Positions 1 to 64,000 of a stretch of 64,000 nucleotides of DNA are shown in pieces. Numbering within the stretch: the stretch's first letter is position 1; each line of letters opens with the position of its first letter. A model generated the notes under the pieces. That model had not been told where the DNA came from, searched no databases, and saw nothing but the letters and a program-made list of their open reading frames with translations. The DNA is from Jiangella gansuensis DSM 44835 (GTDB taxonomy: Bacteria; Actinomycetota; Actinomycetes; Jiangellales; Jiangellaceae). Made by a program: the position numbers and the translations under genes. Location of the stretch: contig NZ_KI911782.1 of the NCBI RefSeq assembly GCF_000515395.1, positions 5,176,070-5,240,069 of the forward strand, read 5' to 3'.

Positions 1-88
1 CGGAACCCGAGCTCTCGATCTCTTCACCGGGCTTGATGCCTCCGGCGCACACTCCGCACCGGCCGGCGAACTTCGCGAGCACGAACAC
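1..88 (-). CDS. Partial zinc-ribbon-like protein, N-terminus only
   Basis: The reverse strand is open from position 88 to the left edge and reads VFVLAKFAGRCGVC, then a Gly-rich turn and an acidic stretch, 29 residues in all. The Cys-x2-Cys inside an AKFAGRC context looks like the first knuckle of a small zinc ribbon. A GAGGAG ribosome site (complement of 92-97) precedes GTG codons at 88 and 82; spacing favours 82, but 88 is used here to include both. The C-terminal part lies outside the window, so no function can be given. The fit of ribosome site and frame makes a real gene more likely than chance. Confidence 0.5.
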   Translation of the reverse strand, partial: MFVLAKFAGRCGVCAGGIKPGEEIESSGS

Positions 89-162
89 CCTCTCCTCGTG
101 GCGGGACCTGCTCCTGCTCCCGGCACCCTAACCCGCTCCGATGACAACGGCGGGCACGCGTA

Positions 163-1491
163 TCAGTGCGTCGCGCCGCCGTGCTGAAGTGCCTCGTCGA
201 GCACGCGACCTTCCGCCTGCGCCGGCGCGGGGATGCCGAGCAAGGCGGCGATGGTCGGTGCGATGTCGACGTGCCGCGCCTGGTCGAGCCTGGCCCGCGG
301 GCTGACGCCCCGGCCCGCCACCAGCAGGGCGGCCTCTCGCTCACCCGTGCGGCCGTGGTAGCCGCGCGGGCCGTCGGGGTCCTCCATGCCGAACGACCAG
401 CCGGCCGCGGGCTCGGCCACCAGGTCACCCAGCAACGGACTGGCGCCGAACGCGTCGAGGTCGGCGCGGTCGTACACGCGCTCCACGGGTTCGACCGCTT
501 CGAGTGCGGCGCGGGCTCGCGCGATGCCGTCGGCGGTACGCGCCGCGCCGAGCAGGTGGACGCTGGCAACGCCACCGACGACCAACGCGACGTCGGTCGA
601 CGCAGCCGGCGCCGCGCCCGGCGAGACGAACTCGGGGGTGAAACCCGCCTCGGTCAGCGCGGTGAGCGCGAGACCACCGAACCCGCGGGTGAACGTCGTC
701 ATGCCGTGATCGCCGAGGATGACGAAGGCGGTACTGCCGTAGATGCCGACGTCCTTCGTCGCCTGCACGAGCCGTCCCAGCGCGGCGTCGAGGCCGGCCA
801 GCGTGGGCCCCATGGCGGGAGATTCCGCACCCTCACGGTGGCCCAGAGCATCGAGGTCGTCCGCGTACACGGCGAGCAGCGTCGGCGGTTCCTCGACGGT
901 GACCGTCGTGGATCCTGACCGCACCGGCCGGCCGTGCAGGATGTCGACCGCCACGTCGAAGCGGGCCGGACCGGTGCCACCAGGCTGCACGTACAGAGCG
1001 CGGGGGTCGCCGAAGACGACCCCGTGGTTCTGCACGATGAAGAACTGGACCGACGCGACGGTTCCGCCCGCGGCGGCCACGGCCTCGGCGATGCTCTGGG
1101 CCTCCAGAGTCCGGTTCTGGCTCACGGCGCGCCCGGTGGACGGGTCCAGGAAGTAGGGCGTGTTGAGATGAGTGCGCGGCCATGCACCGGTGGCGACACT
1201 GGCCCACGACGTGTTGGTGATGGATGGGAAGCACCCGGTCGTGGTGCCGAGGACACCGCGCCGGGTCAACTGGTCGAGGTTCGGTGTCTCGAGCAGGTCG
1301 AGGTAGGCGGGATCGAACCCGTCCCACGCGATGAGCACCACGTGCCGGGCCGGTGCGAGCCGGCCCCCACTGACCTCTGCCCGGGCCGCGGAGGGCAGCG
1401 TGAGGGCGGCCGCGGTCCCCGCGCCGGCCGCGAGTACGGCACGACGGCTGACCGAACGCACGGATTGCGGAGGGTTGGTCGGTTTCGTCAT
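163..1491 (-). CDS. Secreted alkaline phosphatase-superfamily phosphodiesterase
   Basis: A 442-residue protein of the type I phosphodiesterase/nucleotide pyrophosphatase branch of the alkaline phosphatase superfamily, which hydrolyses phosphodiester or phosphate bonds with two metal ions. The N-terminus carries a twin-arginine signal (SRRAVLAAGAG, about residues 15-25) ending near AARA, so it is probably exported folded with its metals. Visible family motifs are AWDGFD (D57), a nucleophile region around FPSITNTSW (about 88-96), LGHREG, LGDHGM and GYHGR. The ATG at 1491 is chosen because the signal begins there; a 34-residue upstream extension reads as noncoding. It follows the UvrA-like gene after 105 bp on the same strand. 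The substrate is not evident. Confidence 0.85.
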   Translation of the reverse strand: MTKPTNPPQSVRSVSRRAVLAAGAGTAAALTLPSAARAEVSGGRLAPARHVVLIAWDGFDPAYLDLLETPNLDQLTRRGVLGTTTGCFPSITNTSWASVATGAWPRTHLNTPYFLDPSTGRAVSQNRTLEAQSIAEAVAAAGGTVASVQFFIVQNHGVVFGDPRALYVQPGGTGPARFDVAVDILHGRPVRSGSTTVTVEEPPTLLAVYADDLDALGHREGAESPAMGPTLAGLDAALGRLVQATKDVGIYGSTAFVILGDHGMTTFTRGFGGLALTALTEAGFTPEFVSPGAAPAASTDVALVVGGVASVHLLGAARTADGIARARAALEAVEPVERVYDRADLDAFGASPLLGDLVAEPAAGWSFGMEDPDGPRGYHGRTGEREAALLVAGRGVSPRARLDQARHVDIAPTIAALLGIPAPAQAEGRVLDEALQHGGATH

Positions 1492-1596
1492 GGCCGGTGA
1501 GCATCCCAGATCGCGGTGAACTCCGCTCGTCGCCCACGTGGCGGCGCGCCGTGAGGCAGATGGCCCGCACGCGCGGACCGGCCCTGCCCGCACCTC

Positions 1597-3864
1597 TCAC
1601 TGCCGGCCGTCGAGGTGGCGGCGGAGGTACTCGGCCGTGTGGGTGGTGCCGTCCGTGGCCAGCAGTGCGGGAGTGCCCTCGAAGACGACCTGACCGCCGT
1701 CGTGGCCGGCCTCCGGGCCCAGGTCGATGACCCAGTCGGCCGCGGCGACGACGTCGAGGTTGTGCTCGATGACGATGACCGTGTTGCCGTCGTCGACCAG
1801 GCGGTTGAGCAGGTCGACGAGGTGGTCGACGTCGGCGAGGTGGAGCCCGGTGGTGGGTTCGTCGAGCACGTAGAGCTTGCCGCCGGCGAGGAGTTCGCTG
1901 GCCAGCTTGAGCCGCTGCCGCTCGCCACCGGAGAGCGTCGTGAGCGTCTGCCCGAGCGCGATGTAGTCGAGCCCGACGTCACGCATGCGCTCCAGGACCG
2001 CGACGACCGGCGCTTCGGTGAAGAACTCCAGGGCCTCGGCGACGTTCATCTCGAAGACGTCGGCGATGGACCGGCCTCGCACCAGGTGCTGCTGGGCCTC
2101 CTCCTTGAAGCGGCGGCCCCGGCAGGTCTCGCAGGGCGTGGTGACGCCGTCCATGAACGCGAGGTCGGTGAAGATGACCCCGGCGCCCTGACATGCGTCG
2201 CACGCACCGGTTGAGTTGGGGCTGAACATCGCCGCCGGCGCGCCGGTGGTCTTCGCGAACAGCGCCCGGATGGGGTCGAGCATGCCGGTGAACGTGGCCG
2301 GGCTGGAGCGGCGCGACCCGCGGATGGGGCTCTGGTCGAGCATGACCGCGTCGGGCCGCACCCGCGGCAGGTGCCCGTGGATCAGGCTGCTCTTGCCTGA
2401 GCCGGCCACGCCGGTGACGGCGGTGAACACGCCCAGCGGGATGTCGACGGTGACGTCGCGCAGGTTGTGGGTGGATGCTCCCTCGATACGGACCTGGCCG
2501 GTCGGGGTGCGGACCGCCGTGCGCACCGGCCGCGACGACCGCAGCCCGGCACCGGTTCTGGTGTCGGACTTGACCAGGCCGTCGAACCCGCCCTGGTAGG
2601 TGAGGGTGCCGCCGGCCCGCCCGGCCCCCGGCCCCATGTCAATGCAGTGGTCGGCGATGGCCATGATCTCCGGATCGTGTTCGACGACGACCACCGTGTT
2701 GCCCTTGTCGCGCAGCTCCAGCAGCAGTTCGCCGAGCCGGTGGACGTCGCGCGGATGCAGGCCGACGGTGGGCTCGTCGAACACGTAGAGCATGTCCGCG
2801 AGGCTGCTGCCGAGGTGCCGGACCATCTTCACCCGCTGCGACTCGCCACCGGAGAGCGTCGACGTGGCGCGGTCGAGGCTCAGGTAGCCCAGGCCGAGGA
2901 TGCACAGCCGTTCCACCTGCTCGGCGGCGTCCTCGACCAGCGGCGCAACACTCGGATCGGTGATGGAGCGGATGACGCCGGCGAGGTCGTCCGCCTGCAT
3001 GGCGTTGAGGTCGGCGATGGATCGCCCGTCGATCAGCGACGAACGGGCCGCCTCACCCAACCGGGTGCCTCCGCAGTCGGGGCAGACCCCGCGGGTGACG
3101 ATGCGTTCGAACGCCTCACGGGTCTTGCCCTTGAAGGAGTCGACCTCCTTGTGCAGGTAGAGCCGGTTGAACCGGGCGATGACACCCTCATAGCTGGTGA
3201 CGTCGGGATTCGGCGCCTTGAGCGTGCCGGCCTCGGCGTACATGAGCGTGTTCCACTGCTCGTCGGTGTAGTCACGCAGCGGCATCGCGGGGTCGAAGAA
3301 CCCGCTGTTGGCGTAGGAGCGCCAGAACCACTGCCCGACCCCGAACGCGGGGAACGTGAGCGCGCCGTCCTGCAGTGAGCGGTCCCGGTCGACCAGCTGC
3401 GACTCGTCGACCACACTGACCACGCCGAGGCCCTGACAGCGAGAGCACATGCCCTGCGGGTCGTTGAACGAGAACACGTTGGAGAAGCCGGCGAACGGTT
3501 GCCCCACCCGGGAGAAGATCAGCCGCAGCCTGGCTCCGATGTCGGTGGCCGTGCCGACGGTGGAGCGGGCGCCGCCACCGAGCCGTTTCTGGTCGACGAC
3601 GGTGACGGCACACAGGTTCGACATGCGATCGACGTCGGGCTGGCCATAACTGGGCAGTCGGTTCTGCGCGAACGCGCTGAACGTGGCGTTGAGCTGACGC
3701 TGCGACTCCGCCGCGAGGGTGTCGAACACCAGCGACGACTTACCCGAACCGGACACCCCCGTGACCACCGTCAGCCGTCGCTTCGGGATGTCGACGTCGA
3801 TGTCGCGCAGGGTGTGCTCGCGGGCACCCCTGACCTCGATGGAACCGTAGTCGGCCAGCGTCAT
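1597..3864 (-). CDS. UvrA-like ABC ATPase, DrrC-type drug resistance protein
   Basis: A 755-residue UvrA paralogue, shorter than housekeeping UvrA (about 950). It has two ABC modules with Walker A motifs GVSGSGKSS (about 36-44) and GVAGSGKSS, signatures LSGGESQRVKM and LSGGERQRLKLA, and zinc-knuckle Cys pairs CSRCQG, CPDCGG, CDACQG and CETCRG. DrrC of the daunorubicin producer is this kind of protein and is thought to remove DNA-bound drug. The ATG at 3864 overlaps the permease stop by 4 bp (ATGA), placing it last in a three-gene operon with an ATPase and a DrrB-like permease. The context favours self-resistance or xenobiotic protection over general excision repair, but the drug is unknown. 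Confidence 0.9.
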   Translation of the reverse strand: MTLADYGSIEVRGAREHTLRDIDVDIPKRRLTVVTGVSGSGKSSLVFDTLAAESQRQLNATFSAFAQNRLPSYGQPDVDRMSNLCAVTVVDQKRLGGGARSTVGTATDIGARLRLIFSRVGQPFAGFSNVFSFNDPQGMCSRCQGLGVVSVVDESQLVDRDRSLQDGALTFPAFGVGQWFWRSYANSGFFDPAMPLRDYTDEQWNTLMYAEAGTLKAPNPDVTSYEGVIARFNRLYLHKEVDSFKGKTREAFERIVTRGVCPDCGGTRLGEAARSSLIDGRSIADLNAMQADDLAGVIRSITDPSVAPLVEDAAEQVERLCILGLGYLSLDRATSTLSGGESQRVKMVRHLGSSLADMLYVFDEPTVGLHPRDVHRLGELLLELRDKGNTVVVVEHDPEIMAIADHCIDMGPGAGRAGGTLTYQGGFDGLVKSDTRTGAGLRSSRPVRTAVRTPTGQVRIEGASTHNLRDVTVDIPLGVFTAVTGVAGSGKSSLIHGHLPRVRPDAVMLDQSPIRGSRRSSPATFTGMLDPIRALFAKTTGAPAAMFSPNSTGACDACQGAGVIFTDLAFMDGVTTPCETCRGRRFKEEAQQHLVRGRSIADVFEMNVAEALEFFTEAPVVAVLERMRDVGLDYIALGQTLTTLSGGERQRLKLASELLAGGKLYVLDEPTTGLHLADVDHLVDLLNRLVDDGNTVIVIEHNLDVVAAADWVIDLGPEAGHDGGQVVFEGTPALLATDGTTHTAEYLRRHLDGRQ

Positions 3865-4640
3865 CGGTTGGACCTCCGGTAAGCGGCGACGGACAACGGG
3901 GCGAAGACCACGGTCATCAGGATGGGCCAAGCCACCGACAAGGTCAGCGCGTGCTCGCTCGGCCAGCCTCCCGCCGCCACACCCGGGTTGCCGAACAGCG
4001 AGCGCACGGCGTCCGCCGTCGCCGACAGCGGGCTCCACTCGGCCACGGCGCCCAGCCAGCGCGGCATCGTCACCGGGTCGAGGAACACGGTCGACAAGAA
4101 GCCGAGCGGCCAGACCAGGATCTGCGCCGCGGCCACGGCCTCCGGCCCGGACGCCCGCAGCCCGGCGTAGACACCCACCCACTGGATGCCGAAGCGCAGC
4201 AGGAGCAGCAGGCCGTACGCACCCAGAGCCCCAGCCAGACCGTCCTCCCACCGCCAGCCGAGAGCGAACCCGGCGAGAGTCATGGCGGCCAGCCCGGCCA
4301 CGGCGGCGGCCAGGTCAGCCGCACAACGGCCGAGCAGCACGGCGCCGCTGTGCATCGGCAGCGTGCGGAACCGGTCGGTCACCCCGCGCGCGGCGTCGGC
4401 GGTGATCGCGGCCATGGTGGTCTCGAGGCCGAACAGCATGGTCAGCGCCAGCACGCCGGGCACGACGAACGGGATGTAGTCGGCGGCGCTGCCGGCTACG
4501 GCGCCACCGAACAGCCCGCCCATCATCAGCACGACGAGCACCGGGAACAGCAGGGTGACCAGGAACGGGACCGGCTGGGCCCGCCAGTGGCCGACGGTCC
4601 GCCCGGCCAGTACCAGGGAATCATGGACCAGAGTCGTCAT
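3861..4640 (-). CDS. ABC-2 type permease, DrrB-like
   Basis: A 259-residue integral membrane protein of the ABC-2 permease family, with about six hydrophobic segments beginning at VPFLVTLLFPVLVVLMMGG. The family partners with DrrA-like ATPases to pump out antibiotics or hydrophobic compounds. The ATG at 4640 overlaps the ATPase stop codon, and its own stop overlaps the start of the UvrA-like gene, 4 bp in each case, so the three are translationally coupled. The motif LPMHSGAVLLGR after the second segment is typical of DrrB-like permeases. Expression is probably controlled by the divergent TetR regulator. Substrate unknown. Confidence 0.88.
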   Translation of the reverse strand: MTTLVHDSLVLAGRTVGHWRAQPVPFLVTLLFPVLVVLMMGGLFGGAVAGSAADYIPFVVPGVLALTMLFGLETTMAAITADAARGVTDRFRTLPMHSGAVLLGRCAADLAAAVAGLAAMTLAGFALGWRWEDGLAGALGAYGLLLLLRFGIQWVGVYAGLRASGPEAVAAAQILVWPLGFLSTVFLDPVTMPRWLGAVAEWSPLSATADAVRSLFGNPGVAAGGWPSEHALTLSVAWPILMTVVFAPLSVAAYRRSNR

Positions 4641-5584
4641 CGTGCGGCCTCCTCTGTGGCGCGGTTGACGTGGACGAAGACGTCGTCGAGCGTGGGCTGG
4701 CGGACGGTGACCTCGACCGGTTCGACCCCGGCGGCCGCCAGCGCGCCACACACCCGGGTGACGGCGACGGCGTCGGGCACCGGCACCGCGACCGCCGTTC
4801 CCGTCGTCGACACGACTCCGACGGCGTGGGGCGCGGCCACCCTGACGGCCAGTTCGGCCGATTCCCCGGTGGCCAGCCGCAGGACCACCGTGGTCTGGCC
4901 CACCAGTGACGTCAGCTCGGCCGGGCTGCCCTCCAGGACGATCTTTCCGTCCCGGAGCATGGCGACGTGGTCGGCGAGCGCGTCGGCCTCGTCCAGGTAC
5001 TGCGTGGTGAGCAGCACCGTGACACCGTCGTCGACGAGGCGGCGCACGGTGGCCCACACCTCGCGCCGGGCATCGGGGTCCAGGCCGGTGGTCGGCTCGT
5101 CGACGAACAACACGGACGGCGGCACGACCAGGCTCGCGGCCAGGTCGAGCCGGCGACGCATTCCGCCGGAGTAGGTCGCGACCGGACGGCCCGCGGCCTC
5201 GTCCAGGCCGAACCGGGCGATGAGCTCGTCCGCGCGGGCTCTCGCCGCTGCCTTTGACAGCCCGTTCAACCGGCCGAAGAGGACCAGGTTGGCCCGGCCG
5301 GGCAGGATCTCGTCGACTGCCGCGTGCTGTCCGACCAGGCCCATCGCCCGTCGCACGCCGGCACCGTCGGACCGCACGTCGCGTCCGGCCACCGTCGCCG
5401 TCCCGTCGTCCATGGCCAGCAACGTGGTCAGGACTCGCACCGCCGTCGTCTTGCCGGCACCGTTGCGGCCCAACAACGCGCAGACCGTGCCCGCCTGCAC
5501 CGTCAGGTCGAAACCGTCCAGGGCCGGGTGGTCCGCGCCGCGGTAGTGCTTGCGGAGCCCCCGTGCCTCGATGGCTGCTTTCAC
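4637..5584 (-). CDS. ABC transporter ATP-binding protein, DrrA-like
   Basis: A 315-residue ATPase with Walker A GRNGAGKTT (about 38-46), Q-loop region GLVGQHAAVDE, signature YSGGMRRRLDLA, Walker B VLFVDEPTTGLD and a C-terminal regulatory domain, the layout of the daunorubicin-resistance DrrA family. It should energise the neighbouring permease. It starts at GTG 5584 with a GAGGAGG ribosome site directly upstream, and is the first gene of the operon. The short gap to the divergent TetR gene holds a strong inverted repeat, which suggests repression and drug-responsive induction. Confidence 0.92.
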   Translation of the reverse strand: MKAAIEARGLRKHYRGADHPALDGFDLTVQAGTVCALLGRNGAGKTTAVRVLTTLLAMDDGTATVAGRDVRSDGAGVRRAMGLVGQHAAVDEILPGRANLVLFGRLNGLSKAAARARADELIARFGLDEAAGRPVATYSGGMRRRLDLAASLVVPPSVLFVDEPTTGLDPDARREVWATVRRLVDDGVTVLLTTQYLDEADALADHVAMLRDGKIVLEGSPAELTSLVGQTTVVLRLATGESAELAVRVAAPHAVGVVSTTGTAVAVPVPDAVAVTRVCGALAAAGVEPVEVTVRQPTLDDVFVHVNRATEEAAR

Positions 5585-5603
5585 TCACCCTCCTCGTCTC
5601 GCA

Positions 5604-5633
5604 GTCCGTACAGTGTACGGTACAACGTACGGA
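5604..5633. promoter_or_regulatory. Probable TetR operator between divergent genes
   Basis: A perfect inverted repeat CCGTACA-G-TGTACGG lies at 5606-5620. Immediately beyond it, GTACAACGTACGG (5620-5632) repeats the GTACGG half-site a further time. The cluster of half-sites sits in the 67-bp gap between the DrrA-like and TetR genes, so one bound dimer could cover both promoters. Assignment to the neighbouring TetR protein is an inference from position. Confidence 0.75.
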
Positions 5634-5651
5634 AGGTGAGAGGATATTTCC

Positions 5652-6395
5652 GTGCCCTCGAACACACCGCGCCCGACCGACCCCACCCGCCTGGTCCGGC
5701 TGCTGTGGGAGCCGTCGGACCGGCCCGGCCGCAGCGGCCTGACCAAGCGGTCCATCGTCGAGAACGCCATCGCCATCGCCGACGCCGAAGGGCTCGGCGC
5801 GCTGACCATGCGGCGGGCGGCCGAGCGCCTCGGCGCCGGAGCGATGTCGCTGTACACGCACGTGCCCGGAAAGCCGGAACTGGTGGAGCTCATGCTCGAC
5901 ACCGTCGTCACCGAGGTCTACGCCGACGGCCGGTTGCCCGGCGATCACGACGACTGGCGGGCCGGGCTGCGCCACATCGCCGAGCGCAACTGGCAGCACC
6001 ACCTGCGCCATCCCTGGACGGTAGAGGTCCTGCCCGGCCGGCCGGTCGTCGGGCCGGGCGTCACCGCCAAGTACGAGCACGAACTGGCGCCCCTCGACGG
6101 CATCGGCCTGTCCGACGTCGAGATGGATCAGCTGCTCTGCGGACTCCTGGCCCTGGTCGAGGCCACCGCCCGGCAACAGGTCGGACTCGACCGGGTCCGC
6201 GCGGGCACCGGCGACCTCGACTGGTGGTCCGCGGTCGGCCCGGCGCTGGGCCAGGCCATGCACGGACACAGCTTCCCGCTGGCCGACCGGGTGGGCACCG
6301 CGACCGGCGAGGCCACCGGAGCCGGGGATCCGCTCGCCTCGATGCGCCTCACCGTCGACCACCTGATCTCCGGCCTCGAGCGCCGCCTCAGCTGA
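5652..6395 (+). CDS. TetR family regulator of the Drr-like operon
   Basis: A 247-residue regulator with an N-terminal helix-turn-helix at about 28-75 (SIVENAIAIADAEGLGALTMRRAAERLGAGAMSLY, split here only by eye) and a long ligand-binding half of the TetA/actinobacterial TetR_C type. Proteins of this group repress a divergent efflux operon until a drug binds. The GTG at 5652 is used; the reading frame upstream runs into the operator. It is divergent from the DrrA-like ATPase across 67 bp containing an inverted repeat, so it very likely controls that operon and itself. The recognised ligand cannot be read from sequence. Confidence 0.9.
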   Translation: MPSNTPRPTDPTRLVRLLWEPSDRPGRSGLTKRSIVENAIAIADAEGLGALTMRRAAERLGAGAMSLYTHVPGKPELVELMLDTVVTEVYADGRLPGDHDDWRAGLRHIAERNWQHHLRHPWTVEVLPGRPVVGPGVTAKYEHELAPLDGIGLSDVEMDQLLCGLLALVEATARQQVGLDRVRAGTGDLDWWSAVGPALGQAMHGHSFPLADRVGTATGEATGAGDPLASMRLTVDHLISGLERRLS

Positions 6396-6418
6396 GAGTT
6401 CACCCTGCATTGGCGAGC

Positions 6419-6439
6419 CGTTCCCGCAGGCAGGGAACG
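6419..6439 (+). promoter_or_regulatory. Small hairpin over the ribosome site of the PLD-like gene
   Basis: CGTTCCC (6419-6425) and GGGAACG (6433-6439) form a perfect 7-bp stem with a 7-nt loop. The right arm contains the only purine-rich ribosome-binding candidate for the following gene. It could weakly terminate the TetR transcript or mask the ribosome site; neither is proven. Confidence 0.4.
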
Positions 6440-6448
6440 GTGTGGCCC

Positions 6449-7657
6449 ATGACCGTCCTACTACGACGCCGCATCGCCCGTTCCCTCGCCCTGGCCACCG
6501 TCGCGGCGGCGCTGATCGCGCCCGCCCCGGTGCTCGCCGAAGACGGCGCCCGCGCCGGCGAACACGACGACGGCCGGCCATGCCGCGATGCCGCACGAGC
6601 CCCAGTGACCACCGGCGTCGTGGTCAACAACCCGGTAGCCGGTGACGGCGACGCGATCGTGCGGCGGATCTGCGGCATGGTGCACCAGGCCCCCAACGGG
6701 TCGCTGATCCGGATCGCGCACTTCGTCATCTCCGGAACCAGCGGCCAGGACTTCGTCGACGCACTCGTCGCCGCGCATCGCCGTGGCGTGAACGTGCAGG
6801 TGGTGCTGGACGGCTGGCAGGTGACCAACGCGGCGGTCACGGCGCTACGGGCCGAGCTCGGCACCGACCGGACGCAGCGGTCGTGGCTGCATGTCTGCAC
6901 CGGCCTGTCGCCTGAGGGGAACACCGCCGCCTGCATCGGCACGAAGGGCCAGCACAACAAGTTCTACCTGTTCTCCGAGACCGGCGGCGCCGCGGACGTC
7001 GTCGTCCAGTCGTCGGCCAACTTCACCGACCTCAACACGACGACCTACTGGAACAACGCGACCACCGTCGTGGGGAGCCGGGAGCTGTACGACGCCTACG
7101 GCTCATACTTCGACGACCTGGCCGCGGAGCGGCGCACGGACGACTATGACCGCGCGGTCACAACCAGGGTTCGGGGCGGCACCGTCACAGCGCACTTCTT
7201 CCCCATCGCCGACGGCGACCCGGTGGTGGATCACCTCGCCCGCGTGAGTTGCAGCACGCCCACGACCATCCGGATCGGCATGTCCGAGTGGGACACCCAT
7301 CGGATCGGGATCGCGCAGCGCCTGGTCGAGCTGGCCGGTTCCGGCTGCCGGGTCTCGATCGTGCACGGTCCTATGGACGACGACGTGCGCGAGCTGCTGT
7401 CGTCGGCTCCCGGCGTCGAGCTACACGCCCTCGACGACGGCGGCGCGCTGCCCGGGCGCATCCACTCGAAGTACCTGCTCGTGGAGGGCGAGGTCGACGG
7501 CCGTCCGGGGGCCCGCTGGACGCTGACCGGCAGCCCGAACTTCAACACCACCTCGCTGCGTCGCAACGACGAAGCGATGCTGGTCACGGACCTCAAGCCG
7601 GTGTACGCCCGCTACCGCGCCAACTTCGATGCCATGGTCACCGCCACCCGCGACTGA
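6449..7657 (+). CDS. Secreted phospholipase D-like protein
   Basis: A 402-residue exported protein with a Sec signal (basic start, hydrophobic 12-26, APVLA cleavage at about 30) and two phospholipase D half-domains. HKD-like motifs are HNKFYLF (H169, K171) and HSKYLLVEGE (H339, K341); the usual distal Asp is Ser or Glu, and N-x-N motifs (SSANFTD, GSPNFN) follow each. Such enzymes cleave or transfer phosphodiester bonds, often in lipids, through a phosphohistidine. Start at ATG 6449; an in-frame GTG at 6440, with AGGGA upstream, is a real alternative that adds three residues. It stands alone and converges on the alpha-galactosidase gene. Confidence 0.87.
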   Translation: MTVLLRRRIARSLALATVAAALIAPAPVLAEDGARAGEHDDGRPCRDAARAPVTTGVVVNNPVAGDGDAIVRRICGMVHQAPNGSLIRIAHFVISGTSGQDFVDALVAAHRRGVNVQVVLDGWQVTNAAVTALRAELGTDRTQRSWLHVCTGLSPEGNTAACIGTKGQHNKFYLFSETGGAADVVVQSSANFTDLNTTTYWNNATTVVGSRELYDAYGSYFDDLAAERRTDDYDRAVTTRVRGGTVTAHFFPIADGDPVVDHLARVSCSTPTTIRIGMSEWDTHRIGIAQRLVELAGSGCRVSIVHGPMDDDVRELLSSAPGVELHALDDGGALPGRIHSKYLLVEGEVDGRPGARWTLTGSPNFNTTSLRRNDEAMLVTDLKPVYARYRANFDAMVTATRD

Positions 7658-7661
7658 TCCA

Positions 7662-7724
7662 CCACTTCTGGAGACTTGTGCACGCTACGGAGGCGGTTTA
7701 GCGTGCACAAGTCTCCAGAAGTGG
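7662..7724. terminator. Perfect 26-bp stem, bidirectional terminator
   Basis: The 26 bases at 7662-7687 are exactly complementary in reverse to 7699-7724, with an 11-nt loop. It lies just after the phospholipase stop (7655-7657) and contains the stop and last codons of the convergent alpha-galactosidase gene. It lacks a T-run, as is usual for actinomycete hairpin terminators. Confidence 0.85.
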
Positions 7725-9839
7725 CGTGGAGGTCAGTTCGATCGTCAGCACTTGCTCAGGTTGCAGCATCGGTGCGTGGAGCCCGACCGCCGCCAGCACC
7801 CGGCCGGGCAGCTCGATGCCGCCGTCGGCCATCCAGGGAGGCTCGATCCCGAACCGCGGCGACGGGCTGCTCAACGCGGGTAGCACACTCACCCGGTAGG
7901 TGACGTCGGGGTCGAGGCCGGGCAGCCGCAGCCGGGGCGGAATGTCCGTGCGCAGGGTCGCCAGGGTGACGTAGCTGAACACCGCGTGCCCGTCACCGAC
8001 CACACCGTGCAGCAGCCGCGGAGCGTCCGTGTCCTCGGCCCGCACGACGCGCCCGGTGTGCAGCAGCGGACGCAGCCGCTTGTAGGTGGCGGCCCATTCG
8101 GTGAGGGTCGCGAGCTCCGCCTCGTCGCATTCGGTGATGTCCCATTCGATGCCGGAGTGGCCGAACAGGGCGGTGGCGCAGCGCAGCTCCAAGCTGGTGA
8201 CCCGGCCGGTGACGTGGGTGCGCGCCGGCCCGACGTGCGCGCCGACCAGCTCCGGCGGCAGCAGCTGCTGGGTCCAGCGCTGGATCGACTGGCGGTCGAG
8301 GGGATCGTTCGTGTCCGACGCCCACACCCGGTCGGTGCGTTGGATGACCCCGAGGTCGACCCGCGCGCCGCCGGACGAGCAGGACTCGATCTCCAGCTTC
8401 GGATACCGTGAGCGCAGTTCGTCGAGGAGCCGGTACACCGCGGCGGTCTGCTCGTGCACGCCGGCGTGCCCGTCGTGCACCGCCTCCAGCAGGTCGCGGT
8501 TGTGGTCCCACTTGAGGTAGTCGATGGCGTACTCGCCGACCAGCGCGTCCAGGCGTTCCAGTAGGTAGGCGTAGGCGTCGGGATGGGCGACGTCGACGAC
8601 GTGCTGGTTGCGCCACTCGCGCGGGGCGCGATCGGGGCCGTACAGCAGCCAGTCCGGGTGCTCCTCGGCCAGCCGGGAGCGCGGGTTGGCCATCTCCGGC
8701 TCGACCCACAGCCCGAACTGCATGCCCAGCGACCGCACGTGGTCGACCAGGGGGTGCAGGCCCTTGGGCCACACGTCGGGGTCGACGTACCAGTCGCCGA
8801 GCCCGGCGCCGTCGTCGCGGCGGCCGAGGAACCAGCCGTCGTCGACGACGAACCGCTCGACCCCGACGGCTGCGGCGGCATCGGCCAGCCGCGCCATCCT
8901 GTCGACGTCGTGGTCGAAGTAGACCGCTTCCCAGGTGTTCAGCACCAGTGGCCGTGGGGTCGACGGGTGCCCGGGGCGGGCCCGCAGGTGCGTGTGCAGC
9001 CGGTGCGCCAGCCCGTCGAGGCCGTCCTCGGCGTAGCCGAAGTACACCACCGGGGTGGCGTACGACTCCCCCGGCGCGAGCACGACCTCGCCGTCGGCGA
9101 GCAGCTCACCGGCGCCTAGCGTGGACCAGCCCTCGGGCAGCCGCTCGGCGTCGTGGACGGTCCAGCCGCTCCAGCCGGCGTGCACCGACCAGACCTCGCC
9201 GGAGCCGTAGCCGAAGCCCGCCGTCCCGGCGATCAGCAGGCCGGTGCTGGCATGGCCGGTGCGGCCACGGCGGGTCTCCATGGACCGCAGGCCGGGCACG
9301 AACGGTTCGCGCTGCGGCGCTTTTTCCAGGCTCCATCGGCCGGTGAAGTGCAGCAGCTCGTCGGCGTGGTCGGGCACCGGCAGCACGGCGCGCACCCCGC
9401 CCACGGACCACGCGGTGTCGCCGTCGTTGGTCAGCGTGTGCCGCACGGTCAGCACCCCGGACGCGTCCAGGTCCAGCTCGCTGACCACCGACACCTGGGC
9501 TGCCTCGTCGCGGGAGCGCACCCGCACCGACGCACCGTCGACGGTTACGTCGGCGGCGACGAGCCGCAGGTGCGGCCACGCGCGGTCCCGGCTGCCCGCG
9601 ATGCCGGGCCGCCCGACCCATCCGTCCGCCTGCGCCGGCAGCAGGGTCGGTGCCGCCGGTTCCCGCGGCGACCCGCGGCGCCGGGTTGGCTGAGCGGCGA
9701 CGCGGAGGGCTGCGAGCGCGGCGTCGTCCAGACCGTCGATGGCGGCACCCCAGTGCGCCACTCGCGGTAGCCCCGGCGTCGCCAGGTCGAGCACGAGGCT
9801 CACGCCAGCGCGCGTCAACAGCACGATGCGGTCGTCCAT
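7698..9839 (-). CDS. Alpha-galactosidase, glycoside hydrolase family 36
   Basis: A 713-residue GH36 enzyme that releases terminal alpha-galactose. An N-terminal beta-sandwich precedes the TIM barrel with WEAVYFD, DDGWF and LWVEPEM motifs. The nucleophile is D445 in YLKWDHNRD and the acid/base is D495 in SCSSGGARVD. There is no signal peptide, so it probably acts on imported oligosaccharides. The ATG at 9839 has GGAG five bases upstream; an earlier in-frame codon has no ribosome site. It is the last gene of the ABC uptake operon. Its final residues (TPLLETCAR) are encoded inside the right arm of the terminator hairpin, which suggests the stem constrained or extended the C-terminus. Confidence 0.93.
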   Translation of the reverse strand: MDDRIVLLTRAGVSLVLDLATPGLPRVAHWGAAIDGLDDAALAALRVAAQPTRRRGSPREPAAPTLLPAQADGWVGRPGIAGSRDRAWPHLRLVAADVTVDGASVRVRSRDEAAQVSVVSELDLDASGVLTVRHTLTNDGDTAWSVGGVRAVLPVPDHADELLHFTGRWSLEKAPQREPFVPGLRSMETRRGRTGHASTGLLIAGTAGFGYGSGEVWSVHAGWSGWTVHDAERLPEGWSTLGAGELLADGEVVLAPGESYATPVVYFGYAEDGLDGLAHRLHTHLRARPGHPSTPRPLVLNTWEAVYFDHDVDRMARLADAAAAVGVERFVVDDGWFLGRRDDGAGLGDWYVDPDVWPKGLHPLVDHVRSLGMQFGLWVEPEMANPRSRLAEEHPDWLLYGPDRAPREWRNQHVVDVAHPDAYAYLLERLDALVGEYAIDYLKWDHNRDLLEAVHDGHAGVHEQTAAVYRLLDELRSRYPKLEIESCSSGGARVDLGVIQRTDRVWASDTNDPLDRQSIQRWTQQLLPPELVGAHVGPARTHVTGRVTSLELRCATALFGHSGIEWDITECDEAELATLTEWAATYKRLRPLLHTGRVVRAEDTDAPRLLHGVVGDGHAVFSYVTLATLRTDIPPRLRLPGLDPDVTYRVSVLPALSSPSPRFGIEPPWMADGGIELPGRVLAAVGLHAPMLQPEQVLTIELTSTPLLETCAR

Positions 9840-9885
9840 CCGGTCTCCGTCACGAGAGGGCGGCATCACGGTCCGGGACAGCCTG

Positions 9886-10821
9886 TCAGACCGAACCGAC
9901 ACCGTCCGTCGTGGGTGACACCACCGCGCGCAGCGACGTGAGAAGCGCGTCGACCGCTGCCTGCGCCTCGCCGCTCAGCCGGCCCCACGGCGTACGGGCC
10001 GGGCCGGCATCGGGGCCGAACCGGTTGATGAGCTCCTTCACGACGACGATCGAGCCCCACCGGTCCGCGACGGCGGCGATCTCACGGAACGGCCGGTGCA
10101 GCGCCAGGGCCCGCTCGATGTCACCGGCCAGGACGCTCGCGCGCACCTGCCGGGCCACTGGCGCAAGCAGGTTGTAGAGGCTGCCGATGGCGCCGGTCGC
10201 CCCGCACGCCACGGCGGCCGGCAAGAGCTCGTCGCGGCCGAAGTACACGCGGACGTTCTCGGCGGCCTCCCGGGTGCGGATGAACTCCAGCAGGTCGCCG
10301 TCGGTGAACTTGACCGAGGTGAGGCTCGGGATGAGGCCCGCCGCCTCGGCGACGACGGCGGACGGCGCCGCACGCAGCCCGGTCATGGACGGGATGTGGT
10401 AGTAGCACAGCGGTACGTCCGGCGCGGCCGCGGCGATCTCGGCCAGGTAGTCGACGATCGCACCGACGGACGGCGGCTCGCCGTAGAACGGGGCCACCGC
10501 GGCGATCATGTCCACCCCGGCGTCCGCCGCGTGCCGCGCCAGCCGGCGCGCGTCGACCACGCTCAGGTCGCCCACATGGGCACCGAGCAGGAGCCCGTCG
10601 CCGCGCTCCTTCGCCCAGGCGGTGATCAGCTCGGCCCGTTCGTCGACCGTCAAGGCCATCGACTCGCCCGTGGTCCCGCCGACGAACGCACCATCGATGC
10701 CGAGCCGGCGCAGCTGCCTGGCCTGTGCGGGGACCACCTCAGCTGCCAGGCTCTGGTCGGCCCGGAACGGGGTGGGCGTCGCCGCCCAGAGCTCGAACTC
10801 GTCCGGGGTGTCAGTGGTCAT
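9886..10821 (-). CDS. DapA-family aldolase, N-acetylneuraminate lyase-like
   Basis: A 311-residue (beta/alpha)8 aldolase of the dihydrodipicolinate synthase/N-acetylneuraminate lyase family. The motif VGGTTGES (47-54), tyrosines in CYYHIPSMTG (Y140/Y141) and the Schiff-base lysine in TSVKFTDGDLL (K171) match sialic acid lyases more closely than DapA. It may split N-acetylneuraminate or a related 2-keto-3-deoxy sugar acid into pyruvate and an aldehyde. It lies 20 bp after the second permease gene and 46 bp before alpha-galactosidase. No N-acetylmannosamine kinase or epimerase is seen nearby, so a different keto-acid substrate remains possible. Confidence 0.8.
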   Translation of the reverse strand: MTTDTPDEFELWAATPTPFRADQSLAAEVVPAQARQLRRLGIDGAFVGGTTGESMALTVDERAELITAWAKERGDGLLLGAHVGDLSVVDARRLARHAADAGVDMIAAVAPFYGEPPSVGAIVDYLAEIAAAAPDVPLCYYHIPSMTGLRAAPSAVVAEAAGLIPSLTSVKFTDGDLLEFIRTREAAENVRVYFGRDELLPAAVACGATGAIGSLYNLLAPVARQVRASVLAGDIERALALHRPFREIAAVADRWGSIVVVKELINRFGPDAGPARTPWGRLSGEAQAAVDALLTSLRAVVSPTTDGVGSV

Positions 10822-10841
10822 CCAGGGCTCCTCATGACGGA

Positions 10842-11726
10842 TCAACTCTTGCTGGCGCCGGCGGTGAGCCCGCCGACGATGTAGCGCTGCAGGAAGACGA
10901 AGAGGACGATGATCGGCAGCGCGACGACGGCCGAGACCGCCATCAGGTCGTTCCACCGGGTGCCGAAGGAGTTCGTCAGCCCGGCCAGGACGACCGTGAT
11001 GGGCTGCATCGACTCGTCCGAGGCCAGCGCGAGCCCGAACACGAACTCGCCCCAGGCGCCGAGGAAGCTGATGACGGTTACGGTGACCACGCCAGGCAGC
11101 GACACCGGCAGGGCGATGCGCAGGAACGCCGACCACGTGGTGCAGCCGTCGACCTTGGCCGCGTCGATCACTTCGCCGGGCACGGAGAGGAAGTAGGGCC
11201 GCAACACCGTGATCGCCAGCGGGATCGCGAGCGAACAGTTCGCCAGGATCAAGCCGGCGTAGCTGTTCACCAGGTCCATCCGGCTGAAGATGACGAACAT
11301 CGGCAGCGCGATGTTCACCGCCGGGATCATCTGCACCACCAGGAACAGCAGCATGAGCAGCGGCACGAACCTGATCTTGAGCCGGGCCAGGGCGTAGGCC
11401 GCCGGCACCGCCACCGCGAGCGTCACCAGGGTCGTGCCGACCCCGATGACCGCGCTGTTGAGCAGGCCTCGCCCGATGCCGGAGTGGTTGGCCACTGTCT
11501 CGGTGTAGGACGTCAGGCTGATCGGCGACGGGAACAGCTGCGGCGGCGTGGCGAAGATGTCCGCGGAGTCCTTGAACGACGTCGCCAGCATCCAGTACAC
11601 GGGCAGGAGGTACACGACGGTGATCAGTACGCCACCGGCGCTGAGCCACCAGCGACGTCCGGACCCTTTGTTGGCCGGGCGGGGCGGTGCCGCGGTGGCG
11701 GCCGCCGGGGTCGTGGCCGTCGTCAT
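10842..11726 (-). CDS. Carbohydrate ABC transporter permease, MalG type
   Basis: A 294-residue inner-membrane permease of the CUT1 sugar family with six membrane segments and the EAA coupling loop EVIDAAKVDGCTTWSAFLRIALP (cut here: key residues E, A, A, D, G). A Pro/Ala-rich cytoplasmic tail precedes the first segment. The ATG at 11726 overlaps the stop of the other permease gene by 4 bp. It should pair with that permease and the lipoprotein binding protein. No ATPase gene is present, as usual where a shared MsiK-type ATPase serves many sugar transporters. Confidence 0.92.
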   Translation of the reverse strand: MTTATTPAAATAAPPRPANKGSGRRWWLSAGGVLITVVYLLPVYWMLATSFKDSADIFATPPQLFPSPISLTSYTETVANHSGIGRGLLNSAVIGVGTTLVTLAVAVPAAYALARLKIRFVPLLMLLFLVVQMIPAVNIALPMFVIFSRMDLVNSYAGLILANCSLAIPLAITVLRPYFLSVPGEVIDAAKVDGCTTWSAFLRIALPVSLPGVVTVTVISFLGAWGEFVFGLALASDESMQPITVVLAGLTNSFGTRWNDLMAVSAVVALPIIVLFVFLQRYIVGGLTAGASKS

Positions 11727-12709
11727 GCCGTCTCCTCCTTACGCAGGTAGCGGAAGTAGAGGATGGACAGGCCCAGCGGCACCACCAGCATGAGCGTCGT
11801 CGAGACGGCGCCGGTGTCGAACCGGAAGAACTGGAAGGCCTCGTTGTAGGCGTAGATCGGCAGGATCATGGTCGCCTCACCCGGCCCGCCGCGGGTCATC
11901 AGGAACACGGTGTCGAAGGTCTTGAAGGTGTAGATGAAGCAGAGCAGCAGCGCGGTCAGGTTGACCGGCCGCAGCAGCGGCATGGTCACGCTGGCGAAGC
12001 GCCGCCACGCTCCGGCTCCGTCGATCTTGGCGGCCTCGTAGAGCTGCTCCGGGATGCTCTGCAAGCCGGCCAGGAGCAGGATCATGACGAACGGGGTGAA
12101 CGACCACGCCGTCGCGAACACCACCGCGAACAGCGCCGGGACCGGCCGCGCCAGCCAGAACATGTCGCCGTCGATGAGCCCGATCGCCTCGAGCACCGTG
12201 TTCAGCAGCCCGTAGCTGCCGTCGAGCATCCACCGCCACACGTTGGCGCTGACGACCGTGGGCAGGATCCAGGCGAGCAGCAGCAGCGAGCGCATGACGT
12301 TGCGTCCTGGGAAGCGCTGGTTGAAGTACACCGCCAGCGCCATCCCGAGTCCGAACGCGAACGCCACCGCAAGCCCGGTGTAGAGCAGCGACGTGACCAG
12401 CGCGTGCCAGAACGCGCTACGGCCGAGCTGGTCGGCGTAGTTCTCCCAGCCGACCCATTCGGCGTCGCCGGCCACGATCTGTGCCACGCCGACGTCGCGG
12501 AAGCTCAGGTCGATGTTGAAGATCAGCGGATACAGCACGGTCGCCGCGACGAAGACGACCGCGGGTACGACGAACAGATAGACCGTCCACCGGCCGGGAC
12601 CGCGACCGCGGCCTCCGCTCCGGTCGCCCGGGCGGCGGCCGCCGCGGCCGCGGCCGCTCCGGGCGGCGGCCGCGGCGTCCCGCGTTTCCGTCTGCGTCAC
12701 GGCGGTCAC
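11723..12709 (-). CDS. Carbohydrate ABC transporter permease, MalF type
   Basis: A 328-residue CUT1 permease. The first 40 residues are Arg/Gly-rich and disordered, encoded by a very GC-rich low-complexity stretch (12590-12690). Six membrane segments and an EAA loop (YEAAKIDGAGAWRRF) follow. The start is GTG 12709, which overlaps the binding-protein stop (GTGA), and the stop overlaps the next permease start, so translation of the three is coupled. It forms the membrane channel with the MalG-type partner. Confidence 0.92.
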   Translation of the reverse strand: MTAVTQTETRDAAAAARSGRGRGGRRPGDRSGGRGRGPGRWTVYLFVVPAVVFVAATVLYPLIFNIDLSFRDVGVAQIVAGDAEWVGWENYADQLGRSAFWHALVTSLLYTGLAVAFAFGLGMALAVYFNQRFPGRNVMRSLLLLAWILPTVVSANVWRWMLDGSYGLLNTVLEAIGLIDGDMFWLARPVPALFAVVFATAWSFTPFVMILLLAGLQSIPEQLYEAAKIDGAGAWRRFASVTMPLLRPVNLTALLLCFIYTFKTFDTVFLMTRGGPGEATMILPIYAYNEAFQFFRFDTGAVSTTLMLVVPLGLSILYFRYLRKEETA

Positions 12710-13971
12710 TCGACGTTCGCCAGCGCCTCGTCGATCTTGGCTTGGGCGTCGGCGAGGGCGTCCTCCGGGCTCGACCCGCCCCCGGCGGCGGCCTGCAGCG
12801 CACCCTGGATGTGGGTGAAGACCTCGGACGAGGCCGCGGCCACCGCGCCCTCCGGCGCCCAGGCGTTCGCCAACTGCTCGGCGAAGACCGCGCGGATCGG
12901 GTCGTCGCCGCTGTCGACGTCGTCGCGGGCGGCCAGCTTGTTGCGCTCCGGGAGGTACTCGGCGAGCACCTCCGGCTGCTGCATCCAGGTGATGACGTCC
13001 CAGGCGGCGTCGGCGTTCTCCGTGGTGGCGCCGATCGTGAGGTTCTCGGCGCTCAGGAACGTCGCGGCCTCGACGTCCGACGGCAGCAGCGCGACGTTCC
13101 ACTGCAGGTCGGGGTTCTCCTCCGCCAGCACGCTGACGTAGGTCGCCGAGTTGATCATCATGGCCGCCTGGCCGTTGGCGAACTGGTTCTTGGCGTCCTC
13201 CTCGTTCCAGGTGAGCACCCCGTTGGAGACCGCGCCGGCGGAGATCATGTCCGTGTACTGCGTGAGCGCGGTCGCCGCCTCCGGCGAGTCGAGGGCCGCC
13301 GGGTCGCCGCCGGCCGCGAGGATCCGGATGATCAGCGCCGTGGCGCCCTCGTCGCCCTCGATGCCGCTGAACGCCAGCCCGTAGCGGCTGCCGTCGGACA
13401 GCTGGGTGGCGACGTCCTGCATGTCGGCCCAGGTGGTGGGCGGCTCCACGCCCGCCTCCGCGAACATGGCTTCGTTGTAGTAGACGGCGTAGGCGTCGGC
13501 GACGTGCGGGATCCCGTAGGTGGCGCCGTCGACCTGTGTGGTCTCCCAACTGGTCTCGAAGTAGGCATCCTGCTCGCCCCACTCCTCGACCCGGTCGGAC
13601 AGGTCCTGGATCACGCCGGCGTCGGCCATGGACTGCGTCATGAAAGCGTTGATCAGGGCGATGTCGGGCAGATCGCCGCCGGCCGCGGACTGCAGCAGCG
13701 TACGGGCGAAGTCACCGAACGGGATGTGCCGAGCCTCGATGGTGACGCCCTCGTGCTCCTCCTCATACCGGTCGAGCAGGTTCTGGAAGGCCGCACCGGG
13801 AGGCGTGTCCGGCGTGCCGTAGTAGTGCCAGAGCGAGACCGTCGTCTCACCATCGGTGTCGGCGCTGCCGCCGTCGTCGTCGCCGCTGCCACATGCGGCC
13901 AGCACCGTCGCGGCGACGAGCACGCCCGCCACCCGTGCCGTCCATGCGGCTCGCCCGCCTGTCCTACGCAT
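12706..13971 (-). CDS. Extracellular sugar-binding lipoprotein of ABC transporter
   Basis: A 421-residue family 1 solute-binding protein. The signal ends in the lipobox VLAAC (C27), so it is anchored to the outer face of the membrane; an acidic Gly/Asp linker follows. The ATG at 13971 has an excellent GGGAGGTG ribosome site; an upstream in-frame extension is noncoding. First gene of the operon binding protein, two permeases, lyase-like aldolase and alpha-galactosidase, which points to galactoside-containing sugars or a decorated sugar acid as substrate. A palindrome 45 bp upstream of the start is the likely operator. Confidence 0.92.
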   Translation of the reverse strand: MRRTGGRAAWTARVAGVLVAATVLAACGSGDDDGGSADTDGETTVSLWHYYGTPDTPPGAAFQNLLDRYEEEHEGVTIEARHIPFGDFARTLLQSAAGGDLPDIALINAFMTQSMADAGVIQDLSDRVEEWGEQDAYFETSWETTQVDGATYGIPHVADAYAVYYNEAMFAEAGVEPPTTWADMQDVATQLSDGSRYGLAFSGIEGDEGATALIIRILAAGGDPAALDSPEAATALTQYTDMISAGAVSNGVLTWNEEDAKNQFANGQAAMMINSATYVSVLAEENPDLQWNVALLPSDVEAATFLSAENLTIGATTENADAAWDVITWMQQPEVLAEYLPERNKLAARDDVDSGDDPIRAVFAEQLANAWAPEGAVAAASSEVFTHIQGALQAAAGGGSSPEDALADAQAKIDEALANVE

Positions 13972-14015
13972 GACACCTCCCTGTGTCGCGTTTCCATCTC
14001 CCGACGACGCTAGTC

Positions 14016-14030
14016 GGATATCCCATATCC
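14016..14030. promoter_or_regulatory. Palindromic operator candidate before sugar ABC operon
   Basis: GGATAT-CCC-ATATCC is a perfect 6-3-6 inverted repeat, AT-rich for this genome, 45 bp upstream of the binding-protein start. No regulator gene lies in the operon itself, so the protein that binds it is unknown. Confidence 0.55.
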
Positions 14031-14060
14031 CGTCAACGGTCATCCCCCAGATGAGCACAC

Positions 14061-14143
14061 CCGAAATGATCACGTGGCGTTGGGGTGCTCCCGCTCCACC
14101 ACGGATGCTTGCCTGGTGAAGCGGGAGAACGCCTGGTGCCGGC
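14061..14143. repeat. Palindromic intergenic repeat, copy A
   Basis: Begins CCGAAATGATCACGT and has inner arms CTCCCGCTCCACCA and TGGTGAAGCGGGAG (one mismatch) around the 12-base centre CGGATGCTTGCC, which is the exact reverse complement of the centre of copy B. Only one outer arm (AAATGATCACGT) is kept. It directly follows the stop of the dehydrogenase gene and may terminate its transcript. Confidence 0.8.
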
Positions 14144-14163
14144 CCCGGACAGGCCGGCCGAAC

Positions 14164-15216
14164 TTACGCCGGCGCGGCCGGAAAGCGCAGCACGACCTGC
14201 AGCGCCTGGGCCGGGCTCTCGTCCAGGAGCGCGAACGCCCGGGCGACCTCCGCCACCGACAGGACGTGCGAGACCAGCGGCTCCACGCCGACCCGGCCAT
14301 CGGCGACCAGCGCCATGAAGACCCGCAACAGCCGATCGTGGTTCCAGCGGTCGCCGAGAGCCCGCGGTGTGCCGCCGATCTGGCTGGCCACGATCTCCAC
14401 CCGGTTGTGGTGGAACTCCTCGCCCAGCCGCAGCCCGACCCCGTCACCCTGGTAGAAGCCGGCCGCGACCACTCGCCCGGTGGGCCGGACCGAGCGCACC
14501 GCCTCGTGCAGTGCCCGGTAGCTGCCGCTGAGTTCGATGGCGGTGTCGGCGCCGGCGCCGCCGGTGAGGCGCCGGAGCTCCGCGGCCGCGCCGCCGGCAA
14601 CGTCCGGCCGGACCGTCTGCGCGGCGCCGAACCGGGCCGCCAGCGCCGCCCGCTCGGGCAGTGCCTCGACGGCGGTGACGGTGCCGCCGTCGAGGCCGGC
14701 CAGGCGCGTGGCGAGCAGCCCGATGACACCCTGACCGAACACCGCGAGCTGCTCACCGAGGTGCACGTCTGCGGCCAGCACGGCGTTCAGGGCGATGGCA
14801 CCGGCGCGGGCGAACACGCCGTGCACCGGCGCGACCGCGGCCGGAAGCAGGCGCTCGGCGGCGATGCCGGCCGGGACCACGGCCTCGGCGCGGTGCCCCC
14901 AGATGCCGTAGACCACGTCACCGACCCGCGGGGCGGACACGTCCGCCGCGACCTCGATGACCTGCCCGACCTCCTGGTAGCCCCAGCCGGACACGGGGTA
15001 CGAGAACGACGCCGCTCCGTCGGCGAACAGCCGCGCGCCGGCGTCCCAGGTCTTCGTCAGATACGGGTTGGACCCGCGGTACGCCGTCAGCTCGTGCCCG
15101 GCGGAGATGCCGGAGTACCAGGTGGCGATCCGGACCTGACCCGCACCGAGCGGCCTCGAGGGCTCGTCGGCCACACCGACCTGCCGGGTTCCGGTGAACT
15201 GCACGACGAGCGGCAT
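14164..15216 (-). CDS. Zinc-type medium-chain dehydrogenase/reductase
   Basis: A 350-residue MDR-superfamily oxidoreductase, related to sugar-alcohol and threonine dehydrogenases, with a GroES-like half and a Rossmann half (FGQGVIGLL, AVEALPERAALAARFGA region). The usual catalytic Cys of zinc dehydrogenases (G-I-C-G) is replaced in SGISAGHELTAYRG, so metal use is doubtful. ATG 15216 is chosen for its GAGG ribosome site; GTG 15225 is the alternative. It lies between ptsI and the ABC operon on the same strand and may convert an imported sugar alcohol or keto-sugar. Substrate unknown. Confidence 0.8.
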   Translation of the reverse strand: MPLVVQFTGTRQVGVADEPSRPLGAGQVRIATWYSGISAGHELTAYRGSNPYLTKTWDAGARLFADGAASFSYPVSGWGYQEVGQVIEVAADVSAPRVGDVVYGIWGHRAEAVVPAGIAAERLLPAAVAPVHGVFARAGAIALNAVLAADVHLGEQLAVFGQGVIGLLATRLAGLDGGTVTAVEALPERAALAARFGAAQTVRPDVAGGAAAELRRLTGGAGADTAIELSGSYRALHEAVRSVRPTGRVVAAGFYQGDGVGLRLGEEFHHNRVEIVASQIGGTPRALGDRWNHDRLLRVFMALVADGRVGVEPLVSHVLSVAEVARAFALLDESPAQALQVVLRFPAAPA

Positions 15217-15252
15217 CGAAGGCACCTCGATTTCGTCGACGAACGCGTTCCG

Positions 15253-15415
15253 CTAGGGGGTATCTCGTGGATCTTGATGGATGCGGGCGGCGTCCAGGCG
15301 TCGGTCCAGCAAGGAGGAGGAGGTCGATGCGGAGCCATCGACGACGACGACAACGCAGCTGGTCGGCGTCTGGGCGTCGATCCGCGCCGCCGAAGATCCA
15401 CGAGACACCCCCTAG
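15253..15415. mobile_element. MITE-like element with 23-bp terminal inverted repeats
   Basis: A 163-bp noncoding element bounded by 23-bp inverted repeats (15253-15275 and 15393-15415) with a single mismatch; the outer ends read CTAGGGGGT and ACCCCCTAG. CTAG at both tips could be a 4-bp target duplication. The interior is partly self-complementary (15283-15310 against 15360-15385). It has no ORF with coding character and sits 5 bp from the ptsI stop, where it can also act as a hairpin terminator. The transposase family that would move it is not in the window; an IS5-like relation is only a guess from the CTAG. Confidence 0.6.
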
Positions 15416-15419
15416 GAGA

Positions 15420-17075
15420 TCACGGGGTCGGCAGTTGGGCGCGGACGGCCTCGCGTGCGGCGCGCGCGTCCGGCGCGTCCACGGCCAGCTGAGCCAGCCG
15501 GGCGCACTCGTCGATGGACACCGACAGCAGCACCTCCGCCACGTCCGGGATCGCCCGCGGCGTCATCGAGAGGCTGGTGACGCCGAGCCCTGCCAGCACG
15601 ACCGCCAGCGCCGGGTCGGCCGCGGCCTCGCCGCACACGCCGACCGGCCGGTCCTGCCGGGCGCCTGCCTGCGCCGTCAGCCGCACCAGCCGCAGCGCCG
15701 CCGGCTGCCACGGGTCGTTGAGTTCCGCGACGCCGCTCAGCAGACGGTCGGCGGCCATCGTGTACTGGGTGAGGTCGTTGGTGCCGATGCTGGCGAACGC
15801 CACGTGTTCCATCACGGCGTCGGCGGTCAGCGCCGCGGCCGGGACCTCGACCATGACGCCGGCGCTGGACAGCCCGTGCGCCTCCGCGCGGGCCACAAAC
15901 GAGGCTGCCTCCGATGCGGTGGAGATCATCGGCGCCATCACCCACACCTCGGCGCCGGACCGCTCGGCCGCCCGGGCGATCGCCTCGAGCTGATGGTCCA
16001 GCACGTCCGGGTGCCGGGCCGCCGTCCGGAAGCCGCGCACGCCGAGTGCCGGGTTGGCTTCGTCGGCGTCGGTCAGGAACGGAAGCGGCTTGTCGGCGCC
16101 GGCGTCGAGCGTGCGGACCACCACCTTGCGGCCTTTGAACGGTTCGAGCACGGCCAGGTACTGCTCGGCCTGTTCGTCGACGGACGGCTCCTCGGCGCGG
16201 TCGAGGAAGCAGAACTCGGTGCGGAACAGCCCGACACCCTCGGCGCCGATCCCGACCGCCGCGGCGGCGCCCTTCGGGTCGCCGACGTTGGCGAGCAACT
16301 GGACACGGGTGCCGTCGGCTGTGCGGCCGGTGCCGTCGAAGTGCCTCTCGCGGGCGGCCGCGGCCCGGACGGCGTCGATGTCGCCCGGCGACGGGTCCGT
16401 CTCGACCGTGCCCCCGGAGCCGTCGACCAGCACCACCGTCGATTCGGCGACGTCGGATATCCCCGGTGCCGCCACCACTGCCGGCAGCCCTAGCGCACGG
16501 GCCAGGATGGCGGTGTGTGACGTCGGCCCGCCCTCCGCGGTGACCAGCGCGAGGCAGGTGGACGGGTCCAGCGTGGCGGTGTCGGCCGGCGCGAGGTCAC
16601 GGGCGGTCAGGACGAACGGCTCTGCCCGCTCCGGAACCCCCGGAGCCGGCCGCCCGTCCAGGACCGCGACGATGCGGTCGCGCACGTCGCCGACGTCGCG
16701 GGCCCGCTCGGCCATGTAGCCGCCCAGCGACTCGAGCATCGCGGCGACCTCGGCCGCCGCCTCCCACACGGCGCGAGCCGGAGCGATACCGTCGTCGAGC
16801 TTGCGCTGCGCGGCCGTGACCAGGGTCGGGTCGGCCGCCATCAGCGCGGTGGCTTCGAGGACCGCCGAGCCCTCACCGTGCGCCGTCGCCGCCCGCCGCT
16901 CCAGGTCGGCCCGGACCTGCTCGGCCGCGTCGGCGATCCGGGCACCCTCCGCGGCGACGTCGGCCCCGTCGGACAGCCGCGCGTCGGGGGCCGGCTCGCC
17001 CACGGGCTCCGGCATGCGCACCACCGGTCCGACCGCTCGTCCGGGACTGACCCCAACTCCGCTGATGACCGCCAC
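15420..17075 (-). CDS. ptsI: PTS enzyme I, phosphoenolpyruvate-protein phosphotransferase
   Basis: A 551-residue enzyme I that takes phosphate from phosphoenolpyruvate and passes it to HPr. The phospho-histidine is H187 in GGPTSHTAILAR, followed by the PEP-binding barrel with the active Cys in VGVCGEAAADP. The start is GTG 17075 with GAGGAG seven bases upstream; upstream codons lack a ribosome site. It sits next to the sugar-specific IIC gene on the same strand, separated by a strong hairpin. No HPr gene is in the window. It supplies the IIA, IIB and IIC components encoded to its right. Confidence 0.95.
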   Translation of the reverse strand: MAVISGVGVSPGRAVGPVVRMPEPVGEPAPDARLSDGADVAAEGARIADAAEQVRADLERRAATAHGEGSAVLEATALMAADPTLVTAAQRKLDDGIAPARAVWEAAAEVAAMLESLGGYMAERARDVGDVRDRIVAVLDGRPAPGVPERAEPFVLTARDLAPADTATLDPSTCLALVTAEGGPTSHTAILARALGLPAVVAAPGISDVAESTVVLVDGSGGTVETDPSPGDIDAVRAAAARERHFDGTGRTADGTRVQLLANVGDPKGAAAAVGIGAEGVGLFRTEFCFLDRAEEPSVDEQAEQYLAVLEPFKGRKVVVRTLDAGADKPLPFLTDADEANPALGVRGFRTAARHPDVLDHQLEAIARAAERSGAEVWVMAPMISTASEAASFVARAEAHGLSSAGVMVEVPAAALTADAVMEHVAFASIGTNDLTQYTMAADRLLSGVAELNDPWQPAALRLVRLTAQAGARQDRPVGVCGEAAADPALAVVLAGLGVTSLSMTPRAIPDVAEVLLSVSIDECARLAQLAVDAPDARAAREAVRAQLPTP

Positions 17076-17117
17076 GTCACACTCCTCTCGTCTGCTCAGT
17101 CTGCGCCACACAGCCGC

Positions 17118-17155
17118 GATCGCCGGCACGTTCGCGGTGGAACGTGCCGGCGATC
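17118..17155 (-). terminator. 16-bp hairpin terminator after the PTS IIC gene
   Basis: A perfect 16-bp inverted repeat (17118-17133 with 17140-17155) and 6-nt loop begins 15 bases past the IIC stop and lies upstream of ptsI. It should separate the IIC transcript from ptsI. Confidence 0.8.
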
Positions 17156-17169
17156 ACAGCCCGCGCTCG

Positions 17170-18597
<1,428 letters not shown>

Positions 18598-18650
18598 CGC
18601 TGCTCCCTTCGGCCGGGATGGAGGGCGAGACGGTTCACGAGCCTTCTCCT

Positions 18651-19403
18651 CTACGTGTGCGCCGGTCCGCGGCCCGGGCCGGCATGGGGGGTGCGTTCCA
18701 GCGTCATGTGGACCTGGTAGCGGTCGGCCCGGTACCAGGAGGTGACGTGCTCCAACGGCCGGCCGGCGGCGTAGGAGGTCTTACGGAAGACGAGCAGCGG
18801 CGCCGCGGGCGGGACACGCAGCAGCCGGGCGCGCAGCGGGTCGGCGCCCTCCGCCCAGACGGTCTGCGCCGCCGAGTCGAGGACGCGGCCGTAGTCGTGC
18901 GCGAGGATGGAGTAGACAGAGCTGGTCAGGTCGCGTTCGAGCAGGCCCGGAAGGGGCGCGGCCGGCAGCCACGACACCTCATGGGCCATGGGCGCGCCGT
19001 CGGCCGATCGCAGCCGCTCGATCCGGTAGGCGCGGTCGGTGACGTCCAGGCCCAAGGCGGCCCGCGCCGGCGGCGGCGCGGCGGTCTCGTCGGCACCCAG
19101 GACGACGGTGGACGGTTTGTGCCCGCGCCGGCGCATGTCCTCGGTGAACGACGACAGGTGCATCTGCGACTCGATGCTGGCCGCCGCGACGAACGTGCCC
19201 TTCCCGCGGACCCGGTAGAGGCGGCCCTCGGCGACCAGCCGCCCGACGGCCTCGCGCACGGTGGCCCGGCTGACCTTGAATCGCGTCACCAGTTCCCGCT
19301 CGGAGGGAACCGGGGCGTCCGGCACCAGCTCGCCCTCGATCATGGCGAGGAGGATCTCCCGCAACTGCCGGTGCTTGGGCACCGGTCCGTCGACCACGTT
19401 CAC
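18651..19403 (-). CDS. GntR/HutC family regulator 1
   Basis: A 250-residue regulator with an N-terminal winged helix (PKHRQLREILLAMIEGE through RVRGKGTFVA, residues 8-75) and a UTRA effector domain (SSFTEDMRRRG to the end), the DasR/NagR type that senses sugar phosphates. The start is placed at GTG 19403, near GAGG; a longer frame from 19472 would run through the operator and is rejected. It is transcribed away from a second GntR gene and lies immediately upstream of the IIC gene on the same strand, so it may be cotranscribed with it. Confidence 0.85.
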   Translation of the reverse strand: MNVVDGPVPKHRQLREILLAMIEGELVPDAPVPSERELVTRFKVSRATVREAVGRLVAEGRLYRVRGKGTFVAAASIESQMHLSSFTEDMRRRGHKPSTVVLGADETAAPPPARAALGLDVTDRAYRIERLRSADGAPMAHEVSWLPAAPLPGLLERDLTSSVYSILAHDYGRVLDSAAQTVWAEGADPLRARLLRVPPAAPLLVFRKTSYAAGRPLEHVTSWYRADRYQVHMTLERTPHAGPGRGPAHT

Positions 19404-19441
19404 GGGGCCTCTTTCACGGAGCGTCTCAGGCAGTGGTAGGA

Positions 19442-19465
19442 ACTGGTCTAGATGTCTTGACCAGT
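19442..19465. promoter_or_regulatory. Two overlapping DasR-like (dre) operator sites
   Basis: ACTGGTCTAGATGTCT (19442-19457) and AGATGTCTTGACCAGT (19450-19465) each match 12 of 16 positions of the Streptomyces dre consensus ACTGGTCTAGACCAGT. Together they form arms ACTGGTC and GACCAGT 10 bp apart. They lie between the two divergent GntR genes, the expected place for auto- and cross-regulation by HutC-type proteins. Confidence 0.7.
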
Positions 19466-19568
19466 GGGCCATACAATGTGGCTGCGCACCGCGCTTGTCA
19501 AGAGGTGAGCGACCCGAATCGACCGGTGGCCGGGATTTCCCCGGCGGCCCCGACCTGATGCGAGTCCC

Positions 19569-20348
19569 GTGCTGTCCTTGCGCCGTTCGACGCTGAAGTA
19601 CCTCCAGGTGCGCGACTACCTGCGGAGTCTCGTCGGTAGTGAGCTACGCACCGGCGACCCGGTGCCCTCGGAGCGGATGCTGTGCGAGCGCTTCGGGGTT
19701 TCCCGGATGACCGTGCGGCAGGCAGTCGACGCACTGGTCGTCGAGGGCATCCTCGAGCGCGTCCAGGGCCGCGGCACGTTCGTCGCCCCGCCGAAGGTCG
19801 ACCTGCAGATCCGGCTGGCGTCGTTCACCGAGGAGATGACCCGCCGCGGCATGACGGCCGGGGTGAGCGTCCTCTCGTCCGGTGTCGTGCCGGCCGAGCC
19901 GGACATCGCCGACGCACTCGAGGTCAAGCCCGGCAGCGACGTCATCCACCTGCACCGGCTGCGGCTCGCCGACGACGAACCCATGGCCGTCGAACACACC
20001 TGGCTGCCCGCCACCCGGCTGCCCGGCTTCCTCGACGGCGGCTCACCGTCCAGCGTCTACGTCGAGCTCGAAACCCGCGGTCTGACACCCGACTGGGGCG
20101 AGGACACCATCGACGCCGGCGAAGCCGACCACGAGGAAGCCCAGCTGCTCACCATCAAGCCCGGCAAACCGGTGCTACGCATCTCCCGGCGGGCCTTCAC
20201 CGGCGACCAAGCCATCGAGTACAGCCGGTCGGCCTACCGCTCGGACCGATACACCCTGTGGGTGCCGGTGGCCCGCCCCAACCCCCCGGTGGTGCCGCGA
20301 CGCCGGCAGGGCGGCATCGTTACGGAGGAGCCGCCCGGCTCGAACTGA
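19569..20348 (+). CDS. GntR/HutC family regulator 2, DasR-like
   Basis: A 259-residue GntR/HutC protein: winged helix at about 8-70 (PSERMLCERFGVSRMTVRQ) and UTRA domain from about 85 (RLASFTEEMTRRGM). DasR of Streptomyces, which senses glucosamine-6-phosphate and controls GlcNAc uptake, has the same layout. GTG 19569 is the only sensible start, although the ribosome site is weak, so a leaderless or near-leaderless message is possible. It heads the rightward set SIS enzyme, IIB, IIA and HAD phosphatase after 55 bp. Which of the two regulators is the master and which is local cannot be settled here. Confidence 0.87.
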   Translation: MLSLRRSTLKYLQVRDYLRSLVGSELRTGDPVPSERMLCERFGVSRMTVRQAVDALVVEGILERVQGRGTFVAPPKVDLQIRLASFTEEMTRRGMTAGVSVLSSGVVPAEPDIADALEVKPGSDVIHLHRLRLADDEPMAVEHTWLPATRLPGFLDGGSPSSVYVELETRGLTPDWGEDTIDAGEADHEEAQLLTIKPGKPVLRISRRAFTGDQAIEYSRSAYRSDRYTLWVPVARPNPPVVPRRRQGGIVTEEPPGSN

Positions 20349-20403
20349 CCGCCACCCGCCCGAGGACCCGCACCACCGTCCCACTTTCGACAGGAGTTGC
20401 CGC

Positions 20404-21462
20404 GTGACCGAGACGATCATGGCCCGCGAGATCGCCGAGCAGCCGGAGGCGCTCGCCCGCACCATCGAGGCGCTGCGGCCGCTGCGGCCGCAGCTGCGCG
20501 CGCTGGCCGACGACCGCCGGGTGGTCCTGTTCGTCGCGCGCGGCTCGTCCGACAACGCCGCCATCTACGGCAGGTACCTGCTCGAGGTGCACGCCGGGAT
20601 GCCCGGCGGGCTGGCGGCACCCAGCGTGGCCACGCACTACCACGCCGACCTCGACCTGTCCGAAGCCGTGGTGGTGTCGGTGTCGCAGTCCGGCGAGACC
20701 GCCGAGATCGTCGAGACCCAGGCCTGGGCCGCGGCACACGGCGCCCGCACCGTCGCCGTCACCAACGACGGCGACAGCTCGCTCGCCGCTGCAGCCGACC
20801 TCGCCCTCGTCACGCGCGCCGGCACCGAGCTCGCTGTCCCGGCCACCAAGTCCTACGTGACCCAGCTCGCCGCGATGGCGGTCCTGGCCGACGCGTTCGC
20901 GCCGAAATCCGGTTCGCTGGACGCCGACCTGGACCGGGTGCCCGCCGAGGTGTCGCGGCTGATCTCGGCGCGGATCGGGGTCGACGAAGCCGCCGAACGG
21001 CTGGCGTCGACACCCGAGACGCTGGTCAGCGGCCGCGGCATCACGTTCGGCACCGCGCTCGAGGCGGCCCTGAAGCTCGAGGAGACCTGCCTGCGCCCGG
21101 TGCGCGGCCTCTCCTATGCCGACCTGCGGCACGGGCCCATCGCCGTCGTCGACGCCGAGCACGTCGCCCTGCTGGTGTCCGCCGCGGACGGACCGATGGT
21201 GTCGGGCATGACGGACCTCGCTCACGATCTGCGCCACCGTGGGGCCGCCGCCACGATCGGCATCGGCGGTGACTCCGGGTTCGCCGCCGCGGTCGACGTG
21301 TGCGTGCCCGGACCCGACCTGCCTGAACTGGTGGCGCCGCTGGCGCTGGTGGTGCCGGCACAGTTGACGGTGGAGGCACTGGCACGCAGGCTCGGCCTGA
21401 ACCCGGACGCCCCGCGTGGCCTCTCGAAGATCACCCAGACCGACCCCGCCACCGACGCGTAG
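20404..21462 (+). CDS. SIS-domain aminosugar isomerase/deaminase-like protein
   Basis: A 352-residue protein with two SIS domains, like the isomerase half of GlmS but without the glutaminase domain. Phosphosugar-binding signatures are ARGSSDN (about 45) and SVSQSGETAEI (about 98), and the C-terminal half has the typical LRPVRGLSYADLRHGP. Such stand-alone proteins (AgaS/NagB-II type) deaminate or isomerise amino-sugar phosphates. GTG 20404 has AGGAG upstream. Position between the GntR regulator and the PTS IIB gene supports processing of glucosamine-6-phosphate or a related product from the PTS. Confidence 0.88.
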   Translation: MTETIMAREIAEQPEALARTIEALRPLRPQLRALADDRRVVLFVARGSSDNAAIYGRYLLEVHAGMPGGLAAPSVATHYHADLDLSEAVVVSVSQSGETAEIVETQAWAAAHGARTVAVTNDGDSSLAAAADLALVTRAGTELAVPATKSYVTQLAAMAVLADAFAPKSGSLDADLDRVPAEVSRLISARIGVDEAAERLASTPETLVSGRGITFGTALEAALKLEETCLRPVRGLSYADLRHGPIAVVDAEHVALLVSAADGPMVSGMTDLAHDLRHRGAAATIGIGGDSGFAAAVDVCVPGPDLPELVAPLALVVPAQLTVEALARRLGLNPDAPRGLSKITQTDPATDA

Positions 21463-21489
21463 CCCGCGACCACACCCTCCGGAGGACAC

Positions 21490-21720
21490 ATGGACAAGGC
21501 CGAGCAGATCCTGACGGCGCTGGGCGGCGCCGACAACATCGTGGAGATCGAGCCCTGCGCAACCCGGCTGCGTACCGAAGTGCACGACTCGTCGCTGGTG
21601 GACGAGAAGGCCCTCAAGGCCGCCGGTGCGTTCGGAGTCATCTCCGCCGGCAGCGTGATCCAGGTGGTGGTGGGTCCCGAGGCGGACACCATCGCCACTG
21701 ACATTGAGGACCTCATGTGA
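21490..21720 (+). CDS. PTS sugar transporter IIB, glucose/GlcNAc family
   Basis: A 76-residue free-standing IIB domain. The phosphorylated cysteine is C23 in EIEPCATRLR, the family hallmark, and the protein ends with the typical VVVGPEAD strand and helix. It takes phosphate from IIA and gives it to the incoming sugar at IIC. GGAGG lies six bases before ATG 21490. It is the middle gene of the SIS, IIB, IIA, HAD run. Confidence 0.95.
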   Translation: MDKAEQILTALGGADNIVEIEPCATRLRTEVHDSSLVDEKALKAAGAFGVISAGSVIQVVVGPEADTIATDIEDLM

Positions 21721-21796
21721 TCGCACCGGCGATGCACCGGCCCGGGACGGCGCCGCATCGAGCACTCGGACCGCGCGGACGCGAACCGGAGGAGAC

Positions 21797-22282
21797 ATGA
21801 CCCAGCTGGACGTGCTGGCACCGGTGGCCGGCCGCGTGGTCAGCCTGACCGAGGTGCCGGACCCCGTGTTCGCGCAGGCACTGGTCGGACCCGGGCTGGC
21901 CGTCGACCCGGACCGGTCCGGGCCCGCGCGAGCCGTCGCCCCGGTGGCCGGCCGGCTGGTCAAGCTGCATCCGCACGCGTTCGTGATCCAGACCGCCGAC
22001 GGCGCCGGCGTGCTCACCCACCTGGGCATCGACACCGTCCAACTGGCGGGTGAGGGCTTCGAGCTCCACGCGGCCGAAGGCGACGAGGTGACCGCCGGCG
22101 CGCCGGTGGTCACCTGGGACCCGGGGGCCGTCGAGACCGGCGGCCGTTCGCCCATGGTGCCGGTGATCGCGCTGGACGCCGCGCCCGGCTCCGTCAACCA
22201 GGCAGCCGGTCCCGCCGGCCAGGCGTCCGGTCCCGCCGGGCAGGTCGGCACCGGCGACGTGCTGTTCACGTGGTCGCGGTGA
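21797..22282 (+). CDS. PTS IIA component, glucose type
   Basis: A 161-residue IIA of the Crr type. Active histidine H75 is in THLGIDTV and the assisting H60 in HPHAFVI. It carries phosphate from HPr to IIB. The C-terminus has an added Gly/Pro/Ala-rich repeat (AAGPAGQASGPAGQ) before the last strand. ATG 21797 has a strong GGAGGAG site; longer frames are noncoding. The stop overlaps the HAD phosphatase start by 4 bp. Confidence 0.95.
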   Translation: MTQLDVLAPVAGRVVSLTEVPDPVFAQALVGPGLAVDPDRSGPARAVAPVAGRLVKLHPHAFVIQTADGAGVLTHLGIDTVQLAGEGFELHAAEGDEVTAGAPVVTWDPGAVETGGRSPMVPVIALDAAPGSVNQAAGPAGQASGPAGQVGTGDVLFTWSR

Positions 22283-22920
22283 CGCATTCCTGGGGCGCCG
22301 CCCTGTTCGACCTGGACGGCACCCTGGTGGACAGCGAACCGGCCAACCAGGCCGCCTACCGCGCGTACTTCGCCTCTCGCGGCTGGGAGCTCGGAGAGGA
22401 CCTCGCCCGGCAGTTCGCCGGACGCCGTGGCGCGGACGTGTTCGCCCAGCTACCCGGGCCGTGGCAGGGCGAGGACATCACCGCGATCGTGGCCGGTGTG
22501 CTCGCGCACGTGAACCTCGACGACTACCCGCTGCGACCGCTGCCCGGAGCGATCGAGCTGATCCGCCGCATACACGCCGACGGGGTTCCGGTGGCGCTGG
22601 TGACCTCCGCCCAGCGGGACTGGGCCGAGTACGCCGTCGGTGACGTGCTCGGTCTCCGCGACCACTTCACAGCCTTGATCACCTGGGAATCGACCGTCGT
22701 CGGCAAGCCGCACCCGGAGCCGTACCTCGCCGGCGCGGCGGCTCTGGGCGTGCCGCCGGCACAGGCGGTGGCGTTGGAGGACACCGTGCCGGGCATCCAT
22801 GCGGCGCTGGCCGCCGGGGTGGGCAGGGTGATCGGCGTGAGCTCCGGATCGTCGCCGCAGGCGCTGCTGGACGGTGGCGCTCACGAGGTGGTGGCCACAC
22901 CGGCCGACCTTCTGCGCTGA
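22279..22920 (+). CDS. HAD superfamily sugar phosphatase/phosphoglucomutase-like
   Basis: A 213-residue HAD subfamily IA protein: nucleophile motif FDLDGTLVDSEP, motif II VTSAQ, motif III Lys in GKPHPEP and acidic motif IV LEDTVPGI, with an all-alpha cap between I and II. Members are sugar-phosphate phosphatases or beta-phosphoglucomutases. GTG 22279 overlaps the IIA stop (GTGA); the in-frame GTG nine bases earlier lacks support. Coupling to the PTS genes suggests it dephosphorylates a sugar phosphate made by that system, perhaps to relieve sugar-phosphate stress. Confidence 0.88.
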   Translation: MTHSWGAALFDLDGTLVDSEPANQAAYRAYFASRGWELGEDLARQFAGRRGADVFAQLPGPWQGEDITAIVAGVLAHVNLDDYPLRPLPGAIELIRRIHADGVPVALVTSAQRDWAEYAVGDVLGLRDHFTALITWESTVVGKPHPEPYLAGAAALGVPPAQAVALEDTVPGIHAALAAGVGRVIGVSSGSSPQALLDGGAHEVVATPADLLR

Positions 22921-23074
22921 CGGTGCGATCACGCCGGCGCCTTGCTGGGCGTTCGTCACGGGCTGGTTCCTGCGGGCGGCCATGATCGGGCCCGTTTGCC
23001 GCCGGCCCCGCTGGGTAATCGATCATTCAGCGCATCCCTTCGACAGGCTGTCGAGGCCGGAGGAGGCCAGAGCC

Positions 23075-23545
23075 ATGATGATCGTGCTTGGGTTGCTGTG
23101 CTTGGCTGCGGCGGCCGTCGCCGTGGCGTTCGCCGTGACCGACGGTGGCGGCACCGTGCAGATAGATCAGTTCGGAATCACCACTGACCTGCCGGTATGG
23201 GGCGTGTTCCTCGCCGGCGCGGTGGCAGCGTTGCTCGTGCTGGTGGGCATTGCCGCCCTGACCGCGGGCGTGCGCCGCGCCCGGGCCCGGCGAACCGAGA
23301 TCCGCAATCTGCGCCAGAAGGTCGCTGCCCAGGAGGACGTCGGCGACGGGACCGCAGCCCCCTACTCCACTCAGAACCGACCGGTGACGGACCCCGCCAC
23401 GACCGACCGAGCTGCCGCGGACGAGGCCATCACCGCCGATGACCGCCGGCGCCACGGATTGTCCGGACGCTGGCGCCGCCGGCACGCGGCCGACCCGGAC
23501 ACCTCCATGCGGTCGGAACCGCCGACAGGCGCCACCCGCGCCTGA
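23075..23545 (+). CDS. Small two-helix membrane protein, LapA-like
   Basis: A 156-residue protein with two membrane helices (about 2-20 and 47-71) joined by a short Gly/Asp loop, then a basic, alpha-helical, charged cytoplasmic tail. The arrangement resembles the LapA/DUF1049 group, whose members sit in the inner membrane with a coiled tail, but the match is by shape only. GGAGGAGG precedes ATG 23075. It ends convergent with the DUF4262 gene across a terminator hairpin. No function can be given. Confidence 0.75.
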   Translation: MMIVLGLLCLAAAAVAVAFAVTDGGGTVQIDQFGITTDLPVWGVFLAGAVAALLVLVGIAALTAGVRRARARRTEIRNLRQKVAAQEDVGDGTAAPYSTQNRPVTDPATTDRAAADEAITADDRRRHGLSGRWRRRHAADPDTSMRSEPPTGATRA

Positions 23546-23555
23546 CCCCGGTGCC

Positions 23556-23593
23556 CGGCCCGGCCGGCGCTCGCTAAGGCGCCGCCCGGGCCG
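23556..23593. terminator. Bidirectional terminator hairpin between convergent genes
   Basis: CGGCCCGG (23556-23563) pairs with CCGGGCCG (23586-23593) and GGCGC (23566-23570) with GCGCC (23579-23583), giving a stem of about 14 pairs with one mismatch and an 8-nt loop. It lies between the convergent membrane-protein and DUF4262 genes. Confidence 0.7.
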
Positions 23594-23597
23594 ACCG

Positions 23598-24158
23598 TCA
23601 GCCCAGGAACACTCGTGGTGGAGGCTGGAGCCCGGACGGGAAGTCGTAACCGGCCTCCCACGGAAACAGGCCCTGATGGTCGTCCCAGACGCACTGCAGC
23701 GCGGGCACCGGGTCGTCAGCCGACCGGCGGTAGAAACGTTGGGCGGAGGCCAGGGTCGGGACGGCCCCGCCGTCGTGGAACGGGAAGAACCGCACCCGAT
23801 GGTGCCAGCCCTCGACCGCGAGCGGCCGGCCCGGCAACAACGGCCGCCCGCGCCGGACCCGCTCGCCGAGTGCGTTGAGCACGACGCTGCCGGTCTGTTC
23901 GTCGAGGCCGAAGACCACCACCTCCGGATGCCCGAAGCCGAAGAGCCCGACAGTGTAGGCATACGGCGGTTCGCCACCGGCCGGCAGCCCGCACGGGCAC
24001 CCCGGCGGCCCCCAGCACCCCTCTGCATAGATCGATTCCACGGCCCAGCCGTGCTCCCGCACGGTTTCTCGCAGCCACGCGTCCTCTTGGTCGCGCCGTT
24101 GCTGCAGCTGGATCGGGGTGACGGCGGGTGCCTCGTGGGGCGGCTCGCAGGCGAACAT
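23598..24158 (-). CDS. DUF4262 domain protein
   Basis: A 186-residue soluble protein of the DUF4262 family, recognised by PPYAYTVGLFGFGHPEVVVFGL. A Cys-rich stretch CWGPPGCPCG (about 45-54) sits in the N-terminal half. Family function is unknown; such genes are scattered singly in actinomycetes, sometimes near toxin or stress genes. ATG 24158 has GGGAGGAT directly upstream. It has no operon partner and a long upstream region. Confidence 0.8.
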   Translation of the reverse strand: MFACEPPHEAPAVTPIQLQQRRDQEDAWLRETVREHGWAVESIYAEGCWGPPGCPCGLPAGGEPPYAYTVGLFGFGHPEVVVFGLDEQTGSVVLNALGERVRRGRPLLPGRPLAVEGWHHRVRFFPFHDGGAVPTLASAQRFYRRSADDPVPALQCVWDDHQGLFPWEAGYDFPSGLQPPPRVFLG

Positions 24159-24595
24159 CGCATCCTCCCGTAGTGCTTGGACAGACGTTCGAACCATAGT
24201 CGCCGACACCGACAACGTCACGGCCGTGCGGATGCCGCCGACCGCCACCGCGCGACCGCAATAGCCGACAACGGCCGCAATAGTCGCAGCCGCGCCTGCG
24301 GGCGAGTTCCGACCTCTCGGCGTTGATCGCGATATCGCCGTCGGGCGCTGCGATCAAAGTCCGGCTGATCCGGACCCGGCCCGGCTCGACCTTTGCCGCA
24401 GGCCGGGCAGGGCCGGTCGGCACGGCGGCGCCACGGTCACCTGATCCCACCCGCCTTGATCATCGGCGATCGACCCCGCCCATCGCGCCAACCGTTGATG
24501 ATCACGCCCGGAACCCCGATCGTGGGCTCATAGGGCAGGTCGGCAGGTGGTCGCTACGTGGTGACGGCGGCGGAGGCGACCGATGGCCGCACGCC
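24159..24595. other. Noncoding stretch upstream of the DUF4262 gene
   Basis: About 440 bp without coding character. It holds a direct repeat CCGCAATAG at 24256-24264 and 24275-24283, and two spaced inverted repeats: TTGATCGC/GCGATCAA (24323-24330, 24350-24357) and TGATCATC/GATGATCA (24457-24464, 24497-24504). These may be regulatory or relics of repeats; no promoter could be assigned with confidence. Confidence 0.5.
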
Positions 24596-24681
24596 CCCGG
24601 CAGGCGTCCTCCCGCTTCGGCAGGCAAGCATGCATGGGGAAGCGGGAAGACCCATGCCGAACGTGATCATTTCCATTCCGG
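24596..24681. repeat. Palindromic intergenic repeat, copy D
   Basis: Inner arms GTCCTCCCGCTTC and GAAGCGGGAAGAC (one mismatch) surround a centre containing GGCAAGCAT, followed by CCCATGCCG and the outer arm ACGTGATCATTTCC. The opposite outer arm is lost, as in copies A and C. It lies 33 bp beyond the stop of an ABC permease gene. Confidence 0.75.
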
Positions 24682-24713
24682 GTCGTCGGCCGCTGGCCAA
24701 CCGCGATGCGGCG

Positions 24714-25430
24714 TCACTCCTCGCCGGCGAGGGACAGGCTGCGCAGGCGCTGGCCGGCGTACCAGGTGGCGCCGACGATCACGACGGCCAGCAGCACGCC
24801 CGCAACCGCCAGCCGGACGTCGGACGACACCAGGTCGCGCGCCACGATGGTCTCGGCGATCGACAGGGACCACTGCTGGATACTGAGCGTGCGGGCGCCC
24901 GGCACGTACCCGCCGACGAGGCCCTCCCAGATGAGCGCGTACGCCAGCCCGTACACGACCGCGTGTCGTGTGACGACGGCGAGGAGGACGAAGACCGCGC
25001 TGTAGGCCACGGACGACACCAGGGCGGCCGCACCGAACCCGAGGGCGAGCCCGGCCTCGGTGCCGGACATGATGAGGCCGGCACCGAACGTGGGGACGGC
25101 CGCGAACAGCACCGTCGCCGCCACCGCGACGACCAGTTTGCTGAGGATGATGGTCGGCCGCGGGATCGGCTTGGACAGCACGTAGACGACGGAGCCGTCG
25201 TCGATCTCCGGGCCGATGACGCCGGTGCCGACGATCAAGCCGAACAGCGGGATCAGCGCGCCGAGCGCCACCGAACCCAGGAAGTCAGCGGTCACCTGGT
25301 GGTCGACACCGACGGACAGGCGAAGCAGCACGGCCAGCGCCAGCAGCACCGCCGACATCACCAGGAGCAGCAGGGCCCGCCGGCCGCCGAGCAGCGCCCG
25401 GGCGGTCAGCTGGGCGACCGTCGTGTTCAT
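24714..25430 (-). CDS. ABC-2 type permease, last gene of double ABC exporter
   Basis: A 238-residue membrane protein with six hydrophobic segments of the ABC-2 exporter family. The segment EIDDGSVVYVLSKPIPRP is typical of this group, where a conserved loop follows the second helix. ATG 25430 lies 10 bp after the preceding ATPase stop. It ends an operon with the order ATPase, permease, ATPase, permease, so it probably partners the ATPase at 25441-26391. Substrate unknown. Its transcript runs into repeat copy D. Confidence 0.88.
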   Translation of the reverse strand: MNTTVAQLTARALLGGRRALLLLVMSAVLLALAVLLRLSVGVDHQVTADFLGSVALGALIPLFGLIVGTGVIGPEIDDGSVVYVLSKPIPRPTIILSKLVVAVAATVLFAAVPTFGAGLIMSGTEAGLALGFGAAALVSSVAYSAVFVLLAVVTRHAVVYGLAYALIWEGLVGGYVPGARTLSIQQWSLSIAETIVARDLVSSDVRLAVAGVLLAVVIVGATWYAGQRLRSLSLAGEE

Positions 25431-25440
25431 CGCGAAACCC

Positions 25441-26391
25441 CTAACTCTTCACCAGGTAGGAGAAGACGCTCTCCAGGGACTCGTCGGAGGGCGAGACCTC
25501 GTAGAGCCGGATGCCGGCGCGCTGCGCCACCCGCGGCAGCAACTCGGTGAACCGTAGGAACGTGACGGCTTCGACGCGCAGGACGCCGGCGTCCTCGTCC
25601 AGTTGCACCCCGGCGGTGGAACCGTCCGCGATCAGCGCAGAGGCGAGCGCGCGGTCGTCGTCGGAGCGAATGACGTACAGGTGCGGCCGGTCGGTCATGA
25701 GCCGGCGGATCTCGCGGTAGTCGCCGGACGCGGCGTGCCGCCCGGCCACCAGGACCTCGATCTGCTGCGCGAGCTGCTCGACCTCTTCCAGGATGTGTGA
25801 GCTGAACAGCACGGTGCGCCCCTCGGCGCCCATCTGCCGCAGCAGATCCATGAGGTGCAGCCGCTGCCGCGGATCCATGCCGTTGAACGGCTCGTCCAGG
25901 AGCAGCACGGCTGGGTCGTGCACGAGCGCGGAGGCCATCTTGACCCGCTGCTTCATGCCCTTGGAGTACTCGCCGACCCGCCGGTCCTGGGCGTACTCCA
26001 TCTCCACCGTCGCCAGTGCGCGCCTGGCCGCGGCGCCGGCATCGGGCAGCCCGTGCAGTTCGGCGTTGGCCAGCACGAACTGCCAGCCGGTCAGGAAGTC
26101 GTAGGCCGCCTCGCGCTCCGGCACCAGCCCGATGGTGCGGTACACCTCGGGGTTCTTCCAGACGGTGGCGCCGTCGAGCGTGACGGACCCGGCCGACGGC
26201 GCCAGGAACCCGCTGAGCATGCCGATCAGCGTGGACTTGCCGGCGCCGTTGGGACCGAGCAGACCGGTGATGCCCGGTCCGATGGTCATGGTGACGTCAT
26301 TGACGGCGACGACGTTGCCGTACCAGCGGGAGACGGCGTCGACCAGCAGCACCGAGCCCGACGGACCCGGCGACCCAGGGCTTGTGCTCAT
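25441..26391 (-). CDS. ABC transporter ATP-binding protein
   Basis: A 316-residue ATPase with Walker A GPNGAGKST, signature YSKGMKQRVKMA (Ser-Lys-Gly in place of Ser-Gly-Gly), Walker B VLLLDEPFNGMD and a switch His in SSHILEEVE. A C-terminal extension of about 85 residues resembles those of multidrug or lantibiotic exporter ATPases. ATG 26391 overlaps the upstream permease stop by 4 bp. Pairs with one of the two ABC-2 permeases in the operon. Confidence 0.92.
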   Translation of the reverse strand: MSTSPGSPGPSGSVLLVDAVSRWYGNVVAVNDVTMTIGPGITGLLGPNGAGKSTLIGMLSGFLAPSAGSVTLDGATVWKNPEVYRTIGLVPEREAAYDFLTGWQFVLANAELHGLPDAGAAARRALATVEMEYAQDRRVGEYSKGMKQRVKMASALVHDPAVLLLDEPFNGMDPRQRLHLMDLLRQMGAEGRTVLFSSHILEEVEQLAQQIEVLVAGRHAASGDYREIRRLMTDRPHLYVIRSDDDRALASALIADGSTAGVQLDEDAGVLRVEAVTFLRFTELLPRVAQRAGIRLYEVSPSDESLESVFSYLVKS

Positions 26392-27278
26392 GAGGAGACC
26401 TTCCGGTAGCGCAGGTTCAGCAGCGCCCAGCAGGCGCCGATCACCCCGAACGTCACCAGCACGTACACGACGCCGCCCACCGCACCCGGCGGCGGGGCGA
26501 CCGCCGACGAGGACGCGTCCAGCACCCACGTCTGGAAGCCGTCGACCAGCGTGCTCGGCGAGAACAACCCGAGCCAGCCGGCCAGGGTGGCGTCGTCCTC
26601 GACGTAGCGGATGATGCCCTGCAGTGAGCTGACGGCTGCGTAGCTGAGCGCGAAGACGGTGATGATGGCGGCGACGCCGAAGCCGCGGCGGGCGGTCAGC
26701 GACGCGATCACCAACCCGATGCCGGCGAACACCACCGCGAAGGCGAGCGCGCCGACCAGCGCCAGTGCGACGTCGGCCGTCTCGCGTCCGGCCGGGAACT
26801 CCGCCAGCAGCGCGCCGATGTACATGATCAGCAGCGGTGCGACGATCAGCAGGAACGTCGCCGTCGACAGCCCGGCGAACTTGGCCAGGACGTAGTCCGA
26901 GCGCTCCAGCGGCCGGGAGAAGTACAGCGGAACGGTTTTGAACCGCAGGTCGCGAGAGACCGCCTGGGGCGCCTGCGAGGCCAGGAAGATGGTCAGGATG
27001 CCCTGGGCGACCATGGTGTAGCGCGAGTACGGCAACGGCAACTCCGTCAGCACGGACGTGGCGTTGGCGATGACCGCGATGATGAACGCGGGCAGGCACA
27101 TGACGCCGAGCAGCAGCATCGGCAGCACTTTGGCCCGCCCCGACCGGCCCAGGCCGAACGCGCCGCGCAGACTGTGCACGTACAACGCCCGGGTGACGGC
27201 GCCGCGGCCGAGCCGTGGCCCGTCGTAGCCGCGGTAGCCGATGTCGTGGATGACTCCGGCCGGCTGGTGGTTGCTCAC
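26388..27278 (-). CDS. ABC-2 type permease
   Basis: A 296-residue permease with six membrane helices. A conserved soluble start, IHDIGYRGYDGPRLGR, precedes the first helix; this YRGYDG box recurs in the permeases of this actinobacterial double exporter. The motif LRFKTVPLYFSRPLERSDYV after helix two is the usual ABC-2 loop (key residues R, P, L, Y, S, R, P). Start is GTG 27278, overlapping the upstream ATPase stop (GTGA); its own stop overlaps the next ATPase start. Confidence 0.9.
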   Translation of the reverse strand: MSNHQPAGVIHDIGYRGYDGPRLGRGAVTRALYVHSLRGAFGLGRSGRAKVLPMLLLGVMCLPAFIIAVIANATSVLTELPLPYSRYTMVAQGILTIFLASQAPQAVSRDLRFKTVPLYFSRPLERSDYVLAKFAGLSTATFLLIVAPLLIMYIGALLAEFPAGRETADVALALVGALAFAVVFAGIGLVIASLTARRGFGVAAIITVFALSYAAVSSLQGIIRYVEDDATLAGWLGLFSPSTLVDGFQTWVLDASSSAVAPPPGAVGGVVYVLVTFGVIGACWALLNLRYRKVSS

Positions 27279-28180
27279 TCCGAGCTCCTCTCCCCGAAGA
27301 CCTCGGCGATGTGGTGCCGGCGCTGCTCGAGCCGGATCAGCCCGGCGCCGTGCCGCGCGACGGTGTCACGGACGGTGTCGTAGACGGAGTCGTCCTCGAG
27401 CGGCAGCAGCATGACGTGCCCGTCGCGGACGACGTCGAGCCCGGCGGCCTTGAGCGAGGCGGCGACGGCGTCCGGCTCGGCCGTCACCTCAACGGCGACG
27501 ATCTGACTGGTGCGGGTGAAGTCGGAGGTCGACGAGGCGCGCAGCAGCTGGCCGGCGTCGATGACGACGACGTGATCGGAGATGCGCTCGAGTTCGCCGA
27601 GCAGGTGCGAGGTGACCAGGACCGTGATGCCGAAGTCGGTGTAGATGCGGCGGATCAGCCCCAGCATGTCGTCGCGGCCGACGGGGTCCAGCCCGTTCGT
27701 CGGCTCGTCGAGCAGCACGATCTCGGGGTCGTGGACGAGCGCCTGGGCGAGTTTGACCCGTTGTTTCATGCCGGTGGAGTAGCCGCCGATGGGCCGGTAC
27801 CGCTCCTCGTAGAGGCCGACGTGGCGCAGGGTGTCGGCGGTGCGTTCGCGGGCGGCGTTTGCCGGCAACCCGGACATCCGGGCCATGTGGACGACGAACT
27901 CGGTGGCCGAGACGTCGCCGGGCAGGCAGTCGTGCTCGGGCATGTACCCGACCCGTTCGCGGATCTTCGGCCCGTCAGTCGTGACGTCGAGGCCCAGCAT
28001 GCGGGCCCGGCCGGAGGTCGCCTCGGACAGCCCGAGCAGGATCTTGAGGAGAGTGGACTTGCCCGCACCGTTCGCGCCGACGAGCCCGACGACTCCGGGC
28101 TCGACGTCGATGGTGAGGCGGTCGAGCGCGGTGACCGTCGGGAACCGCTTCGTCAGTTCCTCGGTCTGGATCACAGGCAC
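27275..28180 (-). CDS. ABC transporter ATP-binding protein
   Basis: A 301-residue ATPase: Walker A GANGAGKST, signature YSTGMKQRVKLA, Walker B VLLDEPTNGLD, His switch TSHLLGELE and a C-terminal domain. It starts at GTG 28180 and is the first gene of the four-gene exporter operon. The two ATPases are related, suggesting an old duplication of an ATPase-permease pair. The 167-bp upstream region must hold the promoter. Confidence 0.92.
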   Translation of the reverse strand: MPVIQTEELTKRFPTVTALDRLTIDVEPGVVGLVGANGAGKSTLLKILLGLSEATSGRARMLGLDVTTDGPKIRERVGYMPEHDCLPGDVSATEFVVHMARMSGLPANAARERTADTLRHVGLYEERYRPIGGYSTGMKQRVKLAQALVHDPEIVLLDEPTNGLDPVGRDDMLGLIRRIYTDFGITVLVTSHLLGELERISDHVVVIDAGQLLRASSTSDFTRTSQIVAVEVTAEPDAVAASLKAAGLDVVRDGHVMLLPLEDDSVYDTVRDTVARHGAGLIRLEQRRHHIAEVFGERSSE

Positions 28181-28271
28181 GGCACGACGCTACCGCCGCG
28201 AGGCCGTTCAGCGCGTCGGACGACGGGACGACGTCGCGTGTCGTTCCCCAGCACTACTCTCCCGGAGTGCG

Positions 28272-28308
28272 CCACCCCGGTTCACCCTGATGCCCGTCTC
28301 AGGGGTGG
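28272..28308 (-). terminator. Weak hairpin after the flavoprotein gene
   Basis: CCACCCC (28272-28278) and GGGGTGG (28302-28308) pair over a 23-nt loop, 41 bp past the flavoprotein stop. The long loop makes this a tentative terminator. Confidence 0.3.
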
Positions 28309-28349
28309 GCCCTTATCCGGCCGGCCGCGAGGTTCCTGCCCAACGACCG

Positions 28350-29726
28350 TCAGAGCCGGTCGGCCGCCCGGCGCGCGGCGATCTGCACCGGGTCCCACAC
28401 CGGCGAGAACGGCGGTGCGTATGCCAGGTCGGTCATGGCCAGCTCGGCCGCGGTCATCTCGTTCCACAGCGCCAGCGCACAGGTGTCGATGCGTTTGGCC
28501 GACCCGTCGCGCCCGACGATCTGCACGCCGAGCAGCCGCCCGTCCGGCCGTCCGGCCACCACCTTCACGGTGATCGGCTGCGTGCCGGGGAAATACCCGG
28601 ACCTGGTGGTGGACTCGGTGGTCACGGCGACGATGTCCATACCGGCCGTGCGAGCCTCGCCCTCGGTCAGCCCGGTGCGGGCGACCTCGAGGTCGCAGAC
28701 CTTGGTCAACGCGGTACCGACGATGCCCGGGAACCGCTCCGACCCGCCGCCGAGGTTGGTGCCGAGCACCCGGCCCTGCTTGTTGGCATGGGTGCCGAGC
28801 GGCACGTGCACCCAGTCGCGGCGCACCCGGTCCCAGGTCTCGACGCAGTCGCCGGCGGCCCAGACGCCGTCGAGCACGCGGTCGCCGTCGGCGACGCGCA
28901 TCCCGTCATCCACCCGCAGCCCGCCGGTCGGGCCCAGCGGCAGGCCGGCGGCCCGGGCCAGCTCAGTGGCCGGCCGAACGCCGGTGCCCAGCACCACGAC
29001 GTCGGCGGCGAAGGTGCCGTGGTCGGTGACCACCGCACGCACGACGCCGTCGCCGTCGGTCTCGATCTTCTCGACGTCCGCGTCGGTGACGACCTCGATG
29101 CCCATGCCCTCCATGGCGTCGTGGACCTGCCGGCCGAGATCCGGGTCCAGCGTCGTCATCGGCTCGGCGGCACGGTCGACGACGGTGACGTCGAGCCCAC
29201 GCCGGACCAGCGCCTCGGCCATCTCCAGGCCGATGTAGCCCGCCCCGACGACGACGGCTCGGCGTACGTCGCGCGCCAGGTACCGGATGACGGTGCCGCC
29301 GTCGTCGAGGGTCTGCACGCCGAACACCCCGGTGGCGTCGGCACCGGGGACGTCGGGACGGATCGGTGCCGCGCCCGTGGCCAGCACGAGCTGGTCGAAG
29401 CCGAGCCGCTCGCGCCGGCCGGCGGCGTGGTCGGCCACCTCGACCCAGCCGGCGTCGAGGTCCAGGTTTGTCGCCTCGGTCAGCAGCCGCACGTCGATGC
29501 CGTTGGCGCGATGCTCCTCCGGCGTGCGCGCCACCAGCTCGTGCGGCCCGCCGACATCGCCGGCCACCCAGTACGGAATGCCGCAGGCAGAGTAGGACGT
29601 CCAGTGGCCGCGGTCGACGGCGACGACGTCCAGCGAGCGCCCGGTGCGCTTCGCCGTGCGCAGCGCCTGCGAGGCCGCACTCATGCCGGCGGCGTCGGCG
29701 CCGACCACCACCACTCGTTCAGTCAT
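28350..29726 (-). CDS. CoA-disulfide reductase/NADH oxidase-like flavoprotein
   Basis: A 458-residue pyridine nucleotide-disulfide oxidoreductase of the single-cysteine branch. FAD-binding VVVGADAAGMSAA at the N-terminus, redox cysteine C48 in SYSACGIPYW, NAD-binding VVGAGYIGLEMAEAL, the second FAD motif GVWAAGDC and a dimerisation domain to the end. The family reduces CoA disulfide, persulfides or oxygen using NAD(P)H. ATG 29726 overlaps the methyltransferase stop by 8 bp, so the two are cotranscribed. The exact substrate cannot be read from the sequence. Confidence 0.9.
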   Translation of the reverse strand: MTERVVVVGADAAGMSAASQALRTAKRTGRSLDVVAVDRGHWTSYSACGIPYWVAGDVGGPHELVARTPEEHRANGIDVRLLTEATNLDLDAGWVEVADHAAGRRERLGFDQLVLATGAAPIRPDVPGADATGVFGVQTLDDGGTVIRYLARDVRRAVVVGAGYIGLEMAEALVRRGLDVTVVDRAAEPMTTLDPDLGRQVHDAMEGMGIEVVTDADVEKIETDGDGVVRAVVTDHGTFAADVVVLGTGVRPATELARAAGLPLGPTGGLRVDDGMRVADGDRVLDGVWAAGDCVETWDRVRRDWVHVPLGTHANKQGRVLGTNLGGGSERFPGIVGTALTKVCDLEVARTGLTEGEARTAGMDIVAVTTESTTRSGYFPGTQPITVKVVAGRPDGRLLGVQIVGRDGSAKRIDTCALALWNEMTAAELAMTDLAYAPPFSPVWDPVQIAARRAADRL

Positions 29727-30396
29727 GTCCGGCTCCGATCGCCGCGTGGGTGCGTATCCAGGCATGCATGGCGATGGCCGCGGCCGCGCCGGCGTTGATG
29801 GACCGGGTGGAACCGAACTGCGCGATCGACAGGACGGCGTCGACGTGGACCCGCGCGGACTCCGACAGCCCCGGACCCTCCTGCCCGAACAGCAGCACGC
29901 ACGCTCGCGGCAGGACGTACGTCTCCAGTGGCACCGAACCGGGCAGGTTGTCGACGCCCAGCACCGGCAGGCCGTGCTCGTGCGCCCACCCGGCCAGCGC
30001 GGCGAGGTCCGGGTGGTGGCGCAGGTGTTGGTAACGGTCGGTGACCATGGCGCCGCGGCGGTTCCACCGGCGGTTCCCGACGATGTGCACCTCGGCGGCC
30101 AGGAACGCGTTGGCGGTGCGCACCACCGAGCCGATGTTGAAGTCGTGCTGCCAGTTCTCGATGGCGATGTGGAACGGGTGCCGGCGGCGGTCCAGGTCGG
30201 CGACGATGGCCTCGGTGGTCCAGTACCGGTAGCGGTCGACGACGTTGCGCCTGTCCCCGCGCGCCAGCAGCTCGGGGTCGTAGTGGGGGTCGTCGGGCAG
30301 GGGGCCCGCCCACGGACCGACACCGTGCGGTGCCTCCGGTTCCGCCTCCGCCTCGGGCTCGTGGAGCTCCGCGTCCCGCACCGCCTCGTCGCTCAC
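29719..30396 (-). CDS. TrmH/SpoU family RNA 2'-O-methyltransferase
   Basis: A 225-residue SPOUT methyltransferase. The three knot motifs are visible: NWQHDFNIGSVVRTANAF, LLFGQEGPGLS and IAQFGSTRSINAGAAAAIAMHAW (key residues N, G, R; G, E; S, N). The family methylates ribose in tRNA or rRNA with S-adenosylmethionine. An acidic tail of about 20 residues precedes the domain. GTG 30396 is chosen since the upstream residues are noncoding in character; the ribosome site is poor. First of a two-gene unit with the flavoprotein. Confidence 0.88.
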   Translation of the reverse strand: MSDEAVRDAELHEPEAEAEPEAPHGVGPWAGPLPDDPHYDPELLARGDRRNVVDRYRYWTTEAIVADLDRRRHPFHIAIENWQHDFNIGSVVRTANAFLAAEVHIVGNRRWNRRGAMVTDRYQHLRHHPDLAALAGWAHEHGLPVLGVDNLPGSVPLETYVLPRACVLLFGQEGPGLSESARVHVDAVLSIAQFGSTRSINAGAAAAIAMHAWIRTHAAIGAGHD

Positions 30397-30559
30397 GGGA
30401 CACCACCGTAGTTCGTGCGAGCCCCGGCTGTCCGTGGCGCCCCGTACCCGTGCGGGTCGTGGAGCATCCGGAGGACCACTGGTGCGCATAGGTGCCCATT
30501 GCAAAGGCGGCCGGACACCAGGTCAGAGCGCCGGCCGGGGAACGGCGCCGAACGCACGG

Positions 30560-30588
30560 AGCGCCCCGGACCGGGTGGCCGGGGCGCT
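30560..30588 (-). terminator. Terminator of the acidic lipoprotein gene
   Basis: AGCGCCCCGG (30560-30569) pairs perfectly with CCGGGGCGCT (30579-30588) around a 9-nt loop, 36 bp after the lipoprotein stop. The rest of 30397-30623 shows no gene. Confidence 0.7.
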
Positions 30589-30623
30589 CGCGCGCGGCGA
30601 AGCCGCTGTCTTTCCTGGTCGGC

Positions 30624-31403
30624 TCAGCCCTGGGTGGCGCGCAGCTTCTCCAGCGCGGCGCCGGCCAGCGCGTCCAGGTCGAACACGGTCGACTCCGGGT
30701 TGCCCGCCAGGTACACGCCGTGGTCGCCGTCGATCAGGTAGATCAACCGGGTCGTGGTCGCCGGCAGGCCCTGCATCGTGGTCGTGTTCTCGATCGCGAT
30801 GACCTCGTCGGCGTCGAGGTCCGGCGCGTCGACCATCTGCGTGCTGATCGTCATGTCCACCGTCGTGCCGCCCACTTCCCCGGACACGGCAACCTCGGCG
30901 CACTGGGCGTAGTAGTCCTCGACCGCGGCGATGCTGCTGGTATCGGCGTTGCTGTAGACGGCGTTCATCAAGACGTCGAACGAGCCGGACTCCAGGTCGC
31001 CACTGGTGGCCGTGATGGCGGCAGCCTCGACACCGTCCGCTTGCAGCGGGTCGGCGCTGTTGTCCTGGCAGTCGGCCGGCTCGAAGGTCATGCCCTCGAT
31101 CATGCCCGCCGCACCGGCCATGGCGTTGCTGAGGCCAGCGACGTCGATGGGCGTGATCTCGACGCCCTCCGGCAGGTCCTCGGCGGCCAGCACGGCGGCG
31201 TTGAGGTCTGCGGCGCCTGCGCTGTCCTCGCCCTCGGCCGCATCGTCGGCTGCCTCATCGGCTGCTTCGTCGTCCGGTGTCTCCTCGCCGCCGGCGGTCT
31301 CCTCGCTGGAGGTGGTCTCGTCGGTAGTGGGTTCGTCGTCCCCGCCGCACGCGGTCAGGAAGAGCGAGGCCGCGACGAGCGCAGAGATTCCGAGCTTTCG
31401 CAT
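30624..31403 (-). CDS. Putative lipoprotein with acidic linker
   Basis: A 259-residue exported lipoprotein. The signal ends in the lipobox LFLTAC (C19), then comes a Glu/Asp/Thr-rich linker of about 50 residues, rich in EEAADEAA-type runs, and a globular domain with two Cys (ADCQDN, YYAQCA) that may form a disulfide. The fold resembles small actinobacterial substrate-sensing lipoproteins but I do not recognise the family. ATG 31403 starts the signal; an upstream in-frame ATG would bury it. It sits alone, with terminators on both sides. Confidence 0.75.
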   Translation of the reverse strand: MRKLGISALVAASLFLTACGGDDEPTTDETTSSEETAGGEETPDDEAADEAADDAAEGEDSAGAADLNAAVLAAEDLPEGVEITPIDVAGLSNAMAGAAGMIEGMTFEPADCQDNSADPLQADGVEAAAITATSGDLESGSFDVLMNAVYSNADTSSIAAVEDYYAQCAEVAVSGEVGGTTVDMTISTQMVDAPDLDADEVIAIENTTTMQGLPATTTRLIYLIDGDHGVYLAGNPESTVFDLDALAGAALEKLRATQG

Positions 31404-31441
31404 GAGTGTCTGGTCCTTGGCTGTGACGTCATCGATGGACA

Positions 31442-31466
31442 ACCCGCGACATGGTCAGTCGCGGGT
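31442..31466 (-). terminator. Terminator after pyrE
   Basis: ACCCGCGAC (31442-31450) and GTCGCGGGT (31458-31466) form a perfect 9-bp stem with a 7-nt loop, 51 bp downstream of the pyrE stop. Confidence 0.7.
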
Positions 31467-31517
31467 CTTGTCAGCGCCAGCCGCACGTGCCCTGTGGCAA
31501 TGGGTGACGGCGTCAAT

Positions 31518-32057
31518 CTACAGGCCGAGATCGGCGCTCGTGTACGCAGCGCGGTATTCGAGCCCAGCGGCCTCGATGCGCTCGCGAGCACCGGTGTCAC
31601 GGTCGACGATGACGGCGACGGCGGCGATGTCGGCGCCGGCCTCTCGCAGCGCCTCGACGGCGGTGAGCACGCTGCCGCCGGTGGTGGAGGTGTCCTCGAC
31701 GGCCAGCACTCGCCGGCCGGTGACGTCGGGGCCTTCGATGCGCCGCCGCAACCCGTGCTGCTTCTCGCCCTTGCGGACCACGAAGCTGTCCAGCCGGGTG
31801 CCCCGCTGGGCCGACGCGTGCAGCATCGCGGCCGCGACCGGGTCGGCGCCGAGGGTCAGGCCACCGGCCGCGTCGAACTCCAGTCCAGCCGTGAGATCCA
31901 GCATGACCTCGCCGACCAGAGGCGCGGCTGCCCCGTCCAGGGTGATGCGGCGCAGGTCGACGTAGTAGTCGGCCTCCCGGCCCGACGACAGCACGACCCG
32001 GCCGCGCACGACGGCCTTCTCGACGATGTGGCGACGCAGTTCATCCCAGGCACTCAC
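31518..32057 (-). CDS. pyrE: Orotate phosphoribosyltransferase
   Basis: A 179-residue type I phosphoribosyltransferase that joins orotate to PRPP in UMP synthesis. The PRPP loop VLAVEDTSTTGGSVLTA, the flexible KGEKQHG loop and the N-terminal YYVDLRR are characteristic of PyrE. GTG 32057 is the best start (VSAWDEL); a longer frame has no support. It lies 33 bp from a divergent hydrolase-fold gene and is not linked to other pyrimidine genes, which is common in actinomycetes. Confidence 0.93.
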   Translation of the reverse strand: MSAWDELRRHIVEKAVVRGRVVLSSGREADYYVDLRRITLDGAAAPLVGEVMLDLTAGLEFDAAGGLTLGADPVAAAMLHASAQRGTRLDSFVVRKGEKQHGLRRRIEGPDVTGRRVLAVEDTSTTGGSVLTAVEALREAGADIAAVAVIVDRDTGARERIEAAGLEYRAAYTSADLGL

Positions 32058-32090
32058 GAGGCACGAGCGTACGGCAGGCTGTCGGTCGTG

Positions 32091-32726
32091 ATGCCCGGCA
32101 CCGTCGTCCTCGTCCCCGCGCCGCTCGACCCCGTCTCCGCGTGGGCCGACGTCGCCGCCCGGCTGCCGTACGACACCGTCGCGCCGTCCGGCAGCGCGGA
32201 GCGGCCGCCGTACGCCGTCGGATGGGTGGCCTCCGTGGCGGGCCCGCTGCATGCGGCGGCTCCACGTGCACCGCTGGTCGTGACCGGGTCCGGCACGGCC
32301 GGCCCGCTGCTGCCGGCGCTGGCGCGAACCCAGCGGGCCGCGGGGCGGCGCATCGGCGGCTATGTCTTCGTCGATGCCACGCTGCCGCGTCCAGGTGCGC
32401 CGAGCCATCTCGACCTGCTGCGGGCGGCTGATCCCGGCAGCGCCGACGCCGCACACGACGCGCTGCACGAGTCCGGAGCTGTCTGGCCCCGCGACGCCGG
32501 CCGGCCCCGCGACCACGACTTCTGGACCGAACGGTTGCCACCGGCGCCGGACTGGCCGGACGCGCCGTGCGTCTACGTGAGCACCGGCGGGGTGGTCCCC
32601 GGGGTCGGGCCGGTGGATTTCTGGGCACGGTCGGCCCGGTCCCGCGGCTGGCCGGTTCGCGCCGTCGGCGCCGGAGACGACCTAGCGGCGGTGCTGGCCC
32701 AGGTCATCGCCGACCTGCCCGGCTGA
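32091..32726 (+). CDS. Alpha/beta hydrolase-fold protein, possibly inactive
   Basis: A 211-residue protein with an alpha/beta hydrolase-like pattern: a first strand VVLVPAPLDPVSAW, a nucleophile-elbow-like VVTGSGTAGP, a GYVFVDATLPRPG strand typical of this actinobacterial group, and a late VYVSTGG. The elbow lacks the canonical Gly-x-Ser-x-Gly, so hydrolase activity is uncertain. ATG 32091 or GTG 32088 are equally plausible. Divergent from pyrE; the short gap implies overlapping promoters or a leaderless message. Confidence 0.65.
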   Translation: MPGTVVLVPAPLDPVSAWADVAARLPYDTVAPSGSAERPPYAVGWVASVAGPLHAAAPRAPLVVTGSGTAGPLLPALARTQRAAGRRIGGYVFVDATLPRPGAPSHLDLLRAADPGSADAAHDALHESGAVWPRDAGRPRDHDFWTERLPPAPDWPDAPCVYVSTGGVVPGVGPVDFWARSARSRGWPVRAVGAGDDLAAVLAQVIADLPG

Positions 32727-32740
32727 CCCCGCGGTGATCA

Positions 32741-33517
32741 TCAACGGGACGTGGTCGGTCGACGATCCGCCGGGTGCTGCTGCCCCAGCGACCGGACCAG
32801 CCGTCGCGGCAGTCGCGGCAGCGCTGCGGCGGCGACCCGGTACACCGTCCCCGGAATCGACACCGCCTTGCCGCGGTCGAGGTCGCGGAGCGCGGCAGCG
32901 ACCAGCGCGTCGGCGTCGAGCCACAGCCACGACGGCAGCCGCGACATGTTCATGTCGGCCCGGTCGTGGAACTCGGTACGCGTGTAGCCAGGCGCCAGCG
33001 CCATCACCCGCACACCGGTGCCGGTCAGCTGTGGCACCAGCCCTTCGCTGAACGCCGTCACCCACGCCTTGGCGGCGCTGTACGTGCCACGCGGCACCCA
33101 GCCGGCCACTGAACTGACGTTGACCACGGCGCCGTGGCGGCGCTCGATCATGCCGGGCAGGGCGGCGTGGGTCAGCCGCAGGACCGCGCGCACCAACACG
33201 TCGAGCATCCGCTCCTCGTCGGCGATGTCGTTGCGCAGGAACGGCTTGCCGAGGGCGAAACCGGCGTTGTTGACCAGCAGGTCCACCGGGCGTTCCGGCT
33301 CGCGCAGCCGCTTCTCCACAGGGTCGGTGTCGGCGGCCAGGTCGGCGGGCAGCACCTCGACGCCGACACCGTACGCGCCGCGCAGTTCCTCGGCCACCGA
33401 CCGCAGCCGCTCCTCGTCCCGCGCGACGAGGACGACGTCGTGACCGCGAGCGGCCAGTGCCCGGGCGAACGCCCGGCCGATGCCGGCCGTGGGACCGGTG
33501 ACGAGTGCCGTTGCCAT
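32741..33517 (-). CDS. Short-chain dehydrogenase/reductase
   Basis: A 258-residue classical SDR: cofactor loop VTGPTAGIGRAFA, NNAG motif, catalytic Ser in VNVSSVAG and Tyr/Lys in YSAAK. The C-terminal 60 residues are basic and may bind the membrane, as in DltE/acyl-reductase-like SDRs. ATG 33517. It overlaps nothing but lies 11 bp after the DUF3817 gene, so the two are probably cotranscribed. Substrate unknown. Confidence 0.87.
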   Translation of the reverse strand: MATALVTGPTAGIGRAFARALAARGHDVVLVARDEERLRSVAEELRGAYGVGVEVLPADLAADTDPVEKRLREPERPVDLLVNNAGFALGKPFLRNDIADEERMLDVLVRAVLRLTHAALPGMIERRHGAVVNVSSVAGWVPRGTYSAAKAWVTAFSEGLVPQLTGTGVRVMALAPGYTRTEFHDRADMNMSRLPSWLWLDADALVAAALRDLDRGKAVSIPGTVYRVAAAALPRLPRRLVRSLGQQHPADRRPTTSR

Positions 33518-33528
33518 GTCGACAGACC

Positions 33529-33855
33529 TTACGAGACGGCGACCTGTCCCGTGTCGTGGGCGGCCGCGCCGCGGGCCCGTAGGACCCGTCGCTCGAACCA
33601 GACGGTCATGAACGGCGGGATCGCCAAGACGAGGCCGAGCAGTGCCGTCGTCGTCTTCCAGCGCTCCGCCCGCCAGGCGGCGACCACCGTGACCAGGTAC
33701 ACCAGGAAGATCCCGCCGTGCACGGGGCCGAAGATCTGGACCCCGATCTCGTTCTCCACGACGACGTACTTGAAGAACATGCCCACCAGCAGGCCCGCCC
33801 AGGACACGGCCTCGGCGATGGCAGCGATCCGGAACCACCGAAACGCGGAACTCAC
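33529..33855 (-). CDS. DUF3817 integral membrane protein
   Basis: A 108-residue protein of the DUF3817 family with three membrane helices and the conserved GPVHGGIFLVYL in the second. These small proteins are widespread in actinobacteria, and some are linked to terminal oxidase or lipid genes; the function is not established. GTG 33855 has GAGGAA upstream. First gene of a two-gene unit with the SDR, divergent from the beta-lactamase-fold gene. Confidence 0.88.
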   Translation of the reverse strand: MSSAFRWFRIAAIAEAVSWAGLLVGMFFKYVVVENEIGVQIFGPVHGGIFLVYLVTVVAAWRAERWKTTTALLGLVLAIPPFMTVWFERRVLRARGAAAHDTGQVAVS

Positions 33856-33923
33856 ATCAATTCCTCTTCCTCGGGACGATCACGGTCACACTACGGTCAT
33901 TGCGGTCGATAAGGTCAGCAATC

Positions 33924-35327
33924 GTGACCGACCTCTCCCCCGCCGCCGTCGCCGATGCCACCCGCTACTTCGACACGTGGCTGGCGTTCCGCCAACACTA
34001 CGACCGGGTCCCGGGCGTACAGGCAGCCGTGCTGCACCACGACAAGCTGCTGCTGTCGACGGCGCACGGTTTCGCGGACGACGAGCGCTCGGTCGCGCTG
34101 ACGCCACAGCATCTCTTCCGGATCGCGTCGCACTCCAAGACGTTCACGGCCACGGCCGTGCTCCAGCTGGCCGAACGGGGCGTACTGCGGCTCGACGACC
34201 AAGCGGGCCAGTGGCTGCCGTTCCTGTCCGGCCGGCCGTTGGCGACGGTGACCGTCCGGGAGCTGCTCGGGCACAGCGGCGGGGTGGTGCGCGACAGCCG
34301 GAACGGCGACTTCTGGCAGCTCGCGCATGCCTTCCCGGACGAGGAACAACTGCGAGCCATCCTGGTCGACGACGCGGACGTACTGCCGGCCAACGAGCGC
34401 TTCAAGTACTCCAACATCGGCTACTCGATGCTGGGACTGATCATCGCGGCCGCGTCCGGCCGGACATACCACGACTACGTGCGGAAGAACATCGTCGACG
34501 AGCTGGGCCTGGTCAACACCGGCCCGGAGTACGACACCGCGCGCGCCGGCGACTACGCCACGGGCTACACCGCTCTGGCGTACGCGGACCGGCGGATCCC
34601 GATCGACCATGTCGACACCGCGGCGATGGCCGCCGCCACCGGCTTCTACAGCACCGCCGAAGACCTCGTCCAGTACGCGTCGGCGCACTTCCTCGGCGAC
34701 ACCCGCCTCGTGTCGGACGCTTCCAAGCGGCTCATGCAGCGCGCGGAGTGGAAGATCGAGGGCGCGAACTCCGAGTACGGCCTCGGGTTCGGCCGGGCCG
34801 TGGTGGGCGAGCGGCTCGTCCACGGGCACGGCGGCGGCTATCCGGGTCATATCACCCGCACCTGGTTCGATCCGGTCGACCAGATCGCGGTGTCGGTGCT
34901 GACCAATGCCATCGACGGCCCCGCCCTCATGCTCGCGGAGGCGCTGTTCCGGCTGGTGAACCTGGCGCAACGGGCCGAACGGCAGGACGGCACGGGTGTC
35001 GATCTCTCCCGGTTCACCGGTCGGTTCGCGAATCTGTGGCGAGTGTTCGACGTCGTCGACCTGGCCGGTCAGCTCTATCTGCTCGACCCCACCGACCAGG
35101 ACCCCACCGCCCAGCCGGTCACCCTGGAGGTCGTCGACGAGCGCACGCTGCGGCTGCGCGACGGCAGCGGATACGGCCCCGTCGGCGAGACGATGCAGTA
35201 CCGGTACGACGACACCGGAGTGTCCTCGGTGGCGGCGTTCGCGATGACGGCGCACCCGGCGGCGCGGGTGACCGAGGCCGCCAAGCGGCGCGACCGGGTA
35301 TCCCCCGGCACCCCGTTGGTGAGCTGA
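33924..35327 (+). CDS. Serine beta-lactamase-fold hydrolase
   Basis: A 467-residue class C beta-lactamase/D-aminopeptidase-like protein. The catalytic S-x-x-K is SHSK (S69-K72), the Tyr motif is KYSN and the third motif HGGGYPG. A C-terminal lipocalin-like domain of about 120 residues (from VDLSRFTGRFANLW) follows, as in several esterases and peptidases of this fold. No signal peptide, so it is probably cytoplasmic. GTG 33924 is preferred; TTG 33900 would add eight residues. Likely activities include esterase, DD-peptidase or D-amino-acid amidase; none can be chosen. Confidence 0.85.
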   Translation: MTDLSPAAVADATRYFDTWLAFRQHYDRVPGVQAAVLHHDKLLLSTAHGFADDERSVALTPQHLFRIASHSKTFTATAVLQLAERGVLRLDDQAGQWLPFLSGRPLATVTVRELLGHSGGVVRDSRNGDFWQLAHAFPDEEQLRAILVDDADVLPANERFKYSNIGYSMLGLIIAAASGRTYHDYVRKNIVDELGLVNTGPEYDTARAGDYATGYTALAYADRRIPIDHVDTAAMAAATGFYSTAEDLVQYASAHFLGDTRLVSDASKRLMQRAEWKIEGANSEYGLGFGRAVVGERLVHGHGGGYPGHITRTWFDPVDQIAVSVLTNAIDGPALMLAEALFRLVNLAQRAERQDGTGVDLSRFTGRFANLWRVFDVVDLAGQLYLLDPTDQDPTAQPVTLEVVDERTLRLRDGSGYGPVGETMQYRYDDTGVSSVAAFAMTAHPAARVTEAAKRRDRVSPGTPLVS

Positions 35328-35348
35328 CCGGGTTCCGGCCTGCCGGCG

Positions 35349-35438
35349 TCAGGAGTGATGCCGGCGGCGGTCCCACGAGACGATCGCGCAGGCGATCCAG
35401 AGCAGGGGCAGAACGGATACAACGAGGATGGATGTCAT
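35349..35438 (-). CDS. Tiny single-helix membrane protein
   Basis: A 29-residue ORF: a start of Met-Thr-Ser, one strongly hydrophobic helix (ILVVSVLPLLWIACAIVSW) and a basic tail DRRRHHS. A GAGAGAG stretch precedes ATG 35438, and the start is 13 bp after the stop of the 77-residue gene, so they may form a dicistronic unit divergent from the XRE regulator. The helix-plus-basic-tail pattern is like small regulatory or toxin-like membrane peptides, but no family is recognised. Confidence 0.45.
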   Translation of the reverse strand: MTSILVVSVLPLLWIACAIVSWDRRRHHS

Positions 35439-35451
35439 CTCTCTCACCAGG

Positions 35452-35685
35452 TCAGCTGTGCGGTCGACTGTCGATCCCGACCGCGCTGTCACTCCATTGG
35501 CCGGCCCACGCCGCCGCCGGACACGGCCAGCGCTCTCCGCATTCCCGGCACGACGACGCCCGGTGCGGCAGCCAACGCCGGCCGCGCGCATGGGCCTGGA
35601 GGAGTCGCATCGCGTAGGCGTCCAGGTCAGCACGGCTCCAGTCGACGAGTCCGTACCCGTGCGCGCGAGCCGTGAAGCGGGACAT
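35452..35685 (-). CDS. Small zinc-finger-like protein beside XRE-DUF397 module
   Basis: A 77-residue protein starting MSRFTARAHGYGLVDWSR, with a helical centre and a CRECGERWPC cluster (CxxC and a third Cys, plus a nearby His) that could bind zinc. A strong GGAGGAG site precedes ATG 35685. Small Cys-rich proteins of this type often lie beside XRE/DUF397 pairs in actinomycetes. It is divergent from the XRE gene over 194 bp. No function known. Confidence 0.6.
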   Translation of the reverse strand: MSRFTARAHGYGLVDWSRADLDAYAMRLLQAHARGRRWLPHRASSCRECGERWPCPAAAWAGQWSDSAVGIDSRPHS

Positions 35686-35835
35686 CTCTCCTCCGTCGTG
35701 TCGCACGCCGCGGCAGCGGCAAACCCTCCGAGCGTGCCGGCTCGAGGTCGGCGAAACCCTGCGCCGCGGGCCTTGGCGAAGTATCGTGCATGAACCGAGG
35801 CCGCCGCGGGAACAATTCGGCTGTCACGCCCGCAC

Positions 35836-35863
35836 CTTGTGACGCCGACCGCGAACTTGTGAC
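35836..35863 (+). promoter_or_regulatory. Direct repeats upstream of the XRE regulator
   Basis: CTTGTGAC occurs at 35836-35843 and 35856-35863, 20 bp apart (two helical turns), with TGTCAC at 35822-35827 as an inverted partner. It lies in the gap upstream of the XRE gene and may be its binding site. Confidence 0.4.
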
Positions 35864-35879
35864 ATCGCCGGGAGATGCC

Positions 35880-36686
35880 GTGACAGATCATGATCCGGAA
35901 TCCGCCGCCGTCTTTTTCGGTGGTGAGCTGGCGCGCGCGCGTCACCGCGCCGGTCTCACCCAAGAACAGTTGGCCGAAAAGCTCAACTACTCCCGCGGTG
36001 CCGTGGCTAATGTGGAAACTGCACAGCGTCCACCGCAGCGGGAGTTCGCGGAGCGATGCGACGAGATCCTGGGTACTGACGGCTTCCTGCTGCGAGCCTG
36101 GAAACTGGTGAGCCGCGAGTCGGTGCCCGCCAAGTATCGAGGGTTCATCGAGGAGGAAGAACGGGCTAAGTCGATACACACGTACGAACAGACCTTTCCG
36201 CCAGGACTTTTGCAAACCCAGGCATACGCGAGAGAGCTGCTGGCGGGCGTCAGGATGGCCTATGACAACCACGTCGACACCCAGGTCGAAGCTCGGATGC
36301 GACGCCAAGAGATCTTGCGTCGCGATGATCCACCCCGACTACGAGCGGTGATCGACGAGGCCGCGCTCCGTCGGATGATCGGTGGCCCGGACGTCATGCG
36401 TGATCAACTTCAACATCTACTCAAAATGGGCGACATGCGACACATCACCCTTCAGGTGATGCCTTTCAGCGCGGGCGCACATGCGGCACTAAACGGGCAG
36501 ATGACGATTTTCGATCGCCTCAACGGACAACCGGTCTTGTATTACGAGGGCCCTAATGGGGGCAATATCATGACGGAGGCAGGAGTCGTGAGCGACGCCG
36601 TCGACCGGATGGATGTACTCCGGGCGCAGGCGCTGTCTCCCGACGAATCGGCGGACATGATCCGCCACGTATTGGAGGAACTATGA
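35880..36686 (+). CDS. XRE family regulator with DUF5753 domain, WhiJ-like
   Basis: A 268-residue protein: helix-turn-helix at about 15-70 (ARHRAGLTQEQLAEKLNYSR) and a DUF5753 effector domain from about 95 (YEQTFPPGLLQTQAYAREL). This is the layout of Streptomyces WhiJ-like regulators that control development and antibiotic production together with DUF397 partners. GTG 35880 has GGAG five bases upstream; the ATG/GTG codons further up lack ribosome sites. Its stop overlaps the DUF397 start by 4 bp. Codon use here is a little less GC-rich than in the neighbours, which fits the mobile nature of this module. Confidence 0.88.
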   Translation: MTDHDPESAAVFFGGELARARHRAGLTQEQLAEKLNYSRGAVANVETAQRPPQREFAERCDEILGTDGFLLRAWKLVSRESVPAKYRGFIEEEERAKSIHTYEQTFPPGLLQTQAYARELLAGVRMAYDNHVDTQVEARMRRQEILRRDDPPRLRAVIDEAALRRMIGGPDVMRDQLQHLLKMGDMRHITLQVMPFSAGAHAALNGQMTIFDRLNGQPVLYYEGPNGGNIMTEAGVVSDAVDRMDVLRAQALSPDESADMIRHVLEEL

Positions 36687-36892
36687 GCGAGGTGTCGGAG
36701 CTGGCCGGCGCCGTGTGGCGCAAGTCCAGCTACAGCAACGGGGACGGCGGTCAGTGCGTCGAGGTGACGCCCCTGACCGACGGTGGCATGGCTGTGCGCG
36801 ACAGCAAGAACCCCAACGGCGGGATCCTGAGGTTCACCGCCGGGGAATGGTCGGCATTCGTGATGGGCGCGAAGGCCGGCGAGTTCGACTGA
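36683..36892 (+). CDS. DUF397 small protein, AbaA-like partner
   Basis: A 69-residue DUF397 protein: WRKSSYSNGDGGQCVEV near the start and VRDSKNPNGGILRFTAGEWSAF at the end, both family signatures (key residues W, S, S; R, D, S, K). Such proteins bind or antagonise the adjacent XRE regulator. ATG 36683 overlaps the XRE stop. A strong terminator follows. Confidence 0.92.
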   Translation: MSEVSELAGAVWRKSSYSNGDGGQCVEVTPLTDGGMAVRDSKNPNGGILRFTAGEWSAFVMGAKAGEFD

Positions 36893-36907
36893 GTCCGATT
36901 CGATCCA

Positions 36908-36947
36908 CAGATCGCCCCCGCCGCCGTCAGGCTGCGGGGGCGATCTG
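36908..36947 (+). terminator. 14-bp perfect terminator hairpin
   Basis: A perfect 14-bp stem (36908-36921 with 36934-36947) and 12-nt loop, 16 bp after the DUF397 stop. It ends only 14 bp before the next gene start. Confidence 0.85.
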
Positions 36948-36961
36948 CTGAACTGGGTGTC

Positions 36962-37732
36962 GTGACGACTTCCATGAGCGTGACGGACGGTGCGGCCGGC
37001 ACCGGGGGTTCGGCGGGACGTTTGCGCGTCCTCGGGTCCTCGGCGGTCACACCGGGCATGCTGCGGCTCACCCTGGCGATCGACGATCCCCACCTGCCGA
37101 TCGATCCGTCGTGCCCCAACCTCGTACTCCGGCTGTCGCCACCCGCCGAGGTCGCCACCGGTGGCCCGAGCGGCGCCCGTCCGCCCAGCCGCACGTACAC
37201 GATCCGGCGGCTCGACGCCGAGGCCGGCATCCTGGACGTCGACGTCGTCCTGCACGGCGACGGTCTCTTCGTGCGCTGGACCCGCGCCGCCCGGGCCGGG
37301 GACGTCATCGACTTCACCGGACCCCGCCCGCATGCCGTCCCGTCGTTCGAGGCCGACGCCCTGGTCATGCTGAGCGACGAGACCGGCCTGCCCGCGGCGG
37401 CGGCGATCCTCGAAGCGGCCCCGGCCGGGCTGCCGGTGTTAGCCGTCGTCGAGGTCCCCGACCCCGGCGAGGAGCAGCCGATCGACAGCGCGGCCGCGGT
37501 GGACCTGCGCTGGCTGCACCGCGACGGTGCTCCGGCCGGATCCACCGGCGGCCTGGAGCGGGCGGCGCGATCGCTGCCGTGGCCGGACGGCGACGTGGAG
37601 CTCTGGGTGGCCGGCGAGACCGGCGACGTCCGCGCGGTGCGCCGCTTCGCCGCCGGTGAGCGCGGCGTCACCCGCGAGCGGCTGCACGCCTACGGCTACT
37701 GGCGCCGCGGCCGCGCGGGCTCCCCCGGCTGA
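36962..37732 (+). CDS. Siderophore-interacting protein, ferric reductase-like
   Basis: A 256-residue SIP/ViuB-family flavoprotein. It has an FAD-binding front half with SRTYTIRRLD (R-x-Y-T/S) and VVLHGDGLFVRW, and a NAD(P)H half with DETGLPAAAAILE, ending in the family GYWRRGR. Members reduce ferric siderophores inside the cell to free iron. GTG 36962 starts directly after a terminator, so the promoter must overlap the hairpin or the message is leaderless. No iron-box operator is obvious. It converges on clpB across repeat copy B. Confidence 0.87.
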   Translation: MTTSMSVTDGAAGTGGSAGRLRVLGSSAVTPGMLRLTLAIDDPHLPIDPSCPNLVLRLSPPAEVATGGPSGARPPSRTYTIRRLDAEAGILDVDVVLHGDGLFVRWTRAARAGDVIDFTGPRPHAVPSFEADALVMLSDETGLPAAAAILEAAPAGLPVLAVVEVPDPGEEQPIDSAAAVDLRWLHRDGAPAGSTGGLERAARSLPWPDGDVELWVAGETGDVRAVRRFAAGERGVTRERLHAYGYWRRGRAGSPG

Positions 37733-37749
37733 GGCCGGTTCCCCTCCCG

Positions 37750-37849
37750 CCCCGGAAATGATCACGTCCGGCATGGGTCCTCCCGCCGCACCAGGCAAGC
37801 ATCCGTGGTGCGGCGGGAGCACCCATGGTCCACGTGATCATTTCCGGGG
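37750..37849. repeat. Palindromic intergenic repeat, copy B, complete
   Basis: The fullest copy: 100 bp made of two 44-base arms (about 39 of 44 pairing) around the centre GGCAAGCATCCG. Outer arms CCCCGGAAATGATCACGT are perfect (18 bp) and inner arms CTCCCGCCGCACCA are perfect (14 bp). It lies between convergent genes and would form a long hairpin on either strand. Confidence 0.9.
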
Positions 37850-37860
37850 CGGCGGCCAGG

Positions 37861-40449
37861 TCATGTCGCGCGGCGGACGCTGAGCTTGTCGGCGCTCTCG
37901 TCGAGGTCGACCACGACGGTGTCGCCGTCGCGCACGTCGCCGGCGAGGATGGCCCGGGCCAGCTGGTCGCCGATGGCCGTCTGCACGAGGCGGCGCAGCG
38001 GCCGGGCGCCGTACACCGGGTCGTAGCCGGTCAGGGCCAGCCACTCCTTCGCGCTCTCGGCGACCTGCAGCACCAGCCGGCGGTCCGCCAGGCGGGTCGC
38101 CAGGCGGTCCACCTGGAGGTCGACGATGCGGGCGAGCTCGCCGGTGCCGAGCGGCTCGAACATCACGATGTCGTCGATCCGGTTCAGGAACTCCGGCTTG
38201 AACGACGCTCGCACCACTTCCATGACCGCGTCCCGCTTGGCCTTCTCCTCCAACGCGGGGTCGGCGAGGAACGTGGAGCCGAGGTTGGACGTCAGGATCA
38301 GGATGACGTTGCGGAAGTCGACCGTGCGGCCCTGGCCGTCGGTCATCCGGCCGTCGTCGAGCACCTGCAGCAGGATGTCGAAGACCTCCGGATGCGCCTT
38401 CTCGACCTCGTCGAGCAGCACGACAGAGTACGGGCGCCGGCGCACTGTCTCGGTGAGCTGCCCGCCTTCCTCGTAGCCGACGTAGCCGGGCGGAGCGCCG
38501 ACGAGCCGGGCGACGCTGTGCTTTTCCGAGTACTCGCTCATGTCGATGCGGACCATGGCGCGTTCGTCGTCGAAGAGGAACTCCGCCAGCGCCTTGGCCA
38601 GCTCCGTCTTGCCGACACCGGTGGGGCCGAGGAACACGAACGAACCGGTGGGCCGGTCCGGGTCGGAGATGCCGGCCCGCGAGCGGCGCACGGCATCGGA
38701 GACGGCAGCCACGGCGGCACGCTGACCGACGACGCGGCTGCCCAGCTCGTCCTCCATGCGCAGCAGCTTCTCGGTCTCGCCTTCGAGCAGCCGGCCGGCA
38801 GGGATGCCGGTCCAGGCGGCGACGACGTCGGCGACGTCGTCCGGGCCGACCTCCTCCTTGACCATGGTCGTTGCGGTCTGGGTTTCTGCGGCTTCGCTGG
38901 CGGCGGCGAGCTCCTTCTCCAGCTCGGGGATGCGGCCGTAGAGGATCTCGCTGGCGCCGGCGAGGTCGCCCTCGCGCTGGGAGCGCTCCGCCTGGCCACG
39001 CAGCTCGTCGATCTGCTCCTTCAGCGCGCCGACGCGGTTGAGCCCGGCCTTCTCCTGCTCCCACCGGGCTTCCAGACCGCGCAGCTCTTCCTCGCGGTCC
39101 GCGAGCTCGGCGCGCAGCGACGCCAGCCGCTCCTGGGACGCGGCGTCGGACTCCTTCTTCAGCGCCAGCTCCTCCATCTTGAGCCGGTCGACCTGGCGGC
39201 GCAGGGTGTCGATCTCGACCGGCGAGGAGTCGATCTCCATGCGCAGCCGCGACGCGGCTTCGTCGACGAGGTCGATGGCCTTGTCCGGCAGTTGCCGTCC
39301 GGTGATGTAACGGTGCGAGAGGCTGGCCGCGGCCACCAGTGAACTGTCGGCGATCTGCACCTTGTGGTGCGCCTCGTAGCGCTCCCGCAGCCCGCGGAGG
39401 ATGGCGACGGTGTCCTCGACGCTGGGCTCGCCGACGTACACCTGCTGGAAGCGGCGCTCCAGCGCGGCGTCCTTCTCGATGCGCTCGCGGTACTCGTCGA
39501 GCGTGGTCGCGCCGACCATGCGCAGCTCGCCGCGGGCCAGCATCGGCTTGAGCATGTTGCCCGCGTCCATGGCGGAGTCACCGGCGGCACCGGCCCCCAC
39601 GACGGTGTGCAGTTCGTCTATGAACGTCACGACCTCGCCGTCGCTGGCCTTGATCTCGTCGAGAACGGCCTTGAGCCGCTCCTCGAACTCGCCGCGGTAC
39701 TTGGCACCGGCGAGCATGGCTCCGATGTCGAGCGCGACCAGCCGCTTCCCACGCAGCGACTCCGGGACGTCGCCGGCCACGATGCGCTGAGCCAGGCCCT
39801 CGACGACGGCCGTCTTGCCGACGCCGGGCTCACCGATGAGCACCGGATTGTTCTTCGTCCGCCGCGACAGCACCTGGACGACCCGGCGGATCTCGGAATC
39901 ACGGCCGACGACGGGGTCGATCTTGCCTTCGCGGGCCCGCTCGGTGAGGTCGACGCCGTACTTGTTCAGTGCGTCGTAGGTGCCTTCGGGGTCCGGGCTG
40001 GTGACCCTGGCCGAGCCGCGCACGTCGTCGAACGCCGCGCGCACCTTCTCCGCCGTCACGCCGTGCTTGTTCAGCAGGTCGCGGACCGGCGACGGCACGT
40101 GCGCCAGGCCGACCACCAGGTGCTCGGTGGAGACGTACTGGTCGTCCAGCTCGCGGGCCACCTCTCCGGCGTGCGAGAGCACGGAGTAGGTGGGGCGGGC
40201 GAGGCTCGGCGACGCGACGGTGGAACCGGCCGCCTTGGGCAACCCGTCGTACGCCGCGTCCACGTCACGACGGACCGCGGCGAGGTCGGCGCCGGCCGCC
40301 TCGAGCAACGGTCCGGTGAGGCCGCCGGACTGGATGAGCAGGGCGCGCAGCACGTGCACCGGCTCGACCGCGGGGTTGCCGGCCGTGGCGGCGCTGCGCA
40401 CCGCGACGGACAGTGCCTCCTGCGCCTTGGTGGTGAGCTGGTCGTTCAT
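37861..40449 (-). CDS. clpB: ATP-dependent disaggregase ClpB
   Basis: An 862-residue Hsp100 chaperone that, with DnaK, pulls proteins out of aggregates. It has an N-domain, AAA1 with [13 protein letters not shown], the long middle coiled coil (about 400-530), AAA2 with [14 protein letters not shown], and the usual arginine fingers; length is normal for the family. ATG 40449. A perfect HAIR-type inverted repeat lies 45 bp upstream, so HspR repression and heat induction are expected. The gene stands alone and converges on the siderophore gene. Confidence 0.97.
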
Positions 40450-40493
40450 CGATCTCCCCTGGGTTGATGCCTCTCACATGGTCAACGCGACCC

Positions 40494-40520
40494 AGAGTTG
40501 AGCCTATTCCACTCAACTCT
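40494..40520. promoter_or_regulatory. HAIR-type (HspR) operator for clpB
   Basis: AGAGTTGAG (40494-40502) and CTCAACTCT (40512-40520) form a perfect inverted repeat with a 9-nt centre. It contains TTGAG-N9-CTCAA, the core of the HspR-binding HAIR element CTTGAGT-N7-ACTCAAG. It lies between clpB and a divergent lipoprotein gene, so it may affect both. Confidence 0.8.
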
Positions 40521-40588
40521 GCTTGGCGACCACTCGGGCCAACGTGCCGTCTGGAATGATGATGCGGTCTATCGGAGGTACCCGTTTC

Positions 40589-40957
40589 ATGAACCGCACC
40601 CGACCGGCGGTGGCACTCGCCGTCGTCGCCCTGGCCATGGCCGGCTGCTCGGCGCTCAGCGAGAAGACCGTCCCTCGCTCCGAGCTCGAGCAGGGCGTCC
40701 AGCAGCTCCTGGAGGAGCAGATCGGGGAGCCGATGGACGATGTCGAGTGCGACGACGACCTCGCCGGAGAGATCGACGCCTCGGTCCACTGCACCATCAC
40801 CGCCACCGACGGCAGCACCATCGGGCTCACCGTGACGGCCACCGACGTCGACGGCAGCGATGTCCGCTACGAAGTGGTGGTCGACGACACCGCGTCGCCT
40901 TCGCCGACGCCGTCGCCGTCGCCGTCGGCGCCCACGCCGTCTCCGACCGCCGGGTAG
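40589..40957 (+). CDS. DUF4333 lipoprotein with Pro-Ser-Thr tail
   Basis: A 122-residue exported lipoprotein. The lipobox is AMAGC (C20); a DUF4333 domain follows with two Cys (VECDDD, VHCTIT) that probably form a disulfide. The C-terminus is a Pro/Ser/Thr-rich repeat coded by short GCC-GTC-type repeats (about 40900-40945). GGAGG lies 10 bases before ATG 40589. Divergent from clpB. In mycobacteria DUF4333 proteins are common secreted proteins of unknown function. Confidence 0.85.
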   Translation: MNRTRPAVALAVVALAMAGCSALSEKTVPRSELEQGVQQLLEEQIGEPMDDVECDDDLAGEIDASVHCTITATDGSTIGLTVTATDVDGSDVRYEVVVDDTASPSPTPSPSPSAPTPSPTAG

Positions 40958-40973
40958 CGCTCCGAGCGCCCAC

Positions 40974-41051
40974 ACCAGGCGTCCTGGCGCCTCACCATGC
41001 GTACATTCCTGGGGAAGCGAACACACCCATACGTCACGTGATCATTTCGGG
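40974..41051. repeat. Palindromic intergenic repeat, copy C
   Basis: A diverged copy. It shares ACCAGGCGTCCT, CTCACCA, a 12-base centre position, GGGGAAGCG, CACCCATACG and the outer arm ACGTGATCATTTCGGGG with the other copies, while the left outer arm is missing. The stop and last codons of the convergent TetR gene lie inside it. Confidence 0.7.
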
Positions 41052-41660
41052 GCCGGGCGCGGAAAGAGCCGTCCAGCCGGCGACGTTCGCGCGCACCGCG
41101 GCCTCGAAGACGCCGGCAGGGTCTCCGGCGGCCGGCGGCAGCATCTCGCCCAACTCCAGCGACACCAGGCCGTGGACATTGGCCCACAGTGCGGTGGCGA
41201 TGGACTCCGGTGGCGGCGAAGCCGGGAGGACGCCGGCCCGGGCCGCGCGGCGAACCGCGTCGAGCAGCGGCTCGAAGGTCCGAGCCCCTTCCCGCGCTGC
41301 CTTCGCGCGCACGTCGCTCGGACGGACTTCGTCGCCGAACATGATGCGATAGCCGTTGGGGTCGGCCACGGCGTGATCGCGGTACGCCAGGCCCAGCCCG
41401 ACGATGTCCTGGAGCGGGTCGTCGCTGACGCCGACCGCGGCGAGCCGGTCGGCGAGGCCCGCGAACGCTCGCTGGTAGAGGGCCGTGATCAGCCCGGACC
41501 TGCCGCCGAAGAGCGTGTACACCGCCGCGGTGGAGGTGCCCGCCTCGGCTGCGAGCGCCCGCAGGCTCAGCGAGCGGACACCGGCGGAGGTGACCGTCGT
41601 GGCGGCCAGCCGCAGCAGCCGGTCGCGCAGGGCCTCGTCGTGCAGTCGCGGTCTACCCAC
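41034..41660 (-). CDS. TetR/AcrR regulator with WHG-type C-terminal domain
   Basis: A 208-residue regulator: helix-turn-helix at about 12-60 (RALAAEAGTSTAAVYTLFGG) and a ligand-binding domain of the TetR WHG group (ALWANVHGLVSLELG). GTG 41660 is the start. It is divergent from a small membrane protein across 69 bp that holds an AT-rich palindrome. Its last five residues (GPEMIT) are encoded by repeat copy C, so the repeat either inserted into or reset the end of the gene. Confidence 0.87.
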   Translation of the reverse strand: MGRPRLHDEALRDRLLRLAATTVTSAGVRSLSLRALAAEAGTSTAAVYTLFGGRSGLITALYQRAFAGLADRLAAVGVSDDPLQDIVGLGLAYRDHAVADPNGYRIMFGDEVRPSDVRAKAAREGARTFEPLLDAVRRAARAGVLPASPPPESIATALWANVHGLVSLELGEMLPPAAGDPAGVFEAAVRANVAGWTALSAPGPEMIT

Positions 41661-41689
41661 TTGACGAGGATAACCTGACGATGTTTTAT

Positions 41690-41698
41690 AACAGTGTT
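41690..41698. promoter_or_regulatory. TetR-type operator candidate
   Basis: AACA-G-TGTT in the AT-rich run TTTTATAACAGTGTTCG, between the TetR gene and the divergent membrane-protein gene. A TTGACG hexamer lies at 41661-41666 as a possible -35 for the rightward gene. Confidence 0.4.
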
Positions 41699-41729
41699 CG
41701 TTTATCGGAGCGCGACGGAGGCGACCACC

Positions 41730-42140
41730 GTGCTAGAGCTCAGTTCCGAAGCCACCCGGCTGGCCGGCATCCTTCTGCTCGCCGCCGTCACCGTCGAGTC
41801 CGGCGGCTGGTACCTGACCCGGATCGTGCGCGGCCACGTGCCGGCGACCGACTTCCAGCGTGCGTTCGCGCGCGCCGGACACGGGCACGCCGGCATGTTC
41901 GTGACCCTCGGTCTGATCACCGTGGTGCTCACCGACGCCACCTCGCTGGACGGCTTCGCCGCCTGGGTCGCGCGCAGCGGCGTGCCGATCGCGGCCATCC
42001 TGATGCCGGCGGGCTTCTTCTTCTCGTCGATGGGTGCCGGGCGCACCACGCCGAACCGTCTCATCTGGCTGGTGTGGACCGGGGCCGTCGTCCTCGCCGC
42101 CGGCCTGGCCACGCTCGGCGTCGGCCTGCTCACAGCTTAG
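41730..42140 (+). CDS. Small four-helix membrane protein
   Basis: A 136-residue membrane protein with four hydrophobic helices and a central soluble loop GHGHAGMFVTLGL that starts the second. Such proteins are often annotated simply as integral membrane proteins; no family is recognised. GTG 41730 has GGAGG about nine bases upstream; GTG 41694 would start in the operator region. Divergent from, and probably regulated by, the TetR gene at 41034-41660. A transport or quinone-related role is possible but unsupported. Confidence 0.75.
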   Translation: MLELSSEATRLAGILLLAAVTVESGGWYLTRIVRGHVPATDFQRAFARAGHGHAGMFVTLGLITVVLTDATSLDGFAAWVARSGVPIAAILMPAGFFFSSMGAGRTTPNRLIWLVWTGAVVLAAGLATLGVGLLTA

Positions 42141-42165
42141 GAGCGCCCGACGTGGGCACGAGAGG

Positions 42166-43656
42166 TCACCACCGAGGCTCGAACACGCCCCAGTAGGCGA
42201 CGCTGAGCACCATGAGGGCGGCCACCCCGTAGTGCGCGCCGAGCAGCAGGCGCTGCGCCCCGGCCGGCGCCCACCCGTCGCGGCGGGCACGCACCAGGGC
42301 GGCCACGGCGAGCACCGCGGCCACGACGGCCAGCACCCCGACGACCCGGACCGTGGCCCAGCCGGCCTGGAACAGCGGTTGCCAGCCGGTGCGGGTGTAT
42401 CCCAGCCCGATGGCGAGGAGGACGAAGGCCCACATCGACCCGTAGGCCAGGACGCCCGCCCGCATGGCCCGCCGGGCACTGCCGCCGACCGCCGTCCAGT
42501 GCGCCGTGCCGGCCGGCAGCCGTCGCCGCGCGACCGCCGGCACCAGGACGGCCCCGACGATGGTGAGCACGAGCGTCGCCACCAGGCCGGGAGTTCCGCC
42601 GTACCAGGGCGTTCGGGGCACCGGCGTGGTGACGTAGTGCTGGACCGGGAGGGTGCCGGCGACGCGCTCAGTGGTGAGGGCGGACTGCGGCAGGCCGGTG
42701 ATCCAGTCCGTCATGGTGCGCACGTAGCCGGGCGCGTACCCGCCGTCCTGGCGCAGGCCGTGGTCGGCACCGCCGAAGAAGCGGACCGCGTACGACGCGT
42801 TGCCGCCGCGGTCGAGGTCGTCAACGATCTGCCGCGAGCTCTCCGCCGGGGGCACCAGGTAGTCCTCGGTGCCGTAGATGACCAGGGCGGGCTGGGAGAC
42901 CTCGGCCCACACCCCCGCCGGAGGGTCCAGGTGCAGGGTGAAGAGGTGGCCGCCGCCGAGGATGCGCACCGCGAGCCGGCCCGCGCCGGCCGGCGCTCCG
43001 GCCTCGGCCAGGCCCTCGTACACCGACCAGGCGGTGTTGCGCAGCGGGCCGCGGATCGCCCCGCCGGCGGTGACCACGAAGCCGACGTCCGTGCTTCGTG
43101 ATGCCGCCAGCGGAGCCACCCGGCCGCCCTCGCTCAAACCCCAGAGCCCGGCTCGGTCCGGGTCGACGTCGTCGCGCTCGCGCATGGCGCCCACGACGGC
43201 GACGGCGTCCTCGGCCAGCTGGTCGAAGTCGCGATTGTTCAGATAGGAGTAGTCGCTGCGTTTGTCATAGGCGACGGCGACGATGCCGGCCTGGGCGAAC
43301 CGCTCGGCCAGGCCGAAGAACGACGACCGGCCGCCGGCGCCCGCGCCGTGCACGAAGGCCACGGCGGGGTGCGGGCCGGGAGCGTCCGGGGCGAACACCG
43401 TGGCGCTCAGCTCGTCGCCGTCCACTGGGATGGTCGTCTCCGAGCGGACCACTTCGTACTCGTTCGCCGGCTCGGTGGCCTCGACGGTGCCCGACACCGG
43501 CGTCTGCTCGGCCAGCGGCGACGCCGTGTACGCCTCCGGCCGCCAGTCCTGCGCCGGCCCGAGCAGCCGGCCGACCACACTGAGCAGCACGACCCCGGCC
43601 ACCGAGGCACCCAGCACCGCCAGCCCGCGGCGCGTCGGGAACGACGACGCCCTCAC
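42166..43656 (-). CDS. Membrane-anchored alpha/beta hydrolase
   Basis: A 496-residue protein with an N-terminal helix (about 11-30), an extracytoplasmic alpha/beta hydrolase domain, and three or four membrane helices after residue 365. The catalytic Ser is in LWGLSEGGR, Asp in YGTEDYLVPP and His in GADHGLR; the oxyanion region is VHGAGAGGRS. Related proteins are dienelactone hydrolases or acylpeptidases. GTG 43656 overlaps the stop of the small membrane gene (GTGA), so the longer frame from 43731 is rejected. The combined hydrolase plus transmembrane region is uncommon. Confidence 0.83.
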   Translation of the reverse strand: MRASSFPTRRGLAVLGASVAGVVLLSVVGRLLGPAQDWRPEAYTASPLAEQTPVSGTVEATEPANEYEVVRSETTIPVDGDELSATVFAPDAPGPHPAVAFVHGAGAGGRSSFFGLAERFAQAGIVAVAYDKRSDYSYLNNRDFDQLAEDAVAVVGAMRERDDVDPDRAGLWGLSEGGRVAPLAASRSTDVGFVVTAGGAIRGPLRNTAWSVYEGLAEAGAPAGAGRLAVRILGGGHLFTLHLDPPAGVWAEVSQPALVIYGTEDYLVPPAESSRQIVDDLDRGGNASYAVRFFGGADHGLRQDGGYAPGYVRTMTDWITGLPQSALTTERVAGTLPVQHYVTTPVPRTPWYGGTPGLVATLVLTIVGAVLVPAVARRRLPAGTAHWTAVGGSARRAMRAGVLAYGSMWAFVLLAIGLGYTRTGWQPLFQAGWATVRVVGVLAVVAAVLAVAALVRARRDGWAPAGAQRLLLGAHYGVAALMVLSVAYWGVFEPRW

Positions 43657-43886
43657 CGGCCCGCGGCGGCGCGGTCGCGGCGGCCGGACCGGGACAGGTA
43701 CGAACGGATGGCCGCCTGTTTCCACAGGCACACTCCGGTGAGCGTTGCCACCGGGATGACCGCGAACATCATGATCGGCCGCATGCCGTCCGTCACGTGA
43801 TCCGGCGCATAGACATAGGTCCCTATCAACAGGGCGACGGTTACATGAATTGTTCGTAAAGTAATTCTCACATTGCGCGGCGTCAT
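43653..43886 (-). CDS. Small two-helix membrane protein
   Basis: A 77-residue protein with two membrane helices (about 13-30 and 37-55) and a basic Arg-rich tail. AGGGTGG precedes ATG 43886. Its stop overlaps the hydrolase start by 4 bp, so both are coupled; it may anchor or partner the hydrolase. The DNA around its start is unusually AT-rich and carries half of a spaced inverted repeat. Confidence 0.75.
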   Translation of the reverse strand: MTPRNVRITLRTIHVTVALLIGTYVYAPDHVTDGMRPIMMFAVIPVATLTGVCLWKQAAIRSYLSRSGRRDRAAAGR

Positions 43887-43918
43887 CGCGATACCACCCT
43901 AGGTCTCAATTCATGTAA
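43841..43918. promoter_or_regulatory. Spaced 12-bp inverted repeats across a gene start
   Basis: TTACATGAATTG (43841-43852, inside the small membrane gene) and CAATTCATGTAA (43907-43918, upstream of it) are perfect inverted copies 54 bp apart. The AT-rich sequence contrasts with the surrounding DNA. It could be a looping operator for the TetR protein encoded at 44010-44636. Confidence 0.55.
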
Positions 43919-44009
43919 TGGCTATAAACATATGTTCGGCGCGAAGCTGCCGTCAAGCCGCTCCCGGCGGTTCCGGGCCGGGCGGGCAGGCGGCCTGGCG
44001 GCCGGAGGG

Positions 44010-44636
44010 TCAGGGCTGGGCGACGCCGGAGAGGAGCGCCCGCAAGGTGGCCGCGATCGCCGCGGAGTCGTCGGAGCGGAACGTCGCCATGCCGTCGATG
44101 CGCAGAGTCGCGACGCCGTGTGCCAGCGCCCAGGCCGCTTTCATGGCGGTGCCGAGGTCGGTGCTCAACCGGCCGGCGCGTTCGGCCTCGTGCAGCGCCT
44201 GTTCCAACAACCCCAGCGCCTCCCGCCCGGCCTGTGCCGCGGGCAGCCGGTACTCCAGCGAGAACATGAGCTTGAACAGCTGCGGTTCGGAGACCGCGAA
44301 CTCGACGTAGCGCACACCGAGCGCGATCACCCGGTCCAGTGGGTCGGACCACCCGCCCACCGGCACCCCCGACATGGTGGCGCGCAGCAGTTCGAAGCCG
44401 CGCTCCGCCACGCACGCCAGCAGCTCCTCGCGGCTGTCGAAATGCCGGTACGGTGCGGCGGCGGTGACGCCGGCCGCCCGAGACGCCTCGGCCAGCGTGA
44501 AGCCATGCGCCCCATGCGCGCGTACCAGCGCCACAGCGCTCTCGATCAGCGCGGTCCGGAGGTTCCCGTGGTGATAGCCGGCCTTGGTCAGCAACGGCTG
44601 TCCAGTGCCCGAGTGCGAAGCGCGGCGAGGCGTCAT
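44010..44636 (-). CDS. TetR/AcrR regulator at the end of the polyene-type operon
   Basis: A 208-residue TetR of the WHG group: helix-turn-helix LAEASRAAGVTAAAPYRHFDS (key residues A, G, V, Y, F), then a helical ligand domain with WALAHGVATLRIDG. ATG 44636, or GTG three bases earlier; no clear ribosome site. It follows the exporter gene by 21 bp on the same strand, so it is probably the last gene of the 16-gene biosynthetic operon and may sense the product or control its export. Confidence 0.87.
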   Translation of the reverse strand: MTPRRASHSGTGQPLLTKAGYHHGNLRTALIESAVALVRAHGAHGFTLAEASRAAGVTAAAPYRHFDSREELLACVAERGFELLRATMSGVPVGGWSDPLDRVIALGVRYVEFAVSEPQLFKLMFSLEYRLPAAQAGREALGLLEQALHEAERAGRLSTDLGTAMKAAWALAHGVATLRIDGMATFRSDDSAAIAATLRALLSGVAQP

Positions 44637-44657
44637 CACGAGCCATTTTAGGCTCCA

Positions 44658-46136
44658 TCAGCCCGGCCGCACCTGTGTCGGCAGGGCATCGTCCGTTCCG
44701 ATGGCACTGTCCGCGGCACCGCCGGGGGCGACTGCCGCCGCCGACGGGTCGCTCACCTGCCCGGCTCCCCGCGGGATCAGCAGGGCGACGACGGCCCCGG
44801 CGGCCACCACCGGCACACCGACCCACAGCGCCGCCACCACGCCGTCGACGAAGCGTTGCGGATCGTCGTACCCGCCGCGGGCCTGGAAGACCGTTCCGAG
44901 CACGGCGATGCCCAGTGCGCCGCCGAACTCACGGACGGTCGTGTTGGCGCCGGACGCGCGGCCGTGCTCTTCCGGCCGGACCGCGGCCAGCACCACGGCC
45001 GCCGTCGGCGCGAACACCAGGCCCATGCCGGTGCCGGCCACCACCATCGGCCCGACGATCTCGGCGAAGGGCTGGCCGGGCGCGGCGATGGCGGCGATCC
45101 ACGCCAGCCCGGTGGCCTGCAGCGCGAGGCCGGCCGCCATCAGCCGGCCCCCGCCGATGCGTTGCGTAAAGATTCCGGCCAGCGGCGCCACCAGCATCGG
45201 CATGATGGTCCACACCATGGTCCGCAGCCCGGCGTCGAGGGGACCGTAGCCGTAGGCGACCTGCAGCAGTTGAGCCAGCAGGAAGATCGACCCGAACACG
45301 CCGAAGTGCATGCACAGCGACACCACGTTGGTGAGGGTGAACGCGCGGATCCGGTACAGCCGGGGCGGCAGCAGCGGCACGGTGGTGCGGCGTTCCCACG
45401 ACACGAACGCGACCGCCAGCAGCACAGCCAGCACGCCGGTCGTCAGTACCGCCGGGTCGGTCCAGCCGCGCTCGTGCCCGTTCACCACGGCCCAGATGCC
45501 GGCGACGATCGACCCGCAGGCCAACGCCATACCGGCGATGTCGATCCGGGTCTCGGGCAGCCGGCTCTCCGGCAGCCAGCGCCGGGCCAGCACGACGGCA
45601 AGCAGCCCGATCGGCACGTTGATCCAGAACACCCAGCGCCAGTCGAGCCCGTCGGCGACGGCACCGCCGGCCAGCGGGCCGAGGGAGATGGCCGCGCCGT
45701 TGGCGGCGCTCCACAGCCCGATGGCCAGCCCGCGCCGGTGCCCGGGCACGGCACCGGCCAGGATCGTCAGCGAGAGCGGGGTGAGCATGGCCGCGCCGAC
45801 ACCCTGGACCGCCCGGGCCGCGATCAGCTGGCCCACCGTGTCGGCCAGCCCGCAGGCCAGGGACGCCGCGGTGAACAACACGATCCCGGCGGTGAACACC
45901 CGCCGCCGGCCCCAGCGGTCACCGAGTCCGGCGGCGACGAGCAGCAGCCCGGCGAACGCCACGATGTACGCGGTCGAGATCCACTGCAGGTGCGCCGCGT
46001 CGGCGTCGAGGTCGACCCGGATCACCGTCAGCGACGTCACGACGACGAGGTTGTCCAGTCCGGCCATGAACATCGGCAGTGAACAGGCGACGAAGATCGC
46101 CACGACCGACCGGGACGGCGCGTCGTCGCGGGTCAT
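44658..46136 (-). CDS. MFS drug/metabolite exporter, DHA2 (EmrB/QacA) type
   Basis: A 492-residue major facilitator with about 14 membrane helices. Visible family motifs are GDRWGRRRVF (loop 2-3 motif A) and LSLTILAGAVPGHRRGLAIG (motif C region; key residues P, G, R, G). It exports drugs or metabolites by proton antiport. ATG 46136 overlaps the fabD stop by 4 bp, tying it tightly to the biosynthetic genes, so it most likely exports the pathway product. The C-terminal 40 residues are a soluble Ala/Pro-rich tail. Confidence 0.93.
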   Translation of the reverse strand: MTRDDAPSRSVVAIFVACSLPMFMAGLDNLVVVTSLTVIRVDLDADAAHLQWISTAYIVAFAGLLLVAAGLGDRWGRRRVFTAGIVLFTAASLACGLADTVGQLIAARAVQGVGAAMLTPLSLTILAGAVPGHRRGLAIGLWSAANGAAISLGPLAGGAVADGLDWRWVFWINVPIGLLAVVLARRWLPESRLPETRIDIAGMALACGSIVAGIWAVVNGHERGWTDPAVLTTGVLAVLLAVAFVSWERRTTVPLLPPRLYRIRAFTLTNVVSLCMHFGVFGSIFLLAQLLQVAYGYGPLDAGLRTMVWTIMPMLVAPLAGIFTQRIGGGRLMAAGLALQATGLAWIAAIAAPGQPFAEIVGPMVVAGTGMGLVFAPTAAVVLAAVRPEEHGRASGANTTVREFGGALGIAVLGTVFQARGGYDDPQRFVDGVVAALWVGVPVVAAGAVVALLIPRGAGQVSDPSAAAVAPGGAADSAIGTDDALPTQVRPG

Positions 46137-47122
46137 GCGGACCGCACCGATGCGAGCGGCTCCGGCGCCAGCTGCGCCACCAGCCGGTCCACCCGGCGCG
46201 CGTCGGCCGCCGAGTGACACTCCAGGTGCGGCAAGGACCGCCGGGTCAGACCGGTCAGCACCCGGCCGGGGCCGACCTCCACACACGCCGACACGTCGTG
46301 ACCGGCGACGGTGTCCAGGCTCTGCCGCCATCGCACCGAGCCGGCCAGCTGCGCCTTGAGCGCCGCGCGGGCGTCGTCGCCGGAGGACACCACGGACGCG
46401 GTGACGTTCGCGACCACGGGGATGCGCGGCCGGGCGAAGTGGGCGGCATCGAGATCGGTCGCGAACTCGGCCTCCACCTCGCGCATGAGCGAGCAGTGGA
46501 ACGGCGCGCCCACGCCGAGGCGGGTGACCTGGACGTCGTCGCCGTCGAGCAGTCCTCGTTCGGCCAGTGCCCGCTCGGTCAGGGCGTCCACGCCGGCCAC
46601 CGTGCCGGACACGACGGTCTGGGTGTCGGAGTTGTAGTTGGCGACCTCGACCGACAGGGCGGCTGCGTCACTCACCTCGGCGCACCAGCGCTCGACCGCC
46701 GACGCCGGCGGCCCGACCACAGCAGCCATCGCGCCCGGGGTGCGCTCGTTGACCGCGGCCATCAGCTCACCGCGCCGGCGCACCAGCCGCAGGGCCGTGA
46801 TCCAGTCCAGGACGCCGGCCGCGACCAGTGCGGTGTATTCACCGAGACTGTGCCCGGCGACGACCACCGGCGCCGGCAGCCGTGCCTCCAGCACCCGGTA
46901 TGCGGCCAGGCTGGCCACGAAGATCGCCGGCTGCGTGATGTCCGTGCGGCGCAGCTCCTCCTCCGGGCCCTCCCAGCACAGCCGGGTGAGGTCGAGCCCG
47001 AGCACGTCGTCGGCGGTGTGGAAGATCGGCCGGACGAGGTCCGGGTGGCGCTCGGCGAGGTCCCGGCCCATGCCCACGCGCTGCGAGCCCTGGCCGGGGA
47101 AGAGGAAGGCGGTTCGGGTCAT
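46133..47122 (-). CDS. fabD: Malonyl-CoA:ACP transacylase
   Basis: A 329-residue transacylase that loads malonyl groups onto acyl carrier protein. Active Ser is S92 in AGHSLGEYTALV, with the carboxylate-binding Arg in VRRRGELM and active His in APFHCSLM. Most cells have one fabD in the fatty acid cluster; this copy is coupled to carboxylase genes and an exporter (4-bp overlaps on both sides), so it is probably dedicated to this pathway. Selectivity for malonyl rather than methylmalonyl is suggested by the usual GHSLGE and AxF-type region but not proven. Confidence 0.94.
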   Translation of the reverse strand: MTRTAFLFPGQGSQRVGMGRDLAERHPDLVRPIFHTADDVLGLDLTRLCWEGPEEELRRTDITQPAIFVASLAAYRVLEARLPAPVVVAGHSLGEYTALVAAGVLDWITALRLVRRRGELMAAVNERTPGAMAAVVGPPASAVERWCAEVSDAAALSVEVANYNSDTQTVVSGTVAGVDALTERALAERGLLDGDDVQVTRLGVGAPFHCSLMREVEAEFATDLDAAHFARPRIPVVANVTASVVSSGDDARAALKAQLAGSVRWRQSLDTVAGHDVSACVEVGPGRVLTGLTRRSLPHLECHSAADARRVDRLVAQLAPEPLASVRSA

Positions 47123-48477
47123 GTCAGGTCCTCCGGTGGGTTGCGGCTCAGGAAGTCGGTGTGCACGTCGCCGGAACGGAACTCCGGATGCCCCAGGACA
47201 GCCCGCTGGAATCCGATCGTGGTGCGCACACCCGGCCCCTCGACCTCGAACTCCGACAGCGCCCGGTCGGCCCGCTCGATGGCGCCGTCGCGGGTGGGCG
47301 ACCAGACGATCAGCTTGGCGATCATCGAGTCGTAGAACGGCGGGATGCGGTCGCCCTGGCGGCAGGCGGTGTCGATGCGGGTCCACGGGCCACCGGGCGC
47401 GCGGAACACCTCCAGCCGCCCAGGTGTCGGGACGAACCCGCGGGCGGGGTCCTCGGCGTTGATCCGGCACTCCAGCGCGTGCCCGGTGATCCGGACGTCG
47501 TCCTGACCGAACGACAGCGGCAGACCCGCCGCCACCCGGATCTGCTCGGCGACGATGTCGATACCGGTGACCAGCTCGGTGACCGGGTGCTCGACCTGGA
47601 TGCGGGCGTTCATCTCCATGAACCAGAACTCGCCGTCGTCGTCGAGCAGGAACTCCATCGTGCCGGCGCCGCGGTAGCCGACGGCGCGCGCGCCGGCCAG
47701 CGCGGCGTCACCCAGCCGCTGCCGCAGGTCGGCCGAGACGCCCGGCGACGGCGCCTCCTCCACCAGCTTCTGATGACGACGTTGCACCGAGCAGTCGCGT
47801 TCACCCAGGTGCACGGCGTTGCCGTGGTCGTCGCAGAGCACCTGCACCTCGACGTGCCTGGCCCGCTCCAGGTACCGCTCCAGGTAGACGTCGCGGTTGC
47901 GGAACACGGCCTGTGCGGTGGCCCGGGTCTGCTGGTAGGAGCGGCGCAGATCCTCCGGCCGGTGCACGACGGTGATGCCGCGGCCGCCACCGCCGGCGGC
48001 GGCCTTGATGACGACCGGGTAGCCGATCTTCTCCGCGATCTCGCGGGCCTCGTCGAAGGTGTGGACGGGATCGACGGTGCCCGGCAGCAGCGGCAGCCCG
48101 GCGTCGGTCATCGCCTGGCGGGCCAGGGCCTTGTCGCCGACGGCTTCCATCACCCGGGGCGGCGGGCCGATGAAGGTGATGCCATGGTCGGCGCAGATCT
48201 CGGCGAAGTACGGGTCTTCGGAGAGGAACCCGTACCCGGGATGGATCGCGTCCGCGCCGGTCTTGAGCGCGGCGCCGATGACGTTGGGGACGTTCAGGTA
48301 GCTCGCGGCCGCCGGCGCGGGCCCGACCCGCACCGCCTCGTCGGCCAGCTGGACCGCCATGCTGTTCTCGTCGGCGTCGGAGTAGACGGCGACGGTGGCG
48401 ATGCCGAGCTCACGGCACGCGCGCGCCACCCGGACCGCGATCTCGCCCCGGTTCGCGATGAGGACCTTCTCGAACAC
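47119..48477 (-). CDS. accC: Biotin carboxylase subunit of acyl-CoA carboxylase
   Basis: A 452-residue biotin carboxylase: N-domain VLIANRGEIAVR, ATP-grasp with Gly-rich AAAGGGGRGI and the active EMNARIQVEHPVTE (key E, R). It carboxylates biotin on AccB with ATP and bicarbonate. GTG 48477 has GGGAGG upstream; the extra N-terminal residues of the longer frame are noncoding. In actinomycetes the housekeeping carboxylase uses a fused alpha chain (BC-BCCP), so this stand-alone E. coli-type AccC points to a dedicated malonyl-CoA supply. Confidence 0.95.
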   Translation of the reverse strand: MFEKVLIANRGEIAVRVARACRELGIATVAVYSDADENSMAVQLADEAVRVGPAPAAASYLNVPNVIGAALKTGADAIHPGYGFLSEDPYFAEICADHGITFIGPPPRVMEAVGDKALARQAMTDAGLPLLPGTVDPVHTFDEAREIAEKIGYPVVIKAAAGGGGRGITVVHRPEDLRRSYQQTRATAQAVFRNRDVYLERYLERARHVEVQVLCDDHGNAVHLGERDCSVQRRHQKLVEEAPSPGVSADLRQRLGDAALAGARAVGYRGAGTMEFLLDDDGEFWFMEMNARIQVEHPVTELVTGIDIVAEQIRVAAGLPLSFGQDDVRITGHALECRINAEDPARGFVPTPGRLEVFRAPGGPWTRIDTACRQGDRIPPFYDSMIAKLIVWSPTRDGAIERADRALSEFEVEGPGVRTTIGFQRAVLGHPEFRSGDVHTDFLSRNPPEDLT

Positions 48478-48508
48478 CCGTTGCCTCCCTGGCGCCCGTG
48501 CCGGCACG

Positions 48509-49027
48509 TCAGCCGTCGACGGCCAGTTCGACGAGGACCTCGTCGAACTCGACCATCTGCCCGTCGCCGGGATGGATCGCGACCACCCGGCCGGCCCGGT
48601 CGCTCTTGATCTCGTTCATGAGCTTCATCGCCTCGACGATCGCCAGCGTCTGGCCGGCCTCGACCACGTCGTCGATCTCCACGAACGGCGCGGCATCCGG
48701 CGACGGGCGCCGGTAGAAGCTGCCGACGAGCGGTGCCCGGACGGCATGGTGATCCCCGGCTGCGTGGTCGGCGGTGTCCGGCGCGGCGACGCCGGCCGCG
48801 ACAGCTCCGGCCGCGGCCGGAACCGGCCCGGCGGCGGTGGCGCCACCGGCTACGGCGACGACCGGCCGTTCGACCCGGACCGCACAGTCGCCGGCCGTCA
48901 CCTCGACCACCTGCACCGGCCCGCTCGCGCCGGCCAGCAGGGCTGCCGCCTCGGACCGCAGGTGGCTGACCAGCCGTTCGCGGGCCTCGTCGGTGCCGTT
49001 GAGCACGTCCGTCTCCGGTGTCGTCAT
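48509..49027 (-). CDS. accB: Biotin carboxyl carrier protein
   Basis: A 172-residue BCCP. The N-terminal half is helical and then Ala/Pro/Gly-rich, a flexible linker; the C-terminal biotinyl domain carries the biotin-accepting lysine K135 in [10 protein letters not shown]. It shuttles carboxybiotin from AccC to the carboxyltransferase. ATG 49027 overlaps the AccDA stop by 4 bp. Confidence 0.95.
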
Positions 49028-50733
49028 GCCGCACCCGCCCGATATCCCGCGGCGTCGGCACCGAGCCGCCCGTAGGCGTCGAACCGGGTGTAGCGCTGCT
49101 CCACCAGCTCGTCCGGGGACAGAGCGGACAGCTGGTCGAGCGCGGCCGCGACGGCCTCGCCGACCCGTTCGACCGTGCCCGCCGGGTCGCGATGCGCACC
49201 GCCGTCGGGCTCGAGCACGACCTCGTCGACGACACCCAGCTCCAGCAGATCCGGTGCGGTGAGGCGCAGCGCCGCGGCCGCCTCGGGTGCCCGGGTGGCG
49301 CTGCCCCACAGGATCGTAGAGCAGCCCTCGGGGGAGATGACCGAGTAGTAGCCGTACTCCAGCATCAGCACCCGGTTCGCGACGGCCAGCGCCAACGCGC
49401 CCCCGCTGCCGCCCTCACCGGTGACGACGCTGACGACCGGAACGCGCAGCCGCGACATCGCGGCGATGCACTCGGCGATGACGGTGCCCTGCCCACGCTC
49501 CTCGGCCTGCACGCCCGGGTAGGCGCCCGCGGTGTCGACGAACGTCAGGACCGGCAACCCGAACCGCTCGGCGTGCCGCATCAGCCGCATCGCCTTGCGG
49601 TAGCCCTCGGGGTGCGGCATGCCGAAGTTGCGCCGCACCATCTCGGCGGTGTCGTGGCCCTTCTGATGGCCGATGACGACGACGCCGCGCCCGCCGAAGC
49701 GGGCCACGCCGCCGACGATGGCCGGGTCGTCGCCGTGCGCGCGGTCGCCGTGCAGCTCGACGAACTCGTCGGCGAGACGGTGGATGTAGTCGAGGGTGGT
49801 GGGGCGGCCGATGTCGCGTGCCCGGGTCACCACCTCCCAGGGGTCGGCGGCGGCCGATCCGGCCCGCAACCGGCGCGGCTCGGCGGACCCGGCCCGCTCC
49901 GGCATCGACGAGCGGCTCGGAACCGACGGCGCGTGCAACCGCAGCAGGCCGGCCAGCGTTTCCCGCAGGCTCTCCCGCGGGACGACCAGGTCGACCAGGC
50001 CGTGTTCGTGGAGGAACTCCGCGGTCTGGAACCCGGCCGGCAGTTCCTCGCGGATGGTCTGCTGGATCACCTGCGGCCCGGCGAAACCGACCAGGCTGCC
50101 GGGTTCGGCGATGACGACGTCGCCGAGTGAGGAGAACGACGCCGTGGCCCCGCCGAAGGTCGGGTGAGTGTTGAGGTTGATCACCAGGACGCCGGCCTCG
50201 CGCAGCCGGGCGATCTCCTGCGCGGTGCGGGCCAGCTGCATGAGCGACAGGCAGCCCTCCTGCATCCGGGCGCCGCCGGACGCGGAGACGATCAGCAGCG
50301 GGATCCTGGCCTCGCCGGCCCGGCGCGCGGCGTCGACCAGCACGTCGCCGACGACGGTGCCGACACTGCCGCCCATGAACGCGAAGTCCAGCACCGCCAC
50401 CACCAGCCGGTGGCCGCCGATGGCGGCGGTCCCGGCCACGGCGGCCTCGGGCCGGCCCGTCTTGCGCTGTGCCGCGGCCAGCCGCTGCGGATACGGACGG
50501 GAGTCGGCGAAGCCGAGCGGGTCGCCCGGCGTCGGCACAACGCCCAGCGGCTGGAACGACCCGTCGTCGACCAGCAGGTCCAGCCGCTCATCCAGCGACA
50601 GCCGCAGATGATGCTGGCAGTCCGGGCACACCTTCGCGTACCGGTCCAGCCGCTTGACGTACAGGTAGGACGCGCAGCTGGGGCACCTGGTCCAGGCGTC
50701 CTCGCGGATCGGTGTCGTGGTCAGCTCGGTCAC
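49024..50733 (-). CDS. Fused acetyl-CoA carboxyltransferase AccD-AccA
   Basis: A 569-residue single chain joining the AccD (beta) and AccA (alpha) subunits of bacterial carboxyltransferase. The zinc ribbon at the N-terminus is CPSC (C17, C20) and CPDC (C36, C39); the AccD core [11 protein letters not shown] and AccA core [18 protein letters not shown] and [14 protein letters not shown] follow a Pro/Arg-rich linker around 270-295. It turns acetyl-CoA and carboxybiotin into malonyl-CoA. GTG 50733 has GGAGG. Such fusions occur in some polyketide clusters (e.g. jadomycin-type) and archaea. Together with AccB and AccC it makes a complete dedicated ACC. Confidence 0.94.
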
Positions 50734-50748
50734 GATGGTTGTTCCTCC

Positions 50749-52308
50749 CTACGGCGCGACAGGGGTCGCGCGGCGGTACGGCTGTACGGGGCCGGTGCGG
50801 TCCCGGAACGAGCGCGGCAGCGTTGCCCCGACGTCGTTGCCCAGCTCCTCGAGGACGGCCTTGGAGACGGCGAACCCGGACGAGACCGCCCGGAACGACG
50901 AGCAGCCCGACTCCGTCCAGTGCCCGGACAGGTACAGCCCGTCGATGGGGGTCTTGTGCGGGAGCCGCTTGTTGGCGAACTGGTTCGGCGTGTTCTCCCA
51001 GCCGTAGGTGGCGCCCTGGTACGCCCGGGTGAACCGGTGCATCGTCTCCGGGGTGCCGACCTCGCGGTACGTCAGCCGGCTGGAGAGCTCCGGCACGACC
51101 CGGTCGAACAGCCGGACAAGTGCGTCGCCGGCTGCCTCCTTGATCTCGTGCCAGGGCCGGTCCAGCTGCCAGGGCGCCATCACGTTGAGGATCGCCAGGT
51201 GCTCGCCGGCCGGTGCGAGGCCGGGGTCGAGCAAGGTGGTGTTGGACATCCATGCCGACGCGGGACGGCCGGCCAGCACGTCCTGCCAGTTGTCGTCGTG
51301 GTCGAGGTGAGGGTGCACGAACGTCTCGTGCGCGATCCCCAGCTCGGTGAGGTCGATGTCGGTGGCGGCGAACACAGTCACCACCGACAGCGACGGCTTC
51401 ATCCGGTTCAGCCGCTTGAGGTATGCCTCGGGGACGTTCTCGGTGCCCACGAGGTCGTGCATCGTGTGGCGGACGTCGGCGTTGGAGATGACGACGCGCG
51501 CGGTGAACTCGGCGCCGTGCTCGGTGCGCACCCCGGTGGCCCGGCCGTCCGTCATCATGATCGTCTCGACCGGCGTGGAAGCGAGCACCGCGCCGCCGCA
51601 CGAGCGCACGACCGACGCGAACGCGTCCACCATCGACTGATACGAGCCGATCGGGTACCGGGGGCCCTCCAGGTGCGTGTCGAGCATCTGGATGTAGTTG
51701 AGGAAGGACAGGCGCGACGGCGGCGAGCCGATGAACGGCCAGGCCGCGCCCGCCAGGGCTCGCACCCTCGGGCTCGGCGCGTGGTCGGCGAACACGTCGC
51801 CGACGGTGGCCATCCGGTAGCGGGAGAACGTCGGCCGGGCCGCCATCAGCTCGGCCAGCTCACGCGGGTCGATGCGGTAGGGCAGCCACGACATCTCCTC
51901 CAGCGTCGTGCGGCAGACCCCGAAGAACGCGCGCATCTCGGCCGCCTCGGCCGCCGTCAGCACGGCGGCGTGCGCCTCGATGAACGGTTCCCAGCCGTTC
52001 GGCGCCACCAGGTCGAGCCCGTCCGGGAAGACGGTGCCGTACACGTGCGGTGACTCGACGTACGGCACGCGCGCGTCGACGCCGAGGTACTCCAGCAGGT
52101 TCCAGACGATCTCGCCCGCGCTGGTGCCGTGCACGGCCGGGTCGAACGTGTAGTCGCCGCGGACGAAGGCGTGCGCCACGCCGCCGATGCCGGCGCCCTG
52201 CTCACAGACGAGCACCCGCTCGCCGCTGTGCGCCAGCAGCGCCGCGGCCGACAACCCGCCGAGTCCGCTACCGACCACGATGACGTCGTAGTCGTGGGTC
52301 GCGTTCAT
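50749..52308 (-). CDS. Carotenoid desaturase/isomerase-like flavoprotein
   Basis: A 519-residue FAD enzyme of the phytoene desaturase/carotenoid isomerase/retinol saturase family. FAD motif VVGSGLGGLSAAALL (about 11-25), and C-terminal GLYLSGHWTESGCSS, close to the family's NLYLAGHWT. It acts on long conjugated polyenes: desaturation, cis-trans isomerisation or saturation. It is coupled to the FabH-like gene by a 4-bp overlap, inside a KS/KR/DH operon with no carotenoid genes (no phytoene synthase or GGPP synthase). I infer it tailors the polyene made by the operon. Confidence 0.88.
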   Translation of the reverse strand: MNATHDYDVIVVGSGLGGLSAAALLAHSGERVLVCEQGAGIGGVAHAFVRGDYTFDPAVHGTSAGEIVWNLLEYLGVDARVPYVESPHVYGTVFPDGLDLVAPNGWEPFIEAHAAVLTAAEAAEMRAFFGVCRTTLEEMSWLPYRIDPRELAELMAARPTFSRYRMATVGDVFADHAPSPRVRALAGAAWPFIGSPPSRLSFLNYIQMLDTHLEGPRYPIGSYQSMVDAFASVVRSCGGAVLASTPVETIMMTDGRATGVRTEHGAEFTARVVISNADVRHTMHDLVGTENVPEAYLKRLNRMKPSLSVVTVFAATDIDLTELGIAHETFVHPHLDHDDNWQDVLAGRPASAWMSNTTLLDPGLAPAGEHLAILNVMAPWQLDRPWHEIKEAAGDALVRLFDRVVPELSSRLTYREVGTPETMHRFTRAYQGATYGWENTPNQFANKRLPHKTPIDGLYLSGHWTESGCSSFRAVSSGFAVSKAVLEELGNDVGATLPRSFRDRTGPVQPYRRATPVAP

Positions 52309-53402
52309 GTCCTGTCCTCCGTGGAAGTCCGGTTCCAGTCGACGAGCACGCCGGCGTGGACCCACTTGCTGCTCTCGATGCCCACCAGCAGGACCCGCCC
52401 GCCCGGCCGCAGCTGCCCGGCCCGGGCCGCGTCGTCGAGACAGACCAGCGGGCCGGCGCAGCCGAGCGCCCCGCGCCGCGACAGGCTGTCGACGAACTCG
52501 CCGGTGATCTTGGTCCATTCGTCCCGCTCGACGGTGCCCTCGGCCATCGCCGCTCGCATCCAGCCGGAGTTGCCCTCCGGCACGACGCAGACGTCGATCT
52601 CCTCCGGGCCGACACCGCAGGCGGCAAGGGTGTCCCCGATCGCGTCGGCGACCAGGACCGGGGCGAGATGCCCGGCGGCGACGACGTCGACCTTGAGGGT
52701 GACCAGGCGTTTGGCCGCGGCCTGCTCGTGCACCGGCGCGTGCGTTCCGCCGCCCACGACCTGGATGCCGGGCGCCCGGCCGGGCGCGATGGCGGCGGTA
52801 GCGCCGCCCACCAGGCCGCCGGTGGCGTCGGCGTCGGCGCGCACGACCACGGCGCCGGCGCCGTCGCCGAACATGTACATGGGGATCCGGTCGCGGATGC
52901 GCACCTTGCCCGGCTCGACGCCGAGGAAGATCGGCGCCAGCGCCGGTGAGGTCGTCTCGCTGCCGATCACGAGCGCCGTCGTGTGGGCACCGCTCTCCAG
53001 CAGCAGCCGGACCAGCTCCAGCGCCTGCACCGTCCCGGCACCACCGGAACGCAGCTCGAAGGTGGCGCAGCGGCCGATGCCGAGCCGGTCCTGCACGAGG
53101 TTGACGGCGGGCGGCAGCGGGTACTCGGGGGTCGCCGTCGCCAGCACGAGCAGGTCGACCTCGTCCGGCCCGACGCCCGCATCGGCCAGCGCGGCGGCGC
53201 CGGCGCGCGCGGCGATCTCGGAGTTGGCGAAGCGGTGCGCACCGGTCTCGGGGTCGATGATCCAGTGCCGCTCGGTGATGGAGATGTCCTCGGCGACCTC
53301 CGCCGGCAGTGGACCGGCCAGCCGTTCGATCAGGTCGTTGCCGATCGGCTCGCCCGGCAGGAAGCTGCCGGTCCCAGCGACGGTCGCGCGCACGCCGGTC
53401 AC
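52305..53402 (-). CDS. FabH-like ketosynthase III lacking its catalytic triad
   Basis: A 365-residue thiolase-fold protein of the KAS III type. The Cys that normally lies in A-A-C-A-G is glycine here (SGGAG, G121); the His of P-H-Q-A-N is Glu (VVPEGNSG, E276) and the Asn of H-G-N-T-S is not conserved (SLSRRGALG). The overall length and GDGAGAVVVRAD core are intact, so it is not a decayed gene. It may be a structural partner, an acyltransferase of the CerJ/DpsC-related kind, or a binding protein. GTG 53402 overlaps the fabG stop; the stop overlaps the next gene. Confidence 0.85.
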   Translation of the reverse strand: MTGVRATVAGTGSFLPGEPIGNDLIERLAGPLPAEVAEDISITERHWIIDPETGAHRFANSEIAARAGAAALADAGVGPDEVDLLVLATATPEYPLPPAVNLVQDRLGIGRCATFELRSGGAGTVQALELVRLLLESGAHTTALVIGSETTSPALAPIFLGVEPGKVRIRDRIPMYMFGDGAGAVVVRADADATGGLVGGATAAIAPGRAPGIQVVGGGTHAPVHEQAAAKRLVTLKVDVVAAGHLAPVLVADAIGDTLAACGVGPEEIDVCVVPEGNSGWMRAAMAEGTVERDEWTKITGEFVDSLSRRGALGCAGPLVCLDDAARAGQLRPGGRVLLVGIESSKWVHAGVLVDWNRTSTEDRT

Positions 53403-54172
53403 CACTTCAGCCGCCCGAGGCCGAGGCCGGCCATGCCGCCGCCGTCGATGTTCAGCAGGACCCCGGTCATGTACGCCGACTCCGGGCCGGCGAGGAACCG
53501 GATCGCCGAGGCGACCTGCTCGACGGTGGCGAAGTCGCGCATCGGGATCTGCCGCTTGAGGTGCTTGGCGACGTCGCCGGCGGACAGCTCGGCCACCAGG
53601 TCCGTGGGCGCGAACCCGGGAAGGACCGCGTTGACCCTGATGCCGAACCGGGCCAGCTCGATGGCGGCGCTGCGGGTGAACGCGTCGACCGCGCCTTTGG
53701 AGGCGGAGTAGTTCGACTCGCCCGTCCAGCCGCGCTCCCCCATGACCGACGACACGTTCACGATGGAGCCGTCGCGGGTGACCATGAGGTGGTCGAGGAC
53801 GGCCTTCGTGCAGTTGAACACGCCGCCGAAGTTCACCTTCATGACATCGAGCCAGTCCTGCGGCTCCATGCTGTAGATCAGGTTGTCCTTGGAGATGCCG
53901 GCGTTGTTGACCAGGATGTGCAGGCCGCCGAACGCCTCCAGAACGTCGGCCACCAGCGCGGTGGCCTGCTCGTAGTCGGACACGTCGGCCTGGAAGGCCG
54001 CTGCCCGGCCCCCGGCCGCCTCGATCCGGGCGACGACGTCGAGCGCCTCGTCCTTTCCGGACCGGTAGTTGACGGCGACGGTGGCACCGTCGGCGGCCAG
54101 GGCCAGCGCCGTAGCGCGGCCGATGCCGCGGGAGGCCCCGGTGACCACCGCGACCCGTTCGTCCAGCTTCAT
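53399..54172 (-). CDS. fabG: 3-ketoacyl-ACP reductase
   Basis: A 257-residue SDR of the FabG family. Cofactor loop [13 protein letters not shown] (10-22), NNAGISKDN, catalytic S in [13 protein letters not shown] and the FabG-typical PGFAPTD. It reduces the 3-keto group of a growing acyl-ACP with NADPH. ATG 54172 with GAGAGGTG upstream, 21 bp after the KS-CLF fusion gene. The only ketoreductase in the operon. Confidence 0.93.
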
Positions 54173-54193
54173 CTGACACCTCTCACTCAGTGG

Positions 54194-56512
54194 TCATGGG
54201 CAAGGACGGAGGGCCAGCGACACCGCGGACCCGCCCAGCGACACGGCCTGCACGAGCGCCGCCCCGCCCTGCGGGTCGGTCCCCAGCTCGTCGGCCGCGA
54301 GTGCCGCGGTCAGGGCGCCGCCGGGGCCGACCGGCTCGCCGAGGACGACCTTGGGGGTCCGCAGCACGGGCAGCCGGTCCCCGAAGACCCGGCCGAGGCC
54401 GGCGAGCTCGGCACGGTCGGCCGGCGCGAGCCCGGCCGCCGCCGGCCAGATACGGGTGACGTCGTCCGGCCGCAGGCCCGCCGTGCGCAGGGCCTGGTCC
54501 GTGGCCCGGGTGGTCGCGTCACCGGTGAGGTCCCACGAGACCCCGCCTGGCCGCACCCGGCTCGCGCCGCCGTGGCCGGCCAGCTCGGCGAGCGGACGGC
54601 GGCCGTGCTGTCCGGCCGCGCCGCGACGCTCCAGGACCAGTGCGACGGCGGTGTCGGTGATCGCGAACCGGCGGTCGCCGGGGACGGTCGACAGCACTCC
54701 GAGGTCGCGATAGGCGCGGACGACGAGTTCGTCGACCAGGTCGACGGCGACGCAGACGATCGTGTCGGCGCGGCCGGTGCGCAGCAGTTCGTAGCCGTAG
54801 CCGAGTGCGGTGGCGCCCGAGGCATGTCCGGCGGAGACCGTCGACGTCGGGCCGTAGAGGCCGAGGTGCTGCGACACCTGGCCGGTCGCCTGGTTGTAGA
54901 CCGTGTTGGGGAAGACGCCCGGGTCCGCCCCGGCGGCACCGTCGGCGATGACGCCGCGGGTGAACCGGGCCATCGACTCCACCGGCCCGGCGCTGGTCCC
55001 GAGCACCACGCCGATGCCGGCTCGCTCGTCATCCTCGATGCCGGCGTCGGCCAGTGCCTTCGCCACGGTCACGATGGCCGCCACCGTCATCCGGTCCATC
55101 CGCCGGCGCGCCTTGCGGGTGAGGTATGGCTCCGGGTCGACGGTCATGGTCGCGGCCCGGCCCTCCGGGTCGGCCGGGATCCCGGTCTCGTCGGCCAGCG
55201 CCGCCCGAGCCGCGGCCACACCGTCGCCGAACGGGCCGAGCAGGGCGAGCCCGGTGACCACCACGTCGTCCACCTCGGGCGCGGGCGGCCGCCGGTCGTC
55301 GTCGCGGCGCAGCAGCGCGAGGCTGGCGTTCGAGCCGCCGAAGGCGAAGTTGTTCGACACCGCGACCCGGGTGTCCAGCGCCCGTGCGTCCAACGGCACG
55401 TAGTCCAGGTCGCAGGACGGGTCGGGACCGAGGTAGGAGGCGGTGGGCGGCGCCGTGCGCTCGGCCAGGGCGTGGACGGTGACCAGCGCCTCCGCCGCGC
55501 CGGCCGCGCCGAGCAGGTGCCCGATGACCGACTTCGTACTGCTGACCACAGCGTCGTCGGCGGCCGGCCCCAGCGCGGTCCTGATGGCGCTGGTCTCGGC
55601 GGGGTCGTTCTTCTCGGTGCCGGTGCCGTGCCCGTTGACGTAACCGACGTCCGACTGGTCCACGCCCGCGGACCGCAACGCCTGCCCGATCGCCAGCGCG
55701 GCACCGGAGCCGTCCGGCCGTGGCGCCGTCGGGTGGTAGCCGTCGGCGGACAGCCCGTAGCCACCGACCCAGGCCAGGACGTCGCCGGGCTCGGCCAGGT
55801 CCTCGCGCACCAGCACCAGATAGGCCGCGCCCTCGCCGAGCGACAGCCCGCTCCGGCCCGCGGAGTAGGGCCGGGCCGGTTCCGCCGACAGCGCCTCCAG
55901 AGAGTTGAAACCGGCGAAGAGCACGTCGGAGAACGCGTCCGCGCCCCCGGTGAGCACCACGTCGGCCTGCCCTGAGCGGATCAGGTCCGCTGCCCAGCCG
56001 ATGGCGTTCGCCCCGGACGCGCAGGCCGTGTTCACCGCGACCACCGGGCCGCCGAACCCGTACGCGCCGGCCAGCGCCTCGGCCGCCGCCTGCGGTGTCG
56101 ACATCGCAGCCAGACCCGGTGCCGGTCGTTCGCCCCGGTCGACCGCGGCCAGCCACTCGCGGCCGGACAACAGCCCGGCGTTGCAGGTGCCATGGACGAC
56201 GCCGCAGCGCTCCAGCCCGGCGCGGTCGATCGCCGGTGCGGCCGCGGCCACGGCCTCGTCGGCGGCGTGCAGGGCCAGCTCGACCACCCGGTCGCGGTAG
56301 CCACCCGGCCGCGGGTACGGGTGCGCGGTCTCCGGCAGCGCGTCGACCTCGCCGCCGAGCTTGGTGCGCACTCCGGTCAGGTCGATCCGCTGCACCGGCC
56401 GGATCCCGACCCGGCCGTCCCGGGCACCGGCCCAGAGCGCGGCGGCATCCGGGCCGAGGGCCGTGACGGCGCCGACGGCGCGCACCGCCACCCGGGCGTC
56501 CTCGTGGTTCAT
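54194..56512 (-). CDS. Single-chain ketosynthase-chain length factor fusion
   Basis: A 772-residue protein with two thiolase-fold halves. Residues 1-395 are a complete KAS II-type ketosynthase: C164 in NTACASGAN, H295 in GHGTGT and H332 in GHLLGAAGA, plus STKS. Residues 415-772 form a second KS fold in which the Cys is His (H563 in VSAGHASGA), the HGTGT is lost and the second His is Glu (LGEPVGPGGA). This is how a ketosynthase and chain length factor (KS-alpha/KS-beta) pair would look if joined in one polypeptide. ATG 56512 has GGAG upstream. The reading frame is unbroken through the linker near residue 405. Confidence 0.9.
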   Translation of the reverse strand: MNHEDARVAVRAVGAVTALGPDAAALWAGARDGRVGIRPVQRIDLTGVRTKLGGEVDALPETAHPYPRPGGYRDRVVELALHAADEAVAAAAPAIDRAGLERCGVVHGTCNAGLLSGREWLAAVDRGERPAPGLAAMSTPQAAAEALAGAYGFGGPVVAVNTACASGANAIGWAADLIRSGQADVVLTGGADAFSDVLFAGFNSLEALSAEPARPYSAGRSGLSLGEGAAYLVLVREDLAEPGDVLAWVGGYGLSADGYHPTAPRPDGSGAALAIGQALRSAGVDQSDVGYVNGHGTGTEKNDPAETSAIRTALGPAADDAVVSSTKSVIGHLLGAAGAAEALVTVHALAERTAPPTASYLGPDPSCDLDYVPLDARALDTRVAVSNNFAFGGSNASLALLRRDDDRRPPAPEVDDVVVTGLALLGPFGDGVAAARAALADETGIPADPEGRAATMTVDPEPYLTRKARRRMDRMTVAAIVTVAKALADAGIEDDERAGIGVVLGTSAGPVESMARFTRGVIADGAAGADPGVFPNTVYNQATGQVSQHLGLYGPTSTVSAGHASGATALGYGYELLRTGRADTIVCVAVDLVDELVVRAYRDLGVLSTVPGDRRFAITDTAVALVLERRGAAGQHGRRPLAELAGHGGASRVRPGGVSWDLTGDATTRATDQALRTAGLRPDDVTRIWPAAAGLAPADRAELAGLGRVFGDRLPVLRTPKVVLGEPVGPGGALTAALAADELGTDPQGGAALVQAVSLGGSAVSLALRPCP

Positions 56513-56561
56513 GGTTGGCTCCTGTCCATCGGCTCGCTCCGCTTCGCTGTGCCGGTTCACG

Positions 56562-57836
56562 TCAGGCCGCGCGCAGCGCCACGGCCACGTTCTGTCCTTC
56601 CAGGCCGCGCGCCAGCGCCAGCGCGGAACGCACCGGCAGCTCACGGCTCTCGTTCGGCACCCAGTCCAGGTCGCAGTCGGGGTCCGGGTCGGTCAGGTTG
56701 AGGGTCGGCGGCACGCCTCCGTGGTGCACCGACAGCGCCCCGATCGCGACGTTCGCGGCGCCGGCGGCAGCGACCAGGTGACCGATGGCCGGCTTGACGC
56801 TGCTGGCCGCGACCGCCCCGGAGCCGCCGCCGAACGCTGCCCGCAGCCCGGCCGCCTCGCTGGCGTCACCCAGCCGGGTGGCGCAGCCATGGGTGGCGAC
56901 GTAGTCCGGCCCGGCCGTCCAGCCGGCCTCGCGCCCGGCCGCGACGACCGCGGCGGTCAGGGCGGCACCGTCGGGCTCCGGGGTGACCAGTCCGCCGATG
57001 TCGAAAGCGGAGCCGAGTCCGCAGATCTCCGCGTAGATCCGGGCGCCCCGGGCCGCCGCGGCGCCGTACTCCTCCAGGACCAGGACGGCGGCGCCCTCAC
57101 CCAGCACCGAGCCGGACCGGTCGCGGTCGTAGGGCCGGAACGCCTCGGCGCCGCGCTCGTTGCGGTCGGTGAGGACGCCCAGGCCGTCCATCTTCGACAT
57201 CGTCCAGAACGACACCCCGGTGTCGAAGCCGCCGGCCAGCGCCACGTCGGACTCGCCGCGGCGCACCGAGCGGTAGGCGCGGCCGATCGCGGTGGCTCCG
57301 GCGTCGGCGGTGCCGTGGAAGTAGGCGTTCGCCCCCTTGGCCTGGTAGCGCTGCGACGCGTAGAACAATGCGGCGGCCTGCAACCCCTCGACGTAGAAGA
57401 GCGGGTAGAAGCTGGAGGTCATGCGCTCTCCCAGGACCCGCTCGCGCGCCGTCCCATCGGGTTCACGGACCGAGAGCGCACCGTCGATCAGGTGCTGGGG
57501 GCGCGAGATCTCCTTGTTGCCGGCCAGGAACACGGCCAGCCGCTCCGGGTCGCCGGCGGCGAGGTCGACACCGCTGTCCTCGACCGCGAGCGCCAGCCCG
57601 GCCAGCGCCAGCTCGTCCTCACGGGTGGTGCTGCGCAGCGTGCGGCGCGAGGCATACGGCGACGGGTCGAAGCCGGTCAGCTCGGCACCGATCCGGGTGC
57701 GCAGCGACGTCGGGTCGAACCCGCGCAGCGGGCCGACGGCGGAGCGGCCGGCCAGCAGCCCGTCCCACGTGTCGGCATGACCGGTGCCCAATGCGGTGAG
57801 CAGCCCGATCCCGGTGACCGCCACCCGCCGCGTCAT
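56562..57836 (-). CDS. KAS-like protein with active Cys replaced by Asp
   Basis: A 424-residue KAS I/II-like protein. The position of the active cysteine (TACAS) reads HGTADAG, so the nucleophile is D178. The first His is kept in ATHGCATRLGD and the second in IGHLVAAAGA with the Lys before it. Such substitutions occur in chain length factors and in decarboxylating KS-Q-like domains (Gln). It is coupled by 4 bp to the dehydratase gene. It could be the KS-beta partner of the intact KS at 58264-59556. Confidence 0.87.
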   Translation of the reverse strand: MTRRVAVTGIGLLTALGTGHADTWDGLLAGRSAVGPLRGFDPTSLRTRIGAELTGFDPSPYASRRTLRSTTREDELALAGLALAVEDSGVDLAAGDPERLAVFLAGNKEISRPQHLIDGALSVREPDGTARERVLGERMTSSFYPLFYVEGLQAAALFYASQRYQAKGANAYFHGTADAGATAIGRAYRSVRRGESDVALAGGFDTGVSFWTMSKMDGLGVLTDRNERGAEAFRPYDRDRSGSVLGEGAAVLVLEEYGAAAARGARIYAEICGLGSAFDIGGLVTPEPDGAALTAAVVAAGREAGWTAGPDYVATHGCATRLGDASEAAGLRAAFGGGSGAVAASSVKPAIGHLVAAAGAANVAIGALSVHHGGVPPTLNLTDPDPDCDLDWVPNESRELPVRSALALARGLEGQNVAVALRAA

Positions 57837-58267
57837 GCCGCCCCACCCGTGGCCGTTTCCCGGAGGGTCAGTGCGCCCACGGTGGTGACCACGGCGCCGT
57901 CTACCCGCACCGTCCCGCGCAGTACCGGGTCGCTCGCACCGGGCACCACCTCGACGCTCAGCTCGGCAACGTCGCCGGGCCGCACGTAGCGGCGGTAGCG
58001 GATCCGCGTCGCGCCGGCCAGCGACCACCGCTCCGGCGACCCGGCGCCGTCCACCACCAGGGCGGCCAGGCGGGCCAGGTCGTCCAGGATCAGCACCCCG
58101 GGCAGCACCGGGAAGCGCGGGAAGTGCGTGGCGAAGATCGCCGACGTGGACGGCACGTTGCGGGTCGCCTTGCCCCGGGCGCCGGGCTCCAGCGCGAGCA
58201 CGGTGTCCAGGCCGGCCAGTTCGGCGGCCCGGACCAGATCGGTCCGGTCGAGCAGCGGGGTCGTCAT
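57833..58267 (-). CDS. FabZ-like hotdog 3-hydroxyacyl-ACP dehydratase
   Basis: A 144-residue hotdog-fold protein with the dehydratase signature THFPRFPVLPGVLILDDLARLAAL (key residues H48, P-G-V, acidic residue D62 in place of the usual Glu). It should remove water from 3-hydroxyacyl-ACP to give a trans-2-enoyl chain. ATG 58267 overlaps the upstream KAS stop by 4 bp; the stop overlaps the next KAS start. With FabG it forms the KR-DH pair of the pathway. Confidence 0.85.
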   Translation of the reverse strand: MTTPLLDRTDLVRAAELAGLDTVLALEPGARGKATRNVPSTSAIFATHFPRFPVLPGVLILDDLARLAALVVDGAGSPERWSLAGATRIRYRRYVRPGDVAELSVEVVPGASDPVLRGTVRVDGAVVTTVGALTLRETATGGAA

Positions 58268-59556
58268 CGCGAGCTCTCCTGTCCTGGTCGCGGCCCCGGG
58301 CCGGTGACCACGAAACATGCGTTGGTGCCGCCGAAGGCGAACGCGTTCACGAGCGCGGCCCGCACCGGTCTGGAGGCGGCCACGTTGGGCACGTAGTCGA
58401 GCGACAGCGCCGGGTCCGGGCGGTCGAGGTTGATGGTCGGCGGGACGAGGCCGTCCTGGATCGAGCCGAGCGCGGCAATCAGGTTCAGACCGGCCGCCGC
58501 CGAGGTCAGGTGCCCGGCCATCGACTTGGGCGAGCTCACCGCCAACTGCCCCGCCCACGGTCCGAAGACCTCGGTGATGGCGACCGTCTCGCTGGCGTCA
58601 TTGCCGGGCGTGCCGGTGCCGTGCGCGACGACATAGTCGATGCCGTCGGGTTGCACGCCGGCGTCGACCAGCGCCTCCCGCATCGCGCGGATGGCGCCGC
58701 CGCCGTCCGGCGGGGAGTCGGTGATCCGGTACGCGTTCAGGCTGGACGCGTAGCCGGCGATCTCGCCGAGCACCGTCGCCCCGCGCGCGATCGCGTGCTC
58801 GCGCTCCTCCAGCACGGCCATCACCGCGCCCTCGCCGAGCACGAACCCGTTGCGGCGGGCGTCGAACGGTTTGCAGGCCCGTTCCGGCTGGTCCGGCGAG
58901 TCCTGGGTCAGCGCGCCCAGCAGCGCGAAGCCGAGCACGTCCATCCACGTGGTCAAGGCGTCGTAGCCCCCGGCCAGCATGACGTCGGCGTCGCCGTCCT
59001 GGATGCGCAGATAGGCCTCGCCGAGTGCGTGCGCCGAACCCGCGCACGCGGTGCTGACGGACACGAACGGCCCCCGGCAGTCGCCGATGTCGGCCATGAC
59101 GGCGGGCGCGACGTTCTGGTCGCGTTCCAGCACCTCGGCCGGGGACTGCCGGAAGATCTGCCGGTGTCCGGTCGACTCCAGGAGCCATGACATGTCGGCC
59201 AGCTGCTGCAACTCGATGCGGCCCACGGTGCCGCCGACGGACACCCCGCGGCGGTACGGGTCGCCGTCCAGCGGCCCCGCCTGGGCGAGCGCCTCGACGG
59301 CGGCCGCCACACCGTAGCCGGCCCCACGCGAGAGGTAGCGACGGTGGCGGCGCTCCGGCACCGCGGTGGCGAGGTCGAAATCGGTCACCTGGCCGGCGAT
59401 GCGGACCGGGAAGGCGGAGGCGTCGAAGGTGGTGATCTCGCGGACCCCGCTGCGCCCCTCCGCCAGCGCCTTCCACGTGCCGGTGGCGTCGTTCGCCAGT
59501 GGTGTGACGGCACCGATCCCGGTGACGACGACGCGCCGCCGGCCCTGCGCGGTCAC
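58264..59556 (-). CDS. 3-ketoacyl-ACP synthase II-like, catalytically intact
   Basis: A 430-residue KAS II with a full Cys-His-His set: C171 in VSTACAGSAH, H312 in AHGTGTPGND and H349 in AGHLTSAAAG. It extends acyl-ACP by decarboxylative condensation with malonyl-ACP. GTG 59556 overlaps the atypical hotdog stop by 4 bp. Its KS-like neighbour 56562-57836, with Asp for Cys, could be its non-catalytic partner. Confidence 0.92.
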   Translation of the reverse strand: MTAQGRRRVVVTGIGAVTPLANDATGTWKALAEGRSGVREITTFDASAFPVRIAGQVTDFDLATAVPERRHRRYLSRGAGYGVAAAVEALAQAGPLDGDPYRRGVSVGGTVGRIELQQLADMSWLLESTGHRQIFRQSPAEVLERDQNVAPAVMADIGDCRGPFVSVSTACAGSAHALGEAYLRIQDGDADVMLAGGYDALTTWMDVLGFALLGALTQDSPDQPERACKPFDARRNGFVLGEGAVMAVLEEREHAIARGATVLGEIAGYASSLNAYRITDSPPDGGGAIRAMREALVDAGVQPDGIDYVVAHGTGTPGNDASETVAITEVFGPWAGQLAVSSPKSMAGHLTSAAAGLNLIAALGSIQDGLVPPTINLDRPDPALSLDYVPNVAASRPVRAALVNAFAFGGTNACFVVTGPGPRPGQESSR

Positions 59557-59999
59557 TGCCCGGCTCCGGTCAGCGCCGCCAGTTGCCGCCGGGTCACCGC
59601 GGGGTCGTCCAGCTCAGCGGTGTCGATGAGCGCGCACATGACGTCCGTGGCCTCCAACACCGTGCGGTCGCCGACCACGACCGTGCCGGACACCACGGCC
59701 ATCTCGTCCGATGCGGACTCCACCGTGGCGGTCACGTCCAGGACGTCGCCGGGACGTACCGGGCCGGTGAATCGCACGTCGGCGACCGACAGCAGGGCAG
59801 CACGCCGGGCAACGTCGGTGTCGAGCATCACCAGCCAGGCGCCGGCCTGGCACAGGACCTCGAGGACCAGCGGCGGCGGCATCACCGGGCCGTCCGGCGT
59901 CTGGCGCCAGTACGGCTCGGAGCGTGAGGTGAGCTTCCTGGCCCGGATCTCCCGGCCGGGCTCGTAGCCGACGATCCGGTCGGTCAGCTGGAAGAGCAC
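59553..59999 (-). CDS. Hotdog-fold protein with degenerate dehydratase motif
   Basis: A 148-residue hotdog protein aligned with FabZ through SEPYWRQTPDGPVMPPPLVLEVLCQ (short form: SEPYW...PVMPPPLVLE). The FabZ catalytic His position is Thr/Pro-rich (about T34) and P-G-V is P-P-P, although the Glu (E47 in LVLE) is kept. It probably does not dehydrate like FabZ; it may isomerise double bonds or dimerise with the active dehydratase. GTG 59999 lies 15 bases inside the acpS 3' end, a 16-bp overlap. Confidence 0.8.
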   Translation of the reverse strand: MLFQLTDRIVGYEPGREIRARKLTSRSEPYWRQTPDGPVMPPPLVLEVLCQAGAWLVMLDTDVARRAALLSVADVRFTGPVRPGDVLDVTATVESASDEMAVVSGTVVVGDRTVLEATDVMCALIDTAELDDPAVTRRQLAALTGAGQ

Positions 60000-60406
60000 G
60001 CGGTTCCCTCCTCGTCCCGGTGGGTCGTGCCGGTCATGACGACAACGGCGTGGGCGACGGCGTAGTCACCGGTGTGCGACAGCGAGATCTCGACCGTGCG
60101 CGTCCCGCGCTGGCTGCACACCGCGGCCACCTCGCCGTACAGCCGCACCAGAGGGCGGCCCCACGGCTCGTTCACGATCTCGACGTCCAGCCAGCGCATC
60201 CGCGGCCCCAGCCCGGTGCCGATCGCCTTCAGCACGGCCTCCTTGGCGGCGAAGCGCGCCGAGAGCCGGCTGGCCGCGGTGCGCCGGTCGCGGCAGGCCC
60301 GCAGCTCTCCGTCGGTGAAGAGCCGGGCGCCCAGCATCGGCTGCTCCGCCAGCAACCGGCGCAGCCGCGGCACATGCACGAGGTCGACGCCGACACGGAC
60401 GTCCAT
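59984..60406 (-). CDS. acpS: Holo-[acyl carrier protein] synthase
   Basis: A 140-residue AcpS: VGVDLVHVPR (D8 metal site), FAAKEAVLKAIGTG (E, K active site) and SLSHTGDYAVAHAVV. It moves phosphopantetheine from CoA to the serine of ACP. A dedicated copy here means the pathway's ACP may not rely on the housekeeping enzyme. ATG 60406 lies one base after the ACP stop. Confidence 0.93.
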   Translation of the reverse strand: MDVRVGVDLVHVPRLRRLLAEQPMLGARLFTDGELRACRDRRTAASRLSARFAAKEAVLKAIGTGLGPRMRWLDVEIVNEPWGRPLVRLYGEVAAVCSQRGTRTVEISLSHTGDYAVAHAVVVMTGTTHRDEEGTACSSS

Positions 60407-60407
60407 C

Positions 60408-60818
60408 TCAGGCGGCTGCCGTCGCCGTCACCCGGGCGAGCACGAGGTCCACCAGGTTGTCGACGGTGAACAGGCCCATGACCCCTTCGGCCGGCAACTT
60501 CCCGCGCAGCGCCTCGACGTCGATCTGCGGCATCACCGTGGCGAGCTGGGCGAGGCCGATGTCGGAGACGACGCCCTCCGGCGTGCCGAAGTCGTCCTCG
60601 GAGATGCCGCCCTGTACGTGCTCGGCCAGGTCGGCGGCGGTGATCTTGACACCGAGCGACCGCTCCAGCCGGAACAGGATGTCCAGCAGGTCGATCGACT
60701 CCGCCTCGAGGTCGCCGAGCAGCGTCGCCTCGGCCACCACGTCCTCCTCCTCGACGCCCAGCGCGTCGACCAGTGCCGCCCGCACGGCCTCGAAGACCTC
60801 GTCCTTGACCAGCGTCAT
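60408..60818 (-). CDS. Acyl carrier protein with internal insertion
   Basis: A 136-residue ACP, much longer than the usual 80. The phosphopantetheine serine is S41 in LEAESIDLLDILF. The canonical last helix (FTVDNLVDLVLARV) lies at about 116-129, so roughly 50 residues (about 62-113, starting after KITAADL, rich in Gly/Asp/Pro) are inserted before it. The insert may contact the KS partners or lengthen chain protection. ATG 60818 has GGGAGGA; an in-frame ATG at 60839 has no ribosome site. First gene of the operon. Confidence 0.9.
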   Translation of the reverse strand: MTLVKDEVFEAVRAALVDALGVEEEDVVAEATLLGDLEAESIDLLDILFRLERSLGVKITAADLAEHVQGGISEDDFGTPEGVVSDIGLAQLATVMPQIDVEALRGKLPAEGVMGLFTVDNLVDLVLARVTATAAA

Positions 60819-60832
60819 GCTGTCCTCCCGAC

Positions 60833-60857
60833 TCGACATGTCGAATGTTCCGGAACA
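60833..60857. promoter_or_regulatory. Two abutting 12-bp palindromes before the ACP gene
   Basis: TCGACATGTCGA (60833-60844) and TGTTCCGGAACA (60846-60857) are each perfect palindromes, separated by one base. They lie 15-40 bp upstream of the ACP start, exactly where a regulator would control the whole biosynthetic operon. The bound protein is unknown; the TetR at the end of the operon is one candidate. Confidence 0.7.
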
Positions 60858-61158
60858 CACCGCATTGCGGCTTTTCACATGTCTCATGACCCTGGCCAGT
60901 CGGCCGGTCGTACACTCGAAGCGAGTGACCTCGATCACATGGGCCGCAGTACGCGCGAAATCGCAGGTCAACGACACAATGAGAACCGGCGAGCGCTTCA
61001 CAGCGCATTCACAGCAACGCCCGTGTAGCGTTCTGAACACGTAGGCAGGCACCGGGCACGGGCACACCTGGTCGCCGTCGCCAGTCCCGACATGCGCCCA
61101 TGTGTTCACGACCACGCCACCGGCCGCACGGTGGCTCACCGCGAGGAGGCGCCTCACC
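60858..61158. other. Promoter region between ACP operon and small ORF
   Basis: About 300 bp with no gene. It holds another perfect palindrome CACTCG-AAG-CGAGTG at 60913-60927 and an unusually AT-containing stretch around 60880-60990. The promoter of the leftward 16-gene operon must lie here or in the adjacent palindromes, but no -10/-35 pair stood out. Confidence 0.5.
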
Positions 61159-61290
61159 GTGGACGACGCCGCGAAGCACCCCGAGCACGACGATGCCGGC
61201 GACGACCTCATCGCCGAGCTGCAGCAGCTGATCGGGCAGCTACCGCCCCACGTCGTGGAGCGGGCCGCCGACGCTCGCCGGCCGGACTGA
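61159..61290 (+). CDS. Small acidic ORF, hypothetical
   Basis: A 43-residue ORF with GAGGAGG about nine bases before GTG 61159. The peptide is acidic at the start (HPEHDDAGDD), then a helix (LIAELQQLIGQLPPHVVERAA). It is convergent with the sigma factor gene. Codon use fits the genome but the length gives little evidence. Confidence 0.4.
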   Translation: MDDAAKHPEHDDAGDDLIAELQQLIGQLPPHVVERAADARRPD

Positions 61291-61307
61291 CCGCGGCCGG
61301 CTGCCGG

Positions 61308-61859
61308 TCAGCCCGCCTCGGCGAGCAGCGACCGCAGCTGGGCGATGCAGCGGTTACGGATCGGCCCGACCGAACCGGCCGAGACCCCGAGCGCCGTGGC
61401 GATCTCCTCGTAGCTGCGGTTCTGCGCCAGCAAGGCCAGCATGTGCTGCGAGCGTGGCGGAAGCGCCAGCATCGCCCGGGCGAGCTGGCCGGCACGCTCG
61501 TGGGACACCACACGGTCCTCGACCGACTCCGCGGTGTCGTCCGGCAGCCTGGTCAGGTCATCCGGGCTCCACGACTGCGCCCGGCGCTTGGCCGCCTGCA
61601 GGTGTCGCAGCGACTCCCGCCGGGCGATCATCGAGAGCCATTCGGTCAGCCGGCCGGGGTCGCGCAGGTCACTCAGGTTTCGCCACAACCGCACCCACGT
61701 GGCCTGGGCGACGTCCTCGCTGTCGGCCGCGCTCAGGCGATGTGCCCGGGCGATCGACCAGACCAGGGGCGCGTATCTGACGACCAGGGCCCGCCAGGCC
61801 TCGTCGTCGTCGTTCAGGCAGGCCGTCACCAAGTCGGTCGTGGTCGCGTAGCTGTGCAC
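61308..61859 (-). CDS. ECF-type RNA polymerase sigma factor
   Basis: A 183-residue sigma-70 family protein with region 2 (RYAPLVWSIARAHRLSAADSEDVAQATWVRLW; key D-x-x-Q motif DVAQ) and region 4 (LALLAQNRSYEEIATALGVSAGSVG). There is no anti-sigma gene immediately after it on this strand. GTG 61859 has a GGGGGGCG site. It lies just after the MMPL gene, same strand. Its target promoters are unknown. Confidence 0.88.
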   Translation of the reverse strand: MHSYATTTDLVTACLNDDDEAWRALVVRYAPLVWSIARAHRLSAADSEDVAQATWVRLWRNLSDLRDPGRLTEWLSMIARRESLRHLQAAKRRAQSWSPDDLTRLPDDTAESVEDRVVSHERAGQLARAMLALPPRSQHMLALLAQNRSYEEIATALGVSAGSVGPIRNRCIAQLRSLLAEAG

Positions 61860-61928
61860 GTGTCCGCCCCCCGAGTTGTCCGTGTGTCGCCGTCCGGCGG
61901 TTGCGGGACAGCACCGGCCCGCGTCGCC

Positions 61929-61947
61929 TGAGTCGGCGGCCGACTCA
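61929..61947 (-). terminator. Hairpin at the end of the MMPL gene
   Basis: TGAGTCGG (61929-61936) and CCGACTCA (61940-61947) form a perfect 8-bp stem with a 3-nt loop, overlapping the MMPL stop codon. It may limit read-through into the sigma factor gene. Confidence 0.6.
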
Positions 61948-64000
61948 CACCCGTGTGGTGTCCGCGACCTCACCGGCCGCCACCGTCACCGTGTCCGGGG
62001 GCTCCGCGGCGTCGTACTCCCGCAGGCCGTGCCGGTCCCACCACCGCCGCAGCGGTCCCGGCGCCCACCAGCACCGAGTGCCCAGTAGGCGCATGGTCGC
62101 CGGGACGAGCAGCGCACGGACGATGGTGGCGTCGACGATGATCGCGACCACCAGTCCGACACCCACCATCTTGATGAACGTCACCCCGGAGGTCGCGAAC
62201 GCGCCCACCACGATGACCAGCAACAACGCAGCAGCGGTGATGATCTTCGCCGTCTTCTGCACACCGGTGGCGATGGACTCCACGTGGTCGCCGGTGCGGT
62301 CCCACTGCTCCCGGATGCGGGAGACCAGGAACACCTCGTAGTCCATGGCGAGGCCGAACGCGATGGCGATCATAAGCACCGGCATGGTGGCGTCGACCAG
62401 GCCCGTCGGAGTGAACCCGAGCGGCCCGGAGAGATGCCCGTCCTGGAAGATCAAGACGATCGCGCCGAAGGACGCCGACAGCGACAGCAGGTTCATCGCG
62501 ATCGACTTCAACGGCAGCACCAGTGAGCCGAACGCGAGGAACAGCAGCACCACTGAGACCACGCCGACGAACAGGCCCATCCACGGCAGCCGCTCGCTGA
62601 CGCTGTCGAGCAGGTCGGCCAGGCCGGCCGGACCACCGGCGAACAACGCTTCGACGCCGTCCGGCGGCTGCACCGAGCGCAGCTCTGCCAGCAGGTCCAG
62701 CCCGTCGGCCGACTGCGGCGCGGGCGCGTACTGGATGCTCAGCGCCACGGTCTGGTCGGCGGCGCCGACTGGCGCGATGGTCTCGACGCCGGGCACCGCC
62801 GTGAGCGCCGACATGTAGTCGTCGAGGGCCGCACCACCCGCCGCGCTGTCGACGGGGTCGGGCAGGGTCACCGCGGCGGTGATGGCGTCGGCCGGGTTGG
62901 CCGGGAAGTCCGCCTCGAGGGCTTCTGCCACCTGGCGGGCTTCGGTGCCCTCCGGCAGCGCCCGGGCATCGGCCATGCCCCAGTCGACCCGCAGGAACGG
63001 CAGGCCGAGGGCGACGAGCACGCCGACGATGCCGATGGTGACGGCCACCGGCCTGCGCATCACCGCGTGGGCGATCCGGTACCAGCCGCGGCCGTCGCCG
63101 GCGCGCAGCCGCCGCGGCAGCGGGACCGGCCAGGCGTCGACCCGGCGGCCGATCAGGGCCAGCAGCGCGGGCAGCACGACGAGTGCTCCGACCAGCGCGA
63201 ACAGCACGGTCGCGACCCCGCCCATTCCCATCGAGCGCAGGAACGTCTGCGGGAAGAAGAGAAGGCTCAGCAGCGAGACCCCGAGGGTCAGCCCGGAGAA
63301 CGCGACGGTGCGGCCGGCGGTGCGCATGGTGCGCATCACGGCTTCGGCCGGCGTGGCGCTGGTGGGCAGTTCCTCACGGAAGCGGCTGACGATGAAGAGC
63401 GCGTAGTCGATGGCGAGACCAAGGCCCAGCATGGTCACCAGGTTGATCGCGAACACCGAGACGTCGGTGCCCATGGTCATCACGCGCAGCACGGCGAACG
63501 AGCCCATGATGCACAGGGCACCCACCGCCAGCGGCAGCAACGCGGCCACCACGCTGCGGAAGACGAGCACCATCAGGACCAGGAGAATCGGCATCGCCAT
63601 CAGCTCGGCGCGGGTGATGTCGCTCTGGATCTGGCCGTTGATCTCCTGGCCCATCGGCACCTGACCGCCCAGTTGCAGGCTCAGTCCCGGAACCTCCAGC
63701 AGCTCGGACACCGCGTCGTACGCGTCGGAACGCGCGCCGACGTCGTCGCCTTCCAGCTGGATCGCCACATAGGTGCCGGCCCGGTCGGCGGAGACGAAGG
63801 CGTCGGCGCCGGTGGAGTAGTACGAGCGAACCGCGACCACCTGGCCGGAGGCGTCGAGATCGTCGGCGACTCCTGTCATGGCCGCCTCGTACTCGGCGTC
63901 GTCCACCGTGAGATCGTCGCTGTGGTACAGCGCCACGACGTCGACGGCGGTGCGGCCGATGGCTTCCTCGACGATGTCCACGGCCCGCACCGATTCGCTG
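61945..64000 (-). CDS. MMPL/RND family transporter, 5' end beyond window
   Basis: A reading frame open to the right edge; at least 685 residues are visible. It has two RND halves: a porter domain, then a sextuplet of helices with GLGLAIDYALFIVSRFREE, and a second with AFGLAMDYEVFLVSRIREQW, the proton-relay motif of MMPL proteins. These export lipids, polyketides or glycolipids. The first helix lies outside the window. Aryl polyene clusters of Gram-negatives often carry an MMPL-type exporter; whether this gene serves the nearby operon is unproven, since an ECF sigma gene and a tiny ORF lie between. Confidence 0.9.
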   Translation of the reverse strand, partial: SESVRAVDIVEEAIGRTAVDVVALYHSDDLTVDDAEYEAAMTGVADDLDASGQVVAVRSYYSTGADAFVSADRAGTYVAIQLEGDDVGARSDAYDAVSELLEVPGLSLQLGGQVPMGQEINGQIQSDITRAELMAMPILLVLMVLVFRSVVAALLPLAVGALCIMGSFAVLRVMTMGTDVSVFAINLVTMLGLGLAIDYALFIVSRFREELPTSATPAEAVMRTMRTAGRTVAFSGLTLGVSLLSLLFFPQTFLRSMGMGGVATVLFALVGALVVLPALLALIGRRVDAWPVPLPRRLRAGDGRGWYRIAHAVMRRPVAVTIGIVGVLVALGLPFLRVDWGMADARALPEGTEARQVAEALEADFPANPADAITAAVTLPDPVDSAAGGAALDDYMSALTAVPGVETIAPVGAADQTVALSIQYAPAPQSADGLDLLAELRSVQPPDGVEALFAGGPAGLADLLDSVSERLPWMGLFVGVVSVVLLFLAFGSLVLPLKSIAMNLLSLSASFGAIVLIFQDGHLSGPLGFTPTGLVDATMPVLMIAIAFGLAMDYEVFLVSRIREQWDRTGDHVESIATGVQKTAKIITAAALLLVIVVGAFATSGVTFIKMVGVGLVVAIIVDATIVRALLVPATMRLLGTRCWWAPGPLRRWWDRHGLREYDAAEPPDTVTVAAGEVADTTRV

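Follow-up and report, generated by a model that had tools for sequence, protein, structure and literature searches.

A predicted single-chain ketosynthase–chain length factor pair in a putative polyene-type type II polyketide synthase operon of Jiangella gansuensis

In type II polyketide synthases (PKSs), the ketosynthase (KS) and the chain length factor (CLF) are normally separate subunits. CLFs are hard to study because KS–CLF heterodimers need co-expression and can mispair in clusters that contain several pairs. Covalently linked KS–CLF didomains occur in PUFA synthases and heterocyst glycolipid synthases, where PfaC and HglC are multidomain megasynthase proteins (PMC3098273). In PUFA synthases, the KS–CLF didomain and the other KS differ in their chain-length preference (PMC9702510). 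Two KS/CLF pairs within one reducing cluster also have a precedent (PMC11446937), and the aryl polyene proteins ApeI and ApeP form a heterodimeric dehydratase (PMC8041823).

The window analysed here, a stretch of 64,000 nucleotides from Jiangella gansuensis DSM 44835, contains a gene for which an earlier note had proposed a KS and a CLF joined in one chain of 772 residues. The open reading frame and its Pfam domains, two ketoacyl-synthase N-terminal and two C-terminal ones, bear this out. The coordinates were correct as well, and the strand, which had been left unstated, is the minus strand: the frame runs uninterrupted from an ATG at 56512 to a stop at 54194, with an AGGAG-like sequence upstream, and the plus-strand frame over the same interval is not the gene. 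The chain carries no further domains such as a dehydratase (DH), its matches being limited to ketoacyl-synthase and weak thiolase models, and a PHROGs search gave no match. With a probability of about 0.72, the protein is a single-chain KS/CLF pair that acts as the second elongating KS of a reducing, polyene-type type II PKS. Its parts are as follows.

54194..56512, minus strand: fused KS–CLF gene, 772 aa, ATG-to-stop open frame, two ketoacyl-synthase N and C domains, a single frame in 24 other loci
55301..56512, minus strand: N-terminal catalytic KS half, residues 1-404, FabF-like, 58-86% identity among relatives
56021..56023, minus strand: codon of the nucleophile Cys164, motif NTACASG, kept in 25/25 chains
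55628..55630, minus strand: codon of His295, motif GHGTGT, kept in 25/25
55517..55519, minus strand: codon of His332, motif GHLLGAAGA, kept in 25/25
55277..55300, minus strand: proline-rich linker core, residues 405-412, short in most homologues; in the model it joins the last KS strand (394-402) to the first CLF strand (417-426)
54197..55276, minus strand: C-terminal CLF-like half, residues 413-772, KS fold with the catalytic residues gone
54824..54826, minus strand: codon of His563 at the Cys position, motif SAGHASG, His in 24/25 and Asn once
54446..54448, minus strand: codon of Trp689 at the HGTGT position, which reads WPAAAG, Trp in 24/25 and Tyr once
54335..54337, minus strand: codon of Glu726 at the second His position, G-E in LGEPVG, Glu or Asp in 25/25

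The 25 chains compared are that of the window and 24 others from the scan loci, Streptomyces plasmids and further genomes. The full Cys-His-His triad of a KAS II, which the earlier note had read in the first half, is present as C164, H295 and H332 and intact in every one of these chains. The FabF equivalog model TIGR03150 scores 435.6 bits over the protein, and because this lies below the curated cut-off of 493.75, the first half is classed by sequence as FabF-like, yet not FabF itself.

The reading of the second half as a KS fold with His for Cys, no HGTGT and Glu for the second His was likewise confirmed (H563, W689, E726). The triad is lost in all 25 fused chains, and the replacement residues are themselves conserved. 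In a profile search of the PDB, this half matched FabF structures best, and also the actinorhodin protein ActI-ORF2 (1tqy_B) and the CLF-type partner chain 6smo_C; the matches of a single-sequence search include the partner (CLF) chain of the ishigamide system, 6kxd_B. A CLF can be recognised as a KS fold without the catalytic Cys, and the second half has His563 at that position within a predicted KS fold. A second catalytic KS in this half is ruled out, as the triad is absent in all chains and the branch lies outside all catalytic groups.

His at the Cys site and Glu or Asp at the His site are kept more strictly than a merely structural role needs, which counts against the preferred explanation. 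His563 and Glu726 sit at the former catalytic positions, so conserved (24/25 for His563, 25/25 for Glu or Asp at 726) that the second half might instead be a partner with its own chemistry through these two residues, for example a cyclization factor like AmcG of the cispentacin pathway, and not a CLF. AmcG demonstrates that KS-like partners can act as cyclization factors (PMC10698177), and the NCBIfam model AmcF (NF058662) does score 278.8 bits on the fused protein. This score is below the cut-off of 325, however, and no AmcG-like model is among the matches listed. Furthermore, the ketoreductase (KR) and DH genes of the chromosomal loci fit linear polyene chemistry, and classical CLFs also have a conserved residue at the Cys site, such as Gln in ActI-ORF2. 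A partner of this kind is thus rather unlikely. A bolder form, in which the second half would be a new pseudo-ketosynthase partner with its own His/Glu(Asp) site, so that one chain would combine two chemistries (condensation and, e.g., cyclization or isomerization), is a long shot.

How the two halves are arranged was addressed by structure prediction. AlphaFold2, given 14 homologues, returned a model with a mean pLDDT of 86.7 and a pTM of 0.93; for the Kutzneria homologue (54% identical) the values were 85.3 and 0.92. The best PDB match of both models is the KS–CLF didomain of PfaC (6riw), with TM scores of 0.81 and 0.82 by query length, and 6riw is the only structure among the matches listed that spans both halves. 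The two halves of one chain are thus predicted to dock on each other in the manner of a KS–CLF pair. The earlier note had left it to a model to place the interface within one chain or between two, and the model favours single-chain docking as in PfaC. Two fused chains could also pair head to tail, with the KS of one against the CLF of the other and no internal pair: the linker is short, the geometry of a dimer would allow domains to be exchanged, and a single-chain AlphaFold model leaves room for such an exchange. Given that the high-pTM single-chain models set the halves together as in 6riw, it is regarded as unlikely.

Full-length relatives were found in 14 actinobacterial loci, 52-82% identical, in a scan of 84,980 species genomes. 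They belong to Jiangella, Kribbella, Haloactinopolyspora, Phytoactinopolyspora, Streptomyces, Saccharothrix, Actinoplanes and Kutzneria, and the frame is continuous in all 14 loci. The protein has a patchy distribution: it is present in 4 of the 12 genomes from the genus, 7 of 22 from the family and 12 of 395 from the class, and one fused chain comes from another class of the same phylum. No copy of the second half outside the fused frame was found in the 395 genomes of the class. The dN/dS ratio is about 0.10-0.25 for the first half and 0.21-0.47 for the second, and therefore purifying selection acts on both halves. A copy in Kribbella albertanoniae is closer to that of Jiangella aurantiaca (second-half dS 0.26) than the window is, through either gene transfer or cross-contamination of the two draft assemblies.

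KS and CLF genes usually lie side by side, and in Verrucomicrobia the two are separate and overlap; a sequencing or assembly error that deleted a stop and a start between two genes could thus mimic a fusion. The earlier note had named such an error in the linker as what would undo its claim. The same single frame recurs in 24 further chains from chromosomes and plasmids, no split version occurs among the close relatives, and the linker of ~8-14 residues keeps its length and proline-rich composition in them. The chance of an artefact is next to nil, and an erroneous linker or gene split is ruled out by the 24 independent fused frames.

The origin of the fusion was approached with trees. A tree of 55 rows placed the halves in separate groups: the first half lies with the KS of Verrucomicrobia, next to NodE and FabF, while the second is a long branch near the CLF-like genes of Verrucomicrobia. 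A quick tree joined the second half to these CLF-like genes with a support of 99, with long branches in play. When the Verrucomicrobia genes were left out, it still stood outside all KS and CLF groups, a placement that carries a long-branch warning. Constraining both halves to one clade was not rejected (p-AU 0.325). Because of the long branches and this value, the tree cannot choose between gene fusion and internal duplication. For the class assignment in the earlier note this means that one part held, as the second half forms its own branch and does not group with catalytic KSs; a firm join to known CLFs, given the long branches, did not emerge. In six loci of Verrucomicrobia (L023-L028), a KS gene overlaps a separate CLF-like gene, which has the same LGE motif. 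Very divergent as it is, this unfused pair no more than hints at a fusion origin. In one of these loci (L026), genes for an AMP-binding enzyme and for a LipA-type acyltransferase lie close to the pair.

The fused gene is part of a minus-strand operon. Read along this strand, an MMPL exporter and an ECF sigma factor are followed by an acyl carrier protein (ACP), AcpS, DH1, KS1, DH2, CLF1, the fused KS–CLF and a KR. Downstream of the KR are a KAS III-like gene, a CrtI-like oxidoreductase, a fused AccDA, BCCP, AccC, an acyltransferase, an MFS exporter and a TetR-like regulator, the last called from its sequence and not from a family search. The core from ACP to KR (ACP-AcpS-DH1-KS1-DH2-CLF1-KS-CLF-KR) keeps its order in most actinobacterial loci, and discrete ACP, KR, DH and PPTase genes adjoin the fused gene. 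Of the genes scanned, none was recognised as an enoyl reductase.

61945..63990, minus strand: MMPL-family exporter, as far as read in the window, PF03176, in the same place in two related loci (L009, L010)
60408..60818, minus strand: ACP, PP-binding PF00550 with 36.2 bits
59984..60406, minus strand: holo-ACP synthase AcpS, TIGR00516 with 77.4 bits, above cut-off
59553..59999, minus strand: FabZ-like dehydratase DH1 (FabZ match), Glu kept and His lost, LExLCQA in 14/14 with no His
58264..59556, minus strand: separate catalytic KS (KS1), Cys-His-His intact, fabF 410.2 bits, STACAG, AHGTGT/AHGTST and GHLTSA conserved
57833..58267, minus strand: FabZ-like dehydratase DH2 (FabZ match), His kept (HFPRFP, 14/14), Asp for Glu
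56562..57836, minus strand: separate CLF-like protein (CLF1), Asp for Cys (GTADAG with Asp in 15/15 relatives), HGCAT; start picked from overlap and motif
53399..54172, minus strand: FabG-type KR, PRK12826.1-2 with 229.8 bits (above cut-off), FlxB with 221.7 bits (below cut-off)
52305..53402, minus strand: KAS III-like protein, active Cys replaced by Gly (RSGGAG), PF08545 and PF08541
50749..52308, minus strand: CrtI-like FAD-dependent oxidoreductase, crtI_fam 147.4 bits (below cut-off), amine oxidase domain
49024..50733, minus strand: fused AccD-AccA carboxyltransferase, 569 residues, accD 333.2 bits and accA 377.5 bits, both above cut-off
48509..49027, minus strand: biotin carboxyl carrier protein (BCCP), PF00364
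47119..48507, minus strand: AccC biotin carboxylase, accC 659.6 bits, above cut-off
46133..47122, minus strand: malonyl-transferase-like acyltransferase, PF00698
44658..46331, minus strand: MFS exporter of the DHA2 efflux family, in the same operon in relatives by synteny

The two dehydratases have complementary half sites in 14 loci; across these loci the His of DH2 is retained, and the other catalytic place is taken by Asp or Glu. Half sites distributed in this way are typical of a heterodimeric dehydratase with a single active site, such as ApeI/ApeP, and by analogy DH1 and DH2 may pair likewise. The operon points to a reducing type II PKS of the polyene type that has one covalent and one separate KS/CLF system, because it combines both with complementary DH1 and DH2 and a KR and has no recognised enoyl reductase.

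Several further features of the neighbourhood were observed. The Asp at the Cys position of CLF1 (GTADAG) is conserved, versus Gln in ActI-ORF2. The fused AccD-AccA with the adjoining BCCP and AccC amounts to a cluster-own acetyl-CoA carboxylase. The Cys of the KAS III-like protein is also gone in the chromosomal relatives that have the gene, and is retained in the Streptomyces plasmid lineage; the RSGGAG motif is found in all but this lineage and one AGSG variant. A plasmid-borne Streptomyces cluster (L032) encodes the fused protein with no KR or DH annotated and with deoxysugar and glycosyltransferase-like genes. The same didomain may thus serve a different chemistry.

In the proposed mechanism, an acyl-ACP would load Cys164, the presumed carrier of the growing chain, and malonyl-ACP would be decarboxylated with the aid of His295 and His332. 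The second half, which has no nucleophile, would shut the acyl tunnel at the interface and limit the chain length. The KR, followed by the DH1/DH2 pair, would then reduce and dehydrate each unit. A likely benefit of the fusion would be to secure correct pairing and a fixed 1:1 stoichiometry beside the separate KS1/CLF1 of the same operon. The differing chain-length preferences within PUFA synthases offer a model for a division of labour between the fused KS–CLF and KS1/CLF1.

The operon also has a full KS/CLF pair in KS1 and CLF1, to which all elongation might fall, with the fused protein priming or transferring chains. The aryl polyene system offers a parallel, since its second ketosynthase, ApeR, is dispensable in vitro for the full-length polyene and raises throughput (PMC8358021). 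Such a role is nevertheless unlikely: the first half, which resembles FabF rather than KAS III, keeps all three condensing residues throughout the relatives, and a separate gene encodes a KAS III-like protein. Its place in the operon makes the fused KS–CLF a probable second elongase, self-contained, for a chain of the polyene type.

A natural free-standing KS–CLF of 772 residues would suit residue-by-residue tests of the role of the CLF and of the control of partner choice. The fused protein is also a marker of a conserved, uncharacterised family of actinobacterial clusters that likely produce polyene-type chains. The earlier note had pointed to PUFA synthases as the precedent and had called a covalent link unusual in a type II system, and this agrees with the literature searches, in which PUFA-synthase didomains alone turned up. 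No free-standing KS–CLF didomain in a type II operon was found in the open papers searched, and the words "fused" and "fusion" are absent from a catalogue of 6352 type II KS–CLF pairs. Free-standing fused KS–CLFs in type II clusters thus appear to be undescribed, although priority is not established.

Among known systems, the didomains of PfaC (6riw) and of HglC-type KS-CLF-AT proteins come closest in architecture, with a KS followed by a CLF in one chain, and the predicted fold matches PfaC over both halves. The identity to 6riw in the structural alignment is 18-19%, and the chain has 772 residues versus 923. Unlike these megasynthases, the fused protein stands by itself within a type II operon. 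With the actinorhodin (1tqy) and ishigamide (6kxd) systems it shares the pairing of a catalytic KS with a Cys-less KS-like partner. Those heterodimers consist of two proteins, whereas here, as in 24 other loci, KS and CLF form one chain and not separate subunits, and the second half branches deeply and on its own. A KS with a motif-less KS-like partner is also seen in AmcF-AmcG of the cispentacin pathway (KS and cyclization factor), but these are separate proteins that perform a single elongation and ring closure, and the AmcF model stays below its cut-off here.

At the level of the cluster, the aryl polyene synthases (ApeO-ApeC, ApeR, ApeQ, ApeI/ApeP) are similar in having two ketosynthase systems, a FabG-like KR, a complementary DH pair (a putative pairing here, judged by sequence) and no recognised enoyl reductase. 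In contrast, ApeO-ApeC is unfused and ApeR has no CLF, while the second KS of the Jiangella cluster carries its own; this cluster further differs by its own acetyl-CoA carboxylase and its KAS III-like and CrtI-like genes. No gene for the supply of an aryl starter is seen among those annotated. The pachycephalamide cluster of Amycolatopsis, also a reducing type II PKS cluster, likewise has two KS/CLF pairs (PMC11446937). Both of its pairs are encoded by separate genes, whereas one of the two is joined in a single chain in the Jiangella operon.
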